Positions 1 to 64,000 of a stretch of 64,000 nucleotides of DNA are shown in pieces. The notes beneath the pieces are model-generated. The model worked only from the letters and a program-made list of their open reading frames with translations. It was not told where the DNA came from and did no database searches. Position 1 is the stretch's first letter, and each line of letters opens with the position of its first letter. The translations under genes and the position numbers were made by a program. This DNA comes from Adlercreutzia hattorii (lineage in GTDB: Bacteria; Actinomycetota; Coriobacteriia; Coriobacteriales; Eggerthellaceae). The stretch spans positions 2,651,001 through 2,715,000 of the forward strand of contig NZ_AP022829.1 in assembly GCF_011405655.1 (NCBI RefSeq), read 5' to 3'.

Positions 1-455
1 TGCTGAGCCGCCGCCACGGGCTGTCGCCGGAGCTGGCCGCCCACATCATGACCGCGCCGGCGTGGGACGAGATTGACGCCATGGATGCGGCCGACGCCGC
101 CTTCGAAACTGCCCTGCGCACCACCTACGCAAGCGCTCTCGTGAACGGGCCCTTCTCGGTGATTCTGGGCTCGAGCGAGGGGCTGCTCGCCATCAACGAC
201 CGGCTGAAGCTGCGAGCCCTCATGGCCGCCGAGAAGGGCTCCATGGTGTACATGGCCAGCGAGCAGGCGGCCATCGAGCTGGTGTGCCCCGACGCGGAGA
301 ACATGCGCGCCATCGGGGGCGGCGAGCCCTTCGTGGTGCAGCTTGATTCCGTGGTCGCCGCCAAGGCTGCCGCCGATGCCGACGCCGAGAACGATCCGCA
401 CAACGCGCCGTTGGCCCACGAGGTCGGCGTGCTGCCCCGCCGGAAGGAGGCTTAA
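1..455 (+). CDS. Glutamate synthase glutaminase domain protein (5' partial)
   Basis: The reading frame is open from base 3 and continues off the left edge, so only the C-terminal 150 residues are visible; the ATG at 48 is internal. It resembles the end of the class II glutamine amidotransferase domain of glutamate synthase, with segments such as NGPFSVILG and MYMASEQAAIEL that match the Ntn-hydrolase core of GltB-like proteins. The catalytic N-terminal Cys lies outside the window. The next two genes encode the FMN/ferredoxin and GXGXG parts, so this is the ammonia-releasing subunit of a split, archaeal-type glutamate synthase. It ends 3 nt before the next gene, after a GGAAGGAGG site. The family is well supported; the exact partner enzyme is inferred from context. 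Confidence 0.85.
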   Translation, partial: LSRRHGLSPELAAHIMTAPAWDEIDAMDAADAAFETALRTTYASALVNGPFSVILGSSEGLLAINDRLKLRALMAAEKGSMVYMASEQAAIELVCPDAENMRAIGGGEPFVVQLDSVVAAKAAADADAENDPHNAPLAHEVGVLPRRKEA

Positions 456-458
456 ATC

Positions 459-1964
459 ATGCGCGACTTCCGCAACCCCCGCTACAAAGTGCTGCGCGAC
501 CGCGAGGAGTGCATCGAATGCGACCTGTGCGTGCGCCAATGCGCCAACGAGGTGCACTACCGCGACAAGAAAACTGGCGCCCTTCGCGCCGATTCCATGA
601 AGTGCGTGAACTGCCAGCGCTGCACGCTTCTGTGCCCCACCCGGGCCCTCGCCATCACCCGGTGGCCCCAGGTGGACGCCGGAAGCGCCGTATGGACCGA
701 AGGGGCCATGGACGACATCACCGCCCAGGCCCAGACCGGCGGCGTTTTGCTCGCTTCCATGGGCAACCCGAAGAGCTACCACATCTACTGGGAGCATTTG
801 CTGCTGAACGCGAGCCAGGTGACGAACCCCTCCATCGATCCGCTGCGCGAGCCCATGGAGACCCGCGTGGTGCTGGGCAGCCGCCCGAGCAAGCTGCGCG
901 TGAACGAGCGCACCCGCACCGTCGTCTCTCCCCTGCCGCCCCAGCTGTCGTGCGACGTGCCCGTCATGTTCTCGGCCATGAGCTTCGGCTCGGTGTCGCT
1001 TAACACCCAGAAGGCGCTGGCCCTAGCCGCACGCGAGCTCGGCACCTACTTCAACTGCGGCGAGGGCGGCCTGCACCGCGACCTGGAGCCCTACGCCGAC
1101 CGCGCCATCGTGCAGGTGGCCAGCGGGCGCTTCGGCGTGGACCCGCACTACCTGAACGCCGGCGCGGCCATCGAGATCAAGATCGGCCAGGGCGCCAAGC
1201 CCGGCATTGGAGGGCACCTGCCCGGCGAGAAGATCAACGAGGAAGTGTCGCGCACCCGCATGATCCCCGAGGGCACCGACGCCATCTCGCCGGCGCCGCA
1301 CCACGACATCTACTCCATCGAGGACTTGCGCCAGCTCATCTTCTCGCTGAAGGAAGCCACCGGCTACGCCAAACCCGTGGCCGTGAAGGTGGCCGCCGTG
1401 CACAACGTGGCCGCCATCGCCTCCGGCATGGCTCGGGCCGGCGCCGACATCATCGTGCTGGACGGCTTCCGCGGCGGCACGGGCGCAGCCCCCAAGCGCA
1501 TCCGCGACAACGTGGGCATTCCCATCGAGCTGGCCCTGGCCGCCGTGGACGAGCGGCTGCGCCAGGAGGGCATCCGATCGACGGTGAGTCTTGTGGCCTC
1601 AGGAACCCTGCGCAACGCCGCCGACGTGGTGCGGGCCGTGGCACTCGGCGCCGACGCCGTCTCCATCGGGTCGGCGGCGCTCATCGCCATGGGCTGCCAC
1701 CAGTGCGGCGACTGCGCGAGCGGCCGCTGCAACTGGGGCATCGCCACCCAGCGGGCCGATCTGGTGAGCCGCCTCGCCCCCGAGGCCGCCGCCGAGCGCG
1801 TGGTGAACCTCGTGTCCGGCTGGAACCGCGAAATTCAGGAGATGATGGGCGGCATGGGCATCAACGCCATCGACTCTCTGCGCGGCAACCGGCTGATGCT
1901 GCGCGGCGTGGGGCTCAACGAGAAGGAACTGGAAATCCTCGGCGTGAAGTACGCGGGAGAGTGA
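459..1964 (+). CDS. Glutamate synthase, ferredoxin/FMN-binding synthase subunit
   Basis: A 501-aa protein. It opens with a two-cluster ferredoxin domain: Cys 18, 21, 24, 28 and Cys 49, 52, 55, 59, each CxxCxxCxxxC. The glutamate synthase FMN-binding TIM barrel follows (FSAMSFGSVS and GEGGLHRDL regions) with a Cys-rich segment GCHQCGDCASGRCNWGIAT, the expected place of the 3Fe-4S cluster. It should convert 2-oxoglutarate plus glutaminase-derived ammonia to glutamate, with electrons entering through the ferredoxin domain. The start is set by GGAAGGAGG about 9 nt upstream. It is the middle gene of a three-gene operon. Bacterial GltB usually carries all domains in one chain of about 1,500 aa, so the split form is notable. 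Confidence 0.93.
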   Translation: MRDFRNPRYKVLRDREECIECDLCVRQCANEVHYRDKKTGALRADSMKCVNCQRCTLLCPTRALAITRWPQVDAGSAVWTEGAMDDITAQAQTGGVLLASMGNPKSYHIYWEHLLLNASQVTNPSIDPLREPMETRVVLGSRPSKLRVNERTRTVVSPLPPQLSCDVPVMFSAMSFGSVSLNTQKALALAARELGTYFNCGEGGLHRDLEPYADRAIVQVASGRFGVDPHYLNAGAAIEIKIGQGAKPGIGGHLPGEKINEEVSRTRMIPEGTDAISPAPHHDIYSIEDLRQLIFSLKEATGYAKPVAVKVAAVHNVAAIASGMARAGADIIVLDGFRGGTGAAPKRIRDNVGIPIELALAAVDERLRQEGIRSTVSLVASGTLRNAADVVRAVALGADAVSIGSAALIAMGCHQCGDCASGRCNWGIATQRADLVSRLAPEAAAERVVNLVSGWNREIQEMMGGMGINAIDSLRGNRLMLRGVGLNEKELEILGVKYAGE

Positions 1965-1968
1965 TCGC

Positions 1969-2691
1969 ATGGCTGAAACCATTATCGTGGAATTGGGAAC
2001 GAAGCACTTCCAGGAGGCCAATGCCGCCGTGCGCGCGGCCCTTGCCGAAGCCGACACCGTCTGCATCGTGGAGGCCTACGCCCAGCGCTACCTTGGTTGC
2101 ACCCTGCCCGCGGGCAAGCGTTTGGAAATTCACGGAACCCCGGGCAACGATCTGGCCTGCTATATGGACGGCGGCGAGGTGGAAGTGTTCGGAAGCGCCC
2201 AGGACCAGACCGCCAACACCATGAACGCCGGCACCGTGGTGGTGCACGGGCGCGTGGGCGATGCGGCCGGCTACGCCATGCGCGGCGGCGAGCTCATCGT
2301 GCGCGACGGCTGCGGCTGGCGCGGCGGCATTAACATGAAGCAGTACGGTGGGAAGTGCCCGGTCATCGTCATTGGCGGGGACGCGGGCAACTTCCTCGGC
2401 GAGTACATGGCCGGCGGCATCATCGTGCTTATGGGCCGCGCCGGCGATCATTTGGCCTCCGGCATGCACGGCGGGGTCATCTATCTGCGCCGCAACAACA
2501 CGCCGGCCGTGGTGCCCGACGGGCTGGATCTAAGGGAGCTGACCGACGAGGACACGGCGACCCTCGGCGCGCTGCTCGCCCGCTACGACGCCTGCTTCGG
2601 CACCGAGCCCCACGAGCACGCGAGCGTGAGCGAGTTCGTCGCTTTGCGCCCCGCCTCCAGCCGCCCCTACGCGGCCATGTACGCGAGCTAG
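1969..2691 (+). CDS. Glutamate synthase GXGXG domain subunit
   Basis: A 240-aa protein with the repeating right-handed beta-helix pattern of the GltB C-terminal domain. Gly-rich turns recur (NTMNAGTVVVHGRVGD, YAMRGGELIVRDGC, YMAGGIIVLMGRAGD, GMHGGVIYLR). In canonical glutamate synthase this domain is structural and holds the glutaminase and synthase centres together; a separate polypeptide would do so in trans. It starts 4 nt after the synthase gene ends, so translational coupling is likely. Two strong hairpins follow the stop codon. No signal peptide or membrane segment is seen. Domain assignment is confident; assembly with the two upstream products is inferred from operon order. Confidence 0.9.
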   Translation: MAETIIVELGTKHFQEANAAVRAALAEADTVCIVEAYAQRYLGCTLPAGKRLEIHGTPGNDLACYMDGGEVEVFGSAQDQTANTMNAGTVVVHGRVGDAAGYAMRGGELIVRDGCGWRGGINMKQYGGKCPVIVIGGDAGNFLGEYMAGGIIVLMGRAGDHLASGMHGGVIYLRRNNTPAVVPDGLDLRELTDEDTATLGALLARYDACFGTEPHEHASVSEFVALRPASSRPYAAMYAS

Positions 2692-2780
2692 GCACATTTC
2701 AGCCGCAGAAAACGACGCGACCGGCGGTCGGGAACCCCTCCCCGAAAACCAGCTCGCCCGCAGCCGAGCCCGCAAAACGC

Positions 2781-2814
2781 AAGAGGCGCCTCGGGGAGGG
2801 TCGAGGCGCCTCTT
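2781..2814. terminator. Strong hairpin between convergent genes
   Basis: A 13-bp perfect stem (2781-2793 with 2802-2814, arm AAGAGGCGCCTCG) with an 8-nt loop. There is no T-run on the plus side; on the minus side GCGTTTTGC follows. It lies between the glutamate synthase operon and the convergent FAD reductase gene and probably serves both. Confidence 0.7.
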
Positions 2815-2826
2815 GACAAGAATGAC

Positions 2827-2854
2827 GCCGGGCGCCCGTCGAAAAGCGCCCGGC
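2827..2854. terminator. Second hairpin, possible terminator
   Basis: A 9-bp perfect stem GCCGGGCGC (2827-2835) pairs with 2846-2854 across a 10-nt loop. It lies just beyond the stop codon of the minus-strand FAD reductase and next to the hairpin at 2781-2814. Confidence 0.5.
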
Positions 2855-2872
2855 AGAAGGGGGATGGAGAAT

Positions 2873-4525
2873 TTACAGGCTGGCGACGTACTTGCCGGTC
2901 ACATAGCCCTGCGTGTGGGCACGGCCGAGAGACAGGCCCGGCATGTACATGGAGTAATCCACGCCGCCGTAGAAGTTGCCCGCGGTGTTGCCCACAGCGA
3001 ACAGACCCGGAATGGGCTCGCCGGCCTCAACGGCCAGCACTTCCATGTTCGGGCCAACGTTCACGCCAGACACGACGGCCGACACGCGCACATGACGGTG
3101 GATGCCGTAGAAGGGCGGCGTGTCGATGGCGGTCAGCCACTTGGCCTCCTTGCCGAAGTCGAGATCCTTGCCGGCGGCGACGCACTCGTTGTAGCGCTTC
3201 ACACTCTCGACGAACGCAGCCGTGTCGGTGATGCCGAGCTTCTCGGCCAGCTCTTCCAGCGTGTCGGCCTTAAACGTGGCGATCTGATCCTTGAAGACGC
3301 CGGTCTTCTCGCCGTCCTCCTCGGGCATGTACACCTTGATGGCCTCGGGATCGAACAGCTTGCCCGGCCACTCGGCGGCGGCGGTCATATAGTTGCTGTC
3401 GAAGATCTGGTTGTAATCACCCTGGTCGGCCTCGCTGCGCAGGAAGTTGTTCATAAGCGACATGCCGAGCGTCTCGTCGCAGAAACGCGTGCCGTCGTTC
3501 TTCACGGCCAGGAAGGGCATGTCAGCCATAGAGCCCGGGCCGCCGTCGAAGTCGTGCAGCATCTTGGTGTGCGTGATGTCCTCAATGGCACCGCCGGCCC
3601 ACACGGCCATCTTGTGGCCATCGCCGGTCTTGTTCATCTGCTTGCGACCGAGGTTCTGCAGGTCGGGCAGGTAGTAGGCCATCATGTCGTCGTCGTTCTG
3701 GTAGTCGCCCGTGGCCAGGATGACGCCCTTGGCGGCATTGAACTGCACGTTGCCGTCGGCGGTTTCCGCAATGACGCCGGTCACGCCGGAGGCATCGCCC
3801 ACAAGCTGCTTGGCCTCGGTGTCGTAGAACACGTCCACACCCTGAGAGGCAGCGTACTCGGCCAGCACCTGCATGCCGTTGCCCGTGTTGTAGGGCTTCG
3901 GGCCGAAGTCGATGGACAGGTAGTCCATGGGATAGCCGTTCACTTCCTTGATGGCGGCCGTCCACTTCATCGTGCTGTCGGAGATCTGGGCACCCTGGGC
4001 GGTAGCCAGGTCGAGCAGCCACGTGATGCACTCGCCGGAGTTCTTCGCCCACAGCTCCACCTGCTCGCGCTTGCCGCGGTACTGGTGATCCTTGATGAGG
4101 CGCGACACCACGGCCTCCACGCCGGCCGGGTCGGAGGTGTCCAGCAGAATGCCCGTAGCGGTGTTACCCTGGGAGATGGCCGTCGACTCCTTCTGAATGA
4201 GGGCGACGGTGGCTCCGGCCTCGCGAGCCGTAATGGCGGCGGGCACACCAGAGGCGCCGGCACCCACGACAACCACGTCGTAGTCCTTGGTCTCGGCGAT
4301 ATCCGTGATGGGCTCGGGCGCGGCCAGGAAGCTCGGAAGCCCCTCGCGCACGTGGCCAGCCACGGTGGTCGTACCGGTAGCGGCCGTCGGCGTGTCGCTC
4401 GAAGCGGAGCCGGCAGCGGCGCTGCCGGTCGGCGAGCAGGCGCCCAGAAGCGCGGCACCGCCGAGGCCCGCTGCAGCCAGGCCGCCGATCTTGAACAGGT
4501 TACGTCGAGTGAATTCAGCAGTCAT
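2873..4525 (-). CDS. Tat-exported FAD-dependent reductase lipoprotein (fumarate reductase/urocanate reductase superfamily)
   Basis: A 550-aa protein. The N-terminus has a twin-arginine motif TRRNLFK (Arg 7-8), a hydrophobic stretch and a lipobox-like LGAC ending at Cys 30, so it is probably folded with FAD, exported by Tat and lipid-anchored. A linker rich in Ser/Thr/Ala follows, then the FAD-binding Rossmann motif GAGASG at about 88-93. The rest is a flavoprotein reductase of the fumarate reductase/flavocytochrome c type with no haem domain. Near the C-terminus, where fumarate reductases usually carry an HxTxGG-like segment, this protein reads HRHVRVSAVVSG, so the substrate is probably not fumarate. 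It is divergent from a 12-TM LuxR gene, an arrangement common for Eggerthellaceae inducible reductases. The electron donor is not encoded here. Confidence 0.9.
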   Translation of the reverse strand: MTAEFTRRNLFKIGGLAAAGLGGAALLGACSPTGSAAAGSASSDTPTAATGTTTVAGHVREGLPSFLAAPEPITDIAETKDYDVVVVGAGASGVPAAITAREAGATVALIQKESTAISQGNTATGILLDTSDPAGVEAVVSRLIKDHQYRGKREQVELWAKNSGECITWLLDLATAQGAQISDSTMKWTAAIKEVNGYPMDYLSIDFGPKPYNTGNGMQVLAEYAASQGVDVFYDTEAKQLVGDASGVTGVIAETADGNVQFNAAKGVILATGDYQNDDDMMAYYLPDLQNLGRKQMNKTGDGHKMAVWAGGAIEDITHTKMLHDFDGGPGSMADMPFLAVKNDGTRFCDETLGMSLMNNFLRSEADQGDYNQIFDSNYMTAAAEWPGKLFDPEAIKVYMPEEDGEKTGVFKDQIATFKADTLEELAEKLGITDTAAFVESVKRYNECVAAGKDLDFGKEAKWLTAIDTPPFYGIHRHVRVSAVVSGVNVGPNMEVLAVEAGEPIPGLFAVGNTAGNFYGGVDYSMYMPGLSLGRAHTQGYVTGKYVASL

Positions 4526-4696
4526 GGTGAGTCCTTTCTATTACCCCTTGATTGCCTGCGCCAGAAGATCTCGGGGTACCCTCCCCTGCGACTCCTCGGG
4601 ACGCTGGGGCCACCCTAGCAGTCATCATGGGCGCACAAGCATCGACCATCAGCGCATTTCACGGGTTTATTTTTATAACCCCTTGCCATAACCCCC

Positions 4697-4708
4697 GCCT
4701 GATCAGGC
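4697..4708. promoter_or_regulatory. Perfect 12-bp palindrome in the divergent promoter region
   Basis: GCCTGATCAGGC is a perfect palindrome about 170 nt from the FAD reductase start and 90 nt from the luxR start. The spacer (4526-4798) is AT-richer than its surroundings and has a TATCAT hexamer at 4751-4756. A regulator binding site is plausible but not shown. Confidence 0.4.
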
Positions 4709-4798
4709 CCGTTTCCAAATGCCCCCAAAACATGATGGAAAAGGTTACGGTATCATAGACCCTAGTTTTTCGGAAAGCTCGGAGAGGGGGTTAGAACC

Positions 4799-6391
4799 AT
4801 GCACGGCGCACCGCAGGCTGCGAGCAAGAAACTCATAGGCAAGCCGGGGTCGGAGCCAACTCCGACTGCAGGCTCGGCTCCGACCTCAAGCGCGGCGCAA
4901 GCGCCGTCAGCATCCGGAGCATCGTCGGCACCTTCCGATCCTTCGGTCTTCGGAGGTACGGCGACCCCGGAGGTCACCGAGAGGCACCGCTTTCCTGTGG
5001 TTCCCTTCGTCTTCCTCGGCGTGGGCTTCTACCGTGCCTGGATCGAGATCGCTTTCGTCGGCTCGTTCGTGTCGTTTCCCGCGATCCCCTTCGGCGCGCG
5101 CGAGTGTTTTGATGGAGTGGGCGCCATCGTCATGCTCATCTGCGTGCTGCTCGCGCGGCGCATTGGCCCCTTCTACCGCCATCCGTCGATCTTCGTGCTC
5201 TGCGGCGCGTGCATGACGCTTGCCACCGTCGCACTGTTCGCCACCATGATCGTGCCGAGCCTCGGCTACACGGCAACATGGCTGGCCGCTATCGTCGGCG
5301 GCGTGGGAATGGGGCTTGTCATTCTTATATGGAGCGAGGTGTTCGGCTGCCTGAGCCCTTTGCGAGTCACCCTCTATTACACGGCCTCCATCGCCCTGGG
5401 CGCGGTGATCGTCTATGTTTTCATGGGGCTGCGCCTACCGTGGCTCGCTTGCCTCACCGCGCTGCTGCCGGCGGTATCGCTTGTGCTCGCACGGCGCAGC
5501 ATGAATCGCATCCCTGCAGAAAAACGACCCCAGCCGAACCTCGTCAACTTCAAACCGCCGTGGAAGATTTTCCTGCTCATGGCCTTGTACGGGTTCGCTT
5601 ACGGTATTTTGGAGACCCGCGTGTATACCGACTCCTTCGGGCCGCACTCATCGCCTGGCGTGCTTGTAGTGGCGCTCGTGATCTTCCTTAGCGTGGGCTT
5701 TCGCCGTGAGAAATTCGATTTCAACTCCATTGTGCGCATCGCGCTGCCGCTCACGGTGGCTGCGCTGTGGCTCGTGCCCATGTGGGGCGCGGGAGCCACC
5801 CTCCTCAGCGGTCCTTGTGCTATCGGGGGCTACACGGCCGCCACCGTGCTGATCATGGCGCTGTGCTCGAATATGTGCTATCGCCACGGCGTATCGGCCA
5901 TCTGGCTGTTCGGCATCGAGCGCTCGCTGCGACTCGCTTTCATGTTCCTCGGACGCACAGTGGCTAACACGGGAGAGCACGGAAGCCTCGGAGCCGCTGA
6001 TGGCGGCCTGCTCATTTCGGGCCTTTCCATGATCGCCGTCATCATGGCCACCGTGCTGCTGCTGTCCCAGAAGAATGTAGACGGCCAGTGGGGCCTCTCG
6101 TTTTTGAACGGCAGCGGGAAAAGCCGCGCCGATAAGCACGCGCAGCAGGTGGACAATCGGTGCGCCGCCCTCGCCGCCGAATACCACCTCACGGCGCGAG
6201 AGCTGGAGATCCTCAAGCTGCTCGCCCGACACAAGACCGTGGGCATGATCGAGCGCGAGCTGGTCATTGCCAACGGCACCGCCAAGGCCCATGTGCGCCA
6301 CATCTACCAAAAGCTGAACATCCATTCCCGAGAAGAGTTGTTCAACCTGCTTGATCCCCATCAGCTCGACCCTCTGGAAGAGCAGGAATAG
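4799..6391 (+). CDS. 12-TM membrane LuxR-family transcriptional regulator
   Basis: A 530-aa protein. Residues 1-60 are a Ser/Ala/Pro-rich cytoplasmic tail. About a dozen hydrophobic helices follow (roughly 65-430), and the C-terminus carries a LuxR/FixJ-type helix-turn-helix at about 462-520 (LTARELEILKLL, then NGTAKAHVRHIYQKL). This architecture, an MFS-like membrane sensor fused to a DNA-binding domain, is typical of Coriobacteriia and often sits beside an exported reductase. It is divergent from the FAD reductase, so control of that gene is likely (inference). The start is supported by GAGAGGGGG about 10 nt upstream. The ligand is unknown. Its HTH looks like that of the regulator at 10289. 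Confidence 0.9.
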   Translation: MHGAPQAASKKLIGKPGSEPTPTAGSAPTSSAAQAPSASGASSAPSDPSVFGGTATPEVTERHRFPVVPFVFLGVGFYRAWIEIAFVGSFVSFPAIPFGARECFDGVGAIVMLICVLLARRIGPFYRHPSIFVLCGACMTLATVALFATMIVPSLGYTATWLAAIVGGVGMGLVILIWSEVFGCLSPLRVTLYYTASIALGAVIVYVFMGLRLPWLACLTALLPAVSLVLARRSMNRIPAEKRPQPNLVNFKPPWKIFLLMALYGFAYGILETRVYTDSFGPHSSPGVLVVALVIFLSVGFRREKFDFNSIVRIALPLTVAALWLVPMWGAGATLLSGPCAIGGYTAATVLIMALCSNMCYRHGVSAIWLFGIERSLRLAFMFLGRTVANTGEHGSLGAADGGLLISGLSMIAVIMATVLLLSQKNVDGQWGLSFLNGSGKSRADKHAQQVDNRCAALAAEYHLTARELEILKLLARHKTVGMIERELVIANGTAKAHVRHIYQKLNIHSREELFNLLDPHQLDPLEEQE

Positions 6392-6393
6392 AA

Positions 6394-6621
6394 CTAATTC
6401 CAGGGGTCTTCCGAGAACAGAGGCTCGCGCTCGGCGGGACGGTCGGAATAGGGGTCGTAGCCGTCGTCGTCCTCGTTTTCCGCACGAACGAAGGGGTCGC
6501 CGGAGGCCGCAGGACGCAGATGCCCCGATCCGGCGGCTGCGTCGCGCCCTTTCGCCTGCTGGCTCGGCAGCGGCTTCACCACGATGCGAGCGTGGGGATC
6601 TTTCCGCGGATCAATGGGCAT
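6394..6621 (-). CDS. Small acidic hypothetical protein
   Basis: A 75-aa protein. The longer in-frame extension to 6762 has no ribosome site and overlaps a palindromic repeat, whereas the ATG at 6621 is preceded by AAAGGAGG at good spacing, so the shorter form is chosen. The sequence is polar and low in complexity, with an acidic middle (ENEDDDGYD) and no membrane segment or recognised motif. It is probably disordered. It converges with the LuxR gene, leaving 2 nt between the stop codons. The function is unknown. Confidence 0.6.
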   Translation of the reverse strand: MPIDPRKDPHARIVVKPLPSQQAKGRDAAAGSGHLRPAASGDPFVRAENEDDDGYDPYSDRPAEREPLFSEDPWN

Positions 6622-6674
6622 GAGGTGCCTCCTTTCGTATACGCTTATCGATGCTCTTCTGAACTCGGGGCCCA

Positions 6675-6748
6675 GGGGCGACCAAGGTCGCCCCCTACGG
6701 GAATCAAGCTCGGCTTTCCCTCTGTAGGGGCGAACCTTGGTCCGCCCT
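6675..6748. repeat. Inverted pair of GGGGCGACC palindromic repeats
   Basis: Copy one (6675-6698) contains the palindrome GGGGCGACC-AA-GGTCGCCCC followed by CTAC. Copy two (6724-6748) is an imperfect inverted copy starting GTAGGGGCGAACC. The same unit recurs at 59797-59817 and 59846-59870, where AA is replaced by TC or GA. This is a dispersed REP-like unit. It sits upstream of the small acidic gene and downstream of metA. Confidence 0.75.
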
Positions 6749-6768
6749 CCCGACGACGTCAACCGTGC

Positions 6769-7695
6769 TCACGAGAGCTGGCCGGCGCGGGTGATGTCGT
6801 AGGGGGTCGTTTGGTACACATAGTAGTTCAGCCAGTTGGTGTAGAGCAACTGGGCGCAGGAGAACCACGTGGAAACCGGTTCGCGCGTCGGGTCGTCGTC
6901 GGGGAAGTAGTGGACCGGCACGGCGATGCTCATCCCCTTGGCGATGTCGCGGTCGTATTCCGCTTTCAGCGTCTCGCGGTCGTACTCGGGGTGACCGAAC
7001 ACGAAGAAGTTCTGCGAGTCGGTGGACTTCGCCACGTACACCCCAGCCTCGTCGGACACCGCGATCAGCTCGAGCGCGGGATGCGCCTCGATGTCGGCCG
7101 CCCGCACCTCGGTGAAGCGCGAATGGGGCGCGAAGAACCTATCGTCGAACCCGCGCACCAAAGGCGAGGTGCGCTTGACCACCTCGTGGGGGAACACGCC
7201 GAACATCTTCTCGGGCAGCTCGTGCTTGGGCACGCCGTAGTGATAGTAGATGCCGGCTTGGGCGCCCCAGCAGATGTGCAGCGTGGAGTGCACGTGGGTC
7301 TTCGACCACTCCATGATCTCGCAGAGTTCCGGCCAGTAGTCCACCGCCTCGAATTCCAGACGCTCCACCGGCGCACCGGTGATGATGAGGCCGTCGAAGT
7401 GTTCGTCGCGCACTGCGTCGAAGGTGGTGTAGAAGGTCTCCAGGTGCTCGGCGGCCGTGTTCTTCGAGTCGTGGCTCGCGGTTTGCAGAAGCTCCACTTC
7501 AACCTGCAGCGGCGTGTTCGACAGCTTCCGCAGAATCTGGGTCTCCGTGGTGATCTTGGTGGGCATGAGGTTCAGCAGCAGCAGCCGCAGCGGACGAATG
7601 TCCTGGTGCATGGCGCGATGCTCGGTCATGACGAAGATGTTCTCGTTCTCCAGCGCCGCCGTGGCCGGCAGCGCATCGGGAATGCGAATGGGCAT
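6769..7695 (-). CDS. metA: Homoserine O-acyltransferase, predicted O-acetyltransferase
   Basis: A 308-aa protein of the MetA family, usual length about 300 aa. It activates homoserine for methionine synthesis. The catalytic Cys lies in the motif CWGAQAG near residue 142. Residue 111 is Glu (TGAPVE). In studied MetA enzymes Glu at this position goes with acetyl-CoA use and Gly with succinyl-CoA use, so O-acetylhomoserine is the predicted product. This fits the gene just upstream, which encodes an O-acetylhomoserine sulfhydrylase 8 nt away in the same operon. The enzyme is cytoplasmic. Family assignment is strong; acyl specificity is inferred from one residue plus context. Confidence 0.95.
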
Positions 7696-7703
7696 GCGTC
7701 CTC

Positions 7704-8987
7704 CTATTCCACGGCAGCCAGGGCCTGGTCGATGTCGGCGATGAGGTCAGCGGCGTCCTCGATGCCGCAGGACAGGCGGATGAGGTCGGCACTGATGCCG
7801 GCCGCCTCAAGCTCGGCGTCGTTCATCTGGCGATGGGTGGCGTTGGCCGGGTGCAGCACGCAGGTGCGGGCGTCGGCCACATGGGTGGCAATCTGGGCCA
7901 GCTTCAGGTTCTTCATGAACGTCTCGGCCGCCGCGCGCCCCCCGGCCACACCGAAGCTCACCACGCCGCAAGATCCGTCCGGCAGGTACTTCGCCGCCAG
8001 CGCCGCCTCGGAGTCGCCCGCAAGCGAGGGATGGCGCACCCAGGCCACCTTCGGGTGGGCCGCCAAGTGCTCGGCCACCACGCGCCCGTTCTCAGCGTGC
8101 CGGGCCATGCGCAGATGCAGACTCTCCAGCCCCAGGTTGATGAGGAAGGCGTTCTGCGGTGACTGGATGGAGCCCAGATCGCGCATGAGCTGGGCCGTCG
8201 CCTTGGTGATGTAGGCGCCCTCCAAGCCGAAGCGCTCGGTATACACCACGCCGTGGTAGCTCTCATCGGGCGTCGTGAGCCCCGGGAACTTGTCGGCGTG
8301 GGCGTTCCAATTAAAGCGGCCCGCATCCACGATGACGCCTCCGACGGAAGCGCCGTGGCCGTCCATGTACTTGGTAGTGGAGTGGGTCACAATGTCGGCG
8401 CCCCACTCGATGGGCCGGCACAGCACCGGCGTGGGGAAGGTGTTGTCCACGATGAGCGGCACCCCGTGGCCGTGGGCCGCCGCCGCGAAGCGCTCGATGT
8501 CGAGCACCGACAGGGCCGGATTCGCGATGGTCTCGCCGAAGACGCACTTGGTGTTGGGGCGGAAGGCGGCCGCCAGCTCCTCATCGGTGCAGTGCGGATC
8601 CACGAAGGTGCATTCAAGCCCCATGCGGCCCATGGTGTGGGCGAGCAGGTTGTAGGTGCCCCCGTAGATGGCCGAGGAGGCCACCACGTGATCGCCCGCC
8701 CCGGCGATGTTGAACACCGCGAAGAAGTTCGCCGCCTGGCCCGATGAGGTGAGCATGGCCGCACATCCGCCTTCCAACTCCGCGATCTTCGCCGCCACCG
8801 CATCGTTGGTGGGGTTCGCCAGGCGCGTGTAGAAGTAGCCGGACTCCTCCAGATCGAACAGGCGCCCCATATGCTCGCTCGTGTCGTACTTCCAGGTGGT
8901 GTTCTGGTAGATGGGCACTTGGCGCGGCTCGCCGTCGCCGGGCCGCCACCCGCCTTGCACGCAGGTCGTTCCAATCCGCTCGCTCAT
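7704..8987 (-). CDS. metY: O-acetylhomoserine sulfhydrylase (PLP-dependent)
   Basis: A 427-aa member of the Cys/Met metabolism PLP family. It is close to the MetY type, which makes homocysteine from O-acetylhomoserine and sulfide. The PLP lysine is in [11 protein letters not shown], and the N-terminal YQNTTW and [11 protein letters not shown] segments are typical. It lies 8 nt upstream of metA, so transsulfuration may be bypassed in favour of direct sulfhydrylation. The upstream spacer contains a minus-strand TATAAT at 9031-9026 as a possible -10. No SAM or cobalamin riboswitch signature was seen in the leader. Cystathionine synthase activity is the main alternative. Confidence 0.93.
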
Positions 8988-9134
8988 TCAGGGCTCCTTT
9001 TGGTCTCGCATTTTTTCGCTCGCCTATTATAGAAGCACCCGGAGCACCCCCGTTATAGGAAGTCCCCAGCAAACGCCATCGGAAAATCCGAGAGCCTTCT
9101 GCCGAGACCCCCTCGATTATCCTGAAATGAACTA

Positions 9135-9163
9135 TTGTTCTAAGAACATTTGTTTGCTATAAT
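9135..9163 (+). promoter_or_regulatory. hicAB promoter with extended -10
   Basis: TATAAT at 9158-9163 is preceded by TGC (extended -10 TGnTATAAT). A TTGTTC hexamer lies 17 nt upstream at 9135-9140. A small palindrome GTTC-TAA-GAAC (9137-9147) overlaps the -35. The segment is clearly AT-richer than the flanks. Confidence 0.7.
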
Positions 9164-9191
9164 TCGCTTTGAGAAGACGGCAGTGCTTGCA

Positions 9192-9218
9192 TTTATTGTT
9201 ACTAATTGTTACAATAAA
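9192..9218 (+). promoter_or_regulatory. Imperfect palindrome upstream of hicA, candidate operator
   Basis: A 27-nt imperfect palindrome (arms TTTATTGT and ACAATAAA) lies between the -10 and the hicA ribosome site. Antitoxins with a DNA-binding domain commonly autorepress at such sites, and the downstream HicB carries one. Confidence 0.55.
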
Positions 9219-9244
9219 TTGTGCCATGCAGGAGGTCGAGAGAC

Positions 9245-9430
9245 ATGCCCATGACAGCTAGAGAAGCGATACGACTTACCAAGAAAATGGGCGGACGCTT
9301 CGTCAGGCACGGAGCGAGACACGACATTTTCGCGAACGCGGCTGGCGAAGAGTTCCCTATCCCCCGGCATCCCGGAGATCTTTCGCCAGGGGTCGAGCGA
9401 GCCATCAAAGAAAAGCTAGGGCTTCTCTAA
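9245..9430 (+). CDS. hicA: HicA-type toxin (mRNA interferase)
   Basis: A 61-aa protein with the HicA double-stranded RNA-binding fold pattern: an N-terminal helix (TAREAIRLTKKMG), a GxxHxIF-like segment with the expected catalytic His at 26 (RHGARHDIF), and the PIPRHPGDLSPG strand and turn. HicA toxins cleave mRNA and are neutralised by HicB. The ATG at 9245 is preferred over the GTG at 9221 because GGAGG sits 9 nt upstream. It is followed 29 nt later by the hicB antitoxin, the usual toxin-first order. Confidence 0.88.
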   Translation: MPMTAREAIRLTKKMGGRFVRHGARHDIFANAAGEEFPIPRHPGDLSPGVERAIKEKLGLL

Positions 9431-9459
9431 TACTTCACCCAATAGAGAGGAAGCGACCT

Positions 9460-9909
9460 ATGAAGTTTCTCTACGAAGCCATCCTCACCCCGTGGAGCGG
9501 CGGGTGGGAAGCTGAGTTTCCCGACCTGGGTATCTGCACCCAGGGGGACACTCTGTTCGATGCGGCTTTCATGGCGCAAGATCTGCTGACCCTCTGGATC
9601 TCCCAAGCGCTTCGCGAAGGACGGCCCTTGCCGGAGCCGCGGATGGACCATCCCGCCCCCGCAAACGGCAAGGCCATCGCCGTTGCCGTGGAATGCGATG
9701 CCGACACGCCTTCCCTCACCACCATGACCGTCAAAGAAGCGGCGGATATCCTCGATGTCAGCACCTCGCGCATACACGCCATGATTCGCGACGGCATTCT
9801 GAGAACCGAGAAAGTTGGCAGCGCCCGTCTCGTATCGGCTGACGACGTGATGGATTACTTCAACAGCCCCCGCGTCGCCGGCCGTCCCAAGAAGATCGCA
9901 ACCGCCTAA
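9460..9909 (+). CDS. hicB: HicB-type antitoxin with C-terminal HTH
   Basis: A 149-aa protein. Residues 1-60 match the HicB partial RNase H fold (YEAILTPWSGGWEAEFPDLG, CTQGDTLFDA), which binds HicA. Residues 90-132 form an excisionase/MerR-like helix-turn-helix (MTVKEAADILDVSTSRIHAM), so it should bind the operon promoter. The tail GRPKKIATA is basic. A GAGAGGAAG site precedes the start. HicB proteins more often carry ribbon-helix-helix or XRE domains, so this pairing is less usual. The product should both neutralise HicA and repress the operon. Confidence 0.88.
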   Translation: MKFLYEAILTPWSGGWEAEFPDLGICTQGDTLFDAAFMAQDLLTLWISQALREGRPLPEPRMDHPAPANGKAIAVAVECDADTPSLTTMTVKEAADILDVSTSRIHAMIRDGILRTEKVGSARLVSADDVMDYFNSPRVAGRPKKIATA

Positions 9910-9947
9910 AGTCCATCTTTTTCATATGGCGCAAGAGGCCCCACCCG

Positions 9948-9970
9948 CGCCACGCAAAGGTTGCGTGGCG
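9948..9970. terminator. Hairpin after hicB
   Basis: A 10-bp perfect stem CGCCACGCAA / TTGCGTGGCG with a 3-nt loop, 38 nt past the hicB stop. No T-run follows, so termination is uncertain. Confidence 0.4.
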
Positions 9971-10010
9971 AAATGCCATGTGAGACAATTTCGACAAGAA
10001 GGGGGACGAT

Positions 10011-10292
10011 ATGATTGCACCAGTATACGCCCGCGTTGGCCAGACGATAACACTGGAAGGTTATGCCGACGATTTTGGCTCGCACATTGTTGCGATTGAG
10101 TTCTCGCTGGACGGGGGCACCACCTGGGAGCGCCACTCCACCGAGGCGAGTACGCCCGACCGCTCGGTGCACTGGACGTTCCAATGGACACCTGAGGAAG
10201 AAGGCGCCTATCCGTTAAAAGTGCGGTCGGTCACCGAAGACGGCCGCGTGAGCCCCGAAGCCGCAGCCGCCGATATCGTCGTTTCGCAATGA
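10011..10292 (+). CDS. Stand-alone Moco-oxidoreductase dimerisation-like domain
   Basis: A 93-aa protein consisting of one immunoglobulin-like beta domain of the type found at the C-terminus of sulfite oxidase-family enzymes (LEGYADDFGSHIVAIEFS, DGGTTWERHS, WTPEEEGAYPLKVRS). The same pattern ends the haem-Moco fusion at 12033 (FEGYADAYTEPITRVEYS, DGGKTW). No signal peptide is visible, so as annotated it is cytoplasmic. AAGGGGG precedes the ATG, and its stop overlaps the next gene start by 4 nt (ATGA), which implies coupled translation with the LuxR regulator. It could be a trimmed remnant of an enzyme or a regulatory partner; no function is assigned. Confidence 0.75.
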   Translation: MIAPVYARVGQTITLEGYADDFGSHIVAIEFSLDGGTTWERHSTEASTPDRSVHWTFQWTPEEEGAYPLKVRSVTEDGRVSPEAAAADIVVSQ

Positions 10293-11812
10293 GGATCGCA
10301 GCGGACAACCTACGCACCGCCCAGGCGGTGGCGTGCGCGACCATCGGTATCACGGCCACCATTCTCTGGTGCAAGCTCATGGGGCATTCTCCAGGCTTTC
10401 TTCTGGCCACCGCGGGTTTGGGCGACTGGGCCAACGCCCGGGTGTTCTGGCTGGTCGGCATACTTCTGTGCTCGCTTTTGTGTTTGTTTCTGCCGCAATC
10501 GATGAAGCGCTCCGACGCTATACTGCAGTACGTGCTGCCTCTAATCGGCGCAGCCGGTGCGATGATGTTCGCCCTGTCGTTTCACCAGGACTTCTTCGAC
10601 CCGCGCATGCTGGCAGTGGCGGGCATTATCGCTTCAGGCTTCGGCTACTTCTGGCTTATCTCGCGGTTCGTGCTCACGCTGACCTTCTCCCGCGGACTGC
10701 CCTGCATGGTGTGGGCCTTCGCTGCAGCCTTCCCCCTGAGACAAATTACGCTGGCTGTCCTGGACGCCACGATGTCCCACGAAGCCCAAGTGCTGCTTGC
10801 CATGGCGCTTCCCGTCATCGCCGCGCTGATGCTGGGCGCAACGCGCCTCATCGTCGGTTCCGCCGATGAGGCGCCGACCGCAACCGACAAGGCAGAGCGC
10901 ACTCCGAAAAGCGAGAAGCGCTACCTGATCATTGTCGTATTCGCCATGGCCCTCATGCTATCGGTGGTGCGTGCCTGCAGTATTTCGGGCGTCTGGGGCA
11001 CCGACCATACCATCGGGCTGAGCTTCTCCTCTGTCGCTTTCAACGTGCTCTTCCAAATCGTCGTGCTGGGGCTCTTCTGCCAGTTCGCCATTATCCACAT
11101 GACGCGCTATCCCATGGCCGTGCGCTTCCAGGTTGGGATTGCACTCGTCATGGCGAGCCTTGTCATTGCCGCGCTGCGTTCGTCGCTCTCGTGGGGCGCA
11201 TCGCCGGTGCTCGACAGCATTGTGAACGTCAACGACCCCATGGCGCTCTTGCTCTTCTGGTCGACAACGGCCTGCGCGACTCAAACCATTCGCCTGCCGA
11301 GCAACCGCATCGTTGGTGGAGCGGGAGCAGCCTATGCGCTGCCTTCCATCATATGGGTCGTTCTCATTACTGGGGAAAATGCCGTTGATAGCGCATTCGT
11401 GCTGATTGCAGTGTACCTGCTGTTCCTCTTTTTCATGGCAGCGTCGTTACAGCTGCGTCCGGGTGCGAGCCGCAGCAATGCCGACACCTCGGTTGCCGAC
11501 GCGCCCGTCGCTGTGACCGCATTGGCCGGCACCAACGTCACCGAAACCCACGAAGACGCTCCGAATGCCAGTGAGGAACTGGTCCGCATCGTGGCCGCCC
11601 GCTGCAACGAGGTGGGCGACCAGTACGGCCTCTCCCCGCGTGAGCGCGATGTGCTGCGGCTGCTGGCCCAGGGACGCACCAGCGGCGCTATTCAGGAGGA
11701 GTTGACGCTGGCAGCCAGCACCGTGAAAACCCATATGCAGCACATCTACGCCAAGGTAGGCGTGAACGATCGCCAGCAGCTCATGGAAGAAATATTCGAA
11801 AAAACCGACTGA
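10289..11812 (+). CDS. 12-TM membrane LuxR-family transcriptional regulator
   Basis: A 507-aa protein with about twelve hydrophobic helices over residues 15-385. A polar linker follows, then a LuxR-type HTH at about 445-500 (LSPRERDVLRLLAQGRTSG, STVKTHMQHIYAKVG). It overlaps the domain gene at 10011 by 4 nt and precedes the haem-Moco fusion by 220 nt. A terminator lies between, so the downstream genes are probably its regulatory target and not part of its operon. It has the same architecture as the gene at 4799. The sensed signal is unknown. Confidence 0.9.
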   Translation: MRIAADNLRTAQAVACATIGITATILWCKLMGHSPGFLLATAGLGDWANARVFWLVGILLCSLLCLFLPQSMKRSDAILQYVLPLIGAAGAMMFALSFHQDFFDPRMLAVAGIIASGFGYFWLISRFVLTLTFSRGLPCMVWAFAAAFPLRQITLAVLDATMSHEAQVLLAMALPVIAALMLGATRLIVGSADEAPTATDKAERTPKSEKRYLIIVVFAMALMLSVVRACSISGVWGTDHTIGLSFSSVAFNVLFQIVVLGLFCQFAIIHMTRYPMAVRFQVGIALVMASLVIAALRSSLSWGASPVLDSIVNVNDPMALLLFWSTTACATQTIRLPSNRIVGGAGAAYALPSIIWVVLITGENAVDSAFVLIAVYLLFLFFMAASLQLRPGASRSNADTSVADAPVAVTALAGTNVTETHEDAPNASEELVRIVAARCNEVGDQYGLSPRERDVLRLLAQGRTSGAIQEELTLAASTVKTHMQHIYAKVGVNDRQQLMEEIFEKTD

Positions 11813-11845
11813 CGCGACCGACGATGCCGTTGATCAGGCATTATT

Positions 11846-11888
11846 GCGGCCCATCCTCCATGAAGGGGGATGGGCCGCTCTCTTGTTT
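11846..11888 (+). terminator. Rho-independent terminator after the LuxR gene
   Basis: An 11-bp perfect stem GCGGCCCATCC (11846-11856) pairs with 11868-11878, followed by TCTCTTGTTT. It separates the regulator transcript from the haem-Moco gene. Confidence 0.8.
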
Positions 11889-11946
11889 ACGGACAAAAAT
11901 CGGGTATCAGGACGATGGTGCGCCTTTCTTTCGCCTCCTAGAATCA

Positions 11947-12008
11947 CTCACCGGCGAGGAGAACCAGCGAGCCGGCCAAGCACACCGGCCGCCCTCCCTG
12001 CCGGTGAG
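11947..12008 (+). promoter_or_regulatory. Structured leader, candidate Moco-type riboswitch
   Basis: A 9-bp outer helix CTCACCGGC (11947-11955) pairs with GCCGGTGAG (12000-12008). Inside is a GCCGG/CCGGC hairpin, and a CGCCCTCCCTG stretch precedes the closing strand. It ends 24 nt before the start of a gene for a molybdopterin-fold protein. The layout and the CUCCC stretch recall Moco RNA leaders, but the match was judged by eye only. Confidence 0.4.
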
Positions 12009-12032
12009 AGGAATCTTGAAGAAAGGAATACT

Positions 12033-13649
12033 ATGAGAGGGAAGAGAAGGGTCGCTCTGGCCACCTGCGCCTGCGCCACATGTGCCGTAATGCTGCTGGC
12101 CGCCTGCTCGCCGCAGCTGGCATCGACCGGAGCCCAAGAAGAGGGGAACGCCGACGACGGCAAGGTGTACGTTGACGGCAAAATTGGCAGCAAAATTGGT
12201 TATGAGAGCGACGGCCGTCTTATCGATCACATCGATCAGCTTCCGCAGATTTACTCCCATGCCGAGGAAGAGGAGCGCAACGCCGAACTGAACCAGCCGT
12301 CCACCTACACCGACCGCAACGGCTTCGAGATTCAGCCGGTGCCGGCCGACCCCAAAGGCTACAACATGACCTGGCTCGACGGCGAACAGCGCGGCTGCCT
12401 GTCGTGCCACGAAACGCTGGAAGACGCCCAGATGAACCAGCCCACCTACCATCGCCTCATCATCATGGGCTATCCCGTTGAGCAAGGCGTGCAGAACTGC
12501 CTGATGTGTCACGACACTTGGCAGCCCAACGCCAACAAGCTGAAGGACAATATCCACCAGACCCATATGAACAACGAGCTGTTCGACGACATGGGCGGCA
12601 ACTGCATGTCGTGTCACCATATTAATGACGATGGCGATTTCGTGCTGTGGGATGTGGCGAAGTACGACCTGTACAAAGGCTACAACCTCGTCGATGCCGA
12701 GGAGTCGGGCGCAACGCTCTCCTACGATCAGGACACTATCACGCCGCTCGAGAACCAGTTCTACAAGACTATCAAGTCAGAGCCTTCCGAGTGGACCAAT
12801 GACGACACGAACATCGATCCTTCGGTTTACGAGAACTGGACCATCAGCATCGAAGGCGACGTAGCCAACCCCATCACGATGACGCTGCCCGAGCTGAAGG
12901 AGAAGTTCGGCACCAAGACCGCCGTGCTGAAGAACCACTGCAACGTAAACGGTACCGGTCAGGGCACCATTTACCAGGCCGAGGTGACCGGCATTCCGCT
13001 GAAGGACGTCATCGAGTTCTGTCAGCCGACCGATGGCGCCAACGGCTACACGCCGAAAGGCTACGACGGATTCGGCAACCTCATGCCCATGGAATACCTC
13101 GACGAGAACGCGCTCATCGTGCTGGAAGTGAATGGGGAGACGCTGCGGCCCTCTCAGGGCTATCCGGCGGCCATTTGGGTCGGCGGCGGCGCGGCGGGCG
13201 CCGAGTTCCCCAAGTACGTCTCGAGCATCACCATTTCCACAGAAGACGATGCCGACAAACTGTGGACGCACCCGCGTCACGGAACGAATGTCAAGCCCAG
13301 CGTGACGCCCGATCCGAAAGTCGTGTTCTACCCCAACGCCGGCGTGCTCAACTACCCCACTAACGTTGTCTTGAACGATCAGGTCGGCAAGGAGATTACC
13401 TTCGAAGGCTACGCCGACGCCTACACCGAGCCCATCACCCGCGTCGAGTATTCTCTCGACGGCGGCAAGACGTGGCTGACCATGGAGACCCCGAATACCG
13501 ATGTCGATCGCTGGGTCTACTGGCGCATGAACTTCACGCCGCAGGAAGCCGGATCCTACCATTTGAAGATCCGCGCGTTCTCCCAAGCGGCCGATGGCAC
13601 CGAGCACGCCCCCACCTACACCACCGACTACCAGTTCACGGTTAGATAG
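12033..13649 (+). CDS. Triple-CxxCH lipoprotein fused to sulfite-oxidase-like Moco and dimerisation domains
   Basis: A 538-aa protein. The start at 12033 follows GAAAGGA. The N-terminus is a lipoprotein signal ending LLAAC (Cys 25). Three c-type haem motifs follow: CLSCH at 122-126, CLMCH at 156-160 and CMSCH at 191-195. Residues about 260-430 resemble the oxidoreductase molybdopterin-binding fold (LPELKEKFG, LKNHCNVNG with Cys 303 as possible Mo ligand, IPLKDVIEF, LIVLEVNGE). Residues about 435-538 are the Ig-like dimerisation domain (DGGKTW, YWRMNFTPQEAGSY). It should be a membrane-anchored extracytoplasmic enzyme passing electrons between haems and the Mo site. The substrate is unknown. 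The next gene encodes a separate copy of the Moco-like domain. Confidence 0.85.
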   Translation: MRGKRRVALATCACATCAVMLLAACSPQLASTGAQEEGNADDGKVYVDGKIGSKIGYESDGRLIDHIDQLPQIYSHAEEEERNAELNQPSTYTDRNGFEIQPVPADPKGYNMTWLDGEQRGCLSCHETLEDAQMNQPTYHRLIIMGYPVEQGVQNCLMCHDTWQPNANKLKDNIHQTHMNNELFDDMGGNCMSCHHINDDGDFVLWDVAKYDLYKGYNLVDAEESGATLSYDQDTITPLENQFYKTIKSEPSEWTNDDTNIDPSVYENWTISIEGDVANPITMTLPELKEKFGTKTAVLKNHCNVNGTGQGTIYQAEVTGIPLKDVIEFCQPTDGANGYTPKGYDGFGNLMPMEYLDENALIVLEVNGETLRPSQGYPAAIWVGGGAAGAEFPKYVSSITISTEDDADKLWTHPRHGTNVKPSVTPDPKVVFYPNAGVLNYPTNVVLNDQVGKEITFEGYADAYTEPITRVEYSLDGGKTWLTMETPNTDVDRWVYWRMNFTPQEAGSYHLKIRAFSQAADGTEHAPTYTTDYQFTVR

Positions 13650-13657
13650 GACTCATC

Positions 13658-14458
13658 ATGACCGATATCAAACGCATCACGCTGAGCAGCCTGGCCGCCG
13701 CAACGCTGCTGGCAAGCGGCGCGGGAACTGCCCTGGCCGCCGACTACCCTGTCACCGATACCGCCGACGTCGAAGCCACCACCGCCACATCTTCCGTCGA
13801 TGACGCAACCGCCATTCAACGAGCAAGCAACCCGAGGCCCGTCGAAGGTACCTTTACTTGGGATCAGAGCACCATCACCTCCAACGAGCGCATCTCGCAG
13901 ATGTTCAGCAAGGCGGTGGCACACCTCTGCGGCTCCGTTGCCGATCTGGCCCAGGACAACCCTCTGCAATGGCGACTGGCGGTATCCGGTGACGTCGCGA
14001 ACGCCTTTACCGCCACCGTGGACGAAATGGCCGCCGAGGACTCCGTGCAAGACACCATGTCCTGCACCTGTGGCGCCAATCCAACCGACGGCGGCGCCAC
14101 TATTACCGCCGAGGTCAAGGGCATTCCCGTTACGTACCTGATCGAGCGTGCCGAAGCCTGCGACGGGGCGAACGCCATCACTTTCATCTCCTCGGACGGC
14201 ACTGAAACTATGATGCCTTTAGGTTATGTCATCGGTCGTCACGCTGTCATTTCTTACGAGGTGAATGGCGAAGACCTTTCCGCATCCGTCGGAGGCAATA
14301 ATCAGCTTTGGATGACGCGAACGCCTGCCGGTTACTTTGTGCGCGATATCGTCGAGGTGCGCATCACAAAAGAGGAAGCGACACCGGCTATACCGGGCGA
14401 GGGACACACCTACCCCAATAGCCCGAATGTAGGCATCACGACCGCTTCGGTCGCTTAA
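13658..14458 (+). CDS. Secreted sulfite-oxidase-fold (molybdopterin-binding-like) protein
   Basis: A 266-aa protein with a Sec-type signal peptide (hydrophobic LAAATLLASGAGTALA, cleavage near residue 28). The mature part resembles the oxidoreductase molybdopterin-binding fold: a beta-rich region with WRLAVSGDV, Cys-containing MSCTCGAN, VKGIPVTYLIERAE, the ISSDGTETMMPL strand and a C-terminal VRDIVEVRITKE. Whether it holds cofactor is unclear, since the usual basic pterin-binding residues are not obvious. It starts 8 nt after the haem-Moco fusion, so the two are co-transcribed and may form a complex. A strong terminator follows. It contains no haem motif. Confidence 0.75.
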   Translation: MTDIKRITLSSLAAATLLASGAGTALAADYPVTDTADVEATTATSSVDDATAIQRASNPRPVEGTFTWDQSTITSNERISQMFSKAVAHLCGSVADLAQDNPLQWRLAVSGDVANAFTATVDEMAAEDSVQDTMSCTCGANPTDGGATITAEVKGIPVTYLIERAEACDGANAITFISSDGTETMMPLGYVIGRHAVISYEVNGEDLSASVGGNNQLWMTRTPAGYFVRDIVEVRITKEEATPAIPGEGHTYPNSPNVGITTASVA

Positions 14459-14478
14459 CTGCCCACCCCTCTCACCAT

Positions 14479-14512
14479 GCGAGGAGCGCCGCTGCGCGCT
14501 CCTCGCTCTTTT
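14479..14512 (+). terminator. Rho-independent terminator of the Moco locus
   Basis: An 11-bp perfect stem GCGAGGAGCGC (14479-14489) pairs with 14496-14506 across a 6-nt loop, followed by TCTTTT. It lies 20 nt past the stop of the secreted protein gene. Confidence 0.9.
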
Positions 14513-14557
14513 GCAAGAATGGCGCACAGCACGCGACTTGCTCGCGACGCACGGCCC

Positions 14558-16120
14558 CTACCCGCGCACCGCGTCCGAGGGGACGATGGTCATCGATTGG
14601 AAGCGATCGGCCATGTAAGCATCGCCGAACTCGTGATCGTAGAACTGCTGGAGAGGCGTGTCCACCGGGTCGTGGGACAGGCGCATATACCAGCAGTCGA
14701 GGGCCTGCAGGGTCATGACGGCGTCCACCAACATGAAGCAGGCGGCCACAGTGGTAAGCATATAACGCCAGTTCCACGGAATGAAATTCACGAGCCGCAG
14801 CATGAACGGCAACAGCAGCTTTATCCACACCACGCCGAGCAGACCCCAGCAGGCCATGAACGGCAGGCACGTGCGGCCGCCGAACAGTGATCCGGGCATG
14901 TTAGAGTAGTCCCAGGCCACCGCGCCGAACGCGTACTGCATGAACAGGCTCACGAACGCCTCGAAGGCACCGCCGATGACCGCCGCCACCAGAAAGATGA
15001 CGAGCCAATTGCTTTTGTGGAAGCGGTTGAGGAAGATGGTCATGAGCACCGCGCCGCAACCGTAGATGGGCGAGAACGGGCCGAACAGCAGCCCCGCGCG
15101 GTCTTGCCATTGGCCTGGCACCACGAACAGAAAGTGGACGATCTCTTCCATGAGCAGCCCCAGCACGCTGGCCACGACGAATATCCAGAACAGGTTGAAG
15201 AAGTTCAGCGTGATGTAGCCCTTGCCCGAGGGGTCGCGGCCGAGCGTGCCGGCCTCCCCCTCCGCATGCTCCTCGGCCTCGCGGGCCTTGCGGTGGGCGC
15301 GACGTTCTTCGAGCAGCGAGGGGTCAAGGTAGCTCTGCAGCGCCACCGTGACTGCGAAACCGACGCCGTAGGGAATAAGCTCGTAGCCAATGCCGGCCAG
15401 CATGATGGAGCACAGAGCCCCGGCCAGAAGAAGCACGTACAACCCGTAGGAGAGCAGCGCCGCCCAGCGCCGCTGGTTGCGGATGAGGCGCACGCCGAAC
15501 ACAATGAGCGTGACGGCGAGGGCCACCAGCACGGCCAGATTCACGAAGGTAACCACGATGGTGGAGATGCCCTCGCCGCGCATAGCCCCAGAGTCGAACA
15601 TGGTCACAGCTTGATACATGGTCTTCGCGATGACCGGCAGCGCGACGCCCGAGCCGATAATGAGCAGCACGCCGAACACGCGCAGCACCACTGGCAGACG
15701 CTTCTTGTCGGCGGGGCTGGCGAATTCGGCAGCGATAGTGGCCGCGGTCTCATCAAGGGCGTGCTTTTTCTCGGCCAGAGCCTCCTTAGCGTCATCGACA
15801 ATGACGCTCGGGTGCTCCACGGCGCGCACGACATCGCGGGCCTCGTCGGCGGCGTGGGCGAGCTTTTCCTCGGCCGCATGCACGATGCGCTCGGGGTGGC
15901 GCGCGTCGTCTAAGGCCTCGCGGATCTCTTCTTTGTCGCGAGCAACGTCGGCCACCAGCTCGGCATGATCGTTATGTAGCTGGTCGTGCCACTCGCGATG
16001 AGTTTCAGCCACGTCGGCCTTCTCGAATTCCACGGCCTTCTCAAGGTCGTCCCGCAGGTCGGCCTCGGCCTTGTGCGCGGCCTCTTCCAGGTGATCTACA
16101 TGGCGTTTTTCATCTCCCAT
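14558..16120 (-). CDS. CmpB-type putative ABC-transporter permease with coiled-coil N-terminus
   Basis: A 520-aa protein. The ATG at 16120 follows AAAAGGAGG at good spacing, so it is chosen over the upstream in-frame start. Residues 1-140 are highly charged and helical (long runs of E, K, A, D), probably coiled coil. About ten hydrophobic segments follow. The C-terminal half resembles the CmpB family (NLFWIFVVASVLGLLMEEI, GPFSPIYGCGAV, GRTCLPFMACWGLLGV). No ATPase partner is nearby, and despite the family name a transport role is unproven. It converges with the Moco locus. Confidence 0.7.
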   Translation of the reverse strand: MGDEKRHVDHLEEAAHKAEADLRDDLEKAVEFEKADVAETHREWHDQLHNDHAELVADVARDKEEIREALDDARHPERIVHAAEEKLAHAADEARDVVRAVEHPSVIVDDAKEALAEKKHALDETAATIAAEFASPADKKRLPVVLRVFGVLLIIGSGVALPVIAKTMYQAVTMFDSGAMRGEGISTIVVTFVNLAVLVALAVTLIVFGVRLIRNQRRWAALLSYGLYVLLLAGALCSIMLAGIGYELIPYGVGFAVTVALQSYLDPSLLEERRAHRKAREAEEHAEGEAGTLGRDPSGKGYITLNFFNLFWIFVVASVLGLLMEEIVHFLFVVPGQWQDRAGLLFGPFSPIYGCGAVLMTIFLNRFHKSNWLVIFLVAAVIGGAFEAFVSLFMQYAFGAVAWDYSNMPGSLFGGRTCLPFMACWGLLGVVWIKLLLPFMLRLVNFIPWNWRYMLTTVAACFMLVDAVMTLQALDCWYMRLSHDPVDTPLQQFYDHEFGDAYMADRFQSMTIVPSDAVRG

Positions 16121-16263
16121 GGCCGGCCTCCTTTTCCCTGAACGCATGTCTCGGCATCCAGTGTAAAGGGGCGCTCTGTGAAACCATGACCAGCTGACGC
16201 AACGTCTGCCAACCCGATAAGCCCTCGTTATGCAGCGGTTACGGGAAACAAGCGGCCGGCGGC

Positions 16264-16350
16264 CTACCCCCAGCAGGCGATGAACATCGCAATGCCCACG
16301 AACACGACGGCCAGCCCCATAACGGCCATAATGTCGCTCAACTTGTGCAC
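16264..16350 (-). CDS. Possible 28-aa single-span membrane peptide
   Basis: Starting from GTG at 16350, preceded by GAGGAGG about 6 nt upstream, the frame encodes 28 residues: a short polar start followed by one hydrophobic helix (VMGLAVVFVGIAMFIACWG). A longer frame through the region has no ribosome site. Similar tiny membrane peptides occur at 20824 and 53422. The function is unknown, and its reality rests on the ribosome site and hydrophobicity alone. Confidence 0.45.
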   Translation of the reverse strand: MHKLSDIMAVMGLAVVFVGIAMFIACWG

Positions 16351-16532
16351 GTCAGCCTCCTCGCGCTCGTTCTGCTCTGATTCTCTATCTACTAGACGTT
16401 TGGGAAGCCCGCTTTGTTGCACGCCCCACCCACCTTCCACAAAAGCAGCACGAACCAGAGAACGCCTCGACCGCGAAAGAGGGCTACGAAGAAACGCGCG
16501 GGACAAGAACGTCGACCAGGCGCCTCGCCAAT

Positions 16533-17453
16533 CTAGCGCCCGAGGATCCCGTCGGTGTAGGCGTTGCGCGGGTGCACTTGGGCGGCATCGCGAGCGTTCG
16601 CCAGCTTCAGGGCGATAACGCGCCACGGGCTGCAATCGAGATACGCAACTTCCATGGCCGAAAGATCGGCATTATCGATGCCGTCCTGCTCGGCGAAGCT
16701 GTTACGGTAAATGACGAAGGCGTAGCGGATTACGCGCGTCTCACCCGGCATCAGCGTGTCATACCCGCCGGCAAGGCCCACTATGAAGTCATCGCCACCA
16801 AGAGGATACAGCGCTGCTTGAGCATAATTGTCTGGAAGCATCCCGGCATCCATCATCGCGTTATCGCCCGCGAAGGCGGCACACCACAGCACAGGGTTCG
16901 GCGGTGCCGCGGGTTCGGTGCCGAGATTGCCAACCTCTACATCGACCACCACCATGCGAACGTCCTCGTCGGCGAACAGCATTCCCGAACCTGCCGAGAG
17001 GTTCGTCTCGACGTACAGCGGATACCATTCCGTAAACGCCGCTGGAGACACCATGGCGCAATCGACGACGCGGGCCGAGAACGGGGCGATCTCCTCATCC
17101 CATCCCTCGCTTTCCATCGCGGCTTGTCTCTCGGCTTCGGTCTTGGAATCCCAGTCCTCCTGCAGGTAGGAGCTTGCCTCCAGGTCGTATTTCATTCCCC
17201 AGTCCAAGTCATCCAGCACGACGGTCTCGCCAAAAGGAACTTTCACAATCTCCTCGGCCTTCCAATGGGGAGCGTAACCCGATGACATCCCCGTCGGCGT
17301 CTCCTGGGTTAAGGTAGCGCGTGCGGGCTGAGCGATAAAATGCGGAATCATCCAGGCGAGCGCCGCCAGAAGCACCCCTATGGCCGCAACGCCGACAACA
17401 ACGCGGATCGCCCGGTTCGGCCCTGGCGCCTTCAAGCTCGTTTCTTCGGCCAT
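16533..17453 (-). CDS. Membrane-anchored extracytoplasmic protein of unknown function
   Basis: A 306-aa protein. Residues 1-16 are cytoplasmic and about 17-38 form one transmembrane helix (AIRVVVGVAAIGVLLAALAW). The remaining 265 residues are predicted outside. The outer part is acidic, contains three Cys, and has two beta-rich stretches (RMVVVDVEVGNLG, ETRVIRYAFVIY) that recall DUF4352-like immunoglobulin folds; this is tentative. It is transcribed away from the small LuxR gene at 17596, with a 142-nt spacer that could hold two promoters. No partner is recognised. Confidence 0.7.
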   Translation of the reverse strand: MAEETSLKAPGPNRAIRVVVGVAAIGVLLAALAWMIPHFIAQPARATLTQETPTGMSSGYAPHWKAEEIVKVPFGETVVLDDLDWGMKYDLEASSYLQEDWDSKTEAERQAAMESEGWDEEIAPFSARVVDCAMVSPAAFTEWYPLYVETNLSAGSGMLFADEDVRMVVVDVEVGNLGTEPAAPPNPVLWCAAFAGDNAMMDAGMLPDNYAQAALYPLGGDDFIVGLAGGYDTLMPGETRVIRYAFVIYRNSFAEQDGIDNADLSAMEVAYLDCSPWRVIALKLANARDAAQVHPRNAYTDGILGR

Positions 17454-17595
17454 AGCTCGCTCCTTTTCGCTCGATTACCGAGCCCAAACTAGCATGGGAT
17501 CAGGCCAAAGGGCAATGGTGAGGTTTTTCACCCTAGGGCAAGCGCCTGCAATAAGATAAAGTGAGAGGCATCCAATCGGAAAAGGAGCCGAACCC

Positions 17596-18177
17596 GTGAT
17601 TCCCTTCGCCAGCTTCATTATCGTCTTTTCCGCCCTAATCGGCGTAGGCGCGGCCTGCGCGGCCGTCGGGCAAGCTTGCTTTCGCCGACGCAGCGACGAT
17701 GTGAGCACACGGCTGGCGGTACTGTGGTCGGTCGCAAGCATCGGGCTCTCCATTGTCGTGCCGGCACTGGATGGATTTCAGGCATCCAAAACGGCCGCGA
17801 TCGCCTCAGCGGCGCTGCTGGCAGCAACCGCACTGGCCTCCTTTTTCCTAAGTCGTTACTGGCGCGAAGCCGCCATGAAGCGCGAAGCAGAGCGTTTGCA
17901 ACTGGCGAAAAGCGGCTACGCTGACTCGCAGCTGGCCGACCCGGAGGTGCCGCAAGAGCCTGATATCGAAGCCCTCTGCGCCAAGGCCGCCCGCACCTAC
18001 GACCTCACCCGCCGCGAAGAGGATGTGCTGCGCCTCCTCGTTGAAGGGCGCACGGCACCGCAAATCGCCGAGGAGCTCGTCGTCTCGCCCAACACCGTGA
18101 AAACCCACGTGCGCAACCTCTATCGAAAGCTCGGCATCAACCGCCGCGCCGACCTCGCCTGCCGCCTCGAAAGCTAA
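17596..18177 (+). CDS. Small membrane-bound LuxR-family regulator
   Basis: A 193-aa protein. Three hydrophobic stretches (about 3-25, 42-60 and 68-88) are followed by a charged linker and a LuxR-type HTH at about 130-188 (LTRREEDVLRLLVEGRTAPQ, SPNTVKTHVRNLYRKLG). It is a short relative of the 12-TM regulators at 4799 and 10289. GAAAAGGAG precedes the start. It is divergent from the membrane-anchored protein at 16533, its most likely target. Confidence 0.85.
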   Translation: MIPFASFIIVFSALIGVGAACAAVGQACFRRRSDDVSTRLAVLWSVASIGLSIVVPALDGFQASKTAAIASAALLAATALASFFLSRYWREAAMKREAERLQLAKSGYADSQLADPEVPQEPDIEALCAKAARTYDLTRREEDVLRLLVEGRTAPQIAEELVVSPNTVKTHVRNLYRKLGINRRADLACRLES

Positions 18178-18384
18178 AAGCGATCCTTGCTAGAAATAGC
18201 ACGCGCTGACATTATCCAAGCTCTAACTTTAAGAGAGACCGCTCGTAGATGTCCTTCCTTTCGACTGCGACGTCAAGACTGTCGGTAGCCCATAGTCAAC
18301 ACACTTAAGAAAAAGCTGGAAGACTCGCCGAAATCAACTATCGCAAAATTTGCGACAGTTCGCAGCGCCATCGCGCAATGCCCC

Positions 18385-19191
18385 CTAATCCCCGTAGGGG
18401 ATGACGCCCGTGAAGGGGTAGGAACCGTCGGTGGCTATGAGGAGGTAGTTGTCGGCGCCGCCGAACTCGTCGTCAGAGGCGTCGATGACGTACACGTTGG
18501 CGAAGTGACCGCGCAGGCGCTCCACCTGGGAGAAGAGGCGGTACATGGCGTCGCCAGTGTATTCCACGACACAGTTAGCCATGAGTAGGCCGCCCGGCGT
18601 CAAGTGCGCGCGGGCGCAAGCAATGCCCTCGTCGCTGGCGAAGAACGGCACCGCCTCGCGCCCGACGAAAACGTCGTTGATGATGGCATCGTAGGGGGCG
18701 CCGTCCGACCGCCGCAGGAACGCCTCGCCGTCTTCCACGAAGATGCGCAGATCGTCGGCGCGGCCCTCGGCAGCCAGCTGCATCTCCAGACGATCAAGGA
18801 AGAAACGTTCCCGGGCGATTTGCACCATGGCCGGATCGATTTCCACCACGTCCAGCGCAACGCCCGGATGCTCCAGCAGCAGCTGCTTGGGATAGGCGAA
18901 CCCAGCGCCGCCGAGCATGAGCACGCGGTTTACGACCAGCGGATCCGGCGCCTCGGAAAGCGCCGCCTCGAAGAGGTGGTCGAAGGATCGCAGGTACGCA
19001 AAGGGGCACGTCGCCCAACGCTCGTCCAGATAGGTCGCCGACTGCAGCACCCCGCCCACGTTCAACATGCGCACAAGCGATCCGTCCTCCGCCGGCATCG
19101 CATACACCGCCGCCTCCCCGAACCGAGAAGGAAACACCTCGCGCTTCCCCGCGCGCCCGGCGACCCTGTCCCACCAATCCGCCAGCACCAT
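18385..19191 (-). CDS. Spermidine synthase-like methyltransferase-fold protein
   Basis: A 268-aa protein. The ATG at 19191 follows GGAAAGGGG, so the longer in-frame extension is dropped. It has the spermidine synthase/class I methyltransferase Rossmann motifs: VLMLGGAGFAYPKQLL, VVEIDPAMVQIARE, RIFVEDGEAFL and YDAIINDVF. It is shorter than bacterial SpeE and lacks a clear putrescine pocket, so a polyamine product is not assured; many such proteins in Actinomycetota are of unknown function. It stands alone, 207 nt from the LuxR gene. Confidence 0.75.
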   Translation of the reverse strand: MVLADWWDRVAGRAGKREVFPSRFGEAAVYAMPAEDGSLVRMLNVGGVLQSATYLDERWATCPFAYLRSFDHLFEAALSEAPDPLVVNRVLMLGGAGFAYPKQLLLEHPGVALDVVEIDPAMVQIARERFFLDRLEMQLAAEGRADDLRIFVEDGEAFLRRSDGAPYDAIINDVFVGREAVPFFASDEGIACARAHLTPGGLLMANCVVEYTGDAMYRLFSQVERLRGHFANVYVIDASDDEFGGADNYLLIATDGSYPFTGVIPYGD

Positions 19192-19355
19192 CGCCCCTTT
19201 CCGAGCCTGCAACTGCGACCACGGCCGAACCTTATCGCACTCTGTGCCACAGTATCGCACAGAAACCGCCGTGTTAGTTTCAGTTGCTTGCCTGATCGGG
19301 CGGCAATCGCTACGGTTGAAAGGAGAATGAGATCATCGGCGACAAGGAGGGCCTT

Positions 19356-19667
19356 GTGCTGGCCGTCGCCTTCTACGCCATACCAGGGCTCTCGGGTTCC
19401 ATAGCGATCCAAGAAGCGGCGATCAACCGTACTATCATAGACTACGAGCTCAACGGCCAGGCAAGCCAGTTCGTCATCGACCTAGACGCCTACGACCCCA
19501 CGACAGCCATCGGCTGCACCGGCTCCCCCGCCATAGCCGGCGCCGTGAACGCCCAGCAGTTCTACAACATCCCAGGCAGCGCCAGCGAATTCGAAGAGGC
19601 CGTCTGCGCCTACATAGAAGACCACGGCGGCACCGTCACCTCCGTAGAGACGATCTCGGAGTCTTAG
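19356..19667 (+). CDS. Short paralogue of the XRE regulator sensor domain
   Basis: A 103-aa protein from GTG at 19356, preceded by AAGGAGG 5 nt upstream. A short hydrophobic start (LAVAFYAIPGLSG) is followed by a domain whose pattern matches the outer part of the protein at 19903: IDYELNGQA against IVYRLDGEE, AIGCTGSPAIAGAVNA against VIGCAGEPGMAEAMDA, and GGTV in both. The frame is open upstream only to 19320, so it may be a complete small secreted or membrane protein, or the 3' part of a decayed regulator. It converges with that regulator, separated by 235 nt that hold nothing else recognisable. Confidence 0.6.
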   Translation: MLAVAFYAIPGLSGSIAIQEAAINRTIIDYELNGQASQFVIDLDAYDPTTAIGCTGSPAIAGAVNAQQFYNIPGSASEFEEAVCAYIEDHGGTVTSVETISES

Positions 19668-19902
19668 CTAGATTATTAACGGCATATCAGCGAATCTCGG
19701 GGACTCGTTCGGCCAGCCCCCTGGAAACTCATCTAGCAGAGCACCTAGCCTCAGCCTTCCCATTGTCCTCGACAGCACCTGGTACCACCAGCCCGCAGCT
19801 ACGATTCCTCATTCGACGGCGTCAGCACCTGTCACGATTTCGCGGGGTGCCGTTGTCTGTAGCGCAATGCACCTTCAACTTCGGAAACTGCAAAAGCCCA
19901 GA

Positions 19903-20649
19903 TCATAGCCATGGGATATCTTGGTCGTCGGAATCGGCGTAGAAGCAAACTGAGTAAGGCACATCGTCATTGGTAGGATCATCGTCTTCGCGACTGGCGG
20001 CGGGGAGCCATAGCTCGTGGCGAAGCACGGTGCCGCCCATCGCCTCTATGGCTTGATTCGCGCGTTCGGACAGCGCATCCAGGCCGCCCGGCTTCTTGAG
20101 AAGCTCCGCTGCATCCATGGCCTCCGCCATACCCGGCTCCCCAGCGCAGCCAATAACACACTCATGATCCTCGGGATCCAGGAAAAGTCGCATCGACTTC
20201 TCCTCGCCATCGAGGCGATAAACGATCTTGCAGTAATCCGGGTCGTCGGCCACGCTGTCCCACCATATCACGTATGAGAACTGCTGGTTTGGCAGCCAGA
20301 CGAAAAGTCCGAAGGCCAGCGCCATAGCCGCCGCGCCGACGAACACCCATTTGAGGGAGCGCACGAGGCGATCGAGCCGTTGCGACTCACTGGTAATGCG
20401 CTCATCAAGAAGAGAGGTCTCCCACGCAAGGTCGTCCGGCTTTTTCTCCGCCATCGCACTCTCCCCCAGCAGTTCAGCGGCGCTCACTCCGAGGGCGCGG
20501 GCCAGGGCCACAAGCGAATCGGCGTCGGGAACCGAGGTGCCACGCTCCCACTTCGAGACGGTCTGGCGCACCACGTGGATGCGCTCGGCCAACTCGTCCT
20601 GACTCAATCCCTGCTCAGTGCGCAGCTTCTTGATGGTGTCCTTCAGCAT
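19903..20649 (-). CDS. XRE-family regulator with one TM helix and extracytoplasmic domain
   Basis: A 248-aa protein; the start at ATG 20649 puts the HTH at the N-terminus. Residues 1-60 are a Cro/CI-type HTH (IKKLRTEQGLSQDELAERI, RQTVSKWERGTSVPDADSL). A linker, one TM helix at about 110-130 (FVGAAAMALAFGLFVW) and a roughly 115-residue outer domain with two conserved-looking Cys follow. This is a one-component membrane regulator. The outer domain resembles the short protein at 19356. The likely targets are unknown. Confidence 0.85.
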   Translation of the reverse strand: MLKDTIKKLRTEQGLSQDELAERIHVVRQTVSKWERGTSVPDADSLVALARALGVSAAELLGESAMAEKKPDDLAWETSLLDERITSESQRLDRLVRSLKWVFVGAAAMALAFGLFVWLPNQQFSYVIWWDSVADDPDYCKIVYRLDGEEKSMRLFLDPEDHECVIGCAGEPGMAEAMDAAELLKKPGGLDALSERANQAIEAMGGTVLRHELWLPAASREDDDPTNDDVPYSVCFYADSDDQDIPWL

Positions 20650-20762
20650 GGCGCCAGCCCTTCTCGGAAACGTTCTCACCGCTTCACCGTAACAAGAAAG
20701 CTCCGCATGCGCAAGCAACGATGCTTAACAAAGGATCGCTGAACTGGTACTTCATAGACCGG

Positions 20763-20790
20763 CGTGCCGGAGGAACCATCCTCCGGCACG
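20763..20790. terminator. 12-bp hairpin, possible terminator
   Basis: A perfect stem CGTGCCGGAGGA (20763-20774) pairs with 20779-20790 across a 4-nt loop. It is downstream of the tiny minus-strand gene at 20824 and upstream of the XRE gene. No T-run follows. Confidence 0.5.
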
Positions 20791-20823
20791 GAGTTCGCCG
20801 CAAGCCAAGAAAGCAAGCTGGTT

Positions 20824-20907
20824 CTACAAAGCCGCGGTGGCAATGCAGCCGGCGAGGACGAAGACGGCGACGGCGAGCAGGGCGACGGCGCAGAGCGTGG
20901 TGATCAT
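20824..20907 (-). CDS. 27-aa hydrophobic peptide
   Basis: ATG at 20907 is preceded by GAAAGGAG at ideal spacing. The frame encodes 27 residues, almost all hydrophobic (LCAVALLAVAVFVLAGCIAT). It is a single-span peptide or a very short lipoprotein-like product. A hairpin at 20763-20790 follows its stop. It may be a small membrane regulator or a type I toxin-like peptide; nothing beyond hydrophobicity supports either. Confidence 0.5.
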   Translation of the reverse strand: MITTLCAVALLAVAVFVLAGCIATAAL

Positions 20908-21056
20908 GATGGGCTCCTTTCGCTCGGGCGGGACACGGGCTGGGCGATGTGCTCCCAATTGAGCCTTTCGGCGGTTCCGCATCCCCCAATTTCGATGGTT
21001 CCATCATGGCAGCATCCACTTACGCTGCCGTTGCGCGTATCTTACGGTTTTGCCGT

Positions 21057-21719
21057 TTAAGCGCCGGCCTTGGCGAGAAAGATGTCGGGGTCGAGATCCT
21101 CCCATGAGGCGATGAGGAAGTCGGCGCGCTCGAAGAGCTGGTCGCGGGTGCCGGAGATGTCGTTGTCGTAGATGGCGCCAGTGCGGTAGCCGGCCGCGCG
21201 CAGGGTGTCCAGGGCGTAGGCGGCATCTTCGAAAGCCCAGGTGTGGGCGCGATCAGTGCCGAGGAAGCTGCGGGCGTGGTCGTAAACAGCCGGTTCGCGT
21301 TTGCTCGTCTGCAGGTCGTCCACAGACACGACGGTCTTCATGTAGGGGGCGAACCCACAGCGTTCCACGCACGTGGCCAGCATGTCGGCCGGCGTGGACG
21401 AGGCTACCGCCATGGGCACGCCACGCTCGTGCAGGGCCTGCACGAAGGCCAGCGCGCCCGGACGAGCCTCCACTTCGTTGGCGTAGAAGGCGCGCATGCG
21501 GTCGAAGATCATCTCGAGCACCGCCTCGTTGCTCTCGCCGAGACCGCATTGCTCATGTAAATAGGCGCTGGCCTCGGGCAGCGACATGGTGGTGATGGCT
21601 TCGGCGTCGGCCTCGGTCAGCGTGATGCCGGCCTCGGCCGCCAGGGTGCGATCCACCTCATGCCACGCTCCCATGGAATCCACCAGCGTCCCATCGCAAT
21701 CGAAAATGGTGCCGATCAC
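21057..21719 (-). CDS. HAD-family phosphatase
   Basis: A 220-aa HAD hydrolase of the beta-phosphoglucomutase/phosphatase type: motif I DCDGTLVDS at the N-terminus with the two catalytic Asp, motif II in VASSTPADML, a Lys near KREPAVYDH (motif III), and motif IV in FEDAAYAL. An alpha-helical cap sits between motifs I and II. It starts with GTG directly abutting the hom stop codon, so it is translated with hom. The substrate is unknown; a homoserine-pathway phosphate is possible from context but unproven. Confidence 0.85.
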   Translation of the reverse strand: MIGTIFDCDGTLVDSMGAWHEVDRTLAAEAGITLTEADAEAITTMSLPEASAYLHEQCGLGESNEAVLEMIFDRMRAFYANEVEARPGALAFVQALHERGVPMAVASSTPADMLATCVERCGFAPYMKTVVSVDDLQTSKREPAVYDHARSFLGTDRAHTWAFEDAAYALDTLRAAGYRTGAIYDNDISGTRDQLFERADFLIASWEDLDPDIFLAKAGA

Positions 21720-23003
21720 TTATTCCTCCACGCGGATGACGGAAGGCGTGTCCAGCACCACGTTGTCCAGGGCCAGGGCCTCTTCCAGAGCCTCGCGGAT
21801 GTCGCGCTCGCGGCAGCGGTGGGTGACCACTACCTGGTCGACGCGCTCGGCGCCGGAGCGGCCGCGCTGCACGATGGACTTCACCGAGATGCTGTGACGC
21901 GCGAACACACCGGCCATGGTTTCCAGAACGCCCGGACGGTCGGTCACCGAGAAACGCAGGTAATAGCGCATGACCAGCTCGTCCATGGGCAGGATGGGCA
22001 GGTCATCGGTGCAGGTGCAGCCCACAATGGGGGCCACGCCCTGCTGAATGTGGCGCGCAACTTCCAGCACGTCGCCCATGACGGCACTAGCCGCGGCACC
22101 CGCGCCGGCGCCCTCGCCGAAGAACATGGTCTCGCCCACAAAGTCGCCCACCACGTAAATGGCGTTGAACACGCCGTTCACGGTGGCCAGCTGGTGGTTC
22201 GTCGGGATCATGGTGGGATGCACGCGTACATCGACCCCATCCTCGCGGCGATGGGCGATGGCCAGAAGCTTGATGACGTAGCCCATGTCGCGAGCAGCCT
22301 CGATATCCACCGGCGAGATGTTCGTGATGCCGTCGGTAAAGACATCGTCCAAGGTCACGCGCGAGTTGAAGGCGATGGAGGCCAAGATGGCGATCTTCGC
22401 CGCCGCGTCGAACCCGCCCACGTCCGCCGTGGGGTCGGCCTCGGCGAAGCCCTTCTGCTGCGCCTCGTGCAGGGCGTCCTCGTAGGACAGGCCGTTGTCG
22501 GCCATGCGGGTGAGCATGTAGTTGGTGGTGCCGTTCACAATGCCCATGACCGAGGTGATTACGTTGGCGATGAGCGAGTGCTTCAGCGGATCGATGATGG
22601 GAATGCCGCCGCCCACGGACGCCTCGAAGGCCAGCTCCTTGCCGGCGGCCTCGGCAGCTTCCATGACCTCTTTGCCATGCGTGGCCATGAGCGCCTTGTT
22701 GGCCGTGACCACGTTCTTGCCGGCGGCGAGCGCGTTCAATACGACCGTGCGGGCGATGGTGGTGCCGCCGATGAGCTCCACCACGATATCGATCTCGGGA
22801 TCGTTGATGATGTTGTTGAAGTTGTCGGTGAACAGGTGGCCGACCCCGTGGGCCTCGGCCTCGGCCGGCGACAGCGAGCACACGCGCGCCAGTTCGATAT
22901 CCACGCCGAAGTGGCGCAGGAAGTCGTCCTTGTGCTTCTGGATGATGTCGATGCACCCACCGCCAACGGTGCCGGTGCCCACCAAGCCGATTTTCACTGC
23001 CAT
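21720..23003 (-). CDS. hom: Homoserine dehydrogenase
   Basis: A 427-aa protein. ATG 23003 follows GGGAGAGG and places the NAD(P) motif GLVGTGTVGGG at the N-terminus, so the longer upstream frame is dropped. Family landmarks are VTANKALMA, EASVGGGIPII, GIVNGTTNYMLTRM, EADPTADVGGFDAA, and a C-terminal ACT domain (about 345-425, YYLRFSVTDRPGVLETMAGVFA), normally the site of threonine feedback. It reduces aspartate semialdehyde to homoserine, feeding metA/metY at 6.8-9.0 kb. It is followed without a gap by the HAD gene. Its upstream spacer contains a large inverted-repeat element. Confidence 0.95.
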   Translation of the reverse strand: MAVKIGLVGTGTVGGGCIDIIQKHKDDFLRHFGVDIELARVCSLSPAEAEAHGVGHLFTDNFNNIINDPEIDIVVELIGGTTIARTVVLNALAAGKNVVTANKALMATHGKEVMEAAEAAGKELAFEASVGGGIPIIDPLKHSLIANVITSVMGIVNGTTNYMLTRMADNGLSYEDALHEAQQKGFAEADPTADVGGFDAAAKIAILASIAFNSRVTLDDVFTDGITNISPVDIEAARDMGYVIKLLAIAHRREDGVDVRVHPTMIPTNHQLATVNGVFNAIYVVGDFVGETMFFGEGAGAGAAASAVMGDVLEVARHIQQGVAPIVGCTCTDDLPILPMDELVMRYYLRFSVTDRPGVLETMAGVFARHSISVKSIVQRGRSGAERVDQVVVTHRCRERDIREALEEALALDNVVLDTPSVIRVEE

Positions 23004-23080
23004 GTTACGTCCTCTCCCGAGCGCGAAAGTTCTCTGTGATCGGACGATTATACAAGCACCGCGAAGGAAGTCGTGCATCA

Positions 23081-23274
23081 GAGCGGGGAGAGGGCGGTTT
23101 CCCAGACCTCTGCGCGCCCTCTGGAGAACGCGGCCGTTAAGAAACAGCTTCCACGTCAGCAGCAACGATGTCGGGATAATACCGACTTATGTGCGTTCCT
23201 TTCGCTGTTTCTTTTGCCGCGTTCGGAAGGAGATAAAGCGCGCAGCGGGCTGGGAAACCGCCCTCTCCCCGCTC
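23081..23274. repeat. MITE-like 194-bp inverted-repeat element
   Basis: Terminal arms of 37 bp (23081-23117 and 23238-23274) are inverted copies with two mismatches, starting GAGCGGGGAGAGGGCGG. Symmetry continues inward more weakly, with GCTGTTTCTT and GCCGCGTTC recurring in both halves, so the unit can fold almost end to end. It contains no plausible gene. It fills most of the hom-moaE spacer. A transposable MITE or a long structured RNA are the main readings. No clear target-site duplication was found. Confidence 0.8.
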
Positions 23275-23286
23275 CACCATCAGCTT

Positions 23287-23682
23287 CTACGCGAAGATCT
23301 CTTTCTCAACCACCAGCTCGTTTTTGATGTGACCCACGAGCTTCTGCAGCGCGTCGATGCAGTTGGGGCGGATATCGGCGCCGATGAGCACGTACATGAG
23401 CGAATCGCCCACCTCGCAGCGCCCCTCGTTCAGCCAGGTGCGCACATAGTAGACGCCGGGCCAGGTGAGCGCCTCGGCCTCGGCGGCGGCCAGACCCTCC
23501 GCATCATAGGAGAACTCGACGGCCACCACCTCGCCCAAGCCTTCCACGCCTTCGCGCACCTGGGCTTTCGGGGTGATACGCACCACGCCGTTGTGGGTGA
23601 GAAACATGCCGCACTGGGCCGCCGCCGGATCGGCCTTAGCCTCGCGCAGCCACTGATCAACGGAAGGTTCAGTCTTCGCCAT
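23287..23682 (-). CDS. moaE: Molybdopterin synthase catalytic subunit family protein (MoaE-like)
   Basis: A 131-aa protein matching MoaE, which transfers sulfur to cyclic pyranopterin monophosphate during Moco synthesis: CGMFLTHNGVVR, VVAVEFSYDAEGLAAAEAEA, the VYYVRTWLNEGRCEVGDSL core and the C-terminal CIDALQKLVGHIKNELVVEKE with conserved-type lysines. ATG 23682 follows GAAAGGA. No moaD lies beside it, so MoaD must come from elsewhere. Moco enzymes are implied by the locus at 10-14.5 kb. The length is slightly under E. coli MoaE (150 aa). Confidence 0.85.
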   Translation of the reverse strand: MAKTEPSVDQWLREAKADPAAAQCGMFLTHNGVVRITPKAQVREGVEGLGEVVAVEFSYDAEGLAAAEAEALTWPGVYYVRTWLNEGRCEVGDSLMYVLIGADIRPNCIDALQKLVGHIKNELVVEKEIFA

Positions 23683-23923
23683 CTCGCGTCCTTTCGTTCG
23701 GAGCTTTCCAAAGTAGAGCATTTCGCTCGACATTATCTGTCGCCGAGAATATACCACAGGAGCTGGAACCTCGGCCGCACGCCGCCATTCCCTCCCAATT
23801 ATCACACGGAAGGCCGCCGATTTTAAGCGCTTGAAACAGAGCCTTGTTACCATAGGCGCCAGACCATGAGAGACCTGCGCTGCGGCAACGCGGCGCTGCA
23901 ACACGCCGAGAAAGGACACGGCC

Positions 23924-25279
23924 ATGAGCTTGCCCGCCTCAGACCTGACGAAGAAGCCCGATATGCGCACTACCATGGAGCTGGGCGCCGTGCTGCCCGA
24001 GACCGCCGAGGTGCGCGACGACCACCTGTTCATCGGCGGCGTCGACATGGTAGAGCTGGCCCGCAAGGAGGGCACCGCACTCTACGTGTTCGACGAGGCC
24101 GACCTGCGCCACCGCATGGAGGCCTACCGCGAGGCCTTCCGCAGCCGCTACGAGAACTCCGACATCATTTACGCGTCGAAGGCGTTCCTGAACAAGGAAG
24201 TGGCGCGCATCGCCGAGGCCGAGGGGCTGTGCCTGGATGTGTCCGGCGGCGGCGAGCTGGCCTGCGCCCGCTCGGTAGACTTCCCCATGGAGCGCGTGTT
24301 CGTCCACGGCAACAACAAGACGCCCCGCGAACTGGAAGAGGCCATCTCCGCCGGTGTGGGACGCATCGTGCTGGACAGCCGCATCGAGCTGGCCCGCGTG
24401 AACGAGATCGCCGGGCGCCTCGGCGTGGTGCAGGACGTGTACATGCGCATCACCCCCGGCGTAGAGGCCGACACCCACGAGTACATCCGCACCGGTTGCG
24501 AGGACTCGAAGTTCGGCTTCACCATGCGCGAGGACTTCGCCTTCAAGTGCGTCGGCGACGTGCTGGCCGCCGAGAACGTGCGCCTGGTGGGCCTGCACTG
24601 CCACATCGGCTCGCAGATCTTCGCGCTGCACTCCTTCCGCGAGGCGGCGGCGGTCATGGTGGAGTTCATGGCCCGCATCCGCGACACCTACGGCCACGAG
24701 ATCACCGAGCTGGACTTGGGCGGCGGCTTGGGCATCGCGTATTTGGCCGAGCATCAGCCCTCTTCCATCGATGATTTCGCCGAGGTCACCTGCTCGTCGG
24801 TGCGCGATTTGTGCGCGCTGCACAACCTGCCGTTGCCGCGCCTTCTGGTGGAGCCGGGCCGCTCGCTTGTGGCTCCGGCCGGCGTCACGCTGTACACCGT
24901 GGGCATCTTGAAGACGCTGCCGGGCATCCGCAAGTACGTGGCCATCGACGGCGGTATGTCCGACAATATCCGCACGGCGCTCTACCACGCCGACTACGAG
25001 CCCACCATCGCCAACAAAGCCGGGCAACCCCGCGAGGAAATCGTCACGCTGTGCGGCAAGCACTGCGAGAGCGGCGACGCTGTGGTCATCGACATGCCCC
25101 TGCAGAAGGCCGACCTCGGCGACATCGTGTGCGTGTTCGGCACCGGTGCCTACAACATGACCATGGCCAGCAACTACAACGGACAGCCCCGCCCGGCCGT
25201 GGTGTTCGTGCGCGACGGCGAGGCCCGCGTGGTCACCCGCCGCGAGACCTACGAGGATCTCTACCAGCGCGATCTGTAG
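23924..25279 (+). CDS. lysA: Diaminopimelate decarboxylase
   Basis: A 451-aa fold III PLP enzyme. The PLP lysine is K86 in YASKAFLN, and GGGLGIAY and LVEPGRSLV match the phosphate-binding and substrate segments. GKHCESGD carries the Cys of the partner active site, and GAYNMTMASNYN is the typical C-terminal motif. It converts meso-diaminopimelate to lysine. The start at 23924 follows AAAGGA. The enzyme acts in the cytosol as a dimer. It is divergent from moaE across a 240-nt spacer and is monocistronic as far as can be seen. Confidence 0.96.
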   Translation: MSLPASDLTKKPDMRTTMELGAVLPETAEVRDDHLFIGGVDMVELARKEGTALYVFDEADLRHRMEAYREAFRSRYENSDIIYASKAFLNKEVARIAEAEGLCLDVSGGGELACARSVDFPMERVFVHGNNKTPRELEEAISAGVGRIVLDSRIELARVNEIAGRLGVVQDVYMRITPGVEADTHEYIRTGCEDSKFGFTMREDFAFKCVGDVLAAENVRLVGLHCHIGSQIFALHSFREAAAVMVEFMARIRDTYGHEITELDLGGGLGIAYLAEHQPSSIDDFAEVTCSSVRDLCALHNLPLPRLLVEPGRSLVAPAGVTLYTVGILKTLPGIRKYVAIDGGMSDNIRTALYHADYEPTIANKAGQPREEIVTLCGKHCESGDAVVIDMPLQKADLGDIVCVFGTGAYNMTMASNYNGQPRPAVVFVRDGEARVVTRRETYEDLYQRDL

Positions 25280-25494
25280 GGCACCGGCTTCTTGTCGGTT
25301 TTATTGCGGCGGGTTGGCGGAACCGTAATAAGGAACGGTTCACACCCTGGCAACGAAACCAGCTTGCTAAGGTGAAGGCAATCGCGGGAAGCGGCACCCA
25401 CCCTCATGCCCATTTCCGCTCGTCCCTTGAGGCTCTGGGGCTCGCCATTGGCGCGAGGCCTTGCGCCGCACGTTCAGGATCGAGGCCAAGCCCT

Positions 25495-25995
25495 ATGAAT
25501 GCCATTTACCTGCGCAGCAGCGTCCGTCAGTACACCGACGAGCCGGTGGACATCCGAGATATCGAGAAGCTGATGCGTGCCGCCATGGCCGCCCCCTCCG
25601 CCGTGAACCAGCAGCCCTGGGAATTCTACATCGCGCGGGACGAGACCACGCGTCTGGCTCTGGCCGCTTCAAGCCCCTACGGCACGCCGGCCAAACTCGC
25701 CCCCTGCGTCATTGTGGCGTGCCAGCGCACCGAGGGCCTGCGCGCGCCGCAAGACGCCTCCTACGACATGAGCGCTTCCGTGGAGAACATCCTCATCGAG
25801 GCCGCCAACCTGGGCCTAGGCGCCGTGTGGCTCGGCATCGCGCCGGAGAAGGATCGCATGGCCGCCGTTGATGTGGCCCTGGGAAGCCCGCGCGGCGTTA
25901 CGCCCTTCGCGCTCATCGCCGTGGGCCATCCCGAGCACAAACCGGAGCCCAAAGGCCCCACGCGCTACGACGAGACGCGCGTGCACTGGATTTAG
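25495..25995 (+). CDS. Nitroreductase-family FMN oxidoreductase
   Basis: A 166-aa protein. ATG 25495 places RSSVRQYTDEPV at the N-terminus, the usual opening of the nitroreductase family. Other landmarks are AAMAAPSAVNQQPWEF (FMN binding), the central SASVENILIEAANLGLGAVWLG helix region and a C-terminal GHPEHKPEP tail. It belongs to the short NfsA/BluB-like group. The natural substrate is not predictable. The spacer to lysA (215 nt) shows no clear terminator. Its stop overlaps the stop of the convergent gene by 4 nt. Confidence 0.9.
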   Translation: MNAIYLRSSVRQYTDEPVDIRDIEKLMRAAMAAPSAVNQQPWEFYIARDETTRLALAASSPYGTPAKLAPCVIVACQRTEGLRAPQDASYDMSASVENILIEAANLGLGAVWLGIAPEKDRMAAVDVALGSPRGVTPFALIAVGHPEHKPEPKGPTRYDETRVHWI

Positions 25996-27389
25996 CATCG
26001 CTCGGCCTTGGCCTTACGCTGGGCATCGCGACGGGCGCTGTTGCGCTCGGCGGTGACGTCGCTGAAGGCGCGGGTGAGGCCGCGCAGGGCATTCAACATG
26101 ATCGTGCGGTCCTCCGCAGGCGCTCCCATCACGCCGTCGCGCAAAATCGCCCACTCGCGGCCGCCCTCGAAGAGTTGGGAGGCATCGGTGATGCCGGCCG
26201 CCTTCAAAGCGGCGAACAGCGCGTTCACCATAGCCTCGCACTCGCTGCCGTCCAGGGAGGCGAGCCAGCGAGCCAGCGCCTCAGCGCGACGCTGCGTGCG
26301 CTCGGGAAGCTCGGGGAGCGTGGCAAAGGCCTTCAACGCTCCGCTCACGTTTCGCGCAGTCTCTGCATCCCGCACCTCGCCCGTATCGCGCGCACCTTCC
26401 GCATTGCTTCGACCCGCCTCGCCGTCCGCGCCTTCTACAACCCACCGAAACACCGAATGCTGCTCGAAGCCGCGCCCGGTGGCCTGCACCACCTCCACGG
26501 GCATGAAGGATTCCATGAGGATGCCCACCATGGAATCGGCCGGCACCTGCTTGGTCATGCGGCCCGCAAGCGGCTCGTAGTCAGCCGCCGTGAACAAACC
26601 GGCTTTGAACCCGGGACCATCGTGGTTGTACAGGCGCGCGATGCGCTGCTGCACCTCCGGCGCCGCCGTGAGCGCCGCGTACTCGGCCAGGTTGCCGCCC
26701 TTGGAATGGCCGCCCACCAGGAGCGTCTCGGGAAGACGCGAATCGGCGCCCGCTGCCGCCAGATAGCGGGCCGCCAGCGCCTGGGCCTCGACCGGCGCCC
26801 GATAGGCCATGTTGAAGTCCTCGCGCCACCCGGTGAGCGTCGTGTCGGTGCCGCGAAAGCCCACGTAAGCGAAGTGCCCGGGGCACACGTAGGTCGTGGC
26901 GGCGAACTGCAAGTCGCGCGCCTCATCGAACGCAGCTGCGTGATCGTAGATGAGCAGATCGCGGAAACGCGGGCTGGCAGCCATCCAGAACAGTTGCTGC
27001 TTCATCTGCGCCGCGTGCATGCCGGAGAACATCGTAGGGAACAGCTCGGCCCGCATAAGGTCGGCGAACCGCACGGGATCCACGGGGGCCTTCGCATCCT
27101 GCGCCACTTCCGCCCGATCGCGCTCGGCTGCCGCAGAAGGCTCCGCAGCACGCTCGCTCGCATGCCTGCGCAGCCGCCCGAGCAGACCGCGCAGCTCGCT
27201 TAAAGGCCCGCAGCCCTCACGTGCCTTCGAAGACGCAGTTTCCGAAGCCTCCCCGCTGTACACCTGCGGCATAATCCCCTCGCCGCGCACCATACAGAAC
27301 TGCGCGAGCAGCGCCGAGTCCACGGCGTTGAAGGGCACCTCGTCGAAAGGGGCAAGTTGAGTTTGCAAGTATGCGAGCACATCGTTCAT
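25992..27389 (-). CDS. DUF2974 (Mbeg1-like) alpha/beta hydrolase
   Basis: A 465-aa protein. The central part is a lipase-like alpha/beta hydrolase with nucleophile elbow GGHSKGGN, preceded by YVGFRGTDTTLTGWREDFNM, the hallmark of the DUF2974/Mbeg1 group. Residues about 70-110 and 350-380 are low-complexity charged linkers. ATG 27389 is preferred over the more distant upstream start because family members begin with a short MxDVLxYL-type helix; the ribosome site is weak. The reaction is unknown, probably an ester or thioester hydrolysis. It converges with the nitroreductase gene. Confidence 0.8.
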   Translation of the reverse strand: MNDVLAYLQTQLAPFDEVPFNAVDSALLAQFCMVRGEGIMPQVYSGEASETASSKAREGCGPLSELRGLLGRLRRHASERAAEPSAAAERDRAEVAQDAKAPVDPVRFADLMRAELFPTMFSGMHAAQMKQQLFWMAASPRFRDLLIYDHAAAFDEARDLQFAATTYVCPGHFAYVGFRGTDTTLTGWREDFNMAYRAPVEAQALAARYLAAAGADSRLPETLLVGGHSKGGNLAEYAALTAAPEVQQRIARLYNHDGPGFKAGLFTAADYEPLAGRMTKQVPADSMVGILMESFMPVEVVQATGRGFEQHSVFRWVVEGADGEAGRSNAEGARDTGEVRDAETARNVSGALKAFATLPELPERTQRRAEALARWLASLDGSECEAMVNALFAALKAAGITDASQLFEGGREWAILRDGVMGAPAEDRTIMLNALRGLTRAFSDVTAERNSARRDAQRKAKAERC

Positions 27390-27558
27390 AGCTGCATTAT
27401 GGGGCACCGCCCCCAGCCGTACGGTCGCCTCCCCCACCAGACACAGAGCCGTTGCCAAAGCTGCCTCGCATCACCATGACCCTCCCGCTTATCTTCCGCT
27501 ACAATGACGCTGCAATTTCGTTCAAAACGCTTGGAAATCCCGCATCAGGAAGGTTCCC

Positions 27559-29022
27559 ATGGCCACCGATACCACCTCCACTTCCCCGGCTTGCGCCTCG
27601 GACAGCAACGCCAACGCCCCCGCGTCGGCCACCGCGCCCCGCGAGCACTTCGCGAGCCGCCTCGGCTTCATCCTCATTTCGGCCGGCTGCGCCATCGGCC
27701 TGGGCAACGTGTGGCGCTTCCCCTACATCGCCGGCGAGTACGGCGGGGCGGCCTTCATTGTGCTTTACCTCATCTTCCTCGTCATCTTGGGACTGCCCGT
27801 CATGGTCATGGAGTTCGCCGTCGGCCGCGCCTCCCAGCGTTCGGCCGCCCAGGCCTTCGACATCCTGCAGCCCTCGCGGCGCTGGCACTGGTTCTCCTGG
27901 TGGGCTTACATCGGCTGCATGCTACTCATGATGTTCTACACCACCGTCTGCGGCTGGATGCTCGCTTACATGGCGAAAATGGCCACGGGCACCTTCGTCG
28001 GACTCGATCCCGATGGCGTCGCTGGCGTCTTCGGCACCATGCTCGCCAACCCCTCCGAGATGGTGGGCTGGATGCTCGCCGTGGTGGTCATCGGCTTTTT
28101 CGTCTGCAGCCTGGGCCTGCAGAAGGGCGTCGAACGCATCACCAAGGTGATGATGATCGCCCTGCTCGGCGTCATGGCGCTGCTCGTAGTGCGCGCCGTC
28201 ACGCTGCCCGGCGCCGACGCGGGCCTGGAGTTCTACCTGGTACCCGACTTCGGCAAGATGTTCGCCGGCGGCCTGGCCGGTTTCGGGGACGCGGTGTATG
28301 CGGCCATGGGCCAGGCGTTCTTCACGCTGTCGCTGGGCATCTCGGCCATGGAGGTCTTCGGCAGCCGCATCGGCAAGCAGAATTCGCTCACGGGCGAGGC
28401 CCTGCGCATCTGCGGCCTGGACACCGCCGTGGCCATCCTCGCGGGCCTCATCATCTTCCCCGCATGCTTCGCCTTCTCCGTCGCCCCCGATCAGGGCCCC
28501 TCGCTCGTGTTCGTCACGCTGCCCAACGTGTTCAACCAGATGCCTTTGGGGCAGCTGTGGGGCACGCTGTTTTTCGTGTTCATGAGCTTCGCGGCGCTCT
28601 CCACCATCATCGCCGTCTTCGAGAACCTCATCACCTTCACCATGGAGAAATGGGGTCTCGACCGCAAGCGCGCCCTCGCGCGCACCGCCGTGCTCGTCAC
28701 CGTGCTGAGCCTGCCCTGCGCCCTGGGCTTCAACGTGCTTGCCGGCATCACCATTCCGGGCATCGGCGACATTCAATCCATCGAGGACTTCATCGTGTCG
28801 AACAACCTCCTGCCGCTGGGTAGCCTCCTGTACGTGGTGTTCTGCGTGTCGCGCAGGGGCTGGGGCTGGGACAACTTCCTCGCCGAGGCCGACGCCGGCA
28901 ACGGCGTGAAATTCCCGCGCTGGAGTCGCGGCTGGCTCACGTTCGGGCTGCCCGCACTCATTATCCTCATCTTCGTCATGGGCTACGTGCCGAAGATCAT
29001 GATGTGGGCGGGTTTGGCATAG
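27559..29022 (+). CDS. Sodium-dependent transporter, NSS/SNF family
   Basis: A 487-aa polytopic protein with 11-12 hydrophobic helices. TM1 carries the Na+/substrate-site signature GCAIGLGNVWRFPYIAGEYG and TM2 GLPVMVMEFAVGR, typical of bacterial neurotransmitter:sodium symporters such as MhsT. The first 35 residues are a Ser/Ala/Pro-rich cytosolic tail. Substrates of the family are usually hydrophobic or aromatic amino acids; specificity cannot be read here. AGGAAGG precedes the start. It appears monocistronic. Confidence 0.93.
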   Translation: MATDTTSTSPACASDSNANAPASATAPREHFASRLGFILISAGCAIGLGNVWRFPYIAGEYGGAAFIVLYLIFLVILGLPVMVMEFAVGRASQRSAAQAFDILQPSRRWHWFSWWAYIGCMLLMMFYTTVCGWMLAYMAKMATGTFVGLDPDGVAGVFGTMLANPSEMVGWMLAVVVIGFFVCSLGLQKGVERITKVMMIALLGVMALLVVRAVTLPGADAGLEFYLVPDFGKMFAGGLAGFGDAVYAAMGQAFFTLSLGISAMEVFGSRIGKQNSLTGEALRICGLDTAVAILAGLIIFPACFAFSVAPDQGPSLVFVTLPNVFNQMPLGQLWGTLFFVFMSFAALSTIIAVFENLITFTMEKWGLDRKRALARTAVLVTVLSLPCALGFNVLAGITIPGIGDIQSIEDFIVSNNLLPLGSLLYVVFCVSRRGWGWDNFLAEADAGNGVKFPRWSRGWLTFGLPALIILIFVMGYVPKIMMWAGLA

Positions 29023-29062
29023 CAGCTTGGCGTAGTGGTTTGGCGCAGCGGTTTGGCGTAGT
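29011..29062. repeat. Degenerate 13-15 bp tandem repeat at a gene end
   Basis: Four imperfect units of GGTTTGGCxxAGC(A) run across and past the transporter stop codon (29011, 29026, 29037 and 29050). The second unit is shortened. It may be slippage-derived; no hairpin was seen. Confidence 0.5.
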
Positions 29063-29140
29063 TCGGGGAATTCCCTAAGCATCGCCGATTTCACCTCGAC
29101 GTTGGCGAACCCTTCCGCTATACTGCACTGGTGCCCCTGA

Positions 29141-29224
29141 GCCCGAGTGGTGGAACGGCAGACACGACGGTCTCAAAAACCGTTGCCGAAAGGTGTGCGG
29201 GTTCAAATCCCGCCTCGGGCACCA
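29141..29224 (+). tRNA. tRNA-Leu (CAA)
   Basis: The acceptor stem GCCCGAG pairs with CTCGGGC. The anticodon stem ACGGT/ACCGT holds the loop CTCAAAA, giving anticodon CAA. A long class II variable arm and the T-arm GCGGGTTCAAATCCCGC follow. CCA is encoded (29222-29224). A terminator starts 10 nt later. Confidence 0.97.
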
Positions 29225-29234
29225 TCGAAAATCA

Positions 29235-29262
29235 ACGGCCCCGTCCCCTCGGGGCCGTTTTG
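29235..29262 (+). terminator. tRNA-Leu terminator
   Basis: A 9-bp perfect stem ACGGCCCCG / CGGGGCCGT (29235-29243, 29250-29258) followed by TTTTGC. Confidence 0.9.
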
Positions 29263-29372
29263 CGCTCCCCTGTGGCCGATAGTCCTGCTCGCGCGAAATC
29301 GTCCGCGCTTCCTATGACCAGCTGCGCGATCCGTCCGAAACTGTTTCGCGCTCCTCTACAACCAACGCCACC

Positions 29373-29541
29373 GCACTAAACTCCATTTTGTAGATTTCGC
29401 AGAACACTCATCTAAACTAATCTGACGCCCTACACGCTAATGCAGTGCATTTTCGCAGGTCGCTGATCCAGTCAAAATCGCTCAGTCAGACGAGCAGCGG
29501 TTTTCCCGCGCTGCAGTGTCTGCAAAACGGAGTTTGGTGCA
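29373..29541. repeat. Inverted repeat pair, left of the endonuclease-like gene
   Basis: Two roughly 22-bp copies face each other: 29373-29394 (core CACTAAACTCCATTTTG) and, inverted, 29519-29541 (core CACCAAACTCCGTTTTG when reversed), 124 nt apart. The same motif forms a second pair at 31213-31372. The wider spacer 29263-29905 is AT-richer than the chromosome, has stop codons in all frames and shows no other gene. Confidence 0.75.
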
Positions 29542-29905
29542 TCAAATAGCCTCTTTCAGAAACCATACCCGAGCTTTCAAGCGCTCGTTCCATTTTCCGG
29601 CATTCCGCAGACAACGATTTTCTATAAACCAGCATTTTCCGTCATAGCTCTCGCACACGACATACCCGCACCGCTCTTTCACCTTATGAGCCCTCGCAGC
29701 GCCCTCTCGCGCGCTTGCCCTCGCGCGTCACGTTCACGCGTCACGCCCGCGCCGTCCCTCGCCCATAAACCACCTTTCTTCGCCCTCCCCGCTACGCCAC
29801 CTTTCGACATGCTCTTCAGCGTGAAGCCGATCTGCCACCCTCGCCATGATGGGTATCGCCCCCCTGAATCGACAAGCAGCGAAGAAGCACACCGAAGTCG
29901 CTTCA

Positions 29906-30960
29906 TCAACGTCGCGAAGGATAATCCCGATGAAAAGAGCGAACGTCCTGCCGCAGCTTCATATGCTTTTCAATCTGGCCTGGCCGCCATCCCCGAAACA
30001 CCTTCCCTGCTTTTTGCGACACCTCACCCATAAGCGTTGAGAACTCACAGACATTCGCGAATTGCGAGGAGGTTATCGTCGTGACATCGATCCCCTCGGC
30101 CAAGAGGGCGTCGCGCCGACGCGAATCTCTGATTTGAGCCTCACGGCTCCCGTGGCTCTCACGTCCGTCGTACTCCACCACAGCACCTTTGTCCCACCAG
30201 CAAATGTCGCCCACCACGCTCTTCTGATGGGCGATGCGCTGGCCCTTCTCTCCCAAAGCGAAAGGCTCGTTAAGCCGCGCGGGAGGCAAGCCCAAGCCGC
30301 CGCGCCTCCGAGACGTCAGAGCAGCTATAGCCACTTCGGTCTCCATAATTGAAGCGGACTTCCTTCGTACTTGCAGCGCCGCAGAACGCGCCAGCTTCGC
30401 CGACCGCGCACCGCCCAGCTGCCCGGAGAACGCCACGAGACGCTCAGGGGTCGTCAGAGGACCGCGCACCTGAAACCCTGAACCCTCTCCAAGAGGATAG
30501 CAGCCGCACAGCTCATAGCCCAATGCAAGCAAAGCCCCGTATTCAAGTCGCGAGGCCATCTGCACGAAGACAAGCTCTGGCGCAGACACCCACACTTCGC
30601 GCACCATCTCAAGAAACGCATTACGGGGAAAGCGCAACTGACACTGGTGGCGTTGAATGCAGTTCGTGCTGCGCGCGCCGCGTTTTGTCCCAACAAGAAT
30701 CTCAAGAGGCCTTCTCTCATTCTGCGCATCTTCGATAGTTTCCGCGAGCAGCGCTGACGGCAACGCGGACAAGGCCGCAACCACATCGGCCCACTTCGAG
30801 GCAGCGGCTTTTACAACTGATGAGGACGGCAGCGCATGGACGGGAAGGGGCAGGCCGTTCCGCTTGCTCGATGCATGAAAAGCCGACAGCGATACAGGAT
30901 GCGCCAACGACCACGCACGCCAAAGACCCAAAGCGAGTGTATGACTAGGATAGATATTCA
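29906..30960 (-). CDS. Endonuclease-like protein with C-terminal PD-(D/E)XK (DUF559-type) fold
   Basis: About 351 aa from ATG 30960; a GTG at 31045 would add 28 residues, and neither start has a strong ribosome site. The N-terminal part (THTLALGLWRAW-like opening) resembles the AbiEi-like/endonuclease-domain proteins common in Coriobacteriia. The C-terminal 100 residues have the Vsr/DUF559 pattern GDICWWDKGAVVEYDG followed by RRRDALLAEGIDVTTIT, with Asp and Glu-Tyr-Asp as candidate metal ligands. Its base composition is lower in GC and less codon-biased than neighbours, and it is bracketed by repeat pairs, suggesting acquired DNA. A role in defence or mobile DNA is possible, not shown. Confidence 0.65.
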
Positions 30961-31212
30961 TTCCGCTAGCATAACCGATCCGCAGATTGTACGTACGAGC
31001 AATATCGAAGAATCGATCTAGCCTCCATTCCTGAGGCCATCGCACATAATTCGACTCATACTGTCGCGCGTTATCGCTTGCCTTTTACGCGCAGACATCG
31101 CGATTTCAAGGGCATCCCCAGGAAAGCGATCCTCAGTGCCACCAAAACCCTTGGGCAAAAGGCGCTATGCCGCCAATAGCGACTCTCCGAGCTTCTCGCA
31201 AGCCAAAAATTC

Positions 31213-31372
31213 TGCATCAAACTCCGTTATGCAGATTCATGAGTCCTGCCGGAAAGACAGGAGCCGGTTTCGGAAGCCTTTTTCTGACAAACCTAGCCTT
31301 ACGTTCGAGTTGTTTGGGCTGCTTTAGCGCGAGCTTTCGAAACCGGCAATCTACCTAACGGAGTTTGGTGCA
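31213..31372. repeat. Inverted repeat pair, right of the endonuclease-like gene
   Basis: Copies at 31213-31235 (core CATCAAACTCCGTTATG) and inverted at 31350-31372 (core CACCAAACTCCGTTAGG when reversed) are 114 nt apart. Inside is a second palindrome: GCCGGTTTCGGAAGC (31263-31277) against GCTTTCGAAACCGGC (31333-31347), one mismatch. The whole 160 bp can fold as a nested hairpin. The remaining spacer (30961-31212, 31373-31664) shows no gene. Confidence 0.8.
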
Positions 31373-31664
31373 AAAAAACAGTCTGCTTGGAAACCGGGAC
31401 ATATCGCCGGTCACCCTAGGCCGCCTCGAGATGAAACCGCCCGGAAACGCAGCAGGACTACAGGGCTAATACGATACCCATGGCTGGGCGCTCTTGCGAA
31501 TGCGATCCCAACGCCTCAATAGCCGTACTCCAACCTGCAATGCCCCCATAGGGCCCTTTGTTTACGAAGAGAGGCTTATGCCGCCTTGCGTATCTTCTAG
31601 CTAACCGCCAAAAAAGGAGGCTGCGGCGGAGAGCTTGGATCAAGAACGAAGTTCAAGGAGGAAG

Positions 31665-32174
31665 CTAAACCGTCGGGTGATAGTAGATGTACATATCCTC
31701 GTAGACGTCGTCTTTGTTGCAGAAGCCTCCGGGAATCATGCCAATGCGCGCGAACCCTAGGCTCTCGTAAAGCGACCGGGCCCGCTCGTTGCTCGCCACT
31801 ACGGCGTTGAACTGCAGACCACGAAACCCACAGGCGGCCGCCTGGCGCAGACAGTCTTCCACAAGCAAGCGCCCGATGCCCTCGCCGCGGCTGGCCCCCG
31901 CCACGGCAAAGCTCGCGTTGGCAACGTGGCCGCACCGCCCGATATTGTTGGGATGCAGGATGTACAACCCGCAGATGCGCCCACCCACAGTAGCCACCGC
32001 CGCATGGGACTGCTCGGCGAAGAAGGCTCGCGCCTCCTCCAGCGTCAGCGACTTGGTCTGTGGAAAGGCGTTGCCCGCCTCCACGACCTCGTTCCAGATC
32101 TCCGCCATCGCCGGCAAGTCTTCCTCCCGGTAGGGACGAGTGACCTTCAAGGCGAATGTATCCAGTGCGCTCAT
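31665..32174 (-). CDS. GNAT-family N-acetyltransferase
   Basis: A 169-aa GNAT protein, with ATG 32174 following AAAGGAATT. The acetyl-CoA loop is at ASRGEGIGRLLVEDCLRQA (Q/RxxGxG/A type), with NASFAVAGASRG before it and SLYESLGFARIGMIPG after it. The substrate is unknown; the pattern is closest to the phosphinothricin/amino-acid acetyltransferase-like group. It lies downstream of the aldolase gene, past a terminator, so it is probably transcribed separately. Confidence 0.85.
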   Translation of the reverse strand: MSALDTFALKVTRPYREEDLPAMAEIWNEVVEAGNAFPQTKSLTLEEARAFFAEQSHAAVATVGGRICGLYILHPNNIGRCGHVANASFAVAGASRGEGIGRLLVEDCLRQAAACGFRGLQFNAVVASNERARSLYESLGFARIGMIPGGFCNKDDVYEDMYIYYHPTV

Positions 32175-32198
32175 AGCGCCAATTCCTTTCTGCATAAA

Positions 32199-32224
32199 GA
32201 AAGGCTCCCTTGCGGAAGCCTTTC
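32199..32224 (-). terminator. Terminator of the aldolase gene
   Basis: Read on the minus strand, GAAAGGCTTCC-GCAA-GGGAGCCTTTC followed by TTTAT lies 24 nt past the aldolase stop. The stem is about 11 bp with one mismatch. Confidence 0.8.
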
Positions 32225-32247
32225 TCGGAGCAAACCTCAGAAGCGGA

Positions 32248-33195
32248 CTAAATGTCGGCCAGGGTGAAGTCCTTCTCGCCGGCAAAGACGGCCAGGGCGT
32301 CGGCCACGGCCCAGTCGGCCAAGGTGATGGCGGAGATGGCCTTGGTCAGGCGCACCGCCTCGTCCAGGGAGCGCTGGTGAATGTTGCGACCCGTGGCGTT
32401 ACCGTCGGCACCGCCCACGTGAATCTGGTCATACAGCTGGGTGAGGAAGGTCTCGGCATCCACGGTGGAGCCACCCGCGCACACGAGGCCCGTGCGGCCG
32501 GCGGCGGTGGAGGCCACCTTCAGGGCCTCGGCCGGAGTGCGGCCGTCCTCGGGCTTCGGCGGGTTCACCTTCACGAAGTCGGCGCCAAGGCAGAGAGCCA
32601 CGCCGGCGGCACCGGCGATGAGGTCGGGATCCTTCTCGGCGGTCACGGCCTTGCCGCGAGGGTAGATCCACAGCACGACGATGAGGCCGTTGGCATGGGC
32701 CTGGGCGATGAGCTCGCCCGCCTCGGCCATCATGGTGGCCTCGTACTCGGAGCCGAGGTAGATCGTGTAGCCGAGGCCCACGATGTTCACGCCGGCCTCC
32801 TTCATGGCCAGCACGGCGTCCAAATCGTACAGCTGCGGGGAGTAGGGATCCTCCTGCTTGGTGCCGACGAGGTTGGTCTTGGAGTTCATCTTGATGAGGT
32901 AGTTGATCTCCGGGTAGTCGGCCGCGTACTGGGCCACCAGCCCGCGCTGGCCGGCGAGCACGCCGCACACGCCCTCGGAGCCGATCTTGAACAGATGCTC
33001 CGGATCGAGATCGGCGATGTCGATGCCCTCGCCGTAGAAGTCCTTGTTCAGGTGCTCGATCTTCTGATCGCAGGCGAACAGCATGAGACGGCCGGTCTCG
33101 CGCGTGGCCTTCAGGTAGTTGGTGATGTACTCGTCACGGGCCTCGGGCATGACGTCGGCGGGAACGCGCACCTCTTCCCGGGTGATCTTCGGCAT
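32248..33195 (-). CDS. Class I fructose-bisphosphate aldolase (DeoC/FbaB/LacD group)
   Basis: A 315-aa TIM-barrel aldolase of the archaeal-type/DhnA group: LFACDQKIEHLN near the N-terminus, VGLGYTIYLGS, VLWIYPRGKAV, the Schiff-base Lys in DFVKVNPPKP, CAGGSTVDAETFL and IHVGGADGNATGRNIHQRS phosphate-binding segments. It should cleave fructose 1,6-bisphosphate or a related sugar phosphate. AGGAGG precedes the start. It is monocistronic with a terminator. Tagatose-bisphosphate or 2-amino-3,7-dideoxy-heptulosonate aldolases are the alternatives. Confidence 0.88.
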   Translation of the reverse strand: MPKITREEVRVPADVMPEARDEYITNYLKATRETGRLMLFACDQKIEHLNKDFYGEGIDIADLDPEHLFKIGSEGVCGVLAGQRGLVAQYAADYPEINYLIKMNSKTNLVGTKQEDPYSPQLYDLDAVLAMKEAGVNIVGLGYTIYLGSEYEATMMAEAGELIAQAHANGLIVVLWIYPRGKAVTAEKDPDLIAGAAGVALCLGADFVKVNPPKPEDGRTPAEALKVASTAAGRTGLVCAGGSTVDAETFLTQLYDQIHVGGADGNATGRNIHQRSLDEAVRLTKAISAITLADWAVADALAVFAGEKDFTLADI

Positions 33196-33344
33196 GGGTT
33201 TCCTCCTAGAGAGTCGTTAGAGTCGTTGCAATAACGCGCTTATTGTACAGAAACAAAGCCTGACCGCGCCTTCTTTCACAAAGAAAGTAGGCGCAGAACC
33301 TCTCGTTGCGCCCAAGCGCTGGCACGGAGGCGGCGCGGCACGGA

Positions 33345-34124
33345 TTACTTCTCGGAGCCGTTCGACTTTTTGGTCACGCGTCCGTATACGACAAGCGCCA
33401 CGATGGCCACAGCGGCGGTCACGGCGAAGATGATGACCGATTCCACGATATTGCCCGACACAAGCCCCGCTGCCGCGTAGGTGGAAAGCACGATGCCGGG
33501 AATGCGGGCGAAGTTCGAGATGAGCACGAAGTTCTTCATGGACATGTGCGTGAGCGGCGTGATGTAGGTGAACACGTCCTTGGGCAGCCCCGGAATGAGG
33601 AACAGGATGAACACGATGACGTTGAACTTGTCGGAGGTCTCCCAATCGCGGAACTTGCCCATGTACTTCTCGGGCACCATGGCCTGGACGAACGGGGCGC
33701 CCAACTTGTGCACCAGCACGAAGATGAACGAGCTCGAGATAATGCAGCCGAGCCAGATGATGAGCGCGCCCACCCAAGGCCCGTAAATCATACCGGCGGC
33801 CACCTGGACTACCTCGCCAGGGATGAAGGCCACGACGATCTGAAGGAACTGGATTGCCGGCAGAATGAGGAAGCCCCAGGGGCCGGCGTTGCGGATGTCG
33901 GAGGTGACGCGGTCGACACCGCCGGGCTCGAACAGCTCGTGGATCATGGGCCAGACGAGCACGACCACCACGATCATGATGACGAAGAACGCGATGAGCC
34001 CCACGGACTTGAAGATGTCCGCCGCAGGCATCGGATGCCCGGCGACCGACTTCTCCTCGTGGGCCTTCGCCTCGAGCTTCTCGAGCCGTTCGGAATGGTG
34101 GTGGTTGTTCGGGTGCTTTTCCAT
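33345..34124 (-). CDS. TVP38/TMEM64-family membrane protein (DedA-like)
   Basis: A 259-aa protein with a His-rich cytosolic N-terminus (HPNNHHHSERLEKLEAKAHEE) and about six hydrophobic segments. The family signature is VAFIPGEVVQVAAGMIYGPWVGALI, with two re-entrant-like halves (FILFLIPGLPKDVFTYI, LISNFARIPGIVLS). DedA/TVP38 proteins act as lipid-carrier flippases or affect membrane homeostasis; the cargo is unknown. The histidines could bind metal. It stands alone, with a hairpin at 34143-34164 upstream. Confidence 0.88.
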   Translation of the reverse strand: MEKHPNNHHHSERLEKLEAKAHEEKSVAGHPMPAADIFKSVGLIAFFVIMIVVVVLVWPMIHELFEPGGVDRVTSDIRNAGPWGFLILPAIQFLQIVVAFIPGEVVQVAAGMIYGPWVGALIIWLGCIISSSFIFVLVHKLGAPFVQAMVPEKYMGKFRDWETSDKFNVIVFILFLIPGLPKDVFTYITPLTHMSMKNFVLISNFARIPGIVLSTYAAAGLVSGNIVESVIIFAVTAAVAIVALVVYGRVTKKSNGSEK

Positions 34125-34142
34125 GGCTTCCAGTCTAATGCA

Positions 34143-34164
34143 GCCGCCCCACGACGGGGGCGGC
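34143..34164 (-). terminator. Hairpin after the PRC-barrel gene
   Basis: GCCGCCCC (34143-34150) pairs with GGGGCGGC (34157-34164), 115 nt downstream of the minus-strand PRC-barrel stop. It is just upstream of the TVP38 gene. Confidence 0.5.
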
Positions 34165-34278
34165 TTTCAGGAACTCTTTACCTTAGTGACGAAATCGTAA
34201 GCCGCAGGCCCGCGGCGCGCAGGTCGGCGCCTCGGCGCCCAAAACGTCGGCGCCCAGCGCCCGCCCACAGCGCGCGGC

Positions 34279-35097
34279 CTAGTCGTCTTCCTTGCGAGCC
34301 TTGTCGTACTCCTCCTTGAAGGCGGAGAACATGCCGCTGGCGCGCTTGATCTGGCGGCCCGTGGCGTAGGCCCCCTTGTTCACAGCTTTGCCCGCAGCCT
34401 TGGTGGCAGTGGACACGGCCGGCTTCACGGCCTCTACGGTCTCGCGGGCGCGGTCGGCCACCACGGCCGTGGCCTCGCCGGCCTTCGCGGCCAGGCCACC
34501 CTCGACGGCAAGCTCGGCCACCTCGTCGGACACGAGGATGGCGCCCAAAATCGGCTCTTCCCCCTCGTCCTGCCCGTTCACGGAAAGCGCCGTGCCGATG
34601 CCGCGCTTGAAGCCGCGGATGAGGTGCCCGGGGATCTCGCGAACGCCGAGCAGCGCGTTGGCCGTGGCCCCCTGGGTCACCGTGAGCGAGCGCACCTCGC
34701 CGGTCTTCGGATCGAAGGACACGTCGCCCACCGTGCCGTACACGGTGCCGTCCTCGCCTATGACGGGCAGCCCCGCCCACAGCACGCAGTCATCGTAGTT
34801 CACGCCCATGGCCTTGCAGGCGCCTTTGCCCGTGGCTTCGGGGGCCTGGGACACCACGATACGGCCGTCCACCACGTCGTAGCCGTTATAGGCCACGAAC
34901 ACGTCCTTGCGGCGGAACATCCACAGCAAGTCGGGGCGTTTCACGATGAAGCCGACAAAGCGGCGCTGGGTGGGGTGGAACACGCAGTGGCGCACCTTCC
35001 CGAGCCGCTTTACCGCCTCAGGTTTCTTCGGCGTGCTCTTGTCGAGAAGCACGCGCTTTCCAACGATCTCGCCCGTGGTGCCGTATCGCTTGGCCAT
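34279..35097 (-). CDS. PRC-barrel domain protein
   Basis: A 272-aa protein with two PRC-barrel-like beta segments (about 8-75, EIVGKRVLLD to DVFVAYNGYDVVDG; and about 105-165, GLPVIGEDGTVYGTVGDVSFDPKTGEV style). The C-terminal third is a helical, Lys/Ala-rich amphipathic tail (TKAAGKAVNKGAYATG). PRC-barrels occur in RNA-processing and photosynthetic-complex proteins; here the role is unknown. It lies 3 nt downstream of a YtxH-type gene, so both probably belong to an envelope or stress pair. Confidence 0.8.
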   Translation of the reverse strand: MAKRYGTTGEIVGKRVLLDKSTPKKPEAVKRLGKVRHCVFHPTQRRFVGFIVKRPDLLWMFRRKDVFVAYNGYDVVDGRIVVSQAPEATGKGACKAMGVNYDDCVLWAGLPVIGEDGTVYGTVGDVSFDPKTGEVRSLTVTQGATANALLGVREIPGHLIRGFKRGIGTALSVNGQDEGEEPILGAILVSDEVAELAVEGGLAAKAGEATAVVADRARETVEAVKPAVSTATKAAGKAVNKGAYATGRQIKRASGMFSAFKEEYDKARKEDD

Positions 35098-35100
35098 GAT

Positions 35101-35673
35101 TTACTTCTCGTCCTTCTTGCCCTCGGCGGCCTTCGCCACCTCGCCGGCGGCTTCCTTCACCTCGGCGGCCGTCTCCTTGGCGCCTTCCTCGGCCGTGGCG
35201 GCGGCATCCTTGGCGGCTTCCTTGGCCGTCTCGGCGACGTCCTTGACGATCTCGGCGGCGTCGGCGTCGGCATCGGCGTTCTTGGCCACCTGATCGGCAA
35301 TGCGCTGACGGGCGGCTTCGATCTTGTCGCGCAGCTCGTCGCCCTTCTCGTTGATCGTCGGGGAGATGTTGCTGGCGGCCTCCTGGATGGTGGCGGCCAC
35401 ATCGGCCCCGCGAGCGGCGGCCTCGGAGGCGATCTCCTGGCCACGGGCCGTCACGTTGTTCACGACCTCGGCACCCTTGGTGGCCGCTTCCTGGTAGATG
35501 TGCTGGGCCCCGGCGGCGGCGGAATCGCCCCACTGCTGGGCGTTGCCCGCGAACTCGCCGGCTTTGTCAGCCACCATGGCGCGCGTCTCGGCGCCAGAAC
35601 GGGGCGCGGCCAGCAGAGCTGCAACGGCGCCAACGACGCCACCGATGAGGAACATTCCGAATTTGTTGGCCAT
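35101..35673 (-). CDS. YtxH-domain protein with long amphipathic helix
   Basis: A 190-aa protein. AAAGGAGG precedes ATG 35673. The first 30 residues match YtxH (KFGMFLIGGVVGAVAALLAAPRSG), a single membrane-inserted helix. The rest is a long Ala/Glu/Lys-rich region with 11-residue-like periodicity, as in LEA-type stress proteins. It is the first gene of a pair with the PRC-barrel protein. YtxH proteins are linked to general stress in Firmicutes; the same is only inferred here. Confidence 0.8.
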   Translation of the reverse strand: MANKFGMFLIGGVVGAVAALLAAPRSGAETRAMVADKAGEFAGNAQQWGDSAAAGAQHIYQEAATKGAEVVNNVTARGQEIASEAAARGADVAATIQEAASNISPTINEKGDELRDKIEAARQRIADQVAKNADADADAAEIVKDVAETAKEAAKDAAATAEEGAKETAAEVKEAAGEVAKAAEGKKDEK

Positions 35674-35720
35674 AACTGCCTCCTTTATCGACAGAGTATC
35701 AGGTTCGCCCATTATAGGCG

Positions 35721-35743
35721 GAGAGCCCCGCGCGGGGGCTCTC
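35721..35743. terminator. Hairpin between YtxH and ddl genes
   Basis: A 9-bp perfect stem GAGAGCCCC / GGGGCTCTC with a 5-nt loop, about 90 nt past the ddl stop on the minus strand. It is a likely end of the serS-ddl transcript. Confidence 0.6.
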
Positions 35744-35830
35744 GCTGCTCATTGCTCACCTTACGGTAAACAAGTTGTAATTCGTCATAGATGAGGAAAT
35801 CTCTCAGAGAAAACCTCAGTCCGTGCGAAC

Positions 35831-36832
35831 CTAGAAACAGGCACCGCGGGCGTAGGCCTCGTTCACGAGCGTGTCGAGCACCGCGGGCAGCGACAGCCCC
35901 GCCGCCGCGCAGGCCATGGGGAACAGGGAGCGCTCGGTCATGCCCGGGGACACGTCCACCTCGAAGCAGCGGGCCGCGCCGCCGTCCCAGATGAGGTCGA
36001 CGCGCCCGAGATCGCGCACGCTGTAGGCGCGGTAGACTTCCAGCGCCGCCCGCTCGATTTCCGCGCGGATTGCCTGGGCATCGGCCGCGTTGGGGGAAAG
36101 CGACTCGTCGCGCACGGGGCAGAAGAACTCCACAGCGTCGTCGGCCATGCGGGCCGCCGCGTCGTAAAAGCCCTCGCGAGCCACAATCTCTACCGGCGGC
36201 AGCGCGTGGGCGTCCCAGCCGGTGCCGAGGATGGACACGGAAAGCTCCACGCCATCGACCCACTGCTCGATGTTCACGGCCTCGTCGTAGGACAGCGCAT
36301 CGAGCACCGCCTCGCCCAGCTCCTCCTGGCTTTTCACCTTGTGCACGCCCAGGGCGCTGCCGCCGTGGGCCGGCTTCACGCAGACTGGATACCCGCCGAT
36401 GACGCGGTCGGCCACCATATCGAGCGCCGTGGCCGCACCCATGCCCTTGAAAGCATCGCGCGCCAGGTAGACACCCTGGGGCCAGGACGCGCAGCCCTCC
36501 TCGCCAGTCAGGTCGCGGTACTTCGCCAGCGACGAGTGCAGGGCGTCCTTGTTCCAAGCGCGATGGCAGACGCTCGCCGGCGAGCCCACGAACGGGATGC
36601 CGAGGAACTCCAGCAGGCTTTGGATGGTGCCGTCCTCGCCGTGCTTGCCGTGCAGGGCGTTGTACACCACATCGGGCCGCTCGCTGCGCAGCGTGGGAAC
36701 CAGATCGGCGTTGGTGTCCAGGGGCACCACCTTGTGGCCGGCCTCTTCCAGCGCCTCGCACACCACCTTGCCGGAGGCCAGCGACACCTCGCGCTCGAAG
36801 GACTTGCCTCCCATGAGCACTGCAACTTTCAT
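35831..36832 (-). CDS. ddl: D-alanine--D-alanine ligase
   Basis: A 333-aa ATP-grasp enzyme of the usual Ddl length. Landmarks are VLMGGKSFEREVSLASG, NALHGKHGEDGTIQSLLE, GSPASVCHRAWNKDAL, CVKPAHGGSALGVHKV, VDLIWDGGAARCFEVDVSPGM. The last motif normally reads EVNxxPGMT; here Asp replaces the Asn that helps bind magnesium, and Tyr of the omega loop is not obvious. It makes D-Ala-D-Ala for peptidoglycan. It is the last gene of an operon beginning at serS, 40 nt after the aminotransferase. Confidence 0.93.
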   Translation of the reverse strand: MKVAVLMGGKSFEREVSLASGKVVCEALEEAGHKVVPLDTNADLVPTLRSERPDVVYNALHGKHGEDGTIQSLLEFLGIPFVGSPASVCHRAWNKDALHSSLAKYRDLTGEEGCASWPQGVYLARDAFKGMGAATALDMVADRVIGGYPVCVKPAHGGSALGVHKVKSQEELGEAVLDALSYDEAVNIEQWVDGVELSVSILGTGWDAHALPPVEIVAREGFYDAAARMADDAVEFFCPVRDESLSPNAADAQAIRAEIERAALEVYRAYSVRDLGRVDLIWDGGAARCFEVDVSPGMTERSLFPMACAAAGLSLPAVLDTLVNEAYARGACF

Positions 36833-36872
36833 ACACGTCTCCTTTGTTGTTGAAACTCCTCGGGGGCGGCCT

Positions 36873-38309
36873 TTATTCTGCCGCGGCTTCCTGCGCCTCG
36901 GTCACCTTCTCCTCGGCGATCTCGATCTGCTCGGCATCGCCTTCGCGGGCCTGCATGACCGCTTCCTCGTTCTGCTCGGAATCGACGATGACGTCCTTCC
37001 AAGAAGTGGCATTCTCGTCCATGGCTGCATCCTTTCTGTCGTAGCCGGGCAGCGCGCCGGCCTCAATGAACACGCGGTAGAGTTCGAGGCGCTCCTCGAT
37101 CACCTTCGCCAGGCGTCGGATGGCCTCGGTGATGGATTCGGGCGTCTCGAAGCTGAAGTTCACGCGCATGGAGTTGCGCCCGGTTTTGCCATCGGGGAAG
37201 AACGAATTCCCCGGCACATAGGTTACGCCCGACTCCAGCGCTTCGGCAAGCATCGAATCGGTATCCATATAGTCCGGCAGCGTAATCCAGAGAAACATGC
37301 CGCCGGCCGGATGCGTCCAGGTGGCCTCGGGCGGGAAGAACTCGTCGAGGGCCGCCAGCATGGCGTCGCGGCGCTCCTTGTACAGCGCGATGAACTTCTG
37401 CAGCGTGCGCTGCCAGGCGACATCGGCAAAGTAGTGCTGCACGACCAGCTGGTCGAAGGCGCTGCCGCACAAATCGGCACCCTGCTTCACCAGGTTGATG
37501 CGGGCGAGCACGGCCTCAGGCGCGGCAATCCAGCCCGTGCGCAGCCCCGGCCCCAGCATCTTCGAAATCGTGCCCAGGTAAATGACCGAATCGTCCATGG
37601 CCTTCAGGGGCACCTGGTGGCCGCCGTCGTAGCGGAGACGGCCGTAAGGATCGTCTTCCACCACCATGAAGTTGTACTCATGGGCCAGCTCGAGCAGGCG
37701 GCGCCGGCGCTCGGCCGTCATGGTGACGCCGCCGGGGTTCTGGAAATTCGGGATGGTGTAGCAGAACTTCAGGCGCGGGTTGTCCTTGCCGATGCGCTTG
37801 AGTTCCTCTTCCAGGAGATCCATGCGCATGCCGTCCTCGTCGAAGGGGATCGCGCGCACATCGGGCTCGAAGGCGGAGAAGGCCTGCAGCGCCCCCAGAT
37901 AGGTGGGGCCCTCGGTAATGATGATGTCGTCGGGGTCGATGAAAGCCTCGGCGATGAGCGTTAGGGCCTGCTGGGCGCCCGTGGTGACGAGCACCTGGTC
38001 GGCCTTCACGCGGATGCCCAGATCGCGCATCATGTCGGCGAGCACCGCGCGCAGCCCGGCGAGCCCGTCGGTGGGGCCGTACTGCAGCGATACTGCGCGG
38101 GCCTCGGGGCTCTCAATGGCGGCCAGCGTGGCGCGGCGAATGTCCTCCTCGGGCAGAAGCGACACAGCGGGCATGCCGCCCGACAGCGAGATTACATCGT
38201 CGCGCGTAGCGGCGGCGAACAGGTTGCGCACGGCCGACGGGCGCATCTTGCGCACGCGTCGGGCGATCTTGTCGCCGGTGGTGTCGAAGGTGATGTGAGC
38301 TGACGACAT
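36873..38309 (-). CDS. PLP-dependent aminotransferase (class I, 2-aminoadipate/aromatic type)
   Basis: About 478 aa from ATG 38309; a TTG 9 nt earlier lies closer to GGAAGGGA and could add three residues. It is a fold I aminotransferase like the catalytic part of MocR proteins but with no HTH: ISLSGGMPAVSLLPEED, LQYGPTDGLAGLR, TTGAQQALTLIAEAF, YTIPNFQNPGG, PLP Lys in GTISKMLGPGLRTG. A 60-residue acidic tail (QNEEAVMQAREGDAEQIE) is an unusual extension. The substrate is unknown. It sits just upstream of ddl, so a D-amino acid or wall-precursor link is possible. Confidence 0.88.
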   Translation of the reverse strand: MSSAHITFDTTGDKIARRVRKMRPSAVRNLFAAATRDDVISLSGGMPAVSLLPEEDIRRATLAAIESPEARAVSLQYGPTDGLAGLRAVLADMMRDLGIRVKADQVLVTTGAQQALTLIAEAFIDPDDIIITEGPTYLGALQAFSAFEPDVRAIPFDEDGMRMDLLEEELKRIGKDNPRLKFCYTIPNFQNPGGVTMTAERRRRLLELAHEYNFMVVEDDPYGRLRYDGGHQVPLKAMDDSVIYLGTISKMLGPGLRTGWIAAPEAVLARINLVKQGADLCGSAFDQLVVQHYFADVAWQRTLQKFIALYKERRDAMLAALDEFFPPEATWTHPAGGMFLWITLPDYMDTDSMLAEALESGVTYVPGNSFFPDGKTGRNSMRVNFSFETPESITEAIRRLAKVIEERLELYRVFIEAGALPGYDRKDAAMDENATSWKDVIVDSEQNEEAVMQAREGDAEQIEIAEEKVTEAQEAAAE

Positions 38310-38310
38310 C

Positions 38311-38712
38311 TTATTCAACCGTCCCTTCCAGAAGCGCCAAGGCGTCCTTCAGGGCGCCCAATGCGATGAGGTCATCGGTAAAGTTTACTGTAACACGGGC
38401 CAAACCGTCCCGCTTCGAGAGCCATTCCGTCGTACCTACAAACGTGGCATCGGAGGCGCAAGCGGGGTTCGCAGCCTGCAAATCGATGACCAGATGCTCC
38501 AGCGCGTGAGGCAGCGACGTGCGGGCGAGCACCTCGGCAAAGGGGGCGTCCTCGTCATTCAAGCAGGTGTGGAAGGCGAGGGAGGGGCGCGCGGCAAGCA
38601 GCCGATCGGCGCCGCACGTGCCCAAAGAGGCATCCGCGCCCTCGGGCACGCGCACGAGCAGGGCCATGCGATCGCGCTCGAAGGCAATGCGCTCGACGGC
38701 GAGCCTAGGCAC
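38311..38712 (-). CDS. Small protein resembling the cyanophycin synthetase N-terminal domain
   Basis: About 133 aa from GTG 38712, which overlaps the upstream gene end by 8 nt. No better start is seen. The segment LPHALEHLVIDLQ, then GTTEWL, then VNFTDDLIALGALKDALALLEG recalls the HVxEHxxxELQ...GxT...Dxx(A)xxALxxAL pattern in the N-terminal domain of cyanophycin synthetase and related Mur-ligase-like proteins. That domain without the ATP-grasp and ligase parts is unusual. The match is by pattern only. It lies in the serS-ddl operon. Confidence 0.55.
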   Translation of the reverse strand: MPRLAVERIAFERDRMALLVRVPEGADASLGTCGADRLLAARPSLAFHTCLNDEDAPFAEVLARTSLPHALEHLVIDLQAANPACASDATFVGTTEWLSKRDGLARVTVNFTDDLIALGALKDALALLEGTVE

Positions 38713-39541
38713 GGTCGTCAGCTTTGTCCGAGGTGTCGGGGGCCGGCGTGGCATCGGCCTTGTCGGGCTCTGCGCCGCCGTCGTCGTTGCCGGATTTCGA
38801 GCCATCACCGGTGTCGGCCTTGGCATCTTCGCCAGCCGTGGCCTCGGGCGTGTCAGTCGCCTCGGGAAGCGACGGCGTTCCCGTGGGCGTGCGGCTCAGC
38901 AGCGTGACGCCCTTGGCCTCCTCCTCCGGAGCCAGCACGCGCCCCTGAGCGGACTCGGTCAGCGCGCGCAGCGTCCAGGCGATATCGTCGCCCAAGGTGT
39001 CGGCCGCCGAGAAGTCGCCATCCACCAGAGCCAGCTGGTTGCGATCGAGCGAAAATCGGTAGCGGCCGCCGCCCTTCAAGTTGCCGAAGGATAGCTCGAA
39101 GGTTTTATCCTGGTCGTTCAGCGCATAACGGTAGGACACATCATCAGTCAGCTGGATGCGATCCTCGGTGATGGTGATGGGCGTAGCCGTGCCGGCCAAA
39201 TACCAGGTGCCCGCGAAATCGGCCGCATCGTCCTCGGAGAACCAGCGGAGCCACGCGAATCCGCCCGCCGCCGCACCGACAAGCAGCACGACAACGATAA
39301 CTACGGACACCACCGCCACCCGCACCGGATGGCGGCGCTTGCGAGAAGGAGCGCTGGAGCGGCCTTCTCTCCCCTTCCGCACCTCGCGACCGGCATCGCC
39401 TTCGCCGGACGGCACCGCGCGACGAGACGACGGCTTCTGCGCCGTGGCGGCTGTCGTCGCAGCGGAGCGGAAACGACCCTCGGCAAGCGGCCGGCCGCCG
39501 GAACCGGTCGGCGCGCCCGCCGCCGGCGACTGCTCTTCCAT
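38705..39541 (-). CDS. Membrane-anchored protein with disordered tails
   Basis: A 278-aa protein. Residues 1-70 are basic and disordered; about 72-95 form one TM helix (VRVAVVSVVIVVVLLVGAAAGGFAWL). A roughly 110-residue beta-rich outer domain follows (GTWYLAGTATPITITEDRIQL, then YRYALNDQDKTFELSF, RYRFSLDRNQLAL), similar in style to lipocalin-like or DUF-type DKNYY domains. The C-terminal 70 residues are Asp/Ala/Thr-rich and disordered. It starts 6 nt after serS ends. The function is unknown. Confidence 0.75.
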   Translation of the reverse strand: MEEQSPAAGAPTGSGGRPLAEGRFRSAATTAATAQKPSSRRAVPSGEGDAGREVRKGREGRSSAPSRKRRHPVRVAVVSVVIVVVLLVGAAAGGFAWLRWFSEDDAADFAGTWYLAGTATPITITEDRIQLTDDVSYRYALNDQDKTFELSFGNLKGGGRYRFSLDRNQLALVDGDFSAADTLGDDIAWTLRALTESAQGRVLAPEEEAKGVTLLSRTPTGTPSLPEATDTPEATAGEDAKADTGDGSKSGNDDGGAEPDKADATPAPDTSDKADDRA

Positions 39542-39547
39542 GGCTCT

Positions 39548-40843
39548 TTAGACCTCTTCCGGCCCGATCACCGTCTTGCCGCCCATATAGGGAACGAGCA
39601 CCTCGGGCACCGTGATGGTGCCGTCGGGATTCTGGTAGTTCTCGATGACGGCGGCCATGGTGCGGCCCACAGCCAGACCCGACCCGTTCAGGGTGTACAC
39701 GAAGCGGCTGCCCTTGAAGTTGGCCGGGTCGCGGTACTTGATGTTGGCGCGACGGGCCTGGAAGTCGGTGCAGCAGCTGCAGGAGGAGATCTCCTTGTAG
39801 GCGCCGTAGCTGGGCAGCCACACTTCCACGTCGTAGGTCTTCGCGGAGGAGAACCCGATGTCACCGGTGCACAGGCTGATGACGCGATAGGGCAGCTTCA
39901 GCTGCTGCAGGATGTTCTCGGCGTCTTCCACCATGGATTCCAGCTCGTCGAAACCGGTCTCGGGCGTGGCGAACTTCACCATCTCCACCTTGGAGAACTG
40001 GTGCACGCGAATGATGCCGCGAGTGTCGCGACCGGCACTGCCCGCCTCCTCGCGGAAGCACGGGGTGAAGGCGCAGTAGTGCAGCGGCAACGAATCGGCG
40101 TCGAGCACTTCCCCGGCATGCAGGTTCGTCAGCTGCACCTCGGCCGTGGGAATGAGGTAGAGGCCCTCGGTGGTATGGAAGAGGTCCTCCTCGAACTTCG
40201 GCAGCTGGCCCGTGCCCGTGAGCGTGGCGGCGTTGGCAAGCGCCGGCACCCACCACTCCTTGTAGCCGCGGGAGGTGTGCTGATCCAGCATGAAGGCGAT
40301 GAGCGCGCGCTCGAGGCGGGCGCCGGCACCACCGAGCACGTAGAAGCGGCTCTCAGCCAGCTTCACGCCACGCTCGAAATCGATGATGTTCAGGGCCGGG
40401 CCCAAATCCCAGTGGGCCTGCGGCTCGAAGCCCTCGGCGGCGAAATCGCGGGGCGTGCCCCAGCGGCGCACCTCGGGGTTGTCGCTCTCGTCCTCGCCCA
40501 CCGGCGTGGTGGCGTCCACCATGTTCGGAATGGAGAGCATGAGCGCGTCCATGGCGGCCTCGGCCTCGGCGCGGGCATCGCCCAGGGCGGTAAGCTTCTC
40601 GTTGATCTGGCGCACCGTCTCCTTGGTGGCGTTGGCTTCGTCGGTCTTGCCCTGGCCCATGAGCGCGCCGATCTCTTTCGACAGCTTGTTGCGCTCGGCC
40701 TGCAGGGCCTCTTCCTCGGCGATGACCTCGCGGCGCTGCACATCAAGGGCGGTGAACTGCTCCGGCGAGAAGGAGGCGTGGCGGTTCTTCATCGTTTCGG
40801 CGACCTCGTCGAGGTGCTCGCGTACGTACTTGATGTCCAGCAT
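39548..40843 (-). CDS. serS: Seryl-tRNA synthetase
   Basis: A 431-aa class II synthetase of the usual length. The N-terminal coiled-coil arm (about 25-100) binds the tRNA-Ser variable arm. Motif 2 is in [21 protein letters not shown] style and motif 3 near the C-terminus in [23 protein letters not shown] 40843 is chosen over the upstream frame because the family begins [18 protein letters not shown] precedes it. No T-box leader was seen in the 170 nt upstream. It heads an operon that runs through to ddl. Confidence 0.97.
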
Positions 40844-41012
40844 GGGGCGGCTCTCTTTCACAATGATCGGTTGCCTGGGACGCCGACGATCCGGCGGTTT
40901 TCAATGCGGCCCAGTATAGCACCGCCCGCTGACGCGGGCGGGAAGTCTTCGGGTGCGGCGGGCGCAGGCGGGCAGAAGTCAGGCTGAGGGTTTTCGCGCG
41001 GCCGGGGCGAAG

Positions 41013-41207
41013 CTATTCGCTTTCGTCCTCGTCGTCATCGAACAGCGACCAGTCGTCCTCGGTCTTCTCGTGGTTCTTGAACTGCTTGCGCGTCTTGCGC
41101 TCCAGAATGAAACACACGATGATGCTGATCACAAGACCGCCACCGACCAGAATGCCGATGCCGGGCATGGTCTCGAACAGAAAATGGTACAGCTCTTCGA
41201 TGTTCAT
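41013..41207 (-). CDS. Small single-span membrane protein
   Basis: A 64-aa protein: a short N-terminal helix, one TM span at about 17-36 (GIGILVGGGLVISIIVCFIL), then a charged cytosolic tail ending in an acidic patch (DWSLFDDDEDESE). It lies between the kinase gene and serS on the same strand. No family is recognised. The hydrophobic-acidic layout resembles small accessory subunits of membrane complexes, but no partner is evident. Confidence 0.65.
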   Translation of the reverse strand: MNIEELYHFLFETMPGIGILVGGGLVISIIVCFILERKTRKQFKNHEKTEDDWSLFDDDEDESE

Positions 41208-41305
41208 AGGTCGCTATCTCGCCTTCTTCGCCTACGCCGCTCGCGCCGCGGCAGGTGGGTTCGTCATTGGTGCTGTCAGTATACTATGACCTGCAGGGAA
41301 GTGGC

Positions 41306-43705
41306 CTACTTCTCTTCTTCCACATACCATTCTTCTTCGGCCCAGCGGGCGCGATCGGGGATGCTCATGACCGCGGCCAGGATGCCGAGAACGCCGGGCA
41401 CCAGCGCTCCGAGCAGTGCCGCCGGAGCGGGTAGCCACGAGCCGCCGAAGGAAGCGAGATGGGCCGCCGCGCACGCACCGAACATGAGCACCACGGCAGC
41501 CATCACCGAACCGGCGATGTCGAAGGCACGGGTGCCGCGCACGCACAAGAGGCTGTAAAGGCCCGCAGCGGCGATCCAGCTTGCGCCCACGACCCAGGTG
41601 GCCGGCTGCGACGCCACCGCCAGGCACCCTGCCGCCGGGTTGCTCGAGAAGCCGAGGTGCATGACCGCGTCCCAGTTCATGATGTCGACCGAGCCGCAGC
41701 CGGCCATGATGAGGGCACTCGCGAAGGCGAAGGCCGCCGTAATGACCGATTGCAGCACCGGCAGCAGCACGCCGCACGTCACCGGCGAGGCCGCCGCGAA
41801 ACCCACGGAGCCGAGCAGCGGCTGCATGAGCGCCGAGACCGCCTGGGCGGTGCCGCGGCGGCCCACGAAATACCACCACGCGCCCGTAGCCGCGGTGAGC
41901 AGCACCGCCGGCACCCAGGCGCCCGCGCCGGCAAGCCCCACCACAAAGGCTCCGTAGCCGAACAGAACGCCGATGGAAGGCCTGATGGCAGCCACTAAAG
42001 CACATACGGCGATCACCACCCCGTAGGCAATGGGGGCATCGGTGGCGAGCCCCATGGCAGAACCCGGAGTGAGGTGCAGGTTCGCCATGCCCGCCGCCGC
42101 CAGCAACGCCACGGCCGCAGCGGCCACGATACGGCCCGCAATGGCGGCGCCGCGCAGCCCCAGGCGGTCGACGAGCGGGGGCAGGGGCTCCCAAGCACGC
42201 TCCGGCTCCTCGGCAGCCAGCTCTTCCATCTTCCCATTCACGATGTCGGCGAGCACCCGCTTGCCCTTCTTGGCATTGCCCAGATAGGGCGAAAGCGCGG
42301 CCGCAAAGGCGGCCACATCCTCGTAGCGCTCGTCCATGTCGGGATCGAGAGCGGCGAACATGACCTCGTCGGCCTCGGCGTCCAGCTCGTCCCAGCACAG
42401 CGACGGCAGCACGAGCTCCGCCTCTTCGATGGCCTCCTCCGCCGCGTCCAGATCATCAGCGAAAAACGGGTTCGAGCCCGTGAGCATCTCGTAGGTGAGA
42501 CTCGCCAGGGCCCACTCGTCGGTGCGCACATCGAGCGGCTCCTGGCGCATCTGCTCCAAGGGCATGTAGCCGATGGTGCCGCCGCCCGTGGTGCCCGATC
42601 CCGTGGCGTCCATGAGGGCGGCCAGGCCGAAATCGGCCACTTTGGCCTGGCCCTTGCCGTTCACGATGACGTTTTCCGGCTTGATATCCAGATGCAGGGT
42701 GTGCTCGCCGTGGGCCACCTCCAGGGCATGGGAGACGGCTGAAAACACGGCGGCCACCACATCCAGCGTGATATCGTCGTCCACCTCGTCGATGATTTGC
42801 GCGAGCGTCTTGCCCTCGACGTATTCCATGATCACGTAGGCACTGCTGCCCTCCACGGCGCAGTCGTACACGGTGACGATATTCGTATCGGACAGCTTCG
42901 CGACGGAGCGAGCCTCCTCCAAGCCGGGGATGTGCTCGAACAGATCCAGCTCGTCTTCGGCGTCGGGTTCGGGCTCTTCGACGATGACCCGCGAGGCGCG
43001 CACGCCGCGCAGATGGCGCACGTCCACCGATTCGGCATCGGGGGTGGCCCCGGTAGCATCGGGCGCCTCTTCCACCACAGTCTGCGGCTCATAGAGCACC
43101 TCGGGGGCGTGGCGCGTCTTGCGGCTCACCCGACCCGTGAGGCGCGCCGGCCCGCGCCGCCGACCGGCGAAGTCGGTCGTGGAGGCGTTCCAGGGAATGA
43201 GGGAGTCCTCCCACTCCCCTTCGCCTTCCACGTCTTCTTCGGCGGCGGCATCGTCCCACTCTTCCCAGGGCGGCACCTCCTCGGAGGCGACACGCCGTGA
43301 AGCAGCCGCCGTCGCGGATCGGCGCCGACGGCGCTCGTCGCGGGCCGCCAGGAAATCGGGGTCGGCGGGGAAGGCGGCCGCCGACGAGCTGCCAGCAGGA
43401 TCGCCCGCGGTGGCACCCATGCCTGCACCGGCGGCCGAGACTGCACCCGGGCCCGCATTCCGACCAGCGACCCCCGTCTCGGCGCCCGATGCCCCTGCTT
43501 CTACCTCTTCCAAATCCGCCGCCATGCGCGCCTCGAGAGCCTCGAGGCGAGCAGCGGCCAGCTCGTCTTCGGAAAGCTCGATGCACTTGATAGCCACATC
43601 GCGCTTGAGATGCGTGTCGAAAGCGTGCACCACCGTGCCGTAACCGCCGGAGCCGGCCTGGTCGATGACGCGATAGCGATCGAGTATGAGGGGGGATCGT
43701 GCCAT
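41306..43705 (-). CDS. Ser/Thr protein kinase with large N-lobe insertion and membrane domain
   Basis: A 799-aa Hanks-type kinase. The glycine loop is GSGGYG (18-23) and the catalytic Lys is K40 (VAIK). Before helix C, at about 45-260, is an insertion of roughly 216 residues: Ala/Gly-rich, Arg-rich and acidic stretches with no recognised fold. The catalytic loop is HLDIKPEN at 338-345, so the usual Arg of HRD is Leu, and DFG is at 358-360. After the kinase (to about 510) come roughly eight hydrophobic segments. AGAGAGG precedes the start. No PASTA domain is present. It may sense membrane state; substrates are unknown. Confidence 0.9.
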   Translation of the reverse strand: MARSPLILDRYRVIDQAGSGGYGTVVHAFDTHLKRDVAIKCIELSEDELAAARLEALEARMAADLEEVEAGASGAETGVAGRNAGPGAVSAAGAGMGATAGDPAGSSSAAAFPADPDFLAARDERRRRRSATAAASRRVASEEVPPWEEWDDAAAEEDVEGEGEWEDSLIPWNASTTDFAGRRRGPARLTGRVSRKTRHAPEVLYEPQTVVEEAPDATGATPDAESVDVRHLRGVRASRVIVEEPEPDAEDELDLFEHIPGLEEARSVAKLSDTNIVTVYDCAVEGSSAYVIMEYVEGKTLAQIIDEVDDDITLDVVAAVFSAVSHALEVAHGEHTLHLDIKPENVIVNGKGQAKVADFGLAALMDATGSGTTGGGTIGYMPLEQMRQEPLDVRTDEWALASLTYEMLTGSNPFFADDLDAAEEAIEEAELVLPSLCWDELDAEADEVMFAALDPDMDERYEDVAAFAAALSPYLGNAKKGKRVLADIVNGKMEELAAEEPERAWEPLPPLVDRLGLRGAAIAGRIVAAAAVALLAAAGMANLHLTPGSAMGLATDAPIAYGVVIAVCALVAAIRPSIGVLFGYGAFVVGLAGAGAWVPAVLLTAATGAWWYFVGRRGTAQAVSALMQPLLGSVGFAAASPVTCGVLLPVLQSVITAAFAFASALIMAGCGSVDIMNWDAVMHLGFSSNPAAGCLAVASQPATWVVGASWIAAAGLYSLLCVRGTRAFDIAGSVMAAVVLMFGACAAAHLASFGGSWLPAPAALLGALVPGVLGILAAVMSIPDRARWAEEEWYVEEEK

Positions 43706-43901
43706 AGGGGCAAAACCTCTCTTGGGTACGTTTCAGGAGTGTTTTCGAGGTGTGGCCATTCTACCATTGAGACATCGCCCATGCGATGGCGGTTTCGCGG
43801 GAAGCGCACCGCAGGGGACGGGCGCGCCAGAGCTCCAACCTGGCAACTGGGAAGCCTTGTCACCGCCAGGAGCCCCAAGCACGACAAACTTTTTTCCATT
43901 T

Positions 43902-44055
43902 TTGGTCAAAAAGTCGAGTTGTGAGTTTTTGAAGCGCTCCAAATCGCTCTTAATTCAACGGAATCTTGAACAAATGCCCGCACTGCACCGACTCAAGGGC
44001 ATCTGAACTATGATTTTTGGCCAGGACAAGACTCATAACTCGATTTTTTGACCAA
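43902..44055. repeat. Inverted-repeat element upstream of the endonuclease IV homologue
   Basis: Arms of 24 bp at 43902-43925 (begins TTGGTCAAAAAGTCGAG) and 44032-44055 are inverted copies with two mismatches, 106 nt apart. The spacer 43706-44087 is AT-rich and holds no gene. The right arm ends 32 nt before the start codon, so it may form a leader RNA structure. Confidence 0.75.
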
Positions 44056-44087
44056 GTTTTTAGAAATCTTTGTCGAAAGGACCCATC

Positions 44088-44924
44088 ATGCTGACCATTG
44101 GCTGCCATCTCTCGAAGCGCCGCGGCTATCTGGAGATGGCCAAAGAAGCGGCGTCCATCAACGCGAACACCTTCCAGTACTTCACCCGCAGCCCGCGCGG
44201 CAGCGAGCAGGCGGCCCTCGACGAGAAGGACGTCGCCGCCTATCTTGCCTTCGCGAAGGAGCATGGCATCCACGACGCGCTGGCCTACGCCCCCTACGAT
44301 GCCGACCCGGCCACGGACAAGATGAACGAGCGTGACTTCGCCCTCATGGTGTACTCAGAGGATCTGGCGCGCCTGGCTGAGGTGGACGGCTCGCTGTACC
44401 TCATCCGCCCGGGCAGCCGTCTGAACATCAGCGTGGAAGAGGGGCTGGCCGACGTGGCCGACGCCCTGAACAAGATCATCACGCCATCCATGAAGACTTG
44501 CGTGCTGCTGGACACCATGGCCGGCGAGGGCACCCAAGTGGGTACGAGCTTCGAGCAGCTGGCCGCGATCATTGCCAAGGTGGAGCACCCAGAGCACGTG
44601 GGCGTGTGCTTCGATTGCGCCGGCGTGTGGGCCGAAGGCTACGACATCGTAGGCGACCTCGATGGCGTGCTGGAAGAGTTCGACCGTACCATCGGCCTGA
44701 ACAAGCTGAAGGCCGTGCACCTGAACGACGCCACCCATGAGCGCGGCAGCCACGTCGATCGCCACGCGCGCATCGGCGAAGGCAAGATCGGCTTCGACGC
44801 CCTAGCGGCCCTCGTGAACCATCCCAAGCTGGCCGGCGTGCCGTTCTATCTGGAAGAGCCCGATTCAACGCTCGTCATCTACGAGCGCGACGTCGCTCGA
44901 TTCCAGGAGGCCTACAAGGGGTAG
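44088..44924 (+). CDS. Endonuclease IV homologue with altered metal ligands
   Basis: A 278-aa AP endonuclease family 2 TIM barrel, alignable over its length with Nfo. ATG 44088 follows GAAAGGA. Of nine zinc ligands in E. coli Nfo, several differ here: the His of HAPY is Tyr67, the His of the HPG segment is Arg107 (IRPGS), the Glu of ENTAG/ETMAG is Asp142 (LDTMAG), and the His of DTCH is Gly179 (FDCAG). Asp176, His211 (HLNDA), Asp224, His226 and Glu256 remain. A full trinuclear zinc site is therefore unlikely. It could be a sugar isomerase-like or non-catalytic derivative, so the symbol nfo is withheld. Confidence 0.85.
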   Translation: MLTIGCHLSKRRGYLEMAKEAASINANTFQYFTRSPRGSEQAALDEKDVAAYLAFAKEHGIHDALAYAPYDADPATDKMNERDFALMVYSEDLARLAEVDGSLYLIRPGSRLNISVEEGLADVADALNKIITPSMKTCVLLDTMAGEGTQVGTSFEQLAAIIAKVEHPEHVGVCFDCAGVWAEGYDIVGDLDGVLEEFDRTIGLNKLKAVHLNDATHERGSHVDRHARIGEGKIGFDALAALVNHPKLAGVPFYLEEPDSTLVIYERDVARFQEAYKG

Positions 44925-44950
44925 AAGCCCAGCACGTCAGTTGCATCACG

Positions 44951-44990
44951 AAAAGGCCAGCGCCGAAAGCATCCTCGGCGCTGGCCTTTT
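44951..44990. terminator. Bidirectional terminator
   Basis: A 16-bp perfect stem: 44951-44966 (AAAAGGCCAGCGCCGA) pairs with 44975-44990 (ends CCTTTT) across an 8-nt loop. It lies between the convergent endonuclease IV homologue and the Ala/Pro-rich protein, with T-runs in both directions. Confidence 0.93.
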
Positions 44991-45022
44991 GAGTTTGGGA
45001 AAGTGGCGCAGCGGGAAGACCG

Positions 45023-45856
45023 CTAGCGCGCGTGGCGGGCGCGAGCGCCGGAAGGCGCACCGTAAGCCGGCTGCACCGGCGCGAAGCCCTGGGCCTGGGC
45101 GGGAACGCCCGCAGCAGGACGGCCGGCTGCGGCGAGGTGCGCAGAAGCTGCTGCCGCGCGGGCCGGGGTCGACCCGAAAGAGCGCTGGGCCGCGGCGGCC
45201 TCCTGGGCGCGACGGGCCTGGCGAGCCTCCAGTTCGGCAGCCGCGCGGGCCGCGAAGGCGCGCTCCGCCTCGCGGCGAGCCTTGCGTGACATCTTGCGAT
45301 CGGGCACCACAATGGGTTGCTGCACGGCCGGGCCGCCCTGCACCCAGGCATCCACCTCCGACTGCGCCGGCATCGGGATGCTGCTGGGCGTCCAGCCGCT
45401 GCCGGCCGGGGCGGGCCGGGGCGCACGGCCTCGAGGCGCTGCGCCCGAAGGAACGGCCGCGGAGGCCGGAACGGCGTTTCGCGGAGGCACGGAAGCGCCA
45501 GCGGGGACGCCCATTGGCATCGGAGCCGCCGCCCCTCGCGGCGGCATGGGCGCACCAGCCGAAGCGGCAGCGACGGCCGACGCTGGAGCCGAGGCCGGAG
45601 CAGGAGCCGGCGCTGCCGCCCTCCCCCGGTTACCGTAGCTGCGGGCCGCGTTGGCGCGGCGCCCGATGACCATTTGCAGCTCGGCCACCTTGCGGCGCTC
45701 AGTTTCCAAGCCATCGGCCATGCCGCGCATGCGGCGGTCGAGGGTCGTGATCCACAGACACAGGGCGAGCACGGCCACCGCCAACACACCGAGGCCTACA
45801 GCCACCAGGCCAAACGGCGAAGATCGAAACTCAAACACGGGCGCGCCCTTCCCCAT
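45023..45856 (-). CDS. Ala/Pro-rich membrane-anchored protein
   Basis: About 277 aa from ATG 45856; a GTG 18 nt further in, preceded by GGGGAAGGG, and a TTG 12 nt before are alternatives. One TM helix near the N-terminus (LVAVGLGVLAVAVLALCLW) is followed by a short coiled coil (RRMRGMADGLETERRKVAELQ). A roughly 200-residue Ala/Pro/Arg-rich region with no predicted fold makes up the rest. No family is recognised. Low-complexity composition could inflate frame openness, but the TM and coil order looks real. Confidence 0.6.
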   Translation of the reverse strand: MGKGAPVFEFRSSPFGLVAVGLGVLAVAVLALCLWITTLDRRMRGMADGLETERRKVAELQMVIGRRANAARSYGNRGRAAAPAPAPASAPASAVAAASAGAPMPPRGAAAPMPMGVPAGASVPPRNAVPASAAVPSGAAPRGRAPRPAPAGSGWTPSSIPMPAQSEVDAWVQGGPAVQQPIVVPDRKMSRKARREAERAFAARAAAELEARQARRAQEAAAAQRSFGSTPARAAAASAHLAAAGRPAAGVPAQAQGFAPVQPAYGAPSGARARHAR

Positions 45857-45945
45857 AAAAGATAACAACCAATGAATGGGATGATATACGACTGCGCCCC
45901 TATTGTCGATACGAAAATAGGCGATTTACCTGCTGGGAGCGGCCT

Positions 45946-47403
45946 TTATTCCGACACCTGGGCCACAAGCTCGGCCAGCTCGGCCACCGTGGCGTTGTTG
46001 CGCGCCGTCTTCTCCGCGCTTTGCGCCGCCCCCTCGGCCGCCGCGGGCGCCCCCGCCGACGCCGATGCAGCCGAGGACGTCGGCGCCTTGGCGCAGCCGG
46101 GGCAGCGCAGGGTTACCTGGGTGCCCTCCCCCAGCACGCTCGTGTACACCATCTGCGCATCGGGGCCGAAGAAGCCGATCATGCGGTCATGCACGTTCTT
46201 CACGGCAATGCCGAGGCCGGTGGACGACTCCACCTGGGTGATGTTCGCGCAGGTCTCCTCGGACATGCCCACGCCGTCGTCGCTCACCACGATGACCACG
46301 TCGTCGCCGTCGGCATCGGCCTTCACCGTGATGGTCAGTTTTCCTTCCGAGGGCATCGCGTGCTTGATGGCGTTCTCCACGAGCGGCTGCACCAGAAACG
46401 GCGGCACCATCATGTCCAGCAGCGCGGGGCTCGTGTCCACTTCGAAGGCGAGGCGCGCGTCGCCAAAACGGGCCAGCTCGAAGTTGAAGTAGCGCTGCAC
46501 CTGGTCAAGCTCGCGGGCGAGCGAGATACGCTCGGTGGAGTCCTCCAAAGTGCGCCGGTAGAACACGGCGAACTCCCGCAGCAGAGTGCGAGCCTTCATG
46601 GGGTCGGTGCGGATAAACGAGGCAATGGTGTTGATGGTGTTGAACAAAAAATGGGGGTTGATCTGCGTCTGCAGCATCTTCAACTCCATGGAGGTGGCCA
46701 ACTTGCGCTGGGTCTCCATTTCCACGGCGGCCATTTGGGTGGCGAGCAACTGGGCGAAGCCGTGGGCGATGGAGCGCTGGGTTTCGGTGATTTTGCGTGG
46801 ATCGCGGTAGTAGAACTTGAGCGTTCCCTCCACTCGGCCGCCGACGAACAGCGGCTCCACGATGGCGGCCTTGATGCGGCTCTGCTCAACGGGAATAGGC
46901 AGGCCGATCTCCTCGGGCGCCAGCAGCACAAGTGTTTTCCCTTGGCGAATGCACTCGTGGGTGGCGCTCGTGCGGATGGCGATGCCCGCCGGGTTGTGGG
47001 CCTCCTGGTAGCCCGCGTAGCCGAGCACGTTCTCGCAGTTGGTGAGGGCGACCGCGATGGCCGAGGTGTTCGGCAGCAAAAGCTCGCACACCTCCTGGGA
47101 CGCCTCCTCGGTGAGCCCGTCGCCCATGGCGTCGATCATGGAAGAGGCCAGCTGCAGCATGGCATCGGATTGCAGGGCGCGCACGGAATCCGGATCCATC
47201 ATGAGCCGGATGACCATGACGATGGAAACCGTGAACACGGCGCCGGCCGCGATGAGCACGGGCACGGGGAACGCCGGCTGCGAGAACGTCCACACGAGCG
47301 TGATGCCCGCCAGGGCGGCAATGGTGGCCGCGAGCATTTCCTGGTTGAACTTGGGCACCCCGATGCCCCGCGTGGAAACCGTGCCCGATTCGCGCTTCGC
47401 CAT
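45946..47403 (-). CDS. LytS/YehU-type sensor histidine kinase
   Basis: A 485-aa protein. ATG 47403 follows AGGGGG. Two hydrophobic helices (about 22-62) are followed by a GAF-like domain (about 80-225, VCELLLPNTSAIAVALT and IVEPLFVGGRVEG). The His_kinase segment QTQINPHFLFNTINTIA carries the phospho-accepting His. An HATPase domain follows (QPLVENAIKHAM N box, SDDGVGM G1 box). The C-terminal 50 residues are Ala-rich and disordered, with a CPGC pair. LytS kinases pair with LytTR regulators, but none is adjacent. Confidence 0.92.
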   Translation of the reverse strand: MAKRESGTVSTRGIGVPKFNQEMLAATIAALAGITLVWTFSQPAFPVPVLIAAGAVFTVSIVMVIRLMMDPDSVRALQSDAMLQLASSMIDAMGDGLTEEASQEVCELLLPNTSAIAVALTNCENVLGYAGYQEAHNPAGIAIRTSATHECIRQGKTLVLLAPEEIGLPIPVEQSRIKAAIVEPLFVGGRVEGTLKFYYRDPRKITETQRSIAHGFAQLLATQMAAVEMETQRKLATSMELKMLQTQINPHFLFNTINTIASFIRTDPMKARTLLREFAVFYRRTLEDSTERISLARELDQVQRYFNFELARFGDARLAFEVDTSPALLDMMVPPFLVQPLVENAIKHAMPSEGKLTITVKADADGDDVVIVVSDDGVGMSEETCANITQVESSTGLGIAVKNVHDRMIGFFGPDAQMVYTSVLGEGTQVTLRCPGCAKAPTSSAASASAGAPAAAEGAAQSAEKTARNNATVAELAELVAQVSE

Positions 47404-47472
47404 AATCGTACCCCCTGATTGCATCAGCTATTGACGCCAGTATAACAAACTCGAGAATGCCGCGGAAACGAC

Positions 47473-48393
47473 CTAGCCCCAAACCCCCAGCTGGTTGACG
47501 ACGAGCAGAACGGCGGCCACCACGAGGAAGCCGGCGAACAGAAAGCGCAGCTGGCGCTCGGGCACCTTCGGGATGAGCTTGGCGCCCAAGGCCGCGCCGG
47601 GGATGGAACCGCAAGCCACAGCGATACCGGCAACCCAGTTGATGTTGCCGAGAACCGCCTGGGTGATGGTGCCGGGCACGGCGAGGATCATGACGGCGAT
47701 AAGGGACGTGCCCGAGGTGAGCTTCATGGGAACATGCAGGACGGACATCATGAGCGGCACCATGATGAAGCCGCCGCCCACACCCACATACCCGGAAGCG
47801 AGCCCAGCGAACAGGCCGATGGCAGCACCGATGGCGGCCTCACGCCAGCCAATAGCGGGGGCCTCCAAGTGCGCCCGCTCGATGGCGGCGGCGCGATCCT
47901 CGACAGCGGCGAGATCCTTCGACTTCGCGCCTGCAGCGCTGCGCTCAGGATGACACGAGGAAAGGGCGCTCGCATCCGGCTGGGACGAAGAGGCGACGGG
48001 CTTGGTAGCCTTCGGGGCCTTCAACGCCTTGCGGAACATGGTGACGGAAGAGTAGGCGATGATGAGCGCGGCGGCTCCCATGACGGCCCAGTCCGGCGAG
48101 AGGGCGGCAAGCCACACCCCCAAAGGCGACATGCAGGCGCCCCCGAGGCCCGCGGCCACGCCGAGCTTTGGCAGGCAGGTCTTGTTCCGAATATGGGAAA
48201 CCGCTCCTGAGATAGATGTCGGGATGATGGTGAACAGCGAGGTGGCGGTGCACATGAGGGAGTCCATGGCGTAGCCGAGCTTGAACGCCGGCACGAGCAG
48301 CATGCCGCCGCCGATGCCGAGCAGCCCCGCCAAAACGCCGACCACCAGGCCGACGACGAGCGACACGAGAAACAGCGGAATCATGGCTTCCAC
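47473..48393 (-). CDS. TauE/SafE-family exporter with in-frame repeat insertion
   Basis: A 306-aa protein with eight predicted TM helices in two halves, each with a GLLGIGGG/GYVGVGGG-like motif (GVLAGLLGIGGGMLLVPAF and SGYVGVGGGFIMVPLM). The family exports sulfite or sulfur-containing organic anions. Start GTG 48393 follows GGAGG. The cytosolic loop between the halves (about 130-185) contains SCHPERSAAGAKSKD, encoded by a dispersed repeat at 47911-47957, so the loop is longer than usual. It is 4 nt downstream of the glycosyltransferase. Confidence 0.88.
   Translation of the reverse strand: MEAMIPLFLVSLVVGLVVGVLAGLLGIGGGMLLVPAFKLGYAMDSLMCTATSLFTIIPTSISGAVSHIRNKTCLPKLGVAAGLGGACMSPLGVWLAALSPDWAVMGAAALIIAYSSVTMFRKALKAPKATKPVASSSQPDASALSSCHPERSAAGAKSKDLAAVEDRAAAIERAHLEAPAIGWREAAIGAAIGLFAGLASGYVGVGGGFIMVPLMMSVLHVPMKLTSGTSLIAVMILAVPGTITQAVLGNINWVAGIAVACGSIPGAALGAKLIPKVPERQLRFLFAGFLVVAAVLLVVNQLGVWG
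47911..47957. repeat. CHPERS-type dispersed repeat inside the TauE gene
   Basis: On the minus strand this reads as a 47-nt unit translated SCHPERSAAGAKSKDL. A related copy lies in the adjacent glycosyltransferase gene (48481-48525) and a palindromic form lies at 60629-60709. It is in frame and falls in a cytosolic loop. Confidence 0.85.
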
Positions 48394-48397
48394 GACG

Positions 48398-49813
48398 CTA
48401 GTCCTCCATGTCCAAACGAATCTGGGTGGTCATGCCGGGATCGATGTCGGCATGGGGCAACGGAACGGGCGGGGCGGGGATATCCTTCGGCTCCGCGCCT
48501 GCGGCGCTGCGCTCAGGGTGACACATGGGGGTAGCGCCGCCTGCAGGGGCGCTCGAGGCGACGGTGGCGGGCGCAGCAGCGACTGGAGCCGGGACGCTCG
48601 CGGCAGCCACATCCTGGGCGCGCAGCATGGCCGAGCGCACCAGCGCCTCGGAAAGCAGCTGATCGCTTTCCAACCGGTTCATGGCCTCGGGCCAGACGTA
48701 CTGGAACTCGAAGTACTTCGCGCAGTTGGCCTCGGCGTAGGCGGAAGCGGCGCCCGTGGCGGCCTTGGCGGCCAGGCGGTAGGCCTTCTTGTCGGGGCGT
48801 CCGAAGCTGCGCATCCATGCCGTGAGTCGAATGCGGCGCAGAAGACCCGGCTCCAAAAACGGCCCCGGGTAGGGCTCGAGCGAGGCCGGCTTCACCTGCT
48901 GAAGGTCGATGAGCGCTCGGGAGTATTCCAGCTTGCGGTACTCGTAGAGCCACCGGAAGATGTCCTGGCGGAAACGCGTGCCCTCGCTTGCGGTGCGCGG
49001 GGGCAGGTGACGCAGCACCCACTGGTTGTCGAACCAGATATCCGAGCCGTACATGCGCAGGTCGAGCATGTAGTCCAAATCCTCGCCGCGGGTGATCCAC
49101 GGGTCAAAGGCGAGGCGCCGGAACGCCTCCTTGTGGACGGCCAAGCAGCCGCCGCACACATGGTTCGAGCGCGACAAGCGCGGGCCGCGCATGGCCTTGG
49201 TGATCCACTCGTTGAAGGCGCGGCCCTGCTGCCAGAAGCGGTTGTACCACTTGTCCTCCCATTTCGAGAGGTAGGAGTCTTGGTCGTTCAAATAGTACCC
49301 CGTCTTCGCCACGATGGGCACGCCCTGACGCGTGAGCTTCCCGAGGCCGTACATGGCCTTCTCTAGGAATTTCGGATCGTCGATCACCTCGTCGTCATCC
49401 AAAAACACCACGGCATCGAAGCCGAGCACGTTGGCCACGAGCAGGCCCAAATTGCGGATGGCGCCGTAGCCTTGAAGGCCGATCTCTTTGGAGAGGCGCT
49501 CGATGTTCTGCTGGGCCATGCGCTGCTCGATAAGCGCCAGCTCCGCCGCGCCGATGACGAGCGTGGTCACATCCGGATGGCGGTTGGCGATGGCCTGCAC
49601 CTTCTCGGCCGCCTGCACTTCCAAAGACACATCGGCGGACACGAGGATGACCACGAGTCCCAGGCCCTCCACCTTCGCCAGCGATTCCAGGCAGCGGCCG
49701 AGCTCACCCTCCTGGTTGGGGGCGGTGGGGTGGTCGTAGGTGCTCACCACATCGGCCCCTCCGCGGTGGCGGCGGGGGTAGATGAACGTGGGAATGACGA
49801 CGACGGGGTTCAT
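48398..49813 (-). CDS. Glycosyltransferase family 2 protein
   Basis: A 471-aa GT-A enzyme. The N-terminus MNPVVVIPTFIYPRR is the nucleotide-binding strand, DxD is VVFLDDDEVID, and a second acidic motif is FDPWITRGEDLDYMLD with the WITRGEDLDY acceptor region. The C-terminal 80 residues are Ala/Pro-rich and include CHPERSAAGAEPKD, encoded by a dispersed repeat. GAAAGGACC precedes the start. No signal peptide is seen, so it is cytosolic or peripheral. The acceptor is unknown. It is followed within 4 nt by the TauE gene, an odd pairing with no known functional link. Confidence 0.88.
   Translation of the reverse strand: MNPVVVIPTFIYPRRHRGGADVVSTYDHPTAPNQEGELGRCLESLAKVEGLGLVVILVSADVSLEVQAAEKVQAIANRHPDVTTLVIGAAELALIEQRMAQQNIERLSKEIGLQGYGAIRNLGLLVANVLGFDAVVFLDDDEVIDDPKFLEKAMYGLGKLTRQGVPIVAKTGYYLNDQDSYLSKWEDKWYNRFWQQGRAFNEWITKAMRGPRLSRSNHVCGGCLAVHKEAFRRLAFDPWITRGEDLDYMLDLRMYGSDIWFDNQWVLRHLPPRTASEGTRFRQDIFRWLYEYRKLEYSRALIDLQQVKPASLEPYPGPFLEPGLLRRIRLTAWMRSFGRPDKKAYRLAAKAATGAASAYAEANCAKYFEFQYVWPEAMNRLESDQLLSEALVRSAMLRAQDVAAASVPAPVAAAPATVASSAPAGGATPMCHPERSAAGAEPKDIPAPPVPLPHADIDPGMTTQIRLDMED
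48481..48525. repeat. CHPERS-type dispersed repeat in the glycosyltransferase gene
   Basis: About 45 nt, homologous to 47911-47957, translated MCHPERSAAGAEPKD. It is in frame within the Ala/Pro-rich C-terminal tail. Two independent in-frame copies 530 nt apart in the same operon are unusual. Confidence 0.85.
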
Positions 49814-49968
49814 GGAGGTCCTTTCGAGTTCAGTCGAAGAGTGTTACATCATTTTAGCGCGTTCGCATCCAGCGGCAATCTCGGTAGGCAAAATGTCATG
49901 AACGGAACGAGCCGGCACGGCGAAGACCACCCCGCCCATACACGGGGTATTGTCGCAGTCGCGCCCTG

Positions 49969-50985
49969 TTATCGCCGGCGCCGTCCGCCCTTGGGCGCAC
50001 CGGCGCGGCGGCGCTTGGTATCGCTCACTTTCTCCTTGTTCATGCGGCGCGCCTCCTCGCGACGATCGCGCATGGCGGCCATCTCCTGTTGAAGGGCCTG
50101 GTAGGACGCGTAGCGCTCCGGTGTCAGCTCACCGGATTCCACAGCCGCGCGCACGGCGCAGCCCGGCTCCTCGTGGTGGGTGCAGTCGCGGAAGCGGCAC
50201 GCTTCGGCCAGGGCCTCCACGTCGGGGAAGGCGGCACCGATGCCCGCCTCGGCGTCCCAAAGCCCGAGGCCCCGCACGCCCGGCATATCCACGATGCGGC
50301 CGGCGCCGGGCACCTCCACAATCTCGCGGCTCACCGTGGTGTGGCGGCCCTTGCCATCCCCCTCGCGAACTGCGCCGACGCTTAAGACCTCGGCGCCCAC
50401 CAGCATGTTCACCAGGCTGGACTTCCCCACCCCCGAGCGCCCGATGAGCACCGTGGTGGTGCCCGGCGCCAGAAGCGCGCGCACGGCCTCCACCGATGCC
50501 GGGTCGTCCTCGGACACGACGAGCACATCGGCCGCGGGAGCAGCCAGGGCCTGCACGGCCTCCACGGTGGCCCGGGTGGCCGCGTCGTCGGCCAGATCGG
50601 CCTTGGTGAGCACGACAGTCACCTCGGCCCCCGTCTCGAAGGCCAGTACCAGCTCGCGCTCGAGGCGCCGCAGGTTCACCTCGCCCACGGGCTGGGCCAC
50701 GATGACCCGCTCGAAGTTGGCGGCGAGCACCTGGGGCACGGCGCGCTCGGTGGGATCCTTGCGCACGAACTCGCGGGTGCGCGGCGCTATGGCCTCGATG
50801 ACGCCCTTATCGTGCGCCGGGGGCACCGCCACTTCCACGACGTCCCCGATAACGGCCCGTCGGCGCTCCCCCTTCACCAGGGCCGTCGCGTGCTCGCAGC
50901 GCAGAAGCTCGCCGTCTTCCAAGCGCACGAGCGGGTACCCCCGATCGAGCTTCACCACTTCGCCGCGATAGCGCGCCTCAGCCAT
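49969..50985 (-). CDS. rsgA: Small-subunit-dependent GTPase A (circularly permuted)
   Basis: A 338-aa RsgA. An N-terminal OB-fold (about 5-70) is followed by the permuted G domain: TKADL G4, then GRSGVGKSSLVN G1, then DMPGVRG G3. A C-terminal zinc domain CRFRDCTHHEEPGC carries the Cys/His ligands. The C-terminus is Arg-rich (KGGRRRR), which suits RNA binding. It acts in 30S assembly. ATG overlaps the upstream stop by 1 nt (TGATG), so it is coupled to the OB-fold gene. Confidence 0.95.
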   Translation of the reverse strand: MAEARYRGEVVKLDRGYPLVRLEDGELLRCEHATALVKGERRRAVIGDVVEVAVPPAHDKGVIEAIAPRTREFVRKDPTERAVPQVLAANFERVIVAQPVGEVNLRRLERELVLAFETGAEVTVVLTKADLADDAATRATVEAVQALAAPAADVLVVSEDDPASVEAVRALLAPGTTTVLIGRSGVGKSSLVNMLVGAEVLSVGAVREGDGKGRHTTVSREIVEVPGAGRIVDMPGVRGLGLWDAEAGIGAAFPDVEALAEACRFRDCTHHEEPGCAVRAAVESGELTPERYASYQALQQEMAAMRDRREEARRMNKEKVSDTKRRRAGAPKGGRRRR

Positions 50986-51893
50986 CAGCGCTGCCCCTCC
51001 CTCATCTGGTGGAACACGATGAGCATGATGAAACCGATGGCGACCAGCATAAGCCCCGGCAGAAACGCGCCGATGTCAAAAGGCTGCTCGGTGACCGACC
51101 CCTTTTCCACGAAGGTGACCGCGTCGGCGTGCAGGTCGGTCAGCCCCTCGTGCTCCGGGCAGATCAGATGGAAGGTGCCGCGCACCTGCAGCGTCGTGCC
51201 CTTGCGCCCGTAGGCGCCGTAGGTATCGATGACCGCCGTGGCATCAAGCGACATGAAAACGGGAATCTCGGAATGGCCCTTGTCGGATCCCTGCAGCACA
51301 ATCCAGCAGTAGCCGGAATCGAACTCGGCGCGAATGCGATCGCCTACCACCTCGCCCGTAACCTGCACCGTCTGGTCGTTCAGGTAGGAATCGGCATCCT
51401 GCAGATCGGAAATGGCCGTGTCGTAAATAAAGGAACTGTCGGGCTTCTGCTGAGGATTTACCAGGTTGTCCTCGTTCACCCCTTCGCCGAACACCGGATC
51501 GGGAAGCGCCGGGCGGGCGGGCTTCGGGGCGGTCTTATCGGCGTCGCCCCCCTCGTCGGCGTCCTCTTGCCCATCGGCTTCCACAACGCCCGCCTCGTCG
51601 GTGGGCACATCCTCGTTGATGGTGGCATCCGCATCGGGGGCGCCGGCGTCCGCGCCCGCGTCGGATACGCCCGCATCGCCCGCGCTCCCCGCAGAGCCGC
51701 CGCCCGCAGACGCGTCGTCGCCGGCAGTCACCGCCTCAACGACGCCGGCCTCGTCGGTGGGCACGTCCTCGTTCGTCATGTTCCCGCCGGACGCACCTGT
51801 CCCGCCACCCGCAGCCCAGGCCGCATAGCCCGGAGACGCCAGCGCGACGAGAAGCGCGACCGCCGCAAGCCCCATCGGCCGCCACCGGCTCAT
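50985..51893 (-). CDS. Secreted or anchored OB-fold-like protein with duplicated segment
   Basis: A 302-aa protein. ATG 51893 follows GAGGAGG and overlaps the trkH stop (ATGA). It has a Sec signal (GLAAVALLVALASPGYAAWA), then an acidic low-complexity linker with two copies of NEDVPTDEAGVVEA. An OB-fold-like domain follows (about 180-275, VQVTGEVVGDRIRAEF, YCWIVLQG, TLQVRGTFHL) and one C-terminal TM helix (FLPGLMLVAIGFIMLIVF) with a basic tail. The topology suggests an outside OB domain held by the membrane. The function is unknown. Confidence 0.75.
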   Translation of the reverse strand: MSRWRPMGLAAVALLVALASPGYAAWAAGGGTGASGGNMTNEDVPTDEAGVVEAVTAGDDASAGGGSAGSAGDAGVSDAGADAGAPDADATINEDVPTDEAGVVEADGQEDADEGGDADKTAPKPARPALPDPVFGEGVNEDNLVNPQQKPDSSFIYDTAISDLQDADSYLNDQTVQVTGEVVGDRIRAEFDSGYCWIVLQGSDKGHSEIPVFMSLDATAVIDTYGAYGRKGTTLQVRGTFHLICPEHEGLTDLHADAVTFVEKGSVTEQPFDIGAFLPGLMLVAIGFIMLIVFHQMREGQR

Positions 51894-53410
51894 GAGCGCC
51901 TCCTCGCCCGGGGCCGCGGCACCAATGTGGCGGCCACTTCCACAATAAGGGCGAGCAGCGTCACGAACTCGAGACGCCCGGCCCACATTTGGAAGATGTA
52001 GAGCAGCTCGAGGGTGCCCGGCATGCCCGGACCTGCCACTGAAGTGATAATGCCGCTGTTGGACGTCATGGCCACCGACTCGAAAATCGCGGGAATGGCC
52101 TCGGCGCCGTGCGCGATACCAGCCAAAGCACCGATGACGTAGGTGATCACGTACAGGATGAACACCGTCATGGCCTCTTTGACGATCTCGGGGGTCAGCA
52201 CGCGCTTGCCCACGTGGCTGTAGGAGACGACGACGCGGGCCGAGTCGGGAGCAAGCGCCTCTTTCACGTTCGACACGATGGACTTGAAGATGATGCCCAT
52301 GCGCGAGAACTTGATGCCGCCGGCCGTGGAGCCGGAAGCACCGCCAACGGCCATGATGAACGCCAGGGTGAGGAAAGCGCCATTGCTGAAAGCGGTGGTG
52401 ATCTGGTTGGTGGTGACCACCTGAAAGCCCGTCGTGGTGAACGCCGAGATGATCATGAACAGGCCGCGGCGCAAGAGGGCGAGCATGTCATCGAAGGGCG
52501 ACAGGGCAAGGGTGGCCGTGAAGACGAAGGCCATGACCCCGATCCAAAGCACCATCGTCTTCGTCTCGATGTCGCGGAAAAACGGGAGTGGACGCCCCTT
52601 CCACACCTCGGCGTGAATGACAAAGCTGATGGAGCCCAAAATCATGAGCACCATGAGAATCGCCTCAAGGGGGAAGGAATGGTAGTACATGATGGAAAGC
52701 TGCATGGGCGTGAAACCGCCGGTCACGAACCCGGAGGTAGACACCCACAGCGCGTTCAGGAAGGCGCGAGTGGGCTCCATGCCCATGAACAGGCATAACG
52801 CCGTGATGATCACCGTGGCGACGGAGACGATGACCAGGGTGATGCGAGCAATGAACTGGGTGGTCTGCACCACGTTGGGCACCACGTGCTCGCTGCGGCC
52901 CTCCGACGAAAACAGCGATGCGCCGCCGCCGCGGCCGAAAAGCCCGAAGGACAACGCCACCACGATAAGGCCGAGACCGCCCAGAGCGTGCATAGCGAAG
53001 CGGAACATATTATCGGCGTAGGAGAGGTGATCCAAATCGACGATGAGCGAGGCGCCCGTGGTGGTCAGGCCGGAGACGCCGTCGAAGATGGCATCGAGGT
53101 AGGTCATGTAATGCCCCGAGAAGTAGAGGGGCATCGAGGCGAACAACGCGAGGACAACCCAGGCGAAACCCGTAACCGCCAGCGCCTGACGGCGATCGAG
53201 ACGCCCGGGCTCGATGCGCAGAAAGCGCAGGCTGCAGCCCGCGACCATGGTGATGCCGATGGCCGCGAGGTAACGCGCCGCCGGCTCCCATTCCTGAAAG
53301 ACCAGCGCCGTCGCCAAGGGAAGCGCCATGAGCACGGCGAAGAACAGCAAAAGCGTGCCCAAGTAATGCCCGATGACGCGCAAGTCGTAGAGGGTGAATC
53401 GCTGCCACAT
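51890..53410 (-). CDS. trkH: TrkH-family potassium uptake protein
   Basis: A 506-aa polytopic protein. ATG 53410 is chosen because MWQRFTLYDLR suits the family; AGAGG lies just upstream, and the longer frame consists of translated tandem repeats. It has the four P-loop repeats of TrkH/KtrB with selectivity Gly: FDGVSGLTTTGASLI, STSGFVTGGF, ISAFTTTGFQVVT and SVAMTSNSGIITSV. The KCK partner (TrkA) is not in the window. It forms an operon with a tiny membrane protein upstream and two genes downstream. Confidence 0.93.
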   Translation of the reverse strand: MWQRFTLYDLRVIGHYLGTLLLFFAVLMALPLATALVFQEWEPAARYLAAIGITMVAGCSLRFLRIEPGRLDRRQALAVTGFAWVVLALFASMPLYFSGHYMTYLDAIFDGVSGLTTTGASLIVDLDHLSYADNMFRFAMHALGGLGLIVVALSFGLFGRGGGASLFSSEGRSEHVVPNVVQTTQFIARITLVIVSVATVIITALCLFMGMEPTRAFLNALWVSTSGFVTGGFTPMQLSIMYYHSFPLEAILMVLMILGSISFVIHAEVWKGRPLPFFRDIETKTMVLWIGVMAFVFTATLALSPFDDMLALLRRGLFMIISAFTTTGFQVVTTNQITTAFSNGAFLTLAFIMAVGGASGSTAGGIKFSRMGIIFKSIVSNVKEALAPDSARVVVSYSHVGKRVLTPEIVKEAMTVFILYVITYVIGALAGIAHGAEAIPAIFESVAMTSNSGIITSVAGPGMPGTLELLYIFQMWAGRLEFVTLLALIVEVAATLVPRPRARRRS

Positions 53411-53421
53411 AGCCTCTGCCT

Positions 53422-53553
53422 CTAACCCAGCACGATGCGCGTGAGCGCCATGAGCACCCACAGGGCGATAATGAAGCAAACGATGAACAGCAGCACGAGC
53501 ACAATGGCCGCCGCCGGCGAGGCGGGCTTCACCTCGGGAGTCCTGCGTGCCAT
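53422..53553 (-). CDS. 43-aa single-span membrane peptide upstream of trkH
   Basis: ATG 53553 opens a 43-residue frame: a basic start (MARRTPEVKPASP) and one hydrophobic helix (AAAIVLVLLFIVCFIIALWVL), then a short basic tail. It ends 11 nt before trkH. The ribosome site is weak (GGGGCG). The position suggests a small accessory subunit of the potassium system, comparable in idea to KdpF, but this is inference. Confidence 0.55.
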   Translation of the reverse strand: MARRTPEVKPASPAAAIVLVLLFIVCFIIALWVLMALTRIVLG

Positions 53554-53608
53554 AGGCTAGCGCCCCGCTTTCGTGCGTGCGGAAGCATCCGCGAGGGCGG
53601 CCACTGGG

Positions 53609-53675
53609 GCGGGTGCGGATGCGAGCCCAAAAGCGGGTGCGGATGCGAGCCCGCAAGCGGGTGCGAAGCGCGAGC
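53609..53675. repeat. 24-bp tandem repeat, 2.8 copies
   Basis: Units begin GCGGGTGCGGATGCGAGCCC at 53609 and 53633, with a shortened third at 53657. They lie upstream of the trkH operon in the roughly 430-nt spacer that separates it from murB. Copy number may vary between strains. Confidence 0.8.
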
Positions 53676-53756
53676 AACGATGGGCGGAGGCGCTTTGGCG
53701 ATCGCGCGGATATGTCAGCGATTTCGTCATGGGCGTATTCTAGTACAATGAGCCAT

Positions 53757-53779
53757 GCGGGTCACCAACGGTAACCCGC
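53757..53779. promoter_or_regulatory. Small hairpin in the murB upstream region
   Basis: GCGGGTCACC (53757-53766) pairs with GGTAACCCGC (53770-53779), one mismatch. It lies 210 nt upstream of murB, just after an AT-rich patch TATTCTAGTACAAT that could hold a promoter. Confidence 0.35.
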
Positions 53780-53840
53780 ACGGCATGATAAACGGAGGAT
53801 ACCGGCCCAGAACACGCGGGCTTGAAACTCTTTGCCGACC

Positions 53841-53952
53841 GGAGGTGCGGGACGCCCTGATTCGCTCAGACAGTCCTCGCTCTGCAGAACAGGACATTCA
53901 GTCCTGTTCTGTTCGCTGCGGAACTTGCTCGGTCAGGGCATCCCGCACCTCC
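53841..53952. promoter_or_regulatory. 112-nt rod-like hairpin in the murB leader
   Basis: The outer stem GGAGGTGCGGGA-C-GCCCTGA pairs with TCAGGGC-A-TCCCGCACCTCC. The tip is a perfect 11-bp stem CAGAACAGGAC / GTCCTGTTCTG with loop ATTCA (53885-53911). Weakly paired sequence with bulges lies between. It ends 35 nt before murB. It could be a leader RNA or a small RNA gene; it does not match SRP RNA. Confidence 0.55.
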
Positions 53953-53987
53953 TCTGCATCCGTAATCCAGCTGAGGAGGAGCAAGCC

Positions 53988-54908
53988 GTGAACGCCCAGG
54001 ACTTCGAGAAGAGCCTTCGGGATATCGTCGGTTCGCAGAATGTGCGTCCTGACGAGCCCCTGGCCGAGCATACGACATTTCGCATTGGGGGGCCGGCGCA
54101 ATGGCTCGTGGCACCGCGCTCCGAAGACGAGGTGGCGGCCGTCGTGTCGACTTGCGAGGCGGACGGGGTTCCCTGGCGTGTGCTGGGACTCGGCTCCAAC
54201 GTGCTCGCGCCCGACGAGGGACTTGACGGCGTGACGCTTCTGCTGGCGGATAATTTCGCGGACGTCGAGGTGCTGCCCGGCGGCCTCGTGCGGGCAGCGG
54301 GCGGGGCCACGAACGCCGCCGTGGCCGCCGTGGCGCGGGATACCGGGCTTGCAGGCTACGAGTTCGCCAGCGGCATTCCCGGCACCGTCGGAGGCGCGGC
54401 CATCATGAACGCCGGCGCCTACGAGGGCCAGTTCTCGGACGTAGCCGTGGAAGTACGCTGCCTGGTGCCCGACGGGAATTCGTGGAGCATCGTGAACGTG
54501 CCGGCAGCGGAAGCCAACTGGGGCTATCGCACCAGCCGCATGATGCGCGAGGGCTGGGTGGTGCTCGGGGCCACGCTGCAGCTGCGCGCCGACTCCCCTG
54601 CCGCCATTGCCTCGCGCATAGAAGAGCTGCGCGAGCGCCGCGAGAGCAAGCAACCGCTGGAGATGCCGAGCGCCGGCAGCACCTTCAAGCGCCCCGAGGG
54701 CCACTTCGCGGGGGCGCTCATCCAAGAGGCCGGCTGCCAAGGCCTGCGCGTGGGCGGCGCGCAGGTGTCCGAGAAGCACGCCGGCTTCGTCGTGAACACC
54801 GGCGACGCCACCGCCGCCGACGTGCTAGCACTCATCGCCGAAGTGCAGCGCCGCATTCGCCAGACCACCGGCGTGGAACTGGAGCCCGAAGTGAGGCTGT
54901 GGCAGTAG
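53988..54908 (+). CDS. murB: UDP-N-acetylenolpyruvoylglucosamine reductase
   Basis: A 306-aa protein. GTG 53988 follows AGGAGGAGC, so the long upstream in-frame extension through the leader hairpin is excluded. FAD-binding motifs are HTTFRIGGPA, GLGSNVL and FASGIPGTVGGAAIMNAGAY. The substrate-side Ser is in MPSAGSTFKRPEG, and the C-terminal Glu-bearing part is VELEPEVRLW. It is a type II MurB of the usual length. It makes UDP-MurNAc for peptidoglycan. It is monocistronic, with long repeat-rich spacers on both sides. Confidence 0.95.
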   Translation: MNAQDFEKSLRDIVGSQNVRPDEPLAEHTTFRIGGPAQWLVAPRSEDEVAAVVSTCEADGVPWRVLGLGSNVLAPDEGLDGVTLLLADNFADVEVLPGGLVRAAGGATNAAVAAVARDTGLAGYEFASGIPGTVGGAAIMNAGAYEGQFSDVAVEVRCLVPDGNSWSIVNVPAAEANWGYRTSRMMREGWVVLGATLQLRADSPAAIASRIEELRERRESKQPLEMPSAGSTFKRPEGHFAGALIQEAGCQGLRVGGAQVSEKHAGFVVNTGDATAADVLALIAEVQRRIRQTTGVELEPEVRLWQ

Positions 54909-54983
54909 CCTGGCAGCAATTCGCAGGGGGCCCGAGAGTATCCACAGAACAACGCGCTCTTTTGCCGTTTTTCAAGCACAGCC

Positions 54984-55199
54984 CGTAGCCCGAGGTGCCT
55001 TTTCGCCACACACCCGAGTACAACTCGCAGCCCGAGGCGCTTTTTTGTCAGGGCAACTGCGCGCCTTCGTCATTTTTGCGGGTCGGGCTACGGTGTTAGC
55101 TCATGTTGACAAATAGATGCTAAGCAATGACCTGCTTTTTTGCTCTATACTACAAAGTTTGCTGAATACAACACCGTAGCCCGGGGCGACTTTTTGCCA
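54984..55199. repeat. Three-copy 25-bp repeat and 14-bp perfect inverted repeat
   Basis: Copies at 54984-55008, 55026-55050 and 55175-55199 share CGTAGCCCGAGG-type starts and TTTTTGCCA-type ends. A perfect 14-bp inverted pair CGGGCTACGGTGTT (55084-55097) and 55170-55183 encloses 72 nt with a TTGACA hexamer at 55106. The spacer 54909-55875 has no intact gene. Confidence 0.75.
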
Positions 55200-55300
55200 G
55201 GGGCGTCGTCACTCGTTGACATTTTCGAAGGTCTGGCTGCGGTCTTCGGCGGCGGCTTTGCGGCAGCGGCGGTGCAGAAGGTAGGCCCAGGCGAGAACCC

Positions 55301-55429
55301 TCAGCCTTCGCAGCCGCGCCACGCCTCCCTGCGGGTCTCGTCGAGCACGTCGATCACCCACTGCACCACATAGAGCGGATCCACAGCGCACTCGACCCCG
55401 GGGCAGTGCCGCGCGACGACCTCGACGAT
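55301..55429 (-). pseudogene. Fragment resembling an ISL3-family transposase
   Basis: The frame gives 42 residues ending at a stop: IVEVVARHCPGVECAVDP then LYVVQWVIDVLDETRREAW. This matches the ISL3 DDE transposase region ARxxxPxAxxVvDPFHVVkwaxxALDxVRrxaW. There is an in-frame TGA just before it and no start codon, so only a remnant is left. Sequence beyond the stop is not recognisably transposase. No terminal repeats were assigned to it. Confidence 0.55.
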
Positions 55430-55542
55430 TCATCTGGCGCCATCGACAAGGAGACCACAACCACAGCCCTACCGCCCGATGAACCGGTATCCATCTTTCT
55501 CGGACAAGATCCGCGATATGGCACCTGCCCTCTTCCAAGATC

Positions 55543-55754
55543 GGAAGTTTGGTACCCCGAATTCGGCCAAAAACCGCAGTTTGGTACCTCGACTCCGAAG
55601 AAATACCAGGTCAGAAATTCGTACGTGCAAGTTTTCAGGTACCAAACTTCGCAATTTGACCAAGGCAGGGTACCAAACTGCCAAACTTGGCACCATTCGA
55701 TGCCAAACTCCGCAAGTTGGCCGCAAAAAGGGCGACACCAGGTACCAAACTTCC
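55543..55754. repeat. Palindromic GGTACCAAACT repeat cluster
   Basis: Five copies of AGTTTGGTACC or its reverse occur: 55543-55556 and 55578-55588 in one orientation, 55638-55649, 55669-55679 and 55741-55754 in the other. The outermost two (GGAAGTTTGGTACC and its exact complement) bound a 212-bp palindromic unit. A degenerate copy lies at about 55701. Some spacings are near 31-32 bp. Confidence 0.8.
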
Positions 55755-55875
55755 GTTCCTGACGTCGCCCTTGTTGTTTTCGGGCATCAAACCCCCGGTC
55801 CCACCGACGGGCGGTCGCACGCCACCCTCCCGAGCAGCCACCTCATGCAGCGGCAACTACCTCGCGTGGCAGTAA

Positions 55876-58800
55876 CTACTTCGTGCGGAAGTAGTCGACA
55901 CCGCCTTCGAAGAGGGGCTGGTAGGTGTTGCCGAAGGTGTTCTTGTACAGGCCCGCGCCGGCGCGTTCCGTGTGACCCATCTTGCCGAGCACGCGGCCGT
56001 CGGGGCTCGTGATGCCCTCGATGGCGAGCACCGACCCGTTGGGGTTCACCGCCAAATCCATGGAAGGCTGCCCCGCGGCGTCCACGTACTGAGTGGCAAC
56101 TTGTCCGTTCGCAATCATGGAATCCAGCAGAGGCTGCGGCGCCACGAAGCGCCCCTCGCCGTGGCTGATGGCCACCGTGTGCATCTCGCCCACTTCCATG
56201 CGGCTCATCCAGGGAGACATCGTGCTGGCCACGCGCGTACGCACGAGCGTGCTCTGGTGGCGGCCGATGTTGTTGAAGGTGAGGGTGGCGCAATCGGCGT
56301 CCATGGGACGGATGTCGCCGAAGGGCACCAGGCCCAGCTTCACGAGCGCCTGGAAACCGTTGCAGATGCCGAGCATGAGGCCGTCGCGCGCCTGCAGCAA
56401 ATCGCGCACCGCCTCGGTGACCTCCGGCGCGCGGAAGAAAGCCGTGATGAACTTCGCGGAGCCGTCGGGCTCGTCGCCGCCGGAGAAGCCGCCGGGAATC
56501 ATGACGATCTGGGACGCGCGGATAAGACGCGCCAACTCGGCGGTGGATTCAGCCACGGCCTCGGGCGTCAGGTTGTTCACCACGTACACGGTAGGCACGG
56601 CGCCGGCCCGCTCGAAGGCGGCAGCGGAGTCGTACTCGCAGTTGTTGCCGGGGAACACCGGAATGACCACGCGCGGAGCACCGGAGGCGTCGCCCAGCAG
56701 CGCCGGGCCGTGGTAAGCCGGAGCTGCCTCCCCTTCGAAGCTGATGGCGGGCACCGTCTCGGCCGCTGCGCGCTCTTCCGGCGAGGTGCGGTACGGGAAC
56801 ACGCTTTCAATCCCGCTGCCGCGTTCCCACGCCTCCTGAACCACGGCGAGATCGGCCACTTGGCCGTCACACGCCAGCTCGTAAGCGCTGGTCACCTGAC
56901 CGAGTGCCACCACATCCACGTTGGCGTCGAGTCCAGCGTCTTCCAAACGCGTGACGACGGACTGGGCATCCTCGCCGGCAGCCAGCTCGATCACGAACGT
57001 GCCGTAGGCCGGCTCGAACAGCTGGCCCATGTCGATGTCCTCGTCCACGGTGATACCCAGGCCATTGCCCACGGCCGCCTTCACCAGCGTCTCGGCCAAG
57101 CCGCCGTAGGCGCCGCTCGCGCAGGCCCGCACGACACCCGCACCGATGAGGTACTCCACCGCGTCGAAGACGGCGCAGATGCTCGACGCCAGCGCGTCCT
57201 CGAAGGAAACCCAGATGAGGTTGTCGCCCGCTTCCTTCAGCTCCGGCGAGGTGACGCGGTCGATGCCACCGATGGCCGTCGCGAAGGACACGAGCGTGGG
57301 CGGCACGTCCAAGTCCTCGAAAGAGCCGGACATGGAGTCCTTGCCGCCGATGGCGCCCACCCCGAAATCGATCTGGGCCATGAGCGCGCCGAGCACCGCC
57401 GCCATGGGCTTGCCCCAGCGCTCGGGATCCTGGCGCAGCTTCTCGAAGTACTCTTGGAAGGTGAGGTACATGTTCGCCCGCTCGAAGCCGGTGGCCACGA
57501 GCTTCGCCACCGAATCGAGCACGGCCATGTAGGCGCCGGCATAGGGGTCGTAGGACGAAAGATACGGGTTGAAGCCCCAGGACAGGCCCGAGACCGTCGT
57601 GGTCTTGCCGCCGAGCACCGGCAGCTTCGCCACCATGGCGAGCGCCGGGGTGAGCTGGCGGGTGCCGCCGAAGGGCATGAGCACCGTGGCCGCGCCGATG
57701 GTGGAGTCGAAGCGCTCCACGAGGCCCTTGTTCGAGGCGCGGTTGATGTCGCCCATGAGCGCCGCGAGGGACACTTCCAGCGAGTCGGCGTCGCACACGG
57801 CGTCCACCACGGGGTCGGTCAGCTCGCTTGTCGCCTCGAAAGCGCGGTCGCAGGCGCTTTCGGCGAAGCTCTCGTCGGCCGGCGCGGGCACGGCCACCGC
57901 CGCATGCTTCGGCGCGCCGTTGCTCGCGAGAAACTCGCGGCTCACGTCCACGATGGTGTCGCCGCGCCAATGCATGCGCACGCGCGGTTCTTCCGTGACC
58001 TGCGCCACCGGCGTGGCCTCCAGGTTCTCCTCGTGGGCGAGCGCGATGAAGGCGTCCACGTCCTCGGGGGCCAAGGCCACGGCCATGCGCTCCTGAGATT
58101 CGGAGATGGCCAGCTCCGTGCCATCCAGACCGTCGTACTTTTTAGGTACGGCATCCAGGTTGATGTCCAGGCCGTCGGCCAACTCGCCAATGGCCACCGA
58201 CACGCCGCCGGCGCCGAAGTCGTTGCAGCGCTTGATCATGCGGCAAGCATCCCCGCGGCGGAACAGGCGCTGGATCTTGCGCTCCACTGGCGCGTTGCCC
58301 TTCTGCACCTCGGCCCCGCAGCTTTCCAGAGATTCCACGGAATGGGCCTTGGAAGAGCCCGTGGCACCGCCGATGCCGTCGCGGCCCGTGCGGCCACCGA
58401 GGAGCACCACCACATCCCCCGGTGCCGGCGTCTCGCGACGCACGTGGTCGGCCGGCGTGGCGCCCACCACGGCACCGATCTCCATGCGCTTGGCGGCGTA
58501 GCCGGGGTGGTACAGCTCGTGCACCTGGCCCGTGGCCAGGCCGATCTGGTTGCCGTAGGAGGAATAGCCGGCCGCCGCCGTGGTCACCAGCTTGCGCTGG
58601 GGCAGCTTGCCGGGAATGGTGTCGGCCACGGGCACCGTGGGGTCGGCCGCGCCCGTGACGCGCATGGCCTGGTACACGTAGGAGCGGCCCGACAAAGGAT
58701 CGCGGATGGCGCCGCCCACGCAGGTGGCCGCACCGCCGAAGGGCTCAATCTCGGTGGGATGGTTGTGGGTCTCGTTCTTGAAGAGGTACAGCCAGTCCTG

Positions 58801-59718
58801 CTCCTCGCCATCGACATCCACCTTGCACTTGATGGTGCAGGCGTTGATCTCCTCGGACTCGTCGAGGCCGGTGAGAATGCCCTCTTTCTTCAGCCACTTC
58901 GCGCCGATGGTGCCCATGTCCATGAGGCAGACCGGCTTCTCATCGCGGCCGAGCTCGTGGCGCAGCTCCAGATAGCGGTCGAAGGCGGCCTGCACGTTGG
59001 CGTCGGCGATTTCCACGTCATCGAGCACGGTGCCGAAGGTGGTGTGGCGGCAGTGGTCGGACCAGTAGGTGTCGATCATCTTGATCTCGGTGATGGACGG
59101 ATCGCGGCCCTCTTCAGCGAAGTAGGCGCGGCAGAACTGGATGTCGGCCAGATCCATGGCCAGGCCGCGCTCGTCGATGAAGCGGGCCAGCTCGTCATCG
59201 GAAAAGGCGGTGAAGCCCTCGATGACCTCCACGTCGGCCGGGCGCTCGAAGGCCATGGCCAGGGTGTCGCGAGGCTCAAGCGAGGCTTCGCGGGCCTCCA
59301 CCGGGTTGATGACGTAGCGCTTCACGGCCTCCACGTCATCGTCGGCGAGATCGCCTTCCAAGTAGTACACCACCGCCGAACGCACAGCGGGGCGCTCGCC
59401 CTGGCTGATGAGCTGGATGCACTCGCTCGCCGAATCGGCGCGCTGGTCGAACTGGCCGGGCAGAAACTCCACGGCGAACACGGCCGCACCGTTGGCCTCG
59501 GGCAGCTCGAAGGTAGCGGTGTCGGATTGCGGCTCGGAGAACACCGTGGGCACGCAGGCGGCGAATAACTCGTCCGTCGCGCCTTCCACGTCGTAGCGGT
59601 TCACCAGACGCACGCCGGTCAGCCCCGAAATGCCGACGATGTCGCGCAGCTCGGCGGCCAAGGCGCGGGCCTCGCCGTCGAACCCGGGCTTCTTCTCAAC
59701 ATAGACGCGAGATACCAT
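55876..59718 (-). CDS. purL: Phosphoribosylformylglycinamidine synthase, single-chain form
   Basis: About 1,280 aa from ATG 59718 (AGAGAGG upstream); an in-frame ATG 45 nt earlier is possible. It has a FGAM synthase N-terminal region, two AIRS-type halves (DTYWSDHCRHTTFGT, KNETHNHPTEIEPFGGAATCVGG) and a C-terminal class I glutaminase with VIPVFPGNNCEYDSA and the catalytic Cys in MLGICNGFQALVKLG. It belongs to the long form seen in Clostridia and Coriobacteriia, distinct from PurLQS. It makes FGAM for purine synthesis. purC lies 1 kb upstream on the same strand. Confidence 0.95.
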   Translation of the reverse strand: MVSRVYVEKKPGFDGEARALAAELRDIVGISGLTGVRLVNRYDVEGATDELFAACVPTVFSEPQSDTATFELPEANGAAVFAVEFLPGQFDQRADSASECIQLISQGERPAVRSAVVYYLEGDLADDDVEAVKRYVINPVEAREASLEPRDTLAMAFERPADVEVIEGFTAFSDDELARFIDERGLAMDLADIQFCRAYFAEEGRDPSITEIKMIDTYWSDHCRHTTFGTVLDDVEIADANVQAAFDRYLELRHELGRDEKPVCLMDMGTIGAKWLKKEGILTGLDESEEINACTIKCKVDVDGEEQDWLYLFKNETHNHPTEIEPFGGAATCVGGAIRDPLSGRSYVYQAMRVTGAADPTVPVADTIPGKLPQRKLVTTAAAGYSSYGNQIGLATGQVHELYHPGYAAKRMEIGAVVGATPADHVRRETPAPGDVVVLLGGRTGRDGIGGATGSSKAHSVESLESCGAEVQKGNAPVERKIQRLFRRGDACRMIKRCNDFGAGGVSVAIGELADGLDINLDAVPKKYDGLDGTELAISESQERMAVALAPEDVDAFIALAHEENLEATPVAQVTEEPRVRMHWRGDTIVDVSREFLASNGAPKHAAVAVPAPADESFAESACDRAFEATSELTDPVVDAVCDADSLEVSLAALMGDINRASNKGLVERFDSTIGAATVLMPFGGTRQLTPALAMVAKLPVLGGKTTTVSGLSWGFNPYLSSYDPYAGAYMAVLDSVAKLVATGFERANMYLTFQEYFEKLRQDPERWGKPMAAVLGALMAQIDFGVGAIGGKDSMSGSFEDLDVPPTLVSFATAIGGIDRVTSPELKEAGDNLIWVSFEDALASSICAVFDAVEYLIGAGVVRACASGAYGGLAETLVKAAVGNGLGITVDEDIDMGQLFEPAYGTFVIELAAGEDAQSVVTRLEDAGLDANVDVVALGQVTSAYELACDGQVADLAVVQEAWERGSGIESVFPYRTSPEERAAAETVPAISFEGEAAPAYHGPALLGDASGAPRVVIPVFPGNNCEYDSAAAFERAGAVPTVYVVNNLTPEAVAESTAELARLIRASQIVMIPGGFSGGDEPDGSAKFITAFFRAPEVTEAVRDLLQARDGLMLGICNGFQALVKLGLVPFGDIRPMDADCATLTFNNIGRHQSTLVRTRVASTMSPWMSRMEVGEMHTVAISHGEGRFVAPQPLLDSMIANGQVATQYVDAAGQPSMDLAVNPNGSVLAIEGITSPDGRVLGKMGHTERAGAGLYKNTFGNTYQPLFEGGVDYFRTK

Positions 59719-59796
59719 GGATGTGCCTCTCTCTTCAAGGAATGAGCGCTCGAACTTTTCCATAGGGGTGGACCTTAGTTCAACTGACCCCTCGTA

Positions 59797-59870
59797 CGGG
59801 GCGACCTCGGTCGCTCCTCACCAAGTGGAGTCACCTCACTTGAGAAGGGGCGACCGAGGTCGCCCCCTAC
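59797..59870. repeat. GGGGCGACC palindromic repeats upstream of purL
   Basis: Copies at 59797-59817 (CGGGGCGACCTCGGTCGCTCC) and 59846-59870 (palindrome GGGGCGACC-GA-GGTCGCCCC then CTAC) match the unit at 6675-6748. AAGTGGAGTCACCTCACTT (about 59823-59841) between them forms a further hairpin. They lie between the small membrane protein gene and purL. Confidence 0.75.
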
Positions 59871-59878
59871 GGTAGGTG

Positions 59879-60610
59879 CTACTCGGTTTTTTGAGCTTTT
59901 TCGGCCTCTTTGGCGGCCTTCTTCTCGGCTTGCATCTTCTCACGGTTCGACAGACGGAAGCCGCTGCCGAACAGGCCGCGGCGGGCCGGCTTCACCGGAG
60001 GCTCGTCGGACTCGCCGGCATCGGCGGCATCGGCATCCCCATCGGCCTCGCCAGCCTTCTTCTGGGCCGCATGGCGGTTCTGGTTCTTCCCCGACCCCTT
60101 CGCCTTCACCTGCTTGGCCTGCTGCACGCGGCGCGCCTGCTTCTCGGCCTTGGCGTTCTTCTCCTCAAGCGCCAGCATGCGCTCCTGGTAGGCCACGCGC
60201 TCCTTCTTGATCTTCCAAAAATCCAGCACGAAGGCGGCGATGATGAACACATAGGCCAAGATGAGCGTCACAACCGCCACCTGAGGCGGCAGCGACTGCT
60301 GGCCGACGAAGCTCAAGGTCGTGCAGCCGATGGCCGCGATGAGCAGGATCCACCAGATGAGGCGCAGACGCTTGTAGCGCGGCGTGTCGGGCTTGTAGTA
60401 CTTGCGCTCCACCTCGCGCTGCTTGGCGGCGGCGGCCTTGCGGGCGGCCTTCTCCTCGGCCTTGCGCTGCTCGGGCGTCTTCTTCGCCGATTTCACGGTG
60501 ACCGAGGCGGCGGCCTTGGCCTTGGGCTTGGCCGAGGCGGCCGACTTGCGCGTTGTGCCGGTGCGCTCCTCGGAGGTGTAGCGTTCGTTCATGGGGTTGC
60601 GTTGGGACAT
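59879..60610 (-). CDS. Lys/Ala-rich protein with two TM helices
   Basis: A 243-aa protein. Residues 1-80 are basic and Ala/Lys-rich, probably disordered or helical. Two TM helices follow (about 87-105 IWWILLIAAIGCTTLSF and 112-132 VAVVTLILAYVFIIAAFVL). The rest is a charged coiled coil (KKERVAYQERMLALEEKNAKAEKQA) and a basic tail. Both ends are cytosolic. No family is recognised. It lies 118 nt downstream of purC on the same strand, with a repeat between. Confidence 0.7.
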   Translation of the reverse strand: MSQRNPMNERYTSEERTGTTRKSAASAKPKAKAAASVTVKSAKKTPEQRKAEEKAARKAAAAKQREVERKYYKPDTPRYKRLRLIWWILLIAAIGCTTLSFVGQQSLPPQVAVVTLILAYVFIIAAFVLDFWKIKKERVAYQERMLALEEKNAKAEKQARRVQQAKQVKAKGSGKNQNRHAAQKKAGEADGDADAADAGESDEPPVKPARRGLFGSGFRLSNREKMQAEKKAAKEAEKAQKTE

Positions 60611-60628
60611 CTCTCTCCTTCAGTTCAC

Positions 60629-60709
60629 GTCATCTTGAGCGCAGGCCGAAAGGCCGAAGTCGAAAGATCTCGCGAGATTTTTCGACTCGCTCCGCTCGCT
60701 CAGAATGAC
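60629..60709. repeat. Palindromic repeat related to the CHPERS units
   Basis: GTCATCTTGAGCG at the left end pairs with CGCTCAGAATGAC at the right. In between are GGCCGAAAGGCC and GATCTCGCGAGAT hairpins. Its left half matches the repeat inside the TauE and glycosyltransferase genes. It sits just downstream of purC. Confidence 0.75.
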
Positions 60710-60733
60710 GGCGGGTTTTGCGGGCGGGCGGCG

Positions 60734-61615
60734 CTAGAACGTCGCGGGATCGAACTTCTTGCCGGTGATGGTCTCGTAAGCCTGAATGTACTTCGCGGAC
60801 GTGGCGTCGATGATCTCCTGGGGAAGGCGCGGCGGGTTCCCGGTCTTGTCCCAATGGGCCGTCAGCCAATCGCGGACGAACTGCTTGTCGAAGCTGGGCT
60901 GGTCCTTGCCCTCCTCGTAGGTATCGCCGGGCCAGAAGCGCGAGGAGTCGGGGGTGAGTACCTCGTCGGCCAAGATGATGGTGTCACCGAGACGGCCGAA
61001 CTCGAACTTCGTGTCGGCGATGATAACACCGCGCTCGGCCGCGTGGTCGGCGGCGGTGGTGTATACCTTCAACGCCAAGTCGCGCAGGGCCGTGGCATCC
61101 TCTTCCCCGAGGATTTCCGTAAGGCGCTCGAAGGAGATGTTCTCGTCGTGGTCGCCAATCTCGGCCTTGGTGGAGGGGGTGAAGATGGGCTCGGGCAGCT
61201 TCGAGGAGTTCACGAGGCCTTGGGGCAGCTCTATGCCGCAGACGGTGCCCTCGCGGTTGTACTCCTTCAGGCCGCTACCAGCCAGATACCCGCGCACGAT
61301 GCACTCGGCGGGGAACATGTCGGCCTTCTTCACTAGCATGAAGCGACCGCGCAGATAGTCGGCGTAGGGCTGGAACTCCTCGGGCAGGTCGGCCACGTCG
61401 GTGGAGATGAGGTGGTTCTCCACGACGCCGTCGAGCAGATCGAACCAGAACTTGGAGAGCTGGGTGAGCACCTGGCCCTTGTAGGGGATCTCGTCTTCCA
61501 GAATGTAGTCGAAGGCCGAGATGCGGTCGGTGGCCACGAGCAGCAGCCTGTCGCCCAAATCGTACAGATCGCGCACCTTGCCCTGCGCGTCGGGGGTGAT
61601 GTCGATTCCCGCCAT
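60734..61615 (-). CDS. purC: SAICAR synthetase
   Basis: A 293-aa protein. ATG 61615 follows GAAAGGG, so the longer upstream frame is dropped. Landmarks are GKVRDLYDLGDRLLLVATDR, SAFDYILEDEIPYKG, the CIVRGYLAGSGLKEY ATP-region motif, and IIADTKFEFG and LADEVLTPDSSRFWP. It joins CAIR and aspartate in purine synthesis. It is on the same strand as purL but 1 kb away with a membrane protein between, so a shared transcript is uncertain. Confidence 0.95.
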   Translation of the reverse strand: MAGIDITPDAQGKVRDLYDLGDRLLLVATDRISAFDYILEDEIPYKGQVLTQLSKFWFDLLDGVVENHLISTDVADLPEEFQPYADYLRGRFMLVKKADMFPAECIVRGYLAGSGLKEYNREGTVCGIELPQGLVNSSKLPEPIFTPSTKAEIGDHDENISFERLTEILGEEDATALRDLALKVYTTAADHAAERGVIIADTKFEFGRLGDTIILADEVLTPDSSRFWPGDTYEEGKDQPSFDKQFVRDWLTAHWDKTGNPPRLPQEIIDATSAKYIQAYETITGKKFDPATF

Positions 61616-61789
61616 GGAACGCCCTTTCTCCTTGATGGCCCGGCTGCCGCTCCGCTCGAACACCGCCCAACGGACGCCGTTCGAGCGCAGGTACCCAAGC
61701 GCTTTTCGCGTATCGGACATTATGGCACAAATACGGCCCTCGAACCGTCGCTTCACAGAGAACGGCACGATACCCCTTCTGTTCGAAAT

Positions 61790-62116
61790 GGCCAAAAAGT
61801 ACCCATTAACTGTCAGTCGGCGCACCATTTCTGGCCATTGATTGTCCGGCCAGCAAAAAGCCCTCCATCCGTTTCGCGTTTCGCCTGGTCAGAAGACGCG
61901 GCAATCGACGAGAACATGGACGCGCGCGCACCAAATGCAGCTAGCGGTCCTTTTTTGGCCAAAACGGGGCCAGCACAGGGGGCAACTCGCAGCTAGCTAC
62001 CCGTTTTTGTCCAATACGTGTCCACCGCAGGGCTAGCTCGCAGTTAACGACCCCTTTTCGGCCAAAACGTTACCATCCCAGGGGCTAGCTCGCAGCTAGC
62101 TACCCGTTTTTGTCCA
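61790..62116. repeat. 51-52 bp tandem array plus an inverted unit
   Basis: Direct units start CAGCTAGC or CAGTTAAC at 61938, 61990 and 62041, with a partial fourth at 62093-62116. Each has a T-rich stretch followed by GGCCA or GTCCA and ends CTCG. An inverted related unit lies at 61790-61812. The spacer 61616-62221 has no gene. Units resemble those near murB (shared CAACTCGCAGC). Confidence 0.8.
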
Positions 62117-62221
62117 TCTCGATCGTCAGGCGCCCAGCAATGCCGTAAATCGCGCCATCCGGATCGCCGCGACGTTGCTTCGAGGCCGCAAAACTTGCAG
62201 AACGCCGAAGGGCACCTTCTC

Positions 62222-63784
62222 CTATCGGCTTGCTTTCGCGGGCTTTTTGTGGCCGGTGCGCTTCTTGGAGTTGCGGCGGTGCTTGGAGGCGTCTTCGTCG
62301 TACAACGGGATATGGATGGTGAAGCAGGCGCCCTTGCCCTTCTCGCCTTCCACCTGCACCCAGCCGCCGTGGCGGTCGACGATCTCCTTCACCACGGCCA
62401 GGCCCACGCCCAAACCACCGCTCTCGCGGTTGCGGCCGGCGTCGGCGCGCCAGAAGCGCGAGAACACCATGCGGGCCTCCTCTTTGGAAAGGCCGATACC
62501 GGTGTCGCGCACAGCAATGGAGGCCATGATGTCGCCCTTCTTCACCGACACCGTGATGTGGCCGCCCTCCGGGGTGTAGCGCACGGCGTTGGAAATCAGG
62601 TTCGCCGTGGCCTGGCGGATCATGTCGGCGTCGCCCACCACCATGACGTCGGGCTGAGCGTCGTACTCCAGGGTGAGGCCGGAATCGGACACGAACATCT
62701 CATGGGTGGCAATGATGCCGGCGATGAGATCGCCGACGTTGACAACCTCTTCCTTCATGGGCTCGGCGCGGTTTTCCAAGCGCGACAGCTTCAGAAGGGC
62801 GTTCACCAGCCGCGACAGGCGCTGGATCTCGGAATTCACGGTGACCAGGCGCTCCTCGTCGGCCTCGTAGACGCCGTCGATCATGGCCTCCACCGTGGCC
62901 TGGATGGCCATGAGCGGGGTGCGCAGCTCGTGGGCGACGTCGGTGGTGAGGCGCCGCTCCAAATCGCGGTCCTTCTCCACCGACTCGGCCATGGCGTCGA
63001 AGGTCTCGCCGAGGCGGGCCACCTCGTCCTCGCCGGTCAGCTTCGTGCGGGCCGACAGATCGCCGTCGCCGACGGCCCGGGCCGTCTTCATAATGCGGTT
63101 GATCGGCGACACCAAGTTGCGCGCGAAGAGGAAGCCGATGCAGGAGGCGAGCACGATGGCCACGCCGCCGGCGATGAACATAGCCTGGTAGGAGTTATCG
63201 CGGAACTCCTGGTCGGGCTGGCGCATAAGGGCCTCGGAGCCGTAGACCCACAGGCGCACGGTGCCCACTTTCTCGCCATCGGGAAGCACGATGGAAGCCG
63301 TGACCGCCTGCGAGCGGTCCTGAGGTGCGAAGGACGTGAACACGTCGCCCTGCTGCTCGTCGATGATGACGGAGGAGTCGAAAACGGTGCTCCCCTTCAA
63401 GTCGATCACCCGCACGCCCACACCGCTCGTGAGCTCGGTGGCCTGGGCGGCCGGGCGGGTGGTCTCGGGATTCCACAAATCGCCGGTCTCCTCGTAAATG
63501 GCCGCGATGCGGTTCGCCGTGGTCTCGCAGAGCGTCTGCATGTTGTCGGCCGTGTAGGTGCGGAAATGCTGTTCCCACACAAAGGAGACCACGCCGATGG
63601 CCACAAGGGCGGTCATGGCGGCGATGAGGGCGAAGGCCAAGGTCACGCGGGTCGTATAGGACAGGTTCGACCAACGCAGGTGCTTCTTTTCCTTCTTGCG
63701 TTCCGGAGAAGGCGAAGAGGCCGCCGGCGGGGCGACCTCTTCAGCGGTTTCCAGAATGCGCGGTTTTGCTTCCGTCTCGGTCAT
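62222..63784 (-). CDS. Sensor histidine kinase (HAMP, HisKA, HATPase)
   Basis: A 520-aa classic kinase. ATG 63784 follows AAGGAGTT. It has a cytosolic tail, TM1 about 46-66 (LAFALIAAMTALVAIGVVS), an outer domain of about 135 residues, and TM2 about 205-225 (MFIAGGVAIVLASCIGFLF). A HAMP domain follows (LVSPINRIMKTARAVGDGDLS), then the H box DVAHELRTPLMA, the N box NLISNAVRYTP and G boxes VRDTGIGL and GGLGVGLAV. The C-terminus is Lys-rich. It is 75 nt downstream of an OmpR-type regulator, its cognate partner. The signal is unknown. Confidence 0.94.
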   Translation of the reverse strand: MTETEAKPRILETAEEVAPPAASSPSPERKKEKKHLRWSNLSYTTRVTLAFALIAAMTALVAIGVVSFVWEQHFRTYTADNMQTLCETTANRIAAIYEETGDLWNPETTRPAAQATELTSGVGVRVIDLKGSTVFDSSVIIDEQQGDVFTSFAPQDRSQAVTASIVLPDGEKVGTVRLWVYGSEALMRQPDQEFRDNSYQAMFIAGGVAIVLASCIGFLFARNLVSPINRIMKTARAVGDGDLSARTKLTGEDEVARLGETFDAMAESVEKDRDLERRLTTDVAHELRTPLMAIQATVEAMIDGVYEADEERLVTVNSEIQRLSRLVNALLKLSRLENRAEPMKEEVVNVGDLIAGIIATHEMFVSDSGLTLEYDAQPDVMVVGDADMIRQATANLISNAVRYTPEGGHITVSVKKGDIMASIAVRDTGIGLSKEEARMVFSRFWRADAGRNRESGGLGVGLAVVKEIVDRHGGWVQVEGEKGKGACFTIHIPLYDEDASKHRRNSKKRTGHKKPAKASR

Positions 63785-63859
63785 GGAACTCCTTCGAAGC
63801 AGACGGCGGACACCAAAGCCGAGCGGCTCCGGCGGCAAGTACGCGAAATGAACGGGCGA

Positions 63860-64000
63860 TTACTGGCCGTTCTTGGTGGGATCCTCGAAGCGGTAGCCCA
63901 CGCCGTGCACGGTGTGGAGCCACTTCGGGTTGCGCGGGTTGTCGCCGATCTTGGCGCGCAGGTTCTTCACATGGGAGTCGATGGTGCGCTCGTAGCCCTC
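63860..64000 (-). CDS. OmpR/PhoB-family response regulator, C-terminal end (partial)
   Basis: Only the last 46 residues are in the window; the gene continues past the right edge. They are the end of a winged-helix DNA-binding domain: [18 protein letters not shown] is recognition helix 3, and [12 protein letters not shown] is the wing and final strand. It precedes the histidine kinase by 75 nt on the same strand and is its obvious partner. Confidence 0.93.

Follow-up and report, generated by a model that had tools for sequence, protein, structure and literature searches.

Our analyses point to a candidate respiratory enzyme of the sulfite oxidase superfamily in which a triheme lipoprotein would work with a second chain of the same fold, part of that chain being encoded in most cases as a separate protein with no recognisable export signal. 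The genes lie in a 64,000-nucleotide stretch of DNA (hereafter the window), positions 2651001-2715000 of the one-contig genome (2,908,404 bases) of Adlercreutzia hattorii. The four products are referred to as D, LuxR, F and S (Table 1), and all coordinates given for them were confirmed on the sequence. The F family is best read, in our view, as a paralogous set of candidate respiratory reductases whose second chain is split.

Table 1. Features of the D-LuxR-F-S gene set, in positions of the window.
Feature	Position	Strand	Basis or remark
D ribosome-binding site, AGGGGG	~10000-10005	+	sequence
D: lone sulfite-oxidase-type dimerisation (Ig-like) domain, 93 aa	10011..10292	+	no signal peptide seen
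LuxR-type regulator, about 11-12 TM segments	10289..11812	+	crude hydropathy, GerE match
F: triheme lipoprotein fused to full sulfite-oxidase fold (Moco-type + dimer domain), 538 aa	12033..13649	+	
F lipobox cysteine C25 (lipobox LAAC)	12105..12107	+	
F three CxxCH haem motifs (C122, C156, C191)	12396..12617	+	
F Moco-type domain, residues 266-406	12828..13250	+	Pfam, SorA profile comparison
F C303, at Moco-ligand position	12939-12941	+	
F dimerisation domain	13362..13646	+	
S: secreted stand-alone Moco-type domain, 266 aa; conserved C91 and C136-x-C138	13658..14458	+	

The original prediction held that three of these products carry separable parts of the sulfite oxidase fold, and domain profiles bear this out, for D also at the level of the fold itself. 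D, described there as a dimerisation-like domain alone, matches the SorA profile over positions 300-377 (E 2.4e-8) and the Pfam family Mo-co_dimer with E 4.8e-4, its 20.6 bits lying just under the cut-off of 22.7. Its AlphaFold model has a pLDDT of 84.6 (alignment of four sequences), and in a Foldseek search with this model sulfite oxidases and sulfite dehydrogenases fill ranks 1-22 (TM-scores, by query length, of 0.66-0.74), other Ig-like domains following from rank 23; the structure prediction is in keeping with a place of D within the fold. F, expected to be a triple-CxxCH lipoprotein with both Moco-like and dimerisation parts, has the lipobox and the three motifs and lies above the cut-off for Oxidored_molyb (E 9e-22; 77.9 bits against 24), scoring 20.6 bits against 22.7 for Mo-co_dimer; a profile of 15 F sequences matches SorA with E 3e-33. 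S, foreseen as a secreted Moco-like domain alone, has a signal-like N-terminus and matches Oxidored_molyb over residues 100-241 (E 5e-14; 52.6 bits, above the cut-off of 24). Because the AlphaFold model of S is poor (pLDDT 44.6, alignment of four sequences), its fold assignment rests on sequence profiles, namely this match and homology to SD chains, in which S and D are fused. S starts 8 nt past the F stop codon, and the three named relatives found for it come from an uncultured Adlercreutzia (82% identity), A. caecimuris B7 and Slackia equolifaciens. The multi-TM LuxR gene does overlap D, by 4 nt between its start codon and the D stop codon (ATGA); its product has 11 hydrophobic segments by crude hydropathy and a GerE domain (E 5e-15), in line with the 10-12 TM helices and C-terminal GerE domain that define 12-TM LuxR regulators. 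Near the set, no gene for an electron donor could be recognised within the 64-kb window.

Is D a working gene? A chance open reading frame or gene remnant was considered and rejected on the grounds of conservation, pN/pS and fold. Compared with its orthologue in locus L036, D has a pN/pS of 0.10, with synonymous sites near saturation; its start and length are alike across genera, it has its own ribosome-binding site, and it groups with other lone D in a tree of the domain. These properties make it highly improbable that D is the remnant of a former F or S gene in the course of decay, a reading that could appeal to its shortness and to its distance from S in the window. Nor is the set as a whole a chance arrangement: D is under selection, and the set recurs across genera, with the order D-LuxR-F-S found again in L036 and L069.

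The co-occurrence of the parts is general. Gene calls were made from mechanical open reading frames and home-made profiles, and an S-type gene was scored as directly downstream of F when it lay on the same strand with its stop codon less than 1600 nt (1500 in one mapping) past that of F. PF00174 finds 12 places in the genome of A. hattorii (eight F, two S, one SD and one C-half protein), and all eight F genes have an S-type gene directly downstream: two S, one SD and five Sh, the half-domain form described below. In this genome D is alone in the window, a second D stands beside S (L028, 53% identity), and a third is fused to a Y_phosphatase3 domain (L031). Across the family, PF00174 is present in 30 of 109 Eggerthellaceae genomes among the matches listed, and F was mapped in all 30. 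When loci were chosen by F alone (89 examined of at least 90), 88 F have an S-type gene directly downstream (57 S, 29 Sh, 2 SD), and in the remaining case it lies upstream. The enlarged set, selected in part through D and S, gives 107 of 108 downstream (62 S, 30 Sh, 15 SD) and, again, one upstream. Sh counts that include L078 are one too high, its Sh being an S truncated by the contig end. L081 was dropped as a copy of L037, one alignment row that covered the wrong gene end was set aside, and two S-type genes in L134 stand without an upstream F, which was probably cut off by the end of the stretch.

Of the 35 F-bearing genomes or records that were fetched, 33 also hold a lone D or cSD gene; none was seen in G006 and G086. 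The D profile, which also detects the dimer domain of F itself, finds 31 of the 109 family genomes among the matches listed: the 30 that bear F, and G090, the single hit among the 79 genomes without PF00174 and itself a phosphatase-D fusion. D, F and S co-occur in Eggerthellaceae, one of the forms of support that the original prediction had named. At wider range (at most six candidates scored per genome), the S profile matches 58 of 383 genomes of the class among the matches listed, comprising 31 Eggerthellaceae, three genomes in two other families of the order (G361, G372 and G373; E 1e-55 or better) and 24 elsewhere in the class, in each of which a single weak match occurs (E 1e-10 to 1e-6); in a phylum sample of 396 genomes, the matches listed outside the class are at 1.6e-19 or weaker.

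The S-type partner takes three forms: SD; S with a separate D; or Sh with a complementary protein, cSD. Sh is a half-domain of about 160 residues that ends just past a GVSL-type helix and is nearly invisible to Pfam (one of four tested matches, E 0.022). cSD consists of the C-half of the Moco-type domain followed by D; it begins with M-x-CNTVTF or a variant where Sh stops, and it has the NQLW...RDI motif that S carries within one chain. Among the matches listed, cSD is found in 13 of 35 genomes, all of them within the 15 that have Sh and none among the 20 that do not (Fisher p 7e-8, uncorrected for relatedness). This tally was made by eye at E 1e-15 or better and checked against the locus maps; among the matches listed at that level, cSD was not found in G006 and G065 despite their Sh. 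We ascribe the co-occurrence to common descent from a split gene, and since each half has been conserved, both are likely in use. When each gene was assigned to the F closest to it on its stretch, 10 of 14 cSD fell to Sh, the other four lying on stretches that hold no F, and 58 of 62 D fell to S, the rest being two Sh (one of them the L078 artefact), one SD and one stretch without F. S or Sh lies within 700 nt of 37 of the 60 D and cSD genes. S and D share one frame with a single stop between them at seven places or more, and stop-codon read-through from S into D was considered; it was rejected because D can also lie in a different frame, on a different strand or several kilobases from S.

What chemistry might F support? 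Three CxxCH motifs occur in 101 of 108 F, and the remaining seven have two CxxCH and one CxxxxCH. Among 15 F compared, H175 and H178 are invariant and H140 nearly so; from their positions within and between the motifs these are likely the distal haem ligands, and several CxxCH motifs with conserved distal histidines are the mark of multihaem c-type cytochromes. The cysteine at the Moco-ligand position is kept in all 108 distinct F and in all 107 S-type proteins that have a residue there. G-x-P and a K/R at column 204 are likewise invariant in F, and N at column 115 is found in 100 of 108. The arginine two residues past the proline of G-x-P, which we take to be a canonical Moco-site residue and which SorA has, is missing from most F, being present in just 13 of the 108. 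The consensus of 15 F also has no arginine at the position of SorA R109, presumably the substrate arginine, and the loop is shorter there. All scores against NCBIfam equivalogs are below cut-off (SorA 53.8 of 600 bits, SorT 52.3 of 570, SoxC 55.7 of 420, MsrP 15.8 of 207), and S has no MsrP match among the matches listed; judged by these family tests, F is no sulfite dehydrogenase.

It is conceivable that F and S have lost Moco altogether, with the fold serving as a scaffold, an electron conduit or, through the CxC of S, a thiol site, and with haems and cysteines doing the chemistry. The rarity of the canonical arginine would fit such a loss, as would the Sec-type signals described below, the Sh forms, which lack half of the Moco-type domain, and the S-specific cysteines (first of the CxC in 106 of 107, second in 107 of 107, a third cysteine in 100 of 106). 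The complete retention of ligand cysteine, G-x-P and column-204 K/R in F argues the other way, and so does MoaC, which all 30 F-bearing genomes have, albeit together with 70 of the 79 others. On balance we consider the loss of Moco possible, with the scales tipped somewhat against it. Co-occurrence with MoaC or with DMSO-reductase-type enzymes was also tried as a gauge of Moco use and set aside, since neither discriminates (the latter are in 107 of 109 genomes at E 1e-10).

Export separates the parts. In a crude test of N-terminal hydrophobicity, none of the 60 D and cSD reaches the threshold of 1.8, the highest value over any upstream frame extension being 1.65, whereas 69 F and 49 S-type proteins do, out of 70 each (L081 is still among these controls). 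Since 21 S-type proteins fail the test despite signal-like N-termini, more weight goes to the position of the D domain, which starts only a few residues after the likely start of the protein. A strict Tat motif is present in 2 of 69 F and in none of 69 S-type proteins, and any RR in 5 of 69 S-type; under a looser rule RR is found in 13 of 54 F, including that of the window, whose L069 orthologue has KK. F and S look Sec-exported by these motifs, and we know of no Moco enzyme on a bacterial surface that is exported other than by Tat. The original prediction had proposed a respiratory enzyme with its domains in trans. Parts of one fold are indeed encoded by separate, co-occurring genes; having no recognisable export signal, D cannot be a simple dimerisation subunit of a surface enzyme, and it is probably no simple surface partner.

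Alternatively, and closer to the domains in trans of the original prediction, D and cSD may be exported although they have no signal, by travelling with S or Sh, and may complete a second sulfite-oxidase-type chain on the surface. This would explain why cSD supplies the Moco-type C-half where Sh stops and, among the matches listed, accompanies Sh in 13 of 15 genomes and occurs in 0 of 20 without it, and the SD fusions do place D after an exported S part in one chain. Carrying a folded partner across the membrane requires Tat as far as is known, however, and the S-type proteins have the motif counts just given; all 60 D and cSD lack a signal in the crude hydropathy test, D is often encoded apart from S (for instance beside LuxR), and the genome of A. 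hattorii has one cSD (L029) for five Sh among the matches listed. We consider such export unlikely.

In a tree of the D domain, the F domains group together (SH-aLRT 90) and also served as the root; a second clade holds the SD domains (SH-aLRT 93) and a third all signal-less forms, comprising 50 D, 10 cSD and 10 phosphatase fusions (SH-aLRT 95), the short alignment leaving many forks unresolved. That D evolves with F favours the model proposed below: distances among D track those among F (Mantel r 0.635, 55 pairs), a value that none of 5000 shuffles attained in which D was permuted between loci of one genome (their highest was 0.510). The F and the D that are closest in another genome share one locus in just 26 of the 55, though, and physical linkage alone could yield part of the agreement. 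In another reading, D would be a cytosolic regulatory module unrelated to S, acting with LuxR or, when fused, with the tyrosine phosphatase. The overlap of D with LuxR, the recurrence of that gene order, the ten fusions inside the signal-less clade and the additional fusion in G090, which has no PF00174 among the matches listed, are compatible with this; against it, LuxR lies within 700 nt of 13 of the 60 D and cSD genes compared with 37 for S or Sh, and the C-half Moco-type domain of cSD is left unexplained. We think such a module quite unlikely.

Dedicated control by LuxR, as first proposed, proves not to be general for loci of the S form. Of 88 testable F genes (20 of the 108 were left out as too near a stretch end), 47 have a LuxR gene of 300 codons or more within 3 kb. 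It accompanies Sh in 23 of 23 loci, SD in 11 of 12, S in just 12 of 52, and also the one locus with Sh upstream. According to excerpts of PMC9734109, 12-TM LuxR regulators of Eggerthella lenta, relatives of the LuxR of the window, switch on adjoining reductases, namely catechol dehydroxylases, when the substrates of these enzymes are present; the inducer matched the substrate of the enzyme for three characterised members of the regulator family, and a link to further enzymes encoded nearby was proposed. By analogy, the LuxR context would support a substrate-specific respiratory use of F and S.

We propose the following model. F and S would both be exported, as the two subunits of a redox enzyme on the cell surface that is most probably a respiratory reductase acting on a small molecule. 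The three bis-His haems of F would take up electrons and hand them on to the site around C303, within the sulfite-oxidase fold of F. S would form a second chain of the same fold, free of haems and made together with F; this chain is one protein, SD, at some loci, whereas at most loci it is cut in two, as S and D or, with the break at another point, as Sh and cSD, with the export signal on the first part only. The complementing halves suggest that D and S meet, and the missing signals that they meet in the cytosol; D and cSD, a conserved signal-less family, would probably bind the first part there before export, and an assembly or control role at that stage is the one we favour. A surface redox enzyme is the likeliest use of F and S because of the analogy with flavin- and molybdenum-dependent reductases in Eggerthellaceae, as portrayed in parts of PMC11574389 and PMC13060105. 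Taken whole, with D and cSD as cytosolic partners before export, we judge the model about evenly poised between right and wrong.

Some observations sit awkwardly with this model. The C-half in cSD should need the N-half to fold, which is hard to reconcile with different compartments; almost no F and no S-type protein has a strict Tat motif, few F have the arginine after G-x-P, and the structural model of S is poor. More speculatively, one ancestral chain may have been split across the membrane at two break points, its N-part exported and working with the haem-fused sister, and its signal-less C-part staying in the cytosol, where it would bind the unexported N-part and report on or control it through LuxR or the fused tyrosine phosphatase, the surface enzyme either receiving Moco outside Tat or using the fold without it. 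This extended version is, in our estimation, a long shot.

What is the relevance of such a system? Gut Eggerthellaceae alter drugs, plant compounds and host molecules via large reductase sets. Should F bind Moco without Tat export, the working rule of Moco enzyme maturation, as we understand it, would be challenged. That just one half of the divided second chain carries a signal also raises a question that can be tested directly, whether it concerns export, the loading of the cofactor or control. In a literature search of partial coverage, which leaves room for a description in print, we found no paper pairing Eggerthella lenta or Coriobacteriia with sulfite oxidase and none describing the F-S family.

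Among known systems, SorA and SorT share the order of Moco-type and dimer domains with F, whose ligand cysteine aligns with SorA C104. Unlike them, F has three extra haems and a lipid anchor, no consensus arginine at the R109 position, a shorter loop and no strict Tat motif, it reaches 53.8 of 600 bits for SorA, and its partner is a second sulfite-oxidase-type chain. MsrP (YedY), a methionine sulfoxide reductase, shows that the superfamily includes a reductase; F differs from it in score (15.8 of 207 bits) and in the absence of a strict Tat motif, and S in its CxC. In SoxCD a sulfite-oxidase-type chain works with c-type haem on a separate subunit, whereas F, at 55.7 of 420 bits for SoxC, carries its haems in the same chain. 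DadR, CadR and HcdR, 12-TM LuxR regulators of Eggerthella lenta, likewise combine a multi-TM N-terminus with GerE and stand beside redox enzymes; the LuxR of the window differs in overlapping D, and most F-S loci of the S kind have no LuxR nearby. Finally, the reductase expansions of Eggerthellaceae in COG1053 and COG0243 also form large paralogous sets with substrate-specific control, according to excerpts of PMC9734109 and PMC13060105. The sub-clustering in the excerpted part of PMC13060105 used these two groups, whereas F belongs to the sulfite oxidase superfamily; beside the two superfamilies counted there, the F set would be a third paralogous set, combining the sulfite oxidase fold with haems and reaching eight copies in one genome.

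Fusion of a dimerisation domain to a tyrosine phosphatase occurs in the window's own genome (stretch L031; see the table), and further such fusions, recognised by the motif HCxxGKDRT, were found on other stretches (L089, L090, L091, L092, L094, L098, L099, L100, L105, L163 and L164). These proteins have no evident signal peptide, and they often share a stretch with the triheme lipoprotein carrying the complete sulfite-oxidase fold (F) and its downstream secreted Moco-fold partner (S).

In 7 of the 108 F proteins, CxxxxCH takes the place of CxxCH at the first haem motif. On L033, the pair of F with the half-domain form of S lies directly downstream of genes that, by eye, resemble those for electron-transfer flavoproteins and a ferredoxin. 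In G004, a genome from the same genus as the window that has no PF00174 (Moco-type domain) match, profile searches picked out a frame of 164 codons in which a short segment resembles S; it is possibly a remnant of a lost F–S locus.

Features in the window and in other stretches
Feature	Location	Strand	Basis
Tyrosine phosphatase and dimerisation domain in one protein	L031 2782-3819	-	Y_phosphatase3 match
Electron-transfer-flavoprotein-like and ferredoxin-like genes	L033 6229-9485	-	by eye
F with CxxxxCH first haem motif	L076, L078, L079, L080, L103, L117, L144		
Flavin-reductase-like protein and second multi-TM LuxR gene, facing each other	window 2873-4525 and 4799-6391	- and +	named by eye
Excisionase-type HTH protein (weak N-terminal HicB-like match)	window 9460-9909	+	domain searches
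Third LuxR-HTH protein, short (193 aa)	window 17596-18177	+	

No LuxR gene lies within 3 kb in 40 of the 52 F loci partnered by S. In the window, the flavin-reductase-like protein facing the second multi-TM LuxR gene has, by eye, an N-terminus with RR and a lipobox-like sequence; a reductase-like protein opposite a multi-TM LuxR is a known theme in these bacteria.
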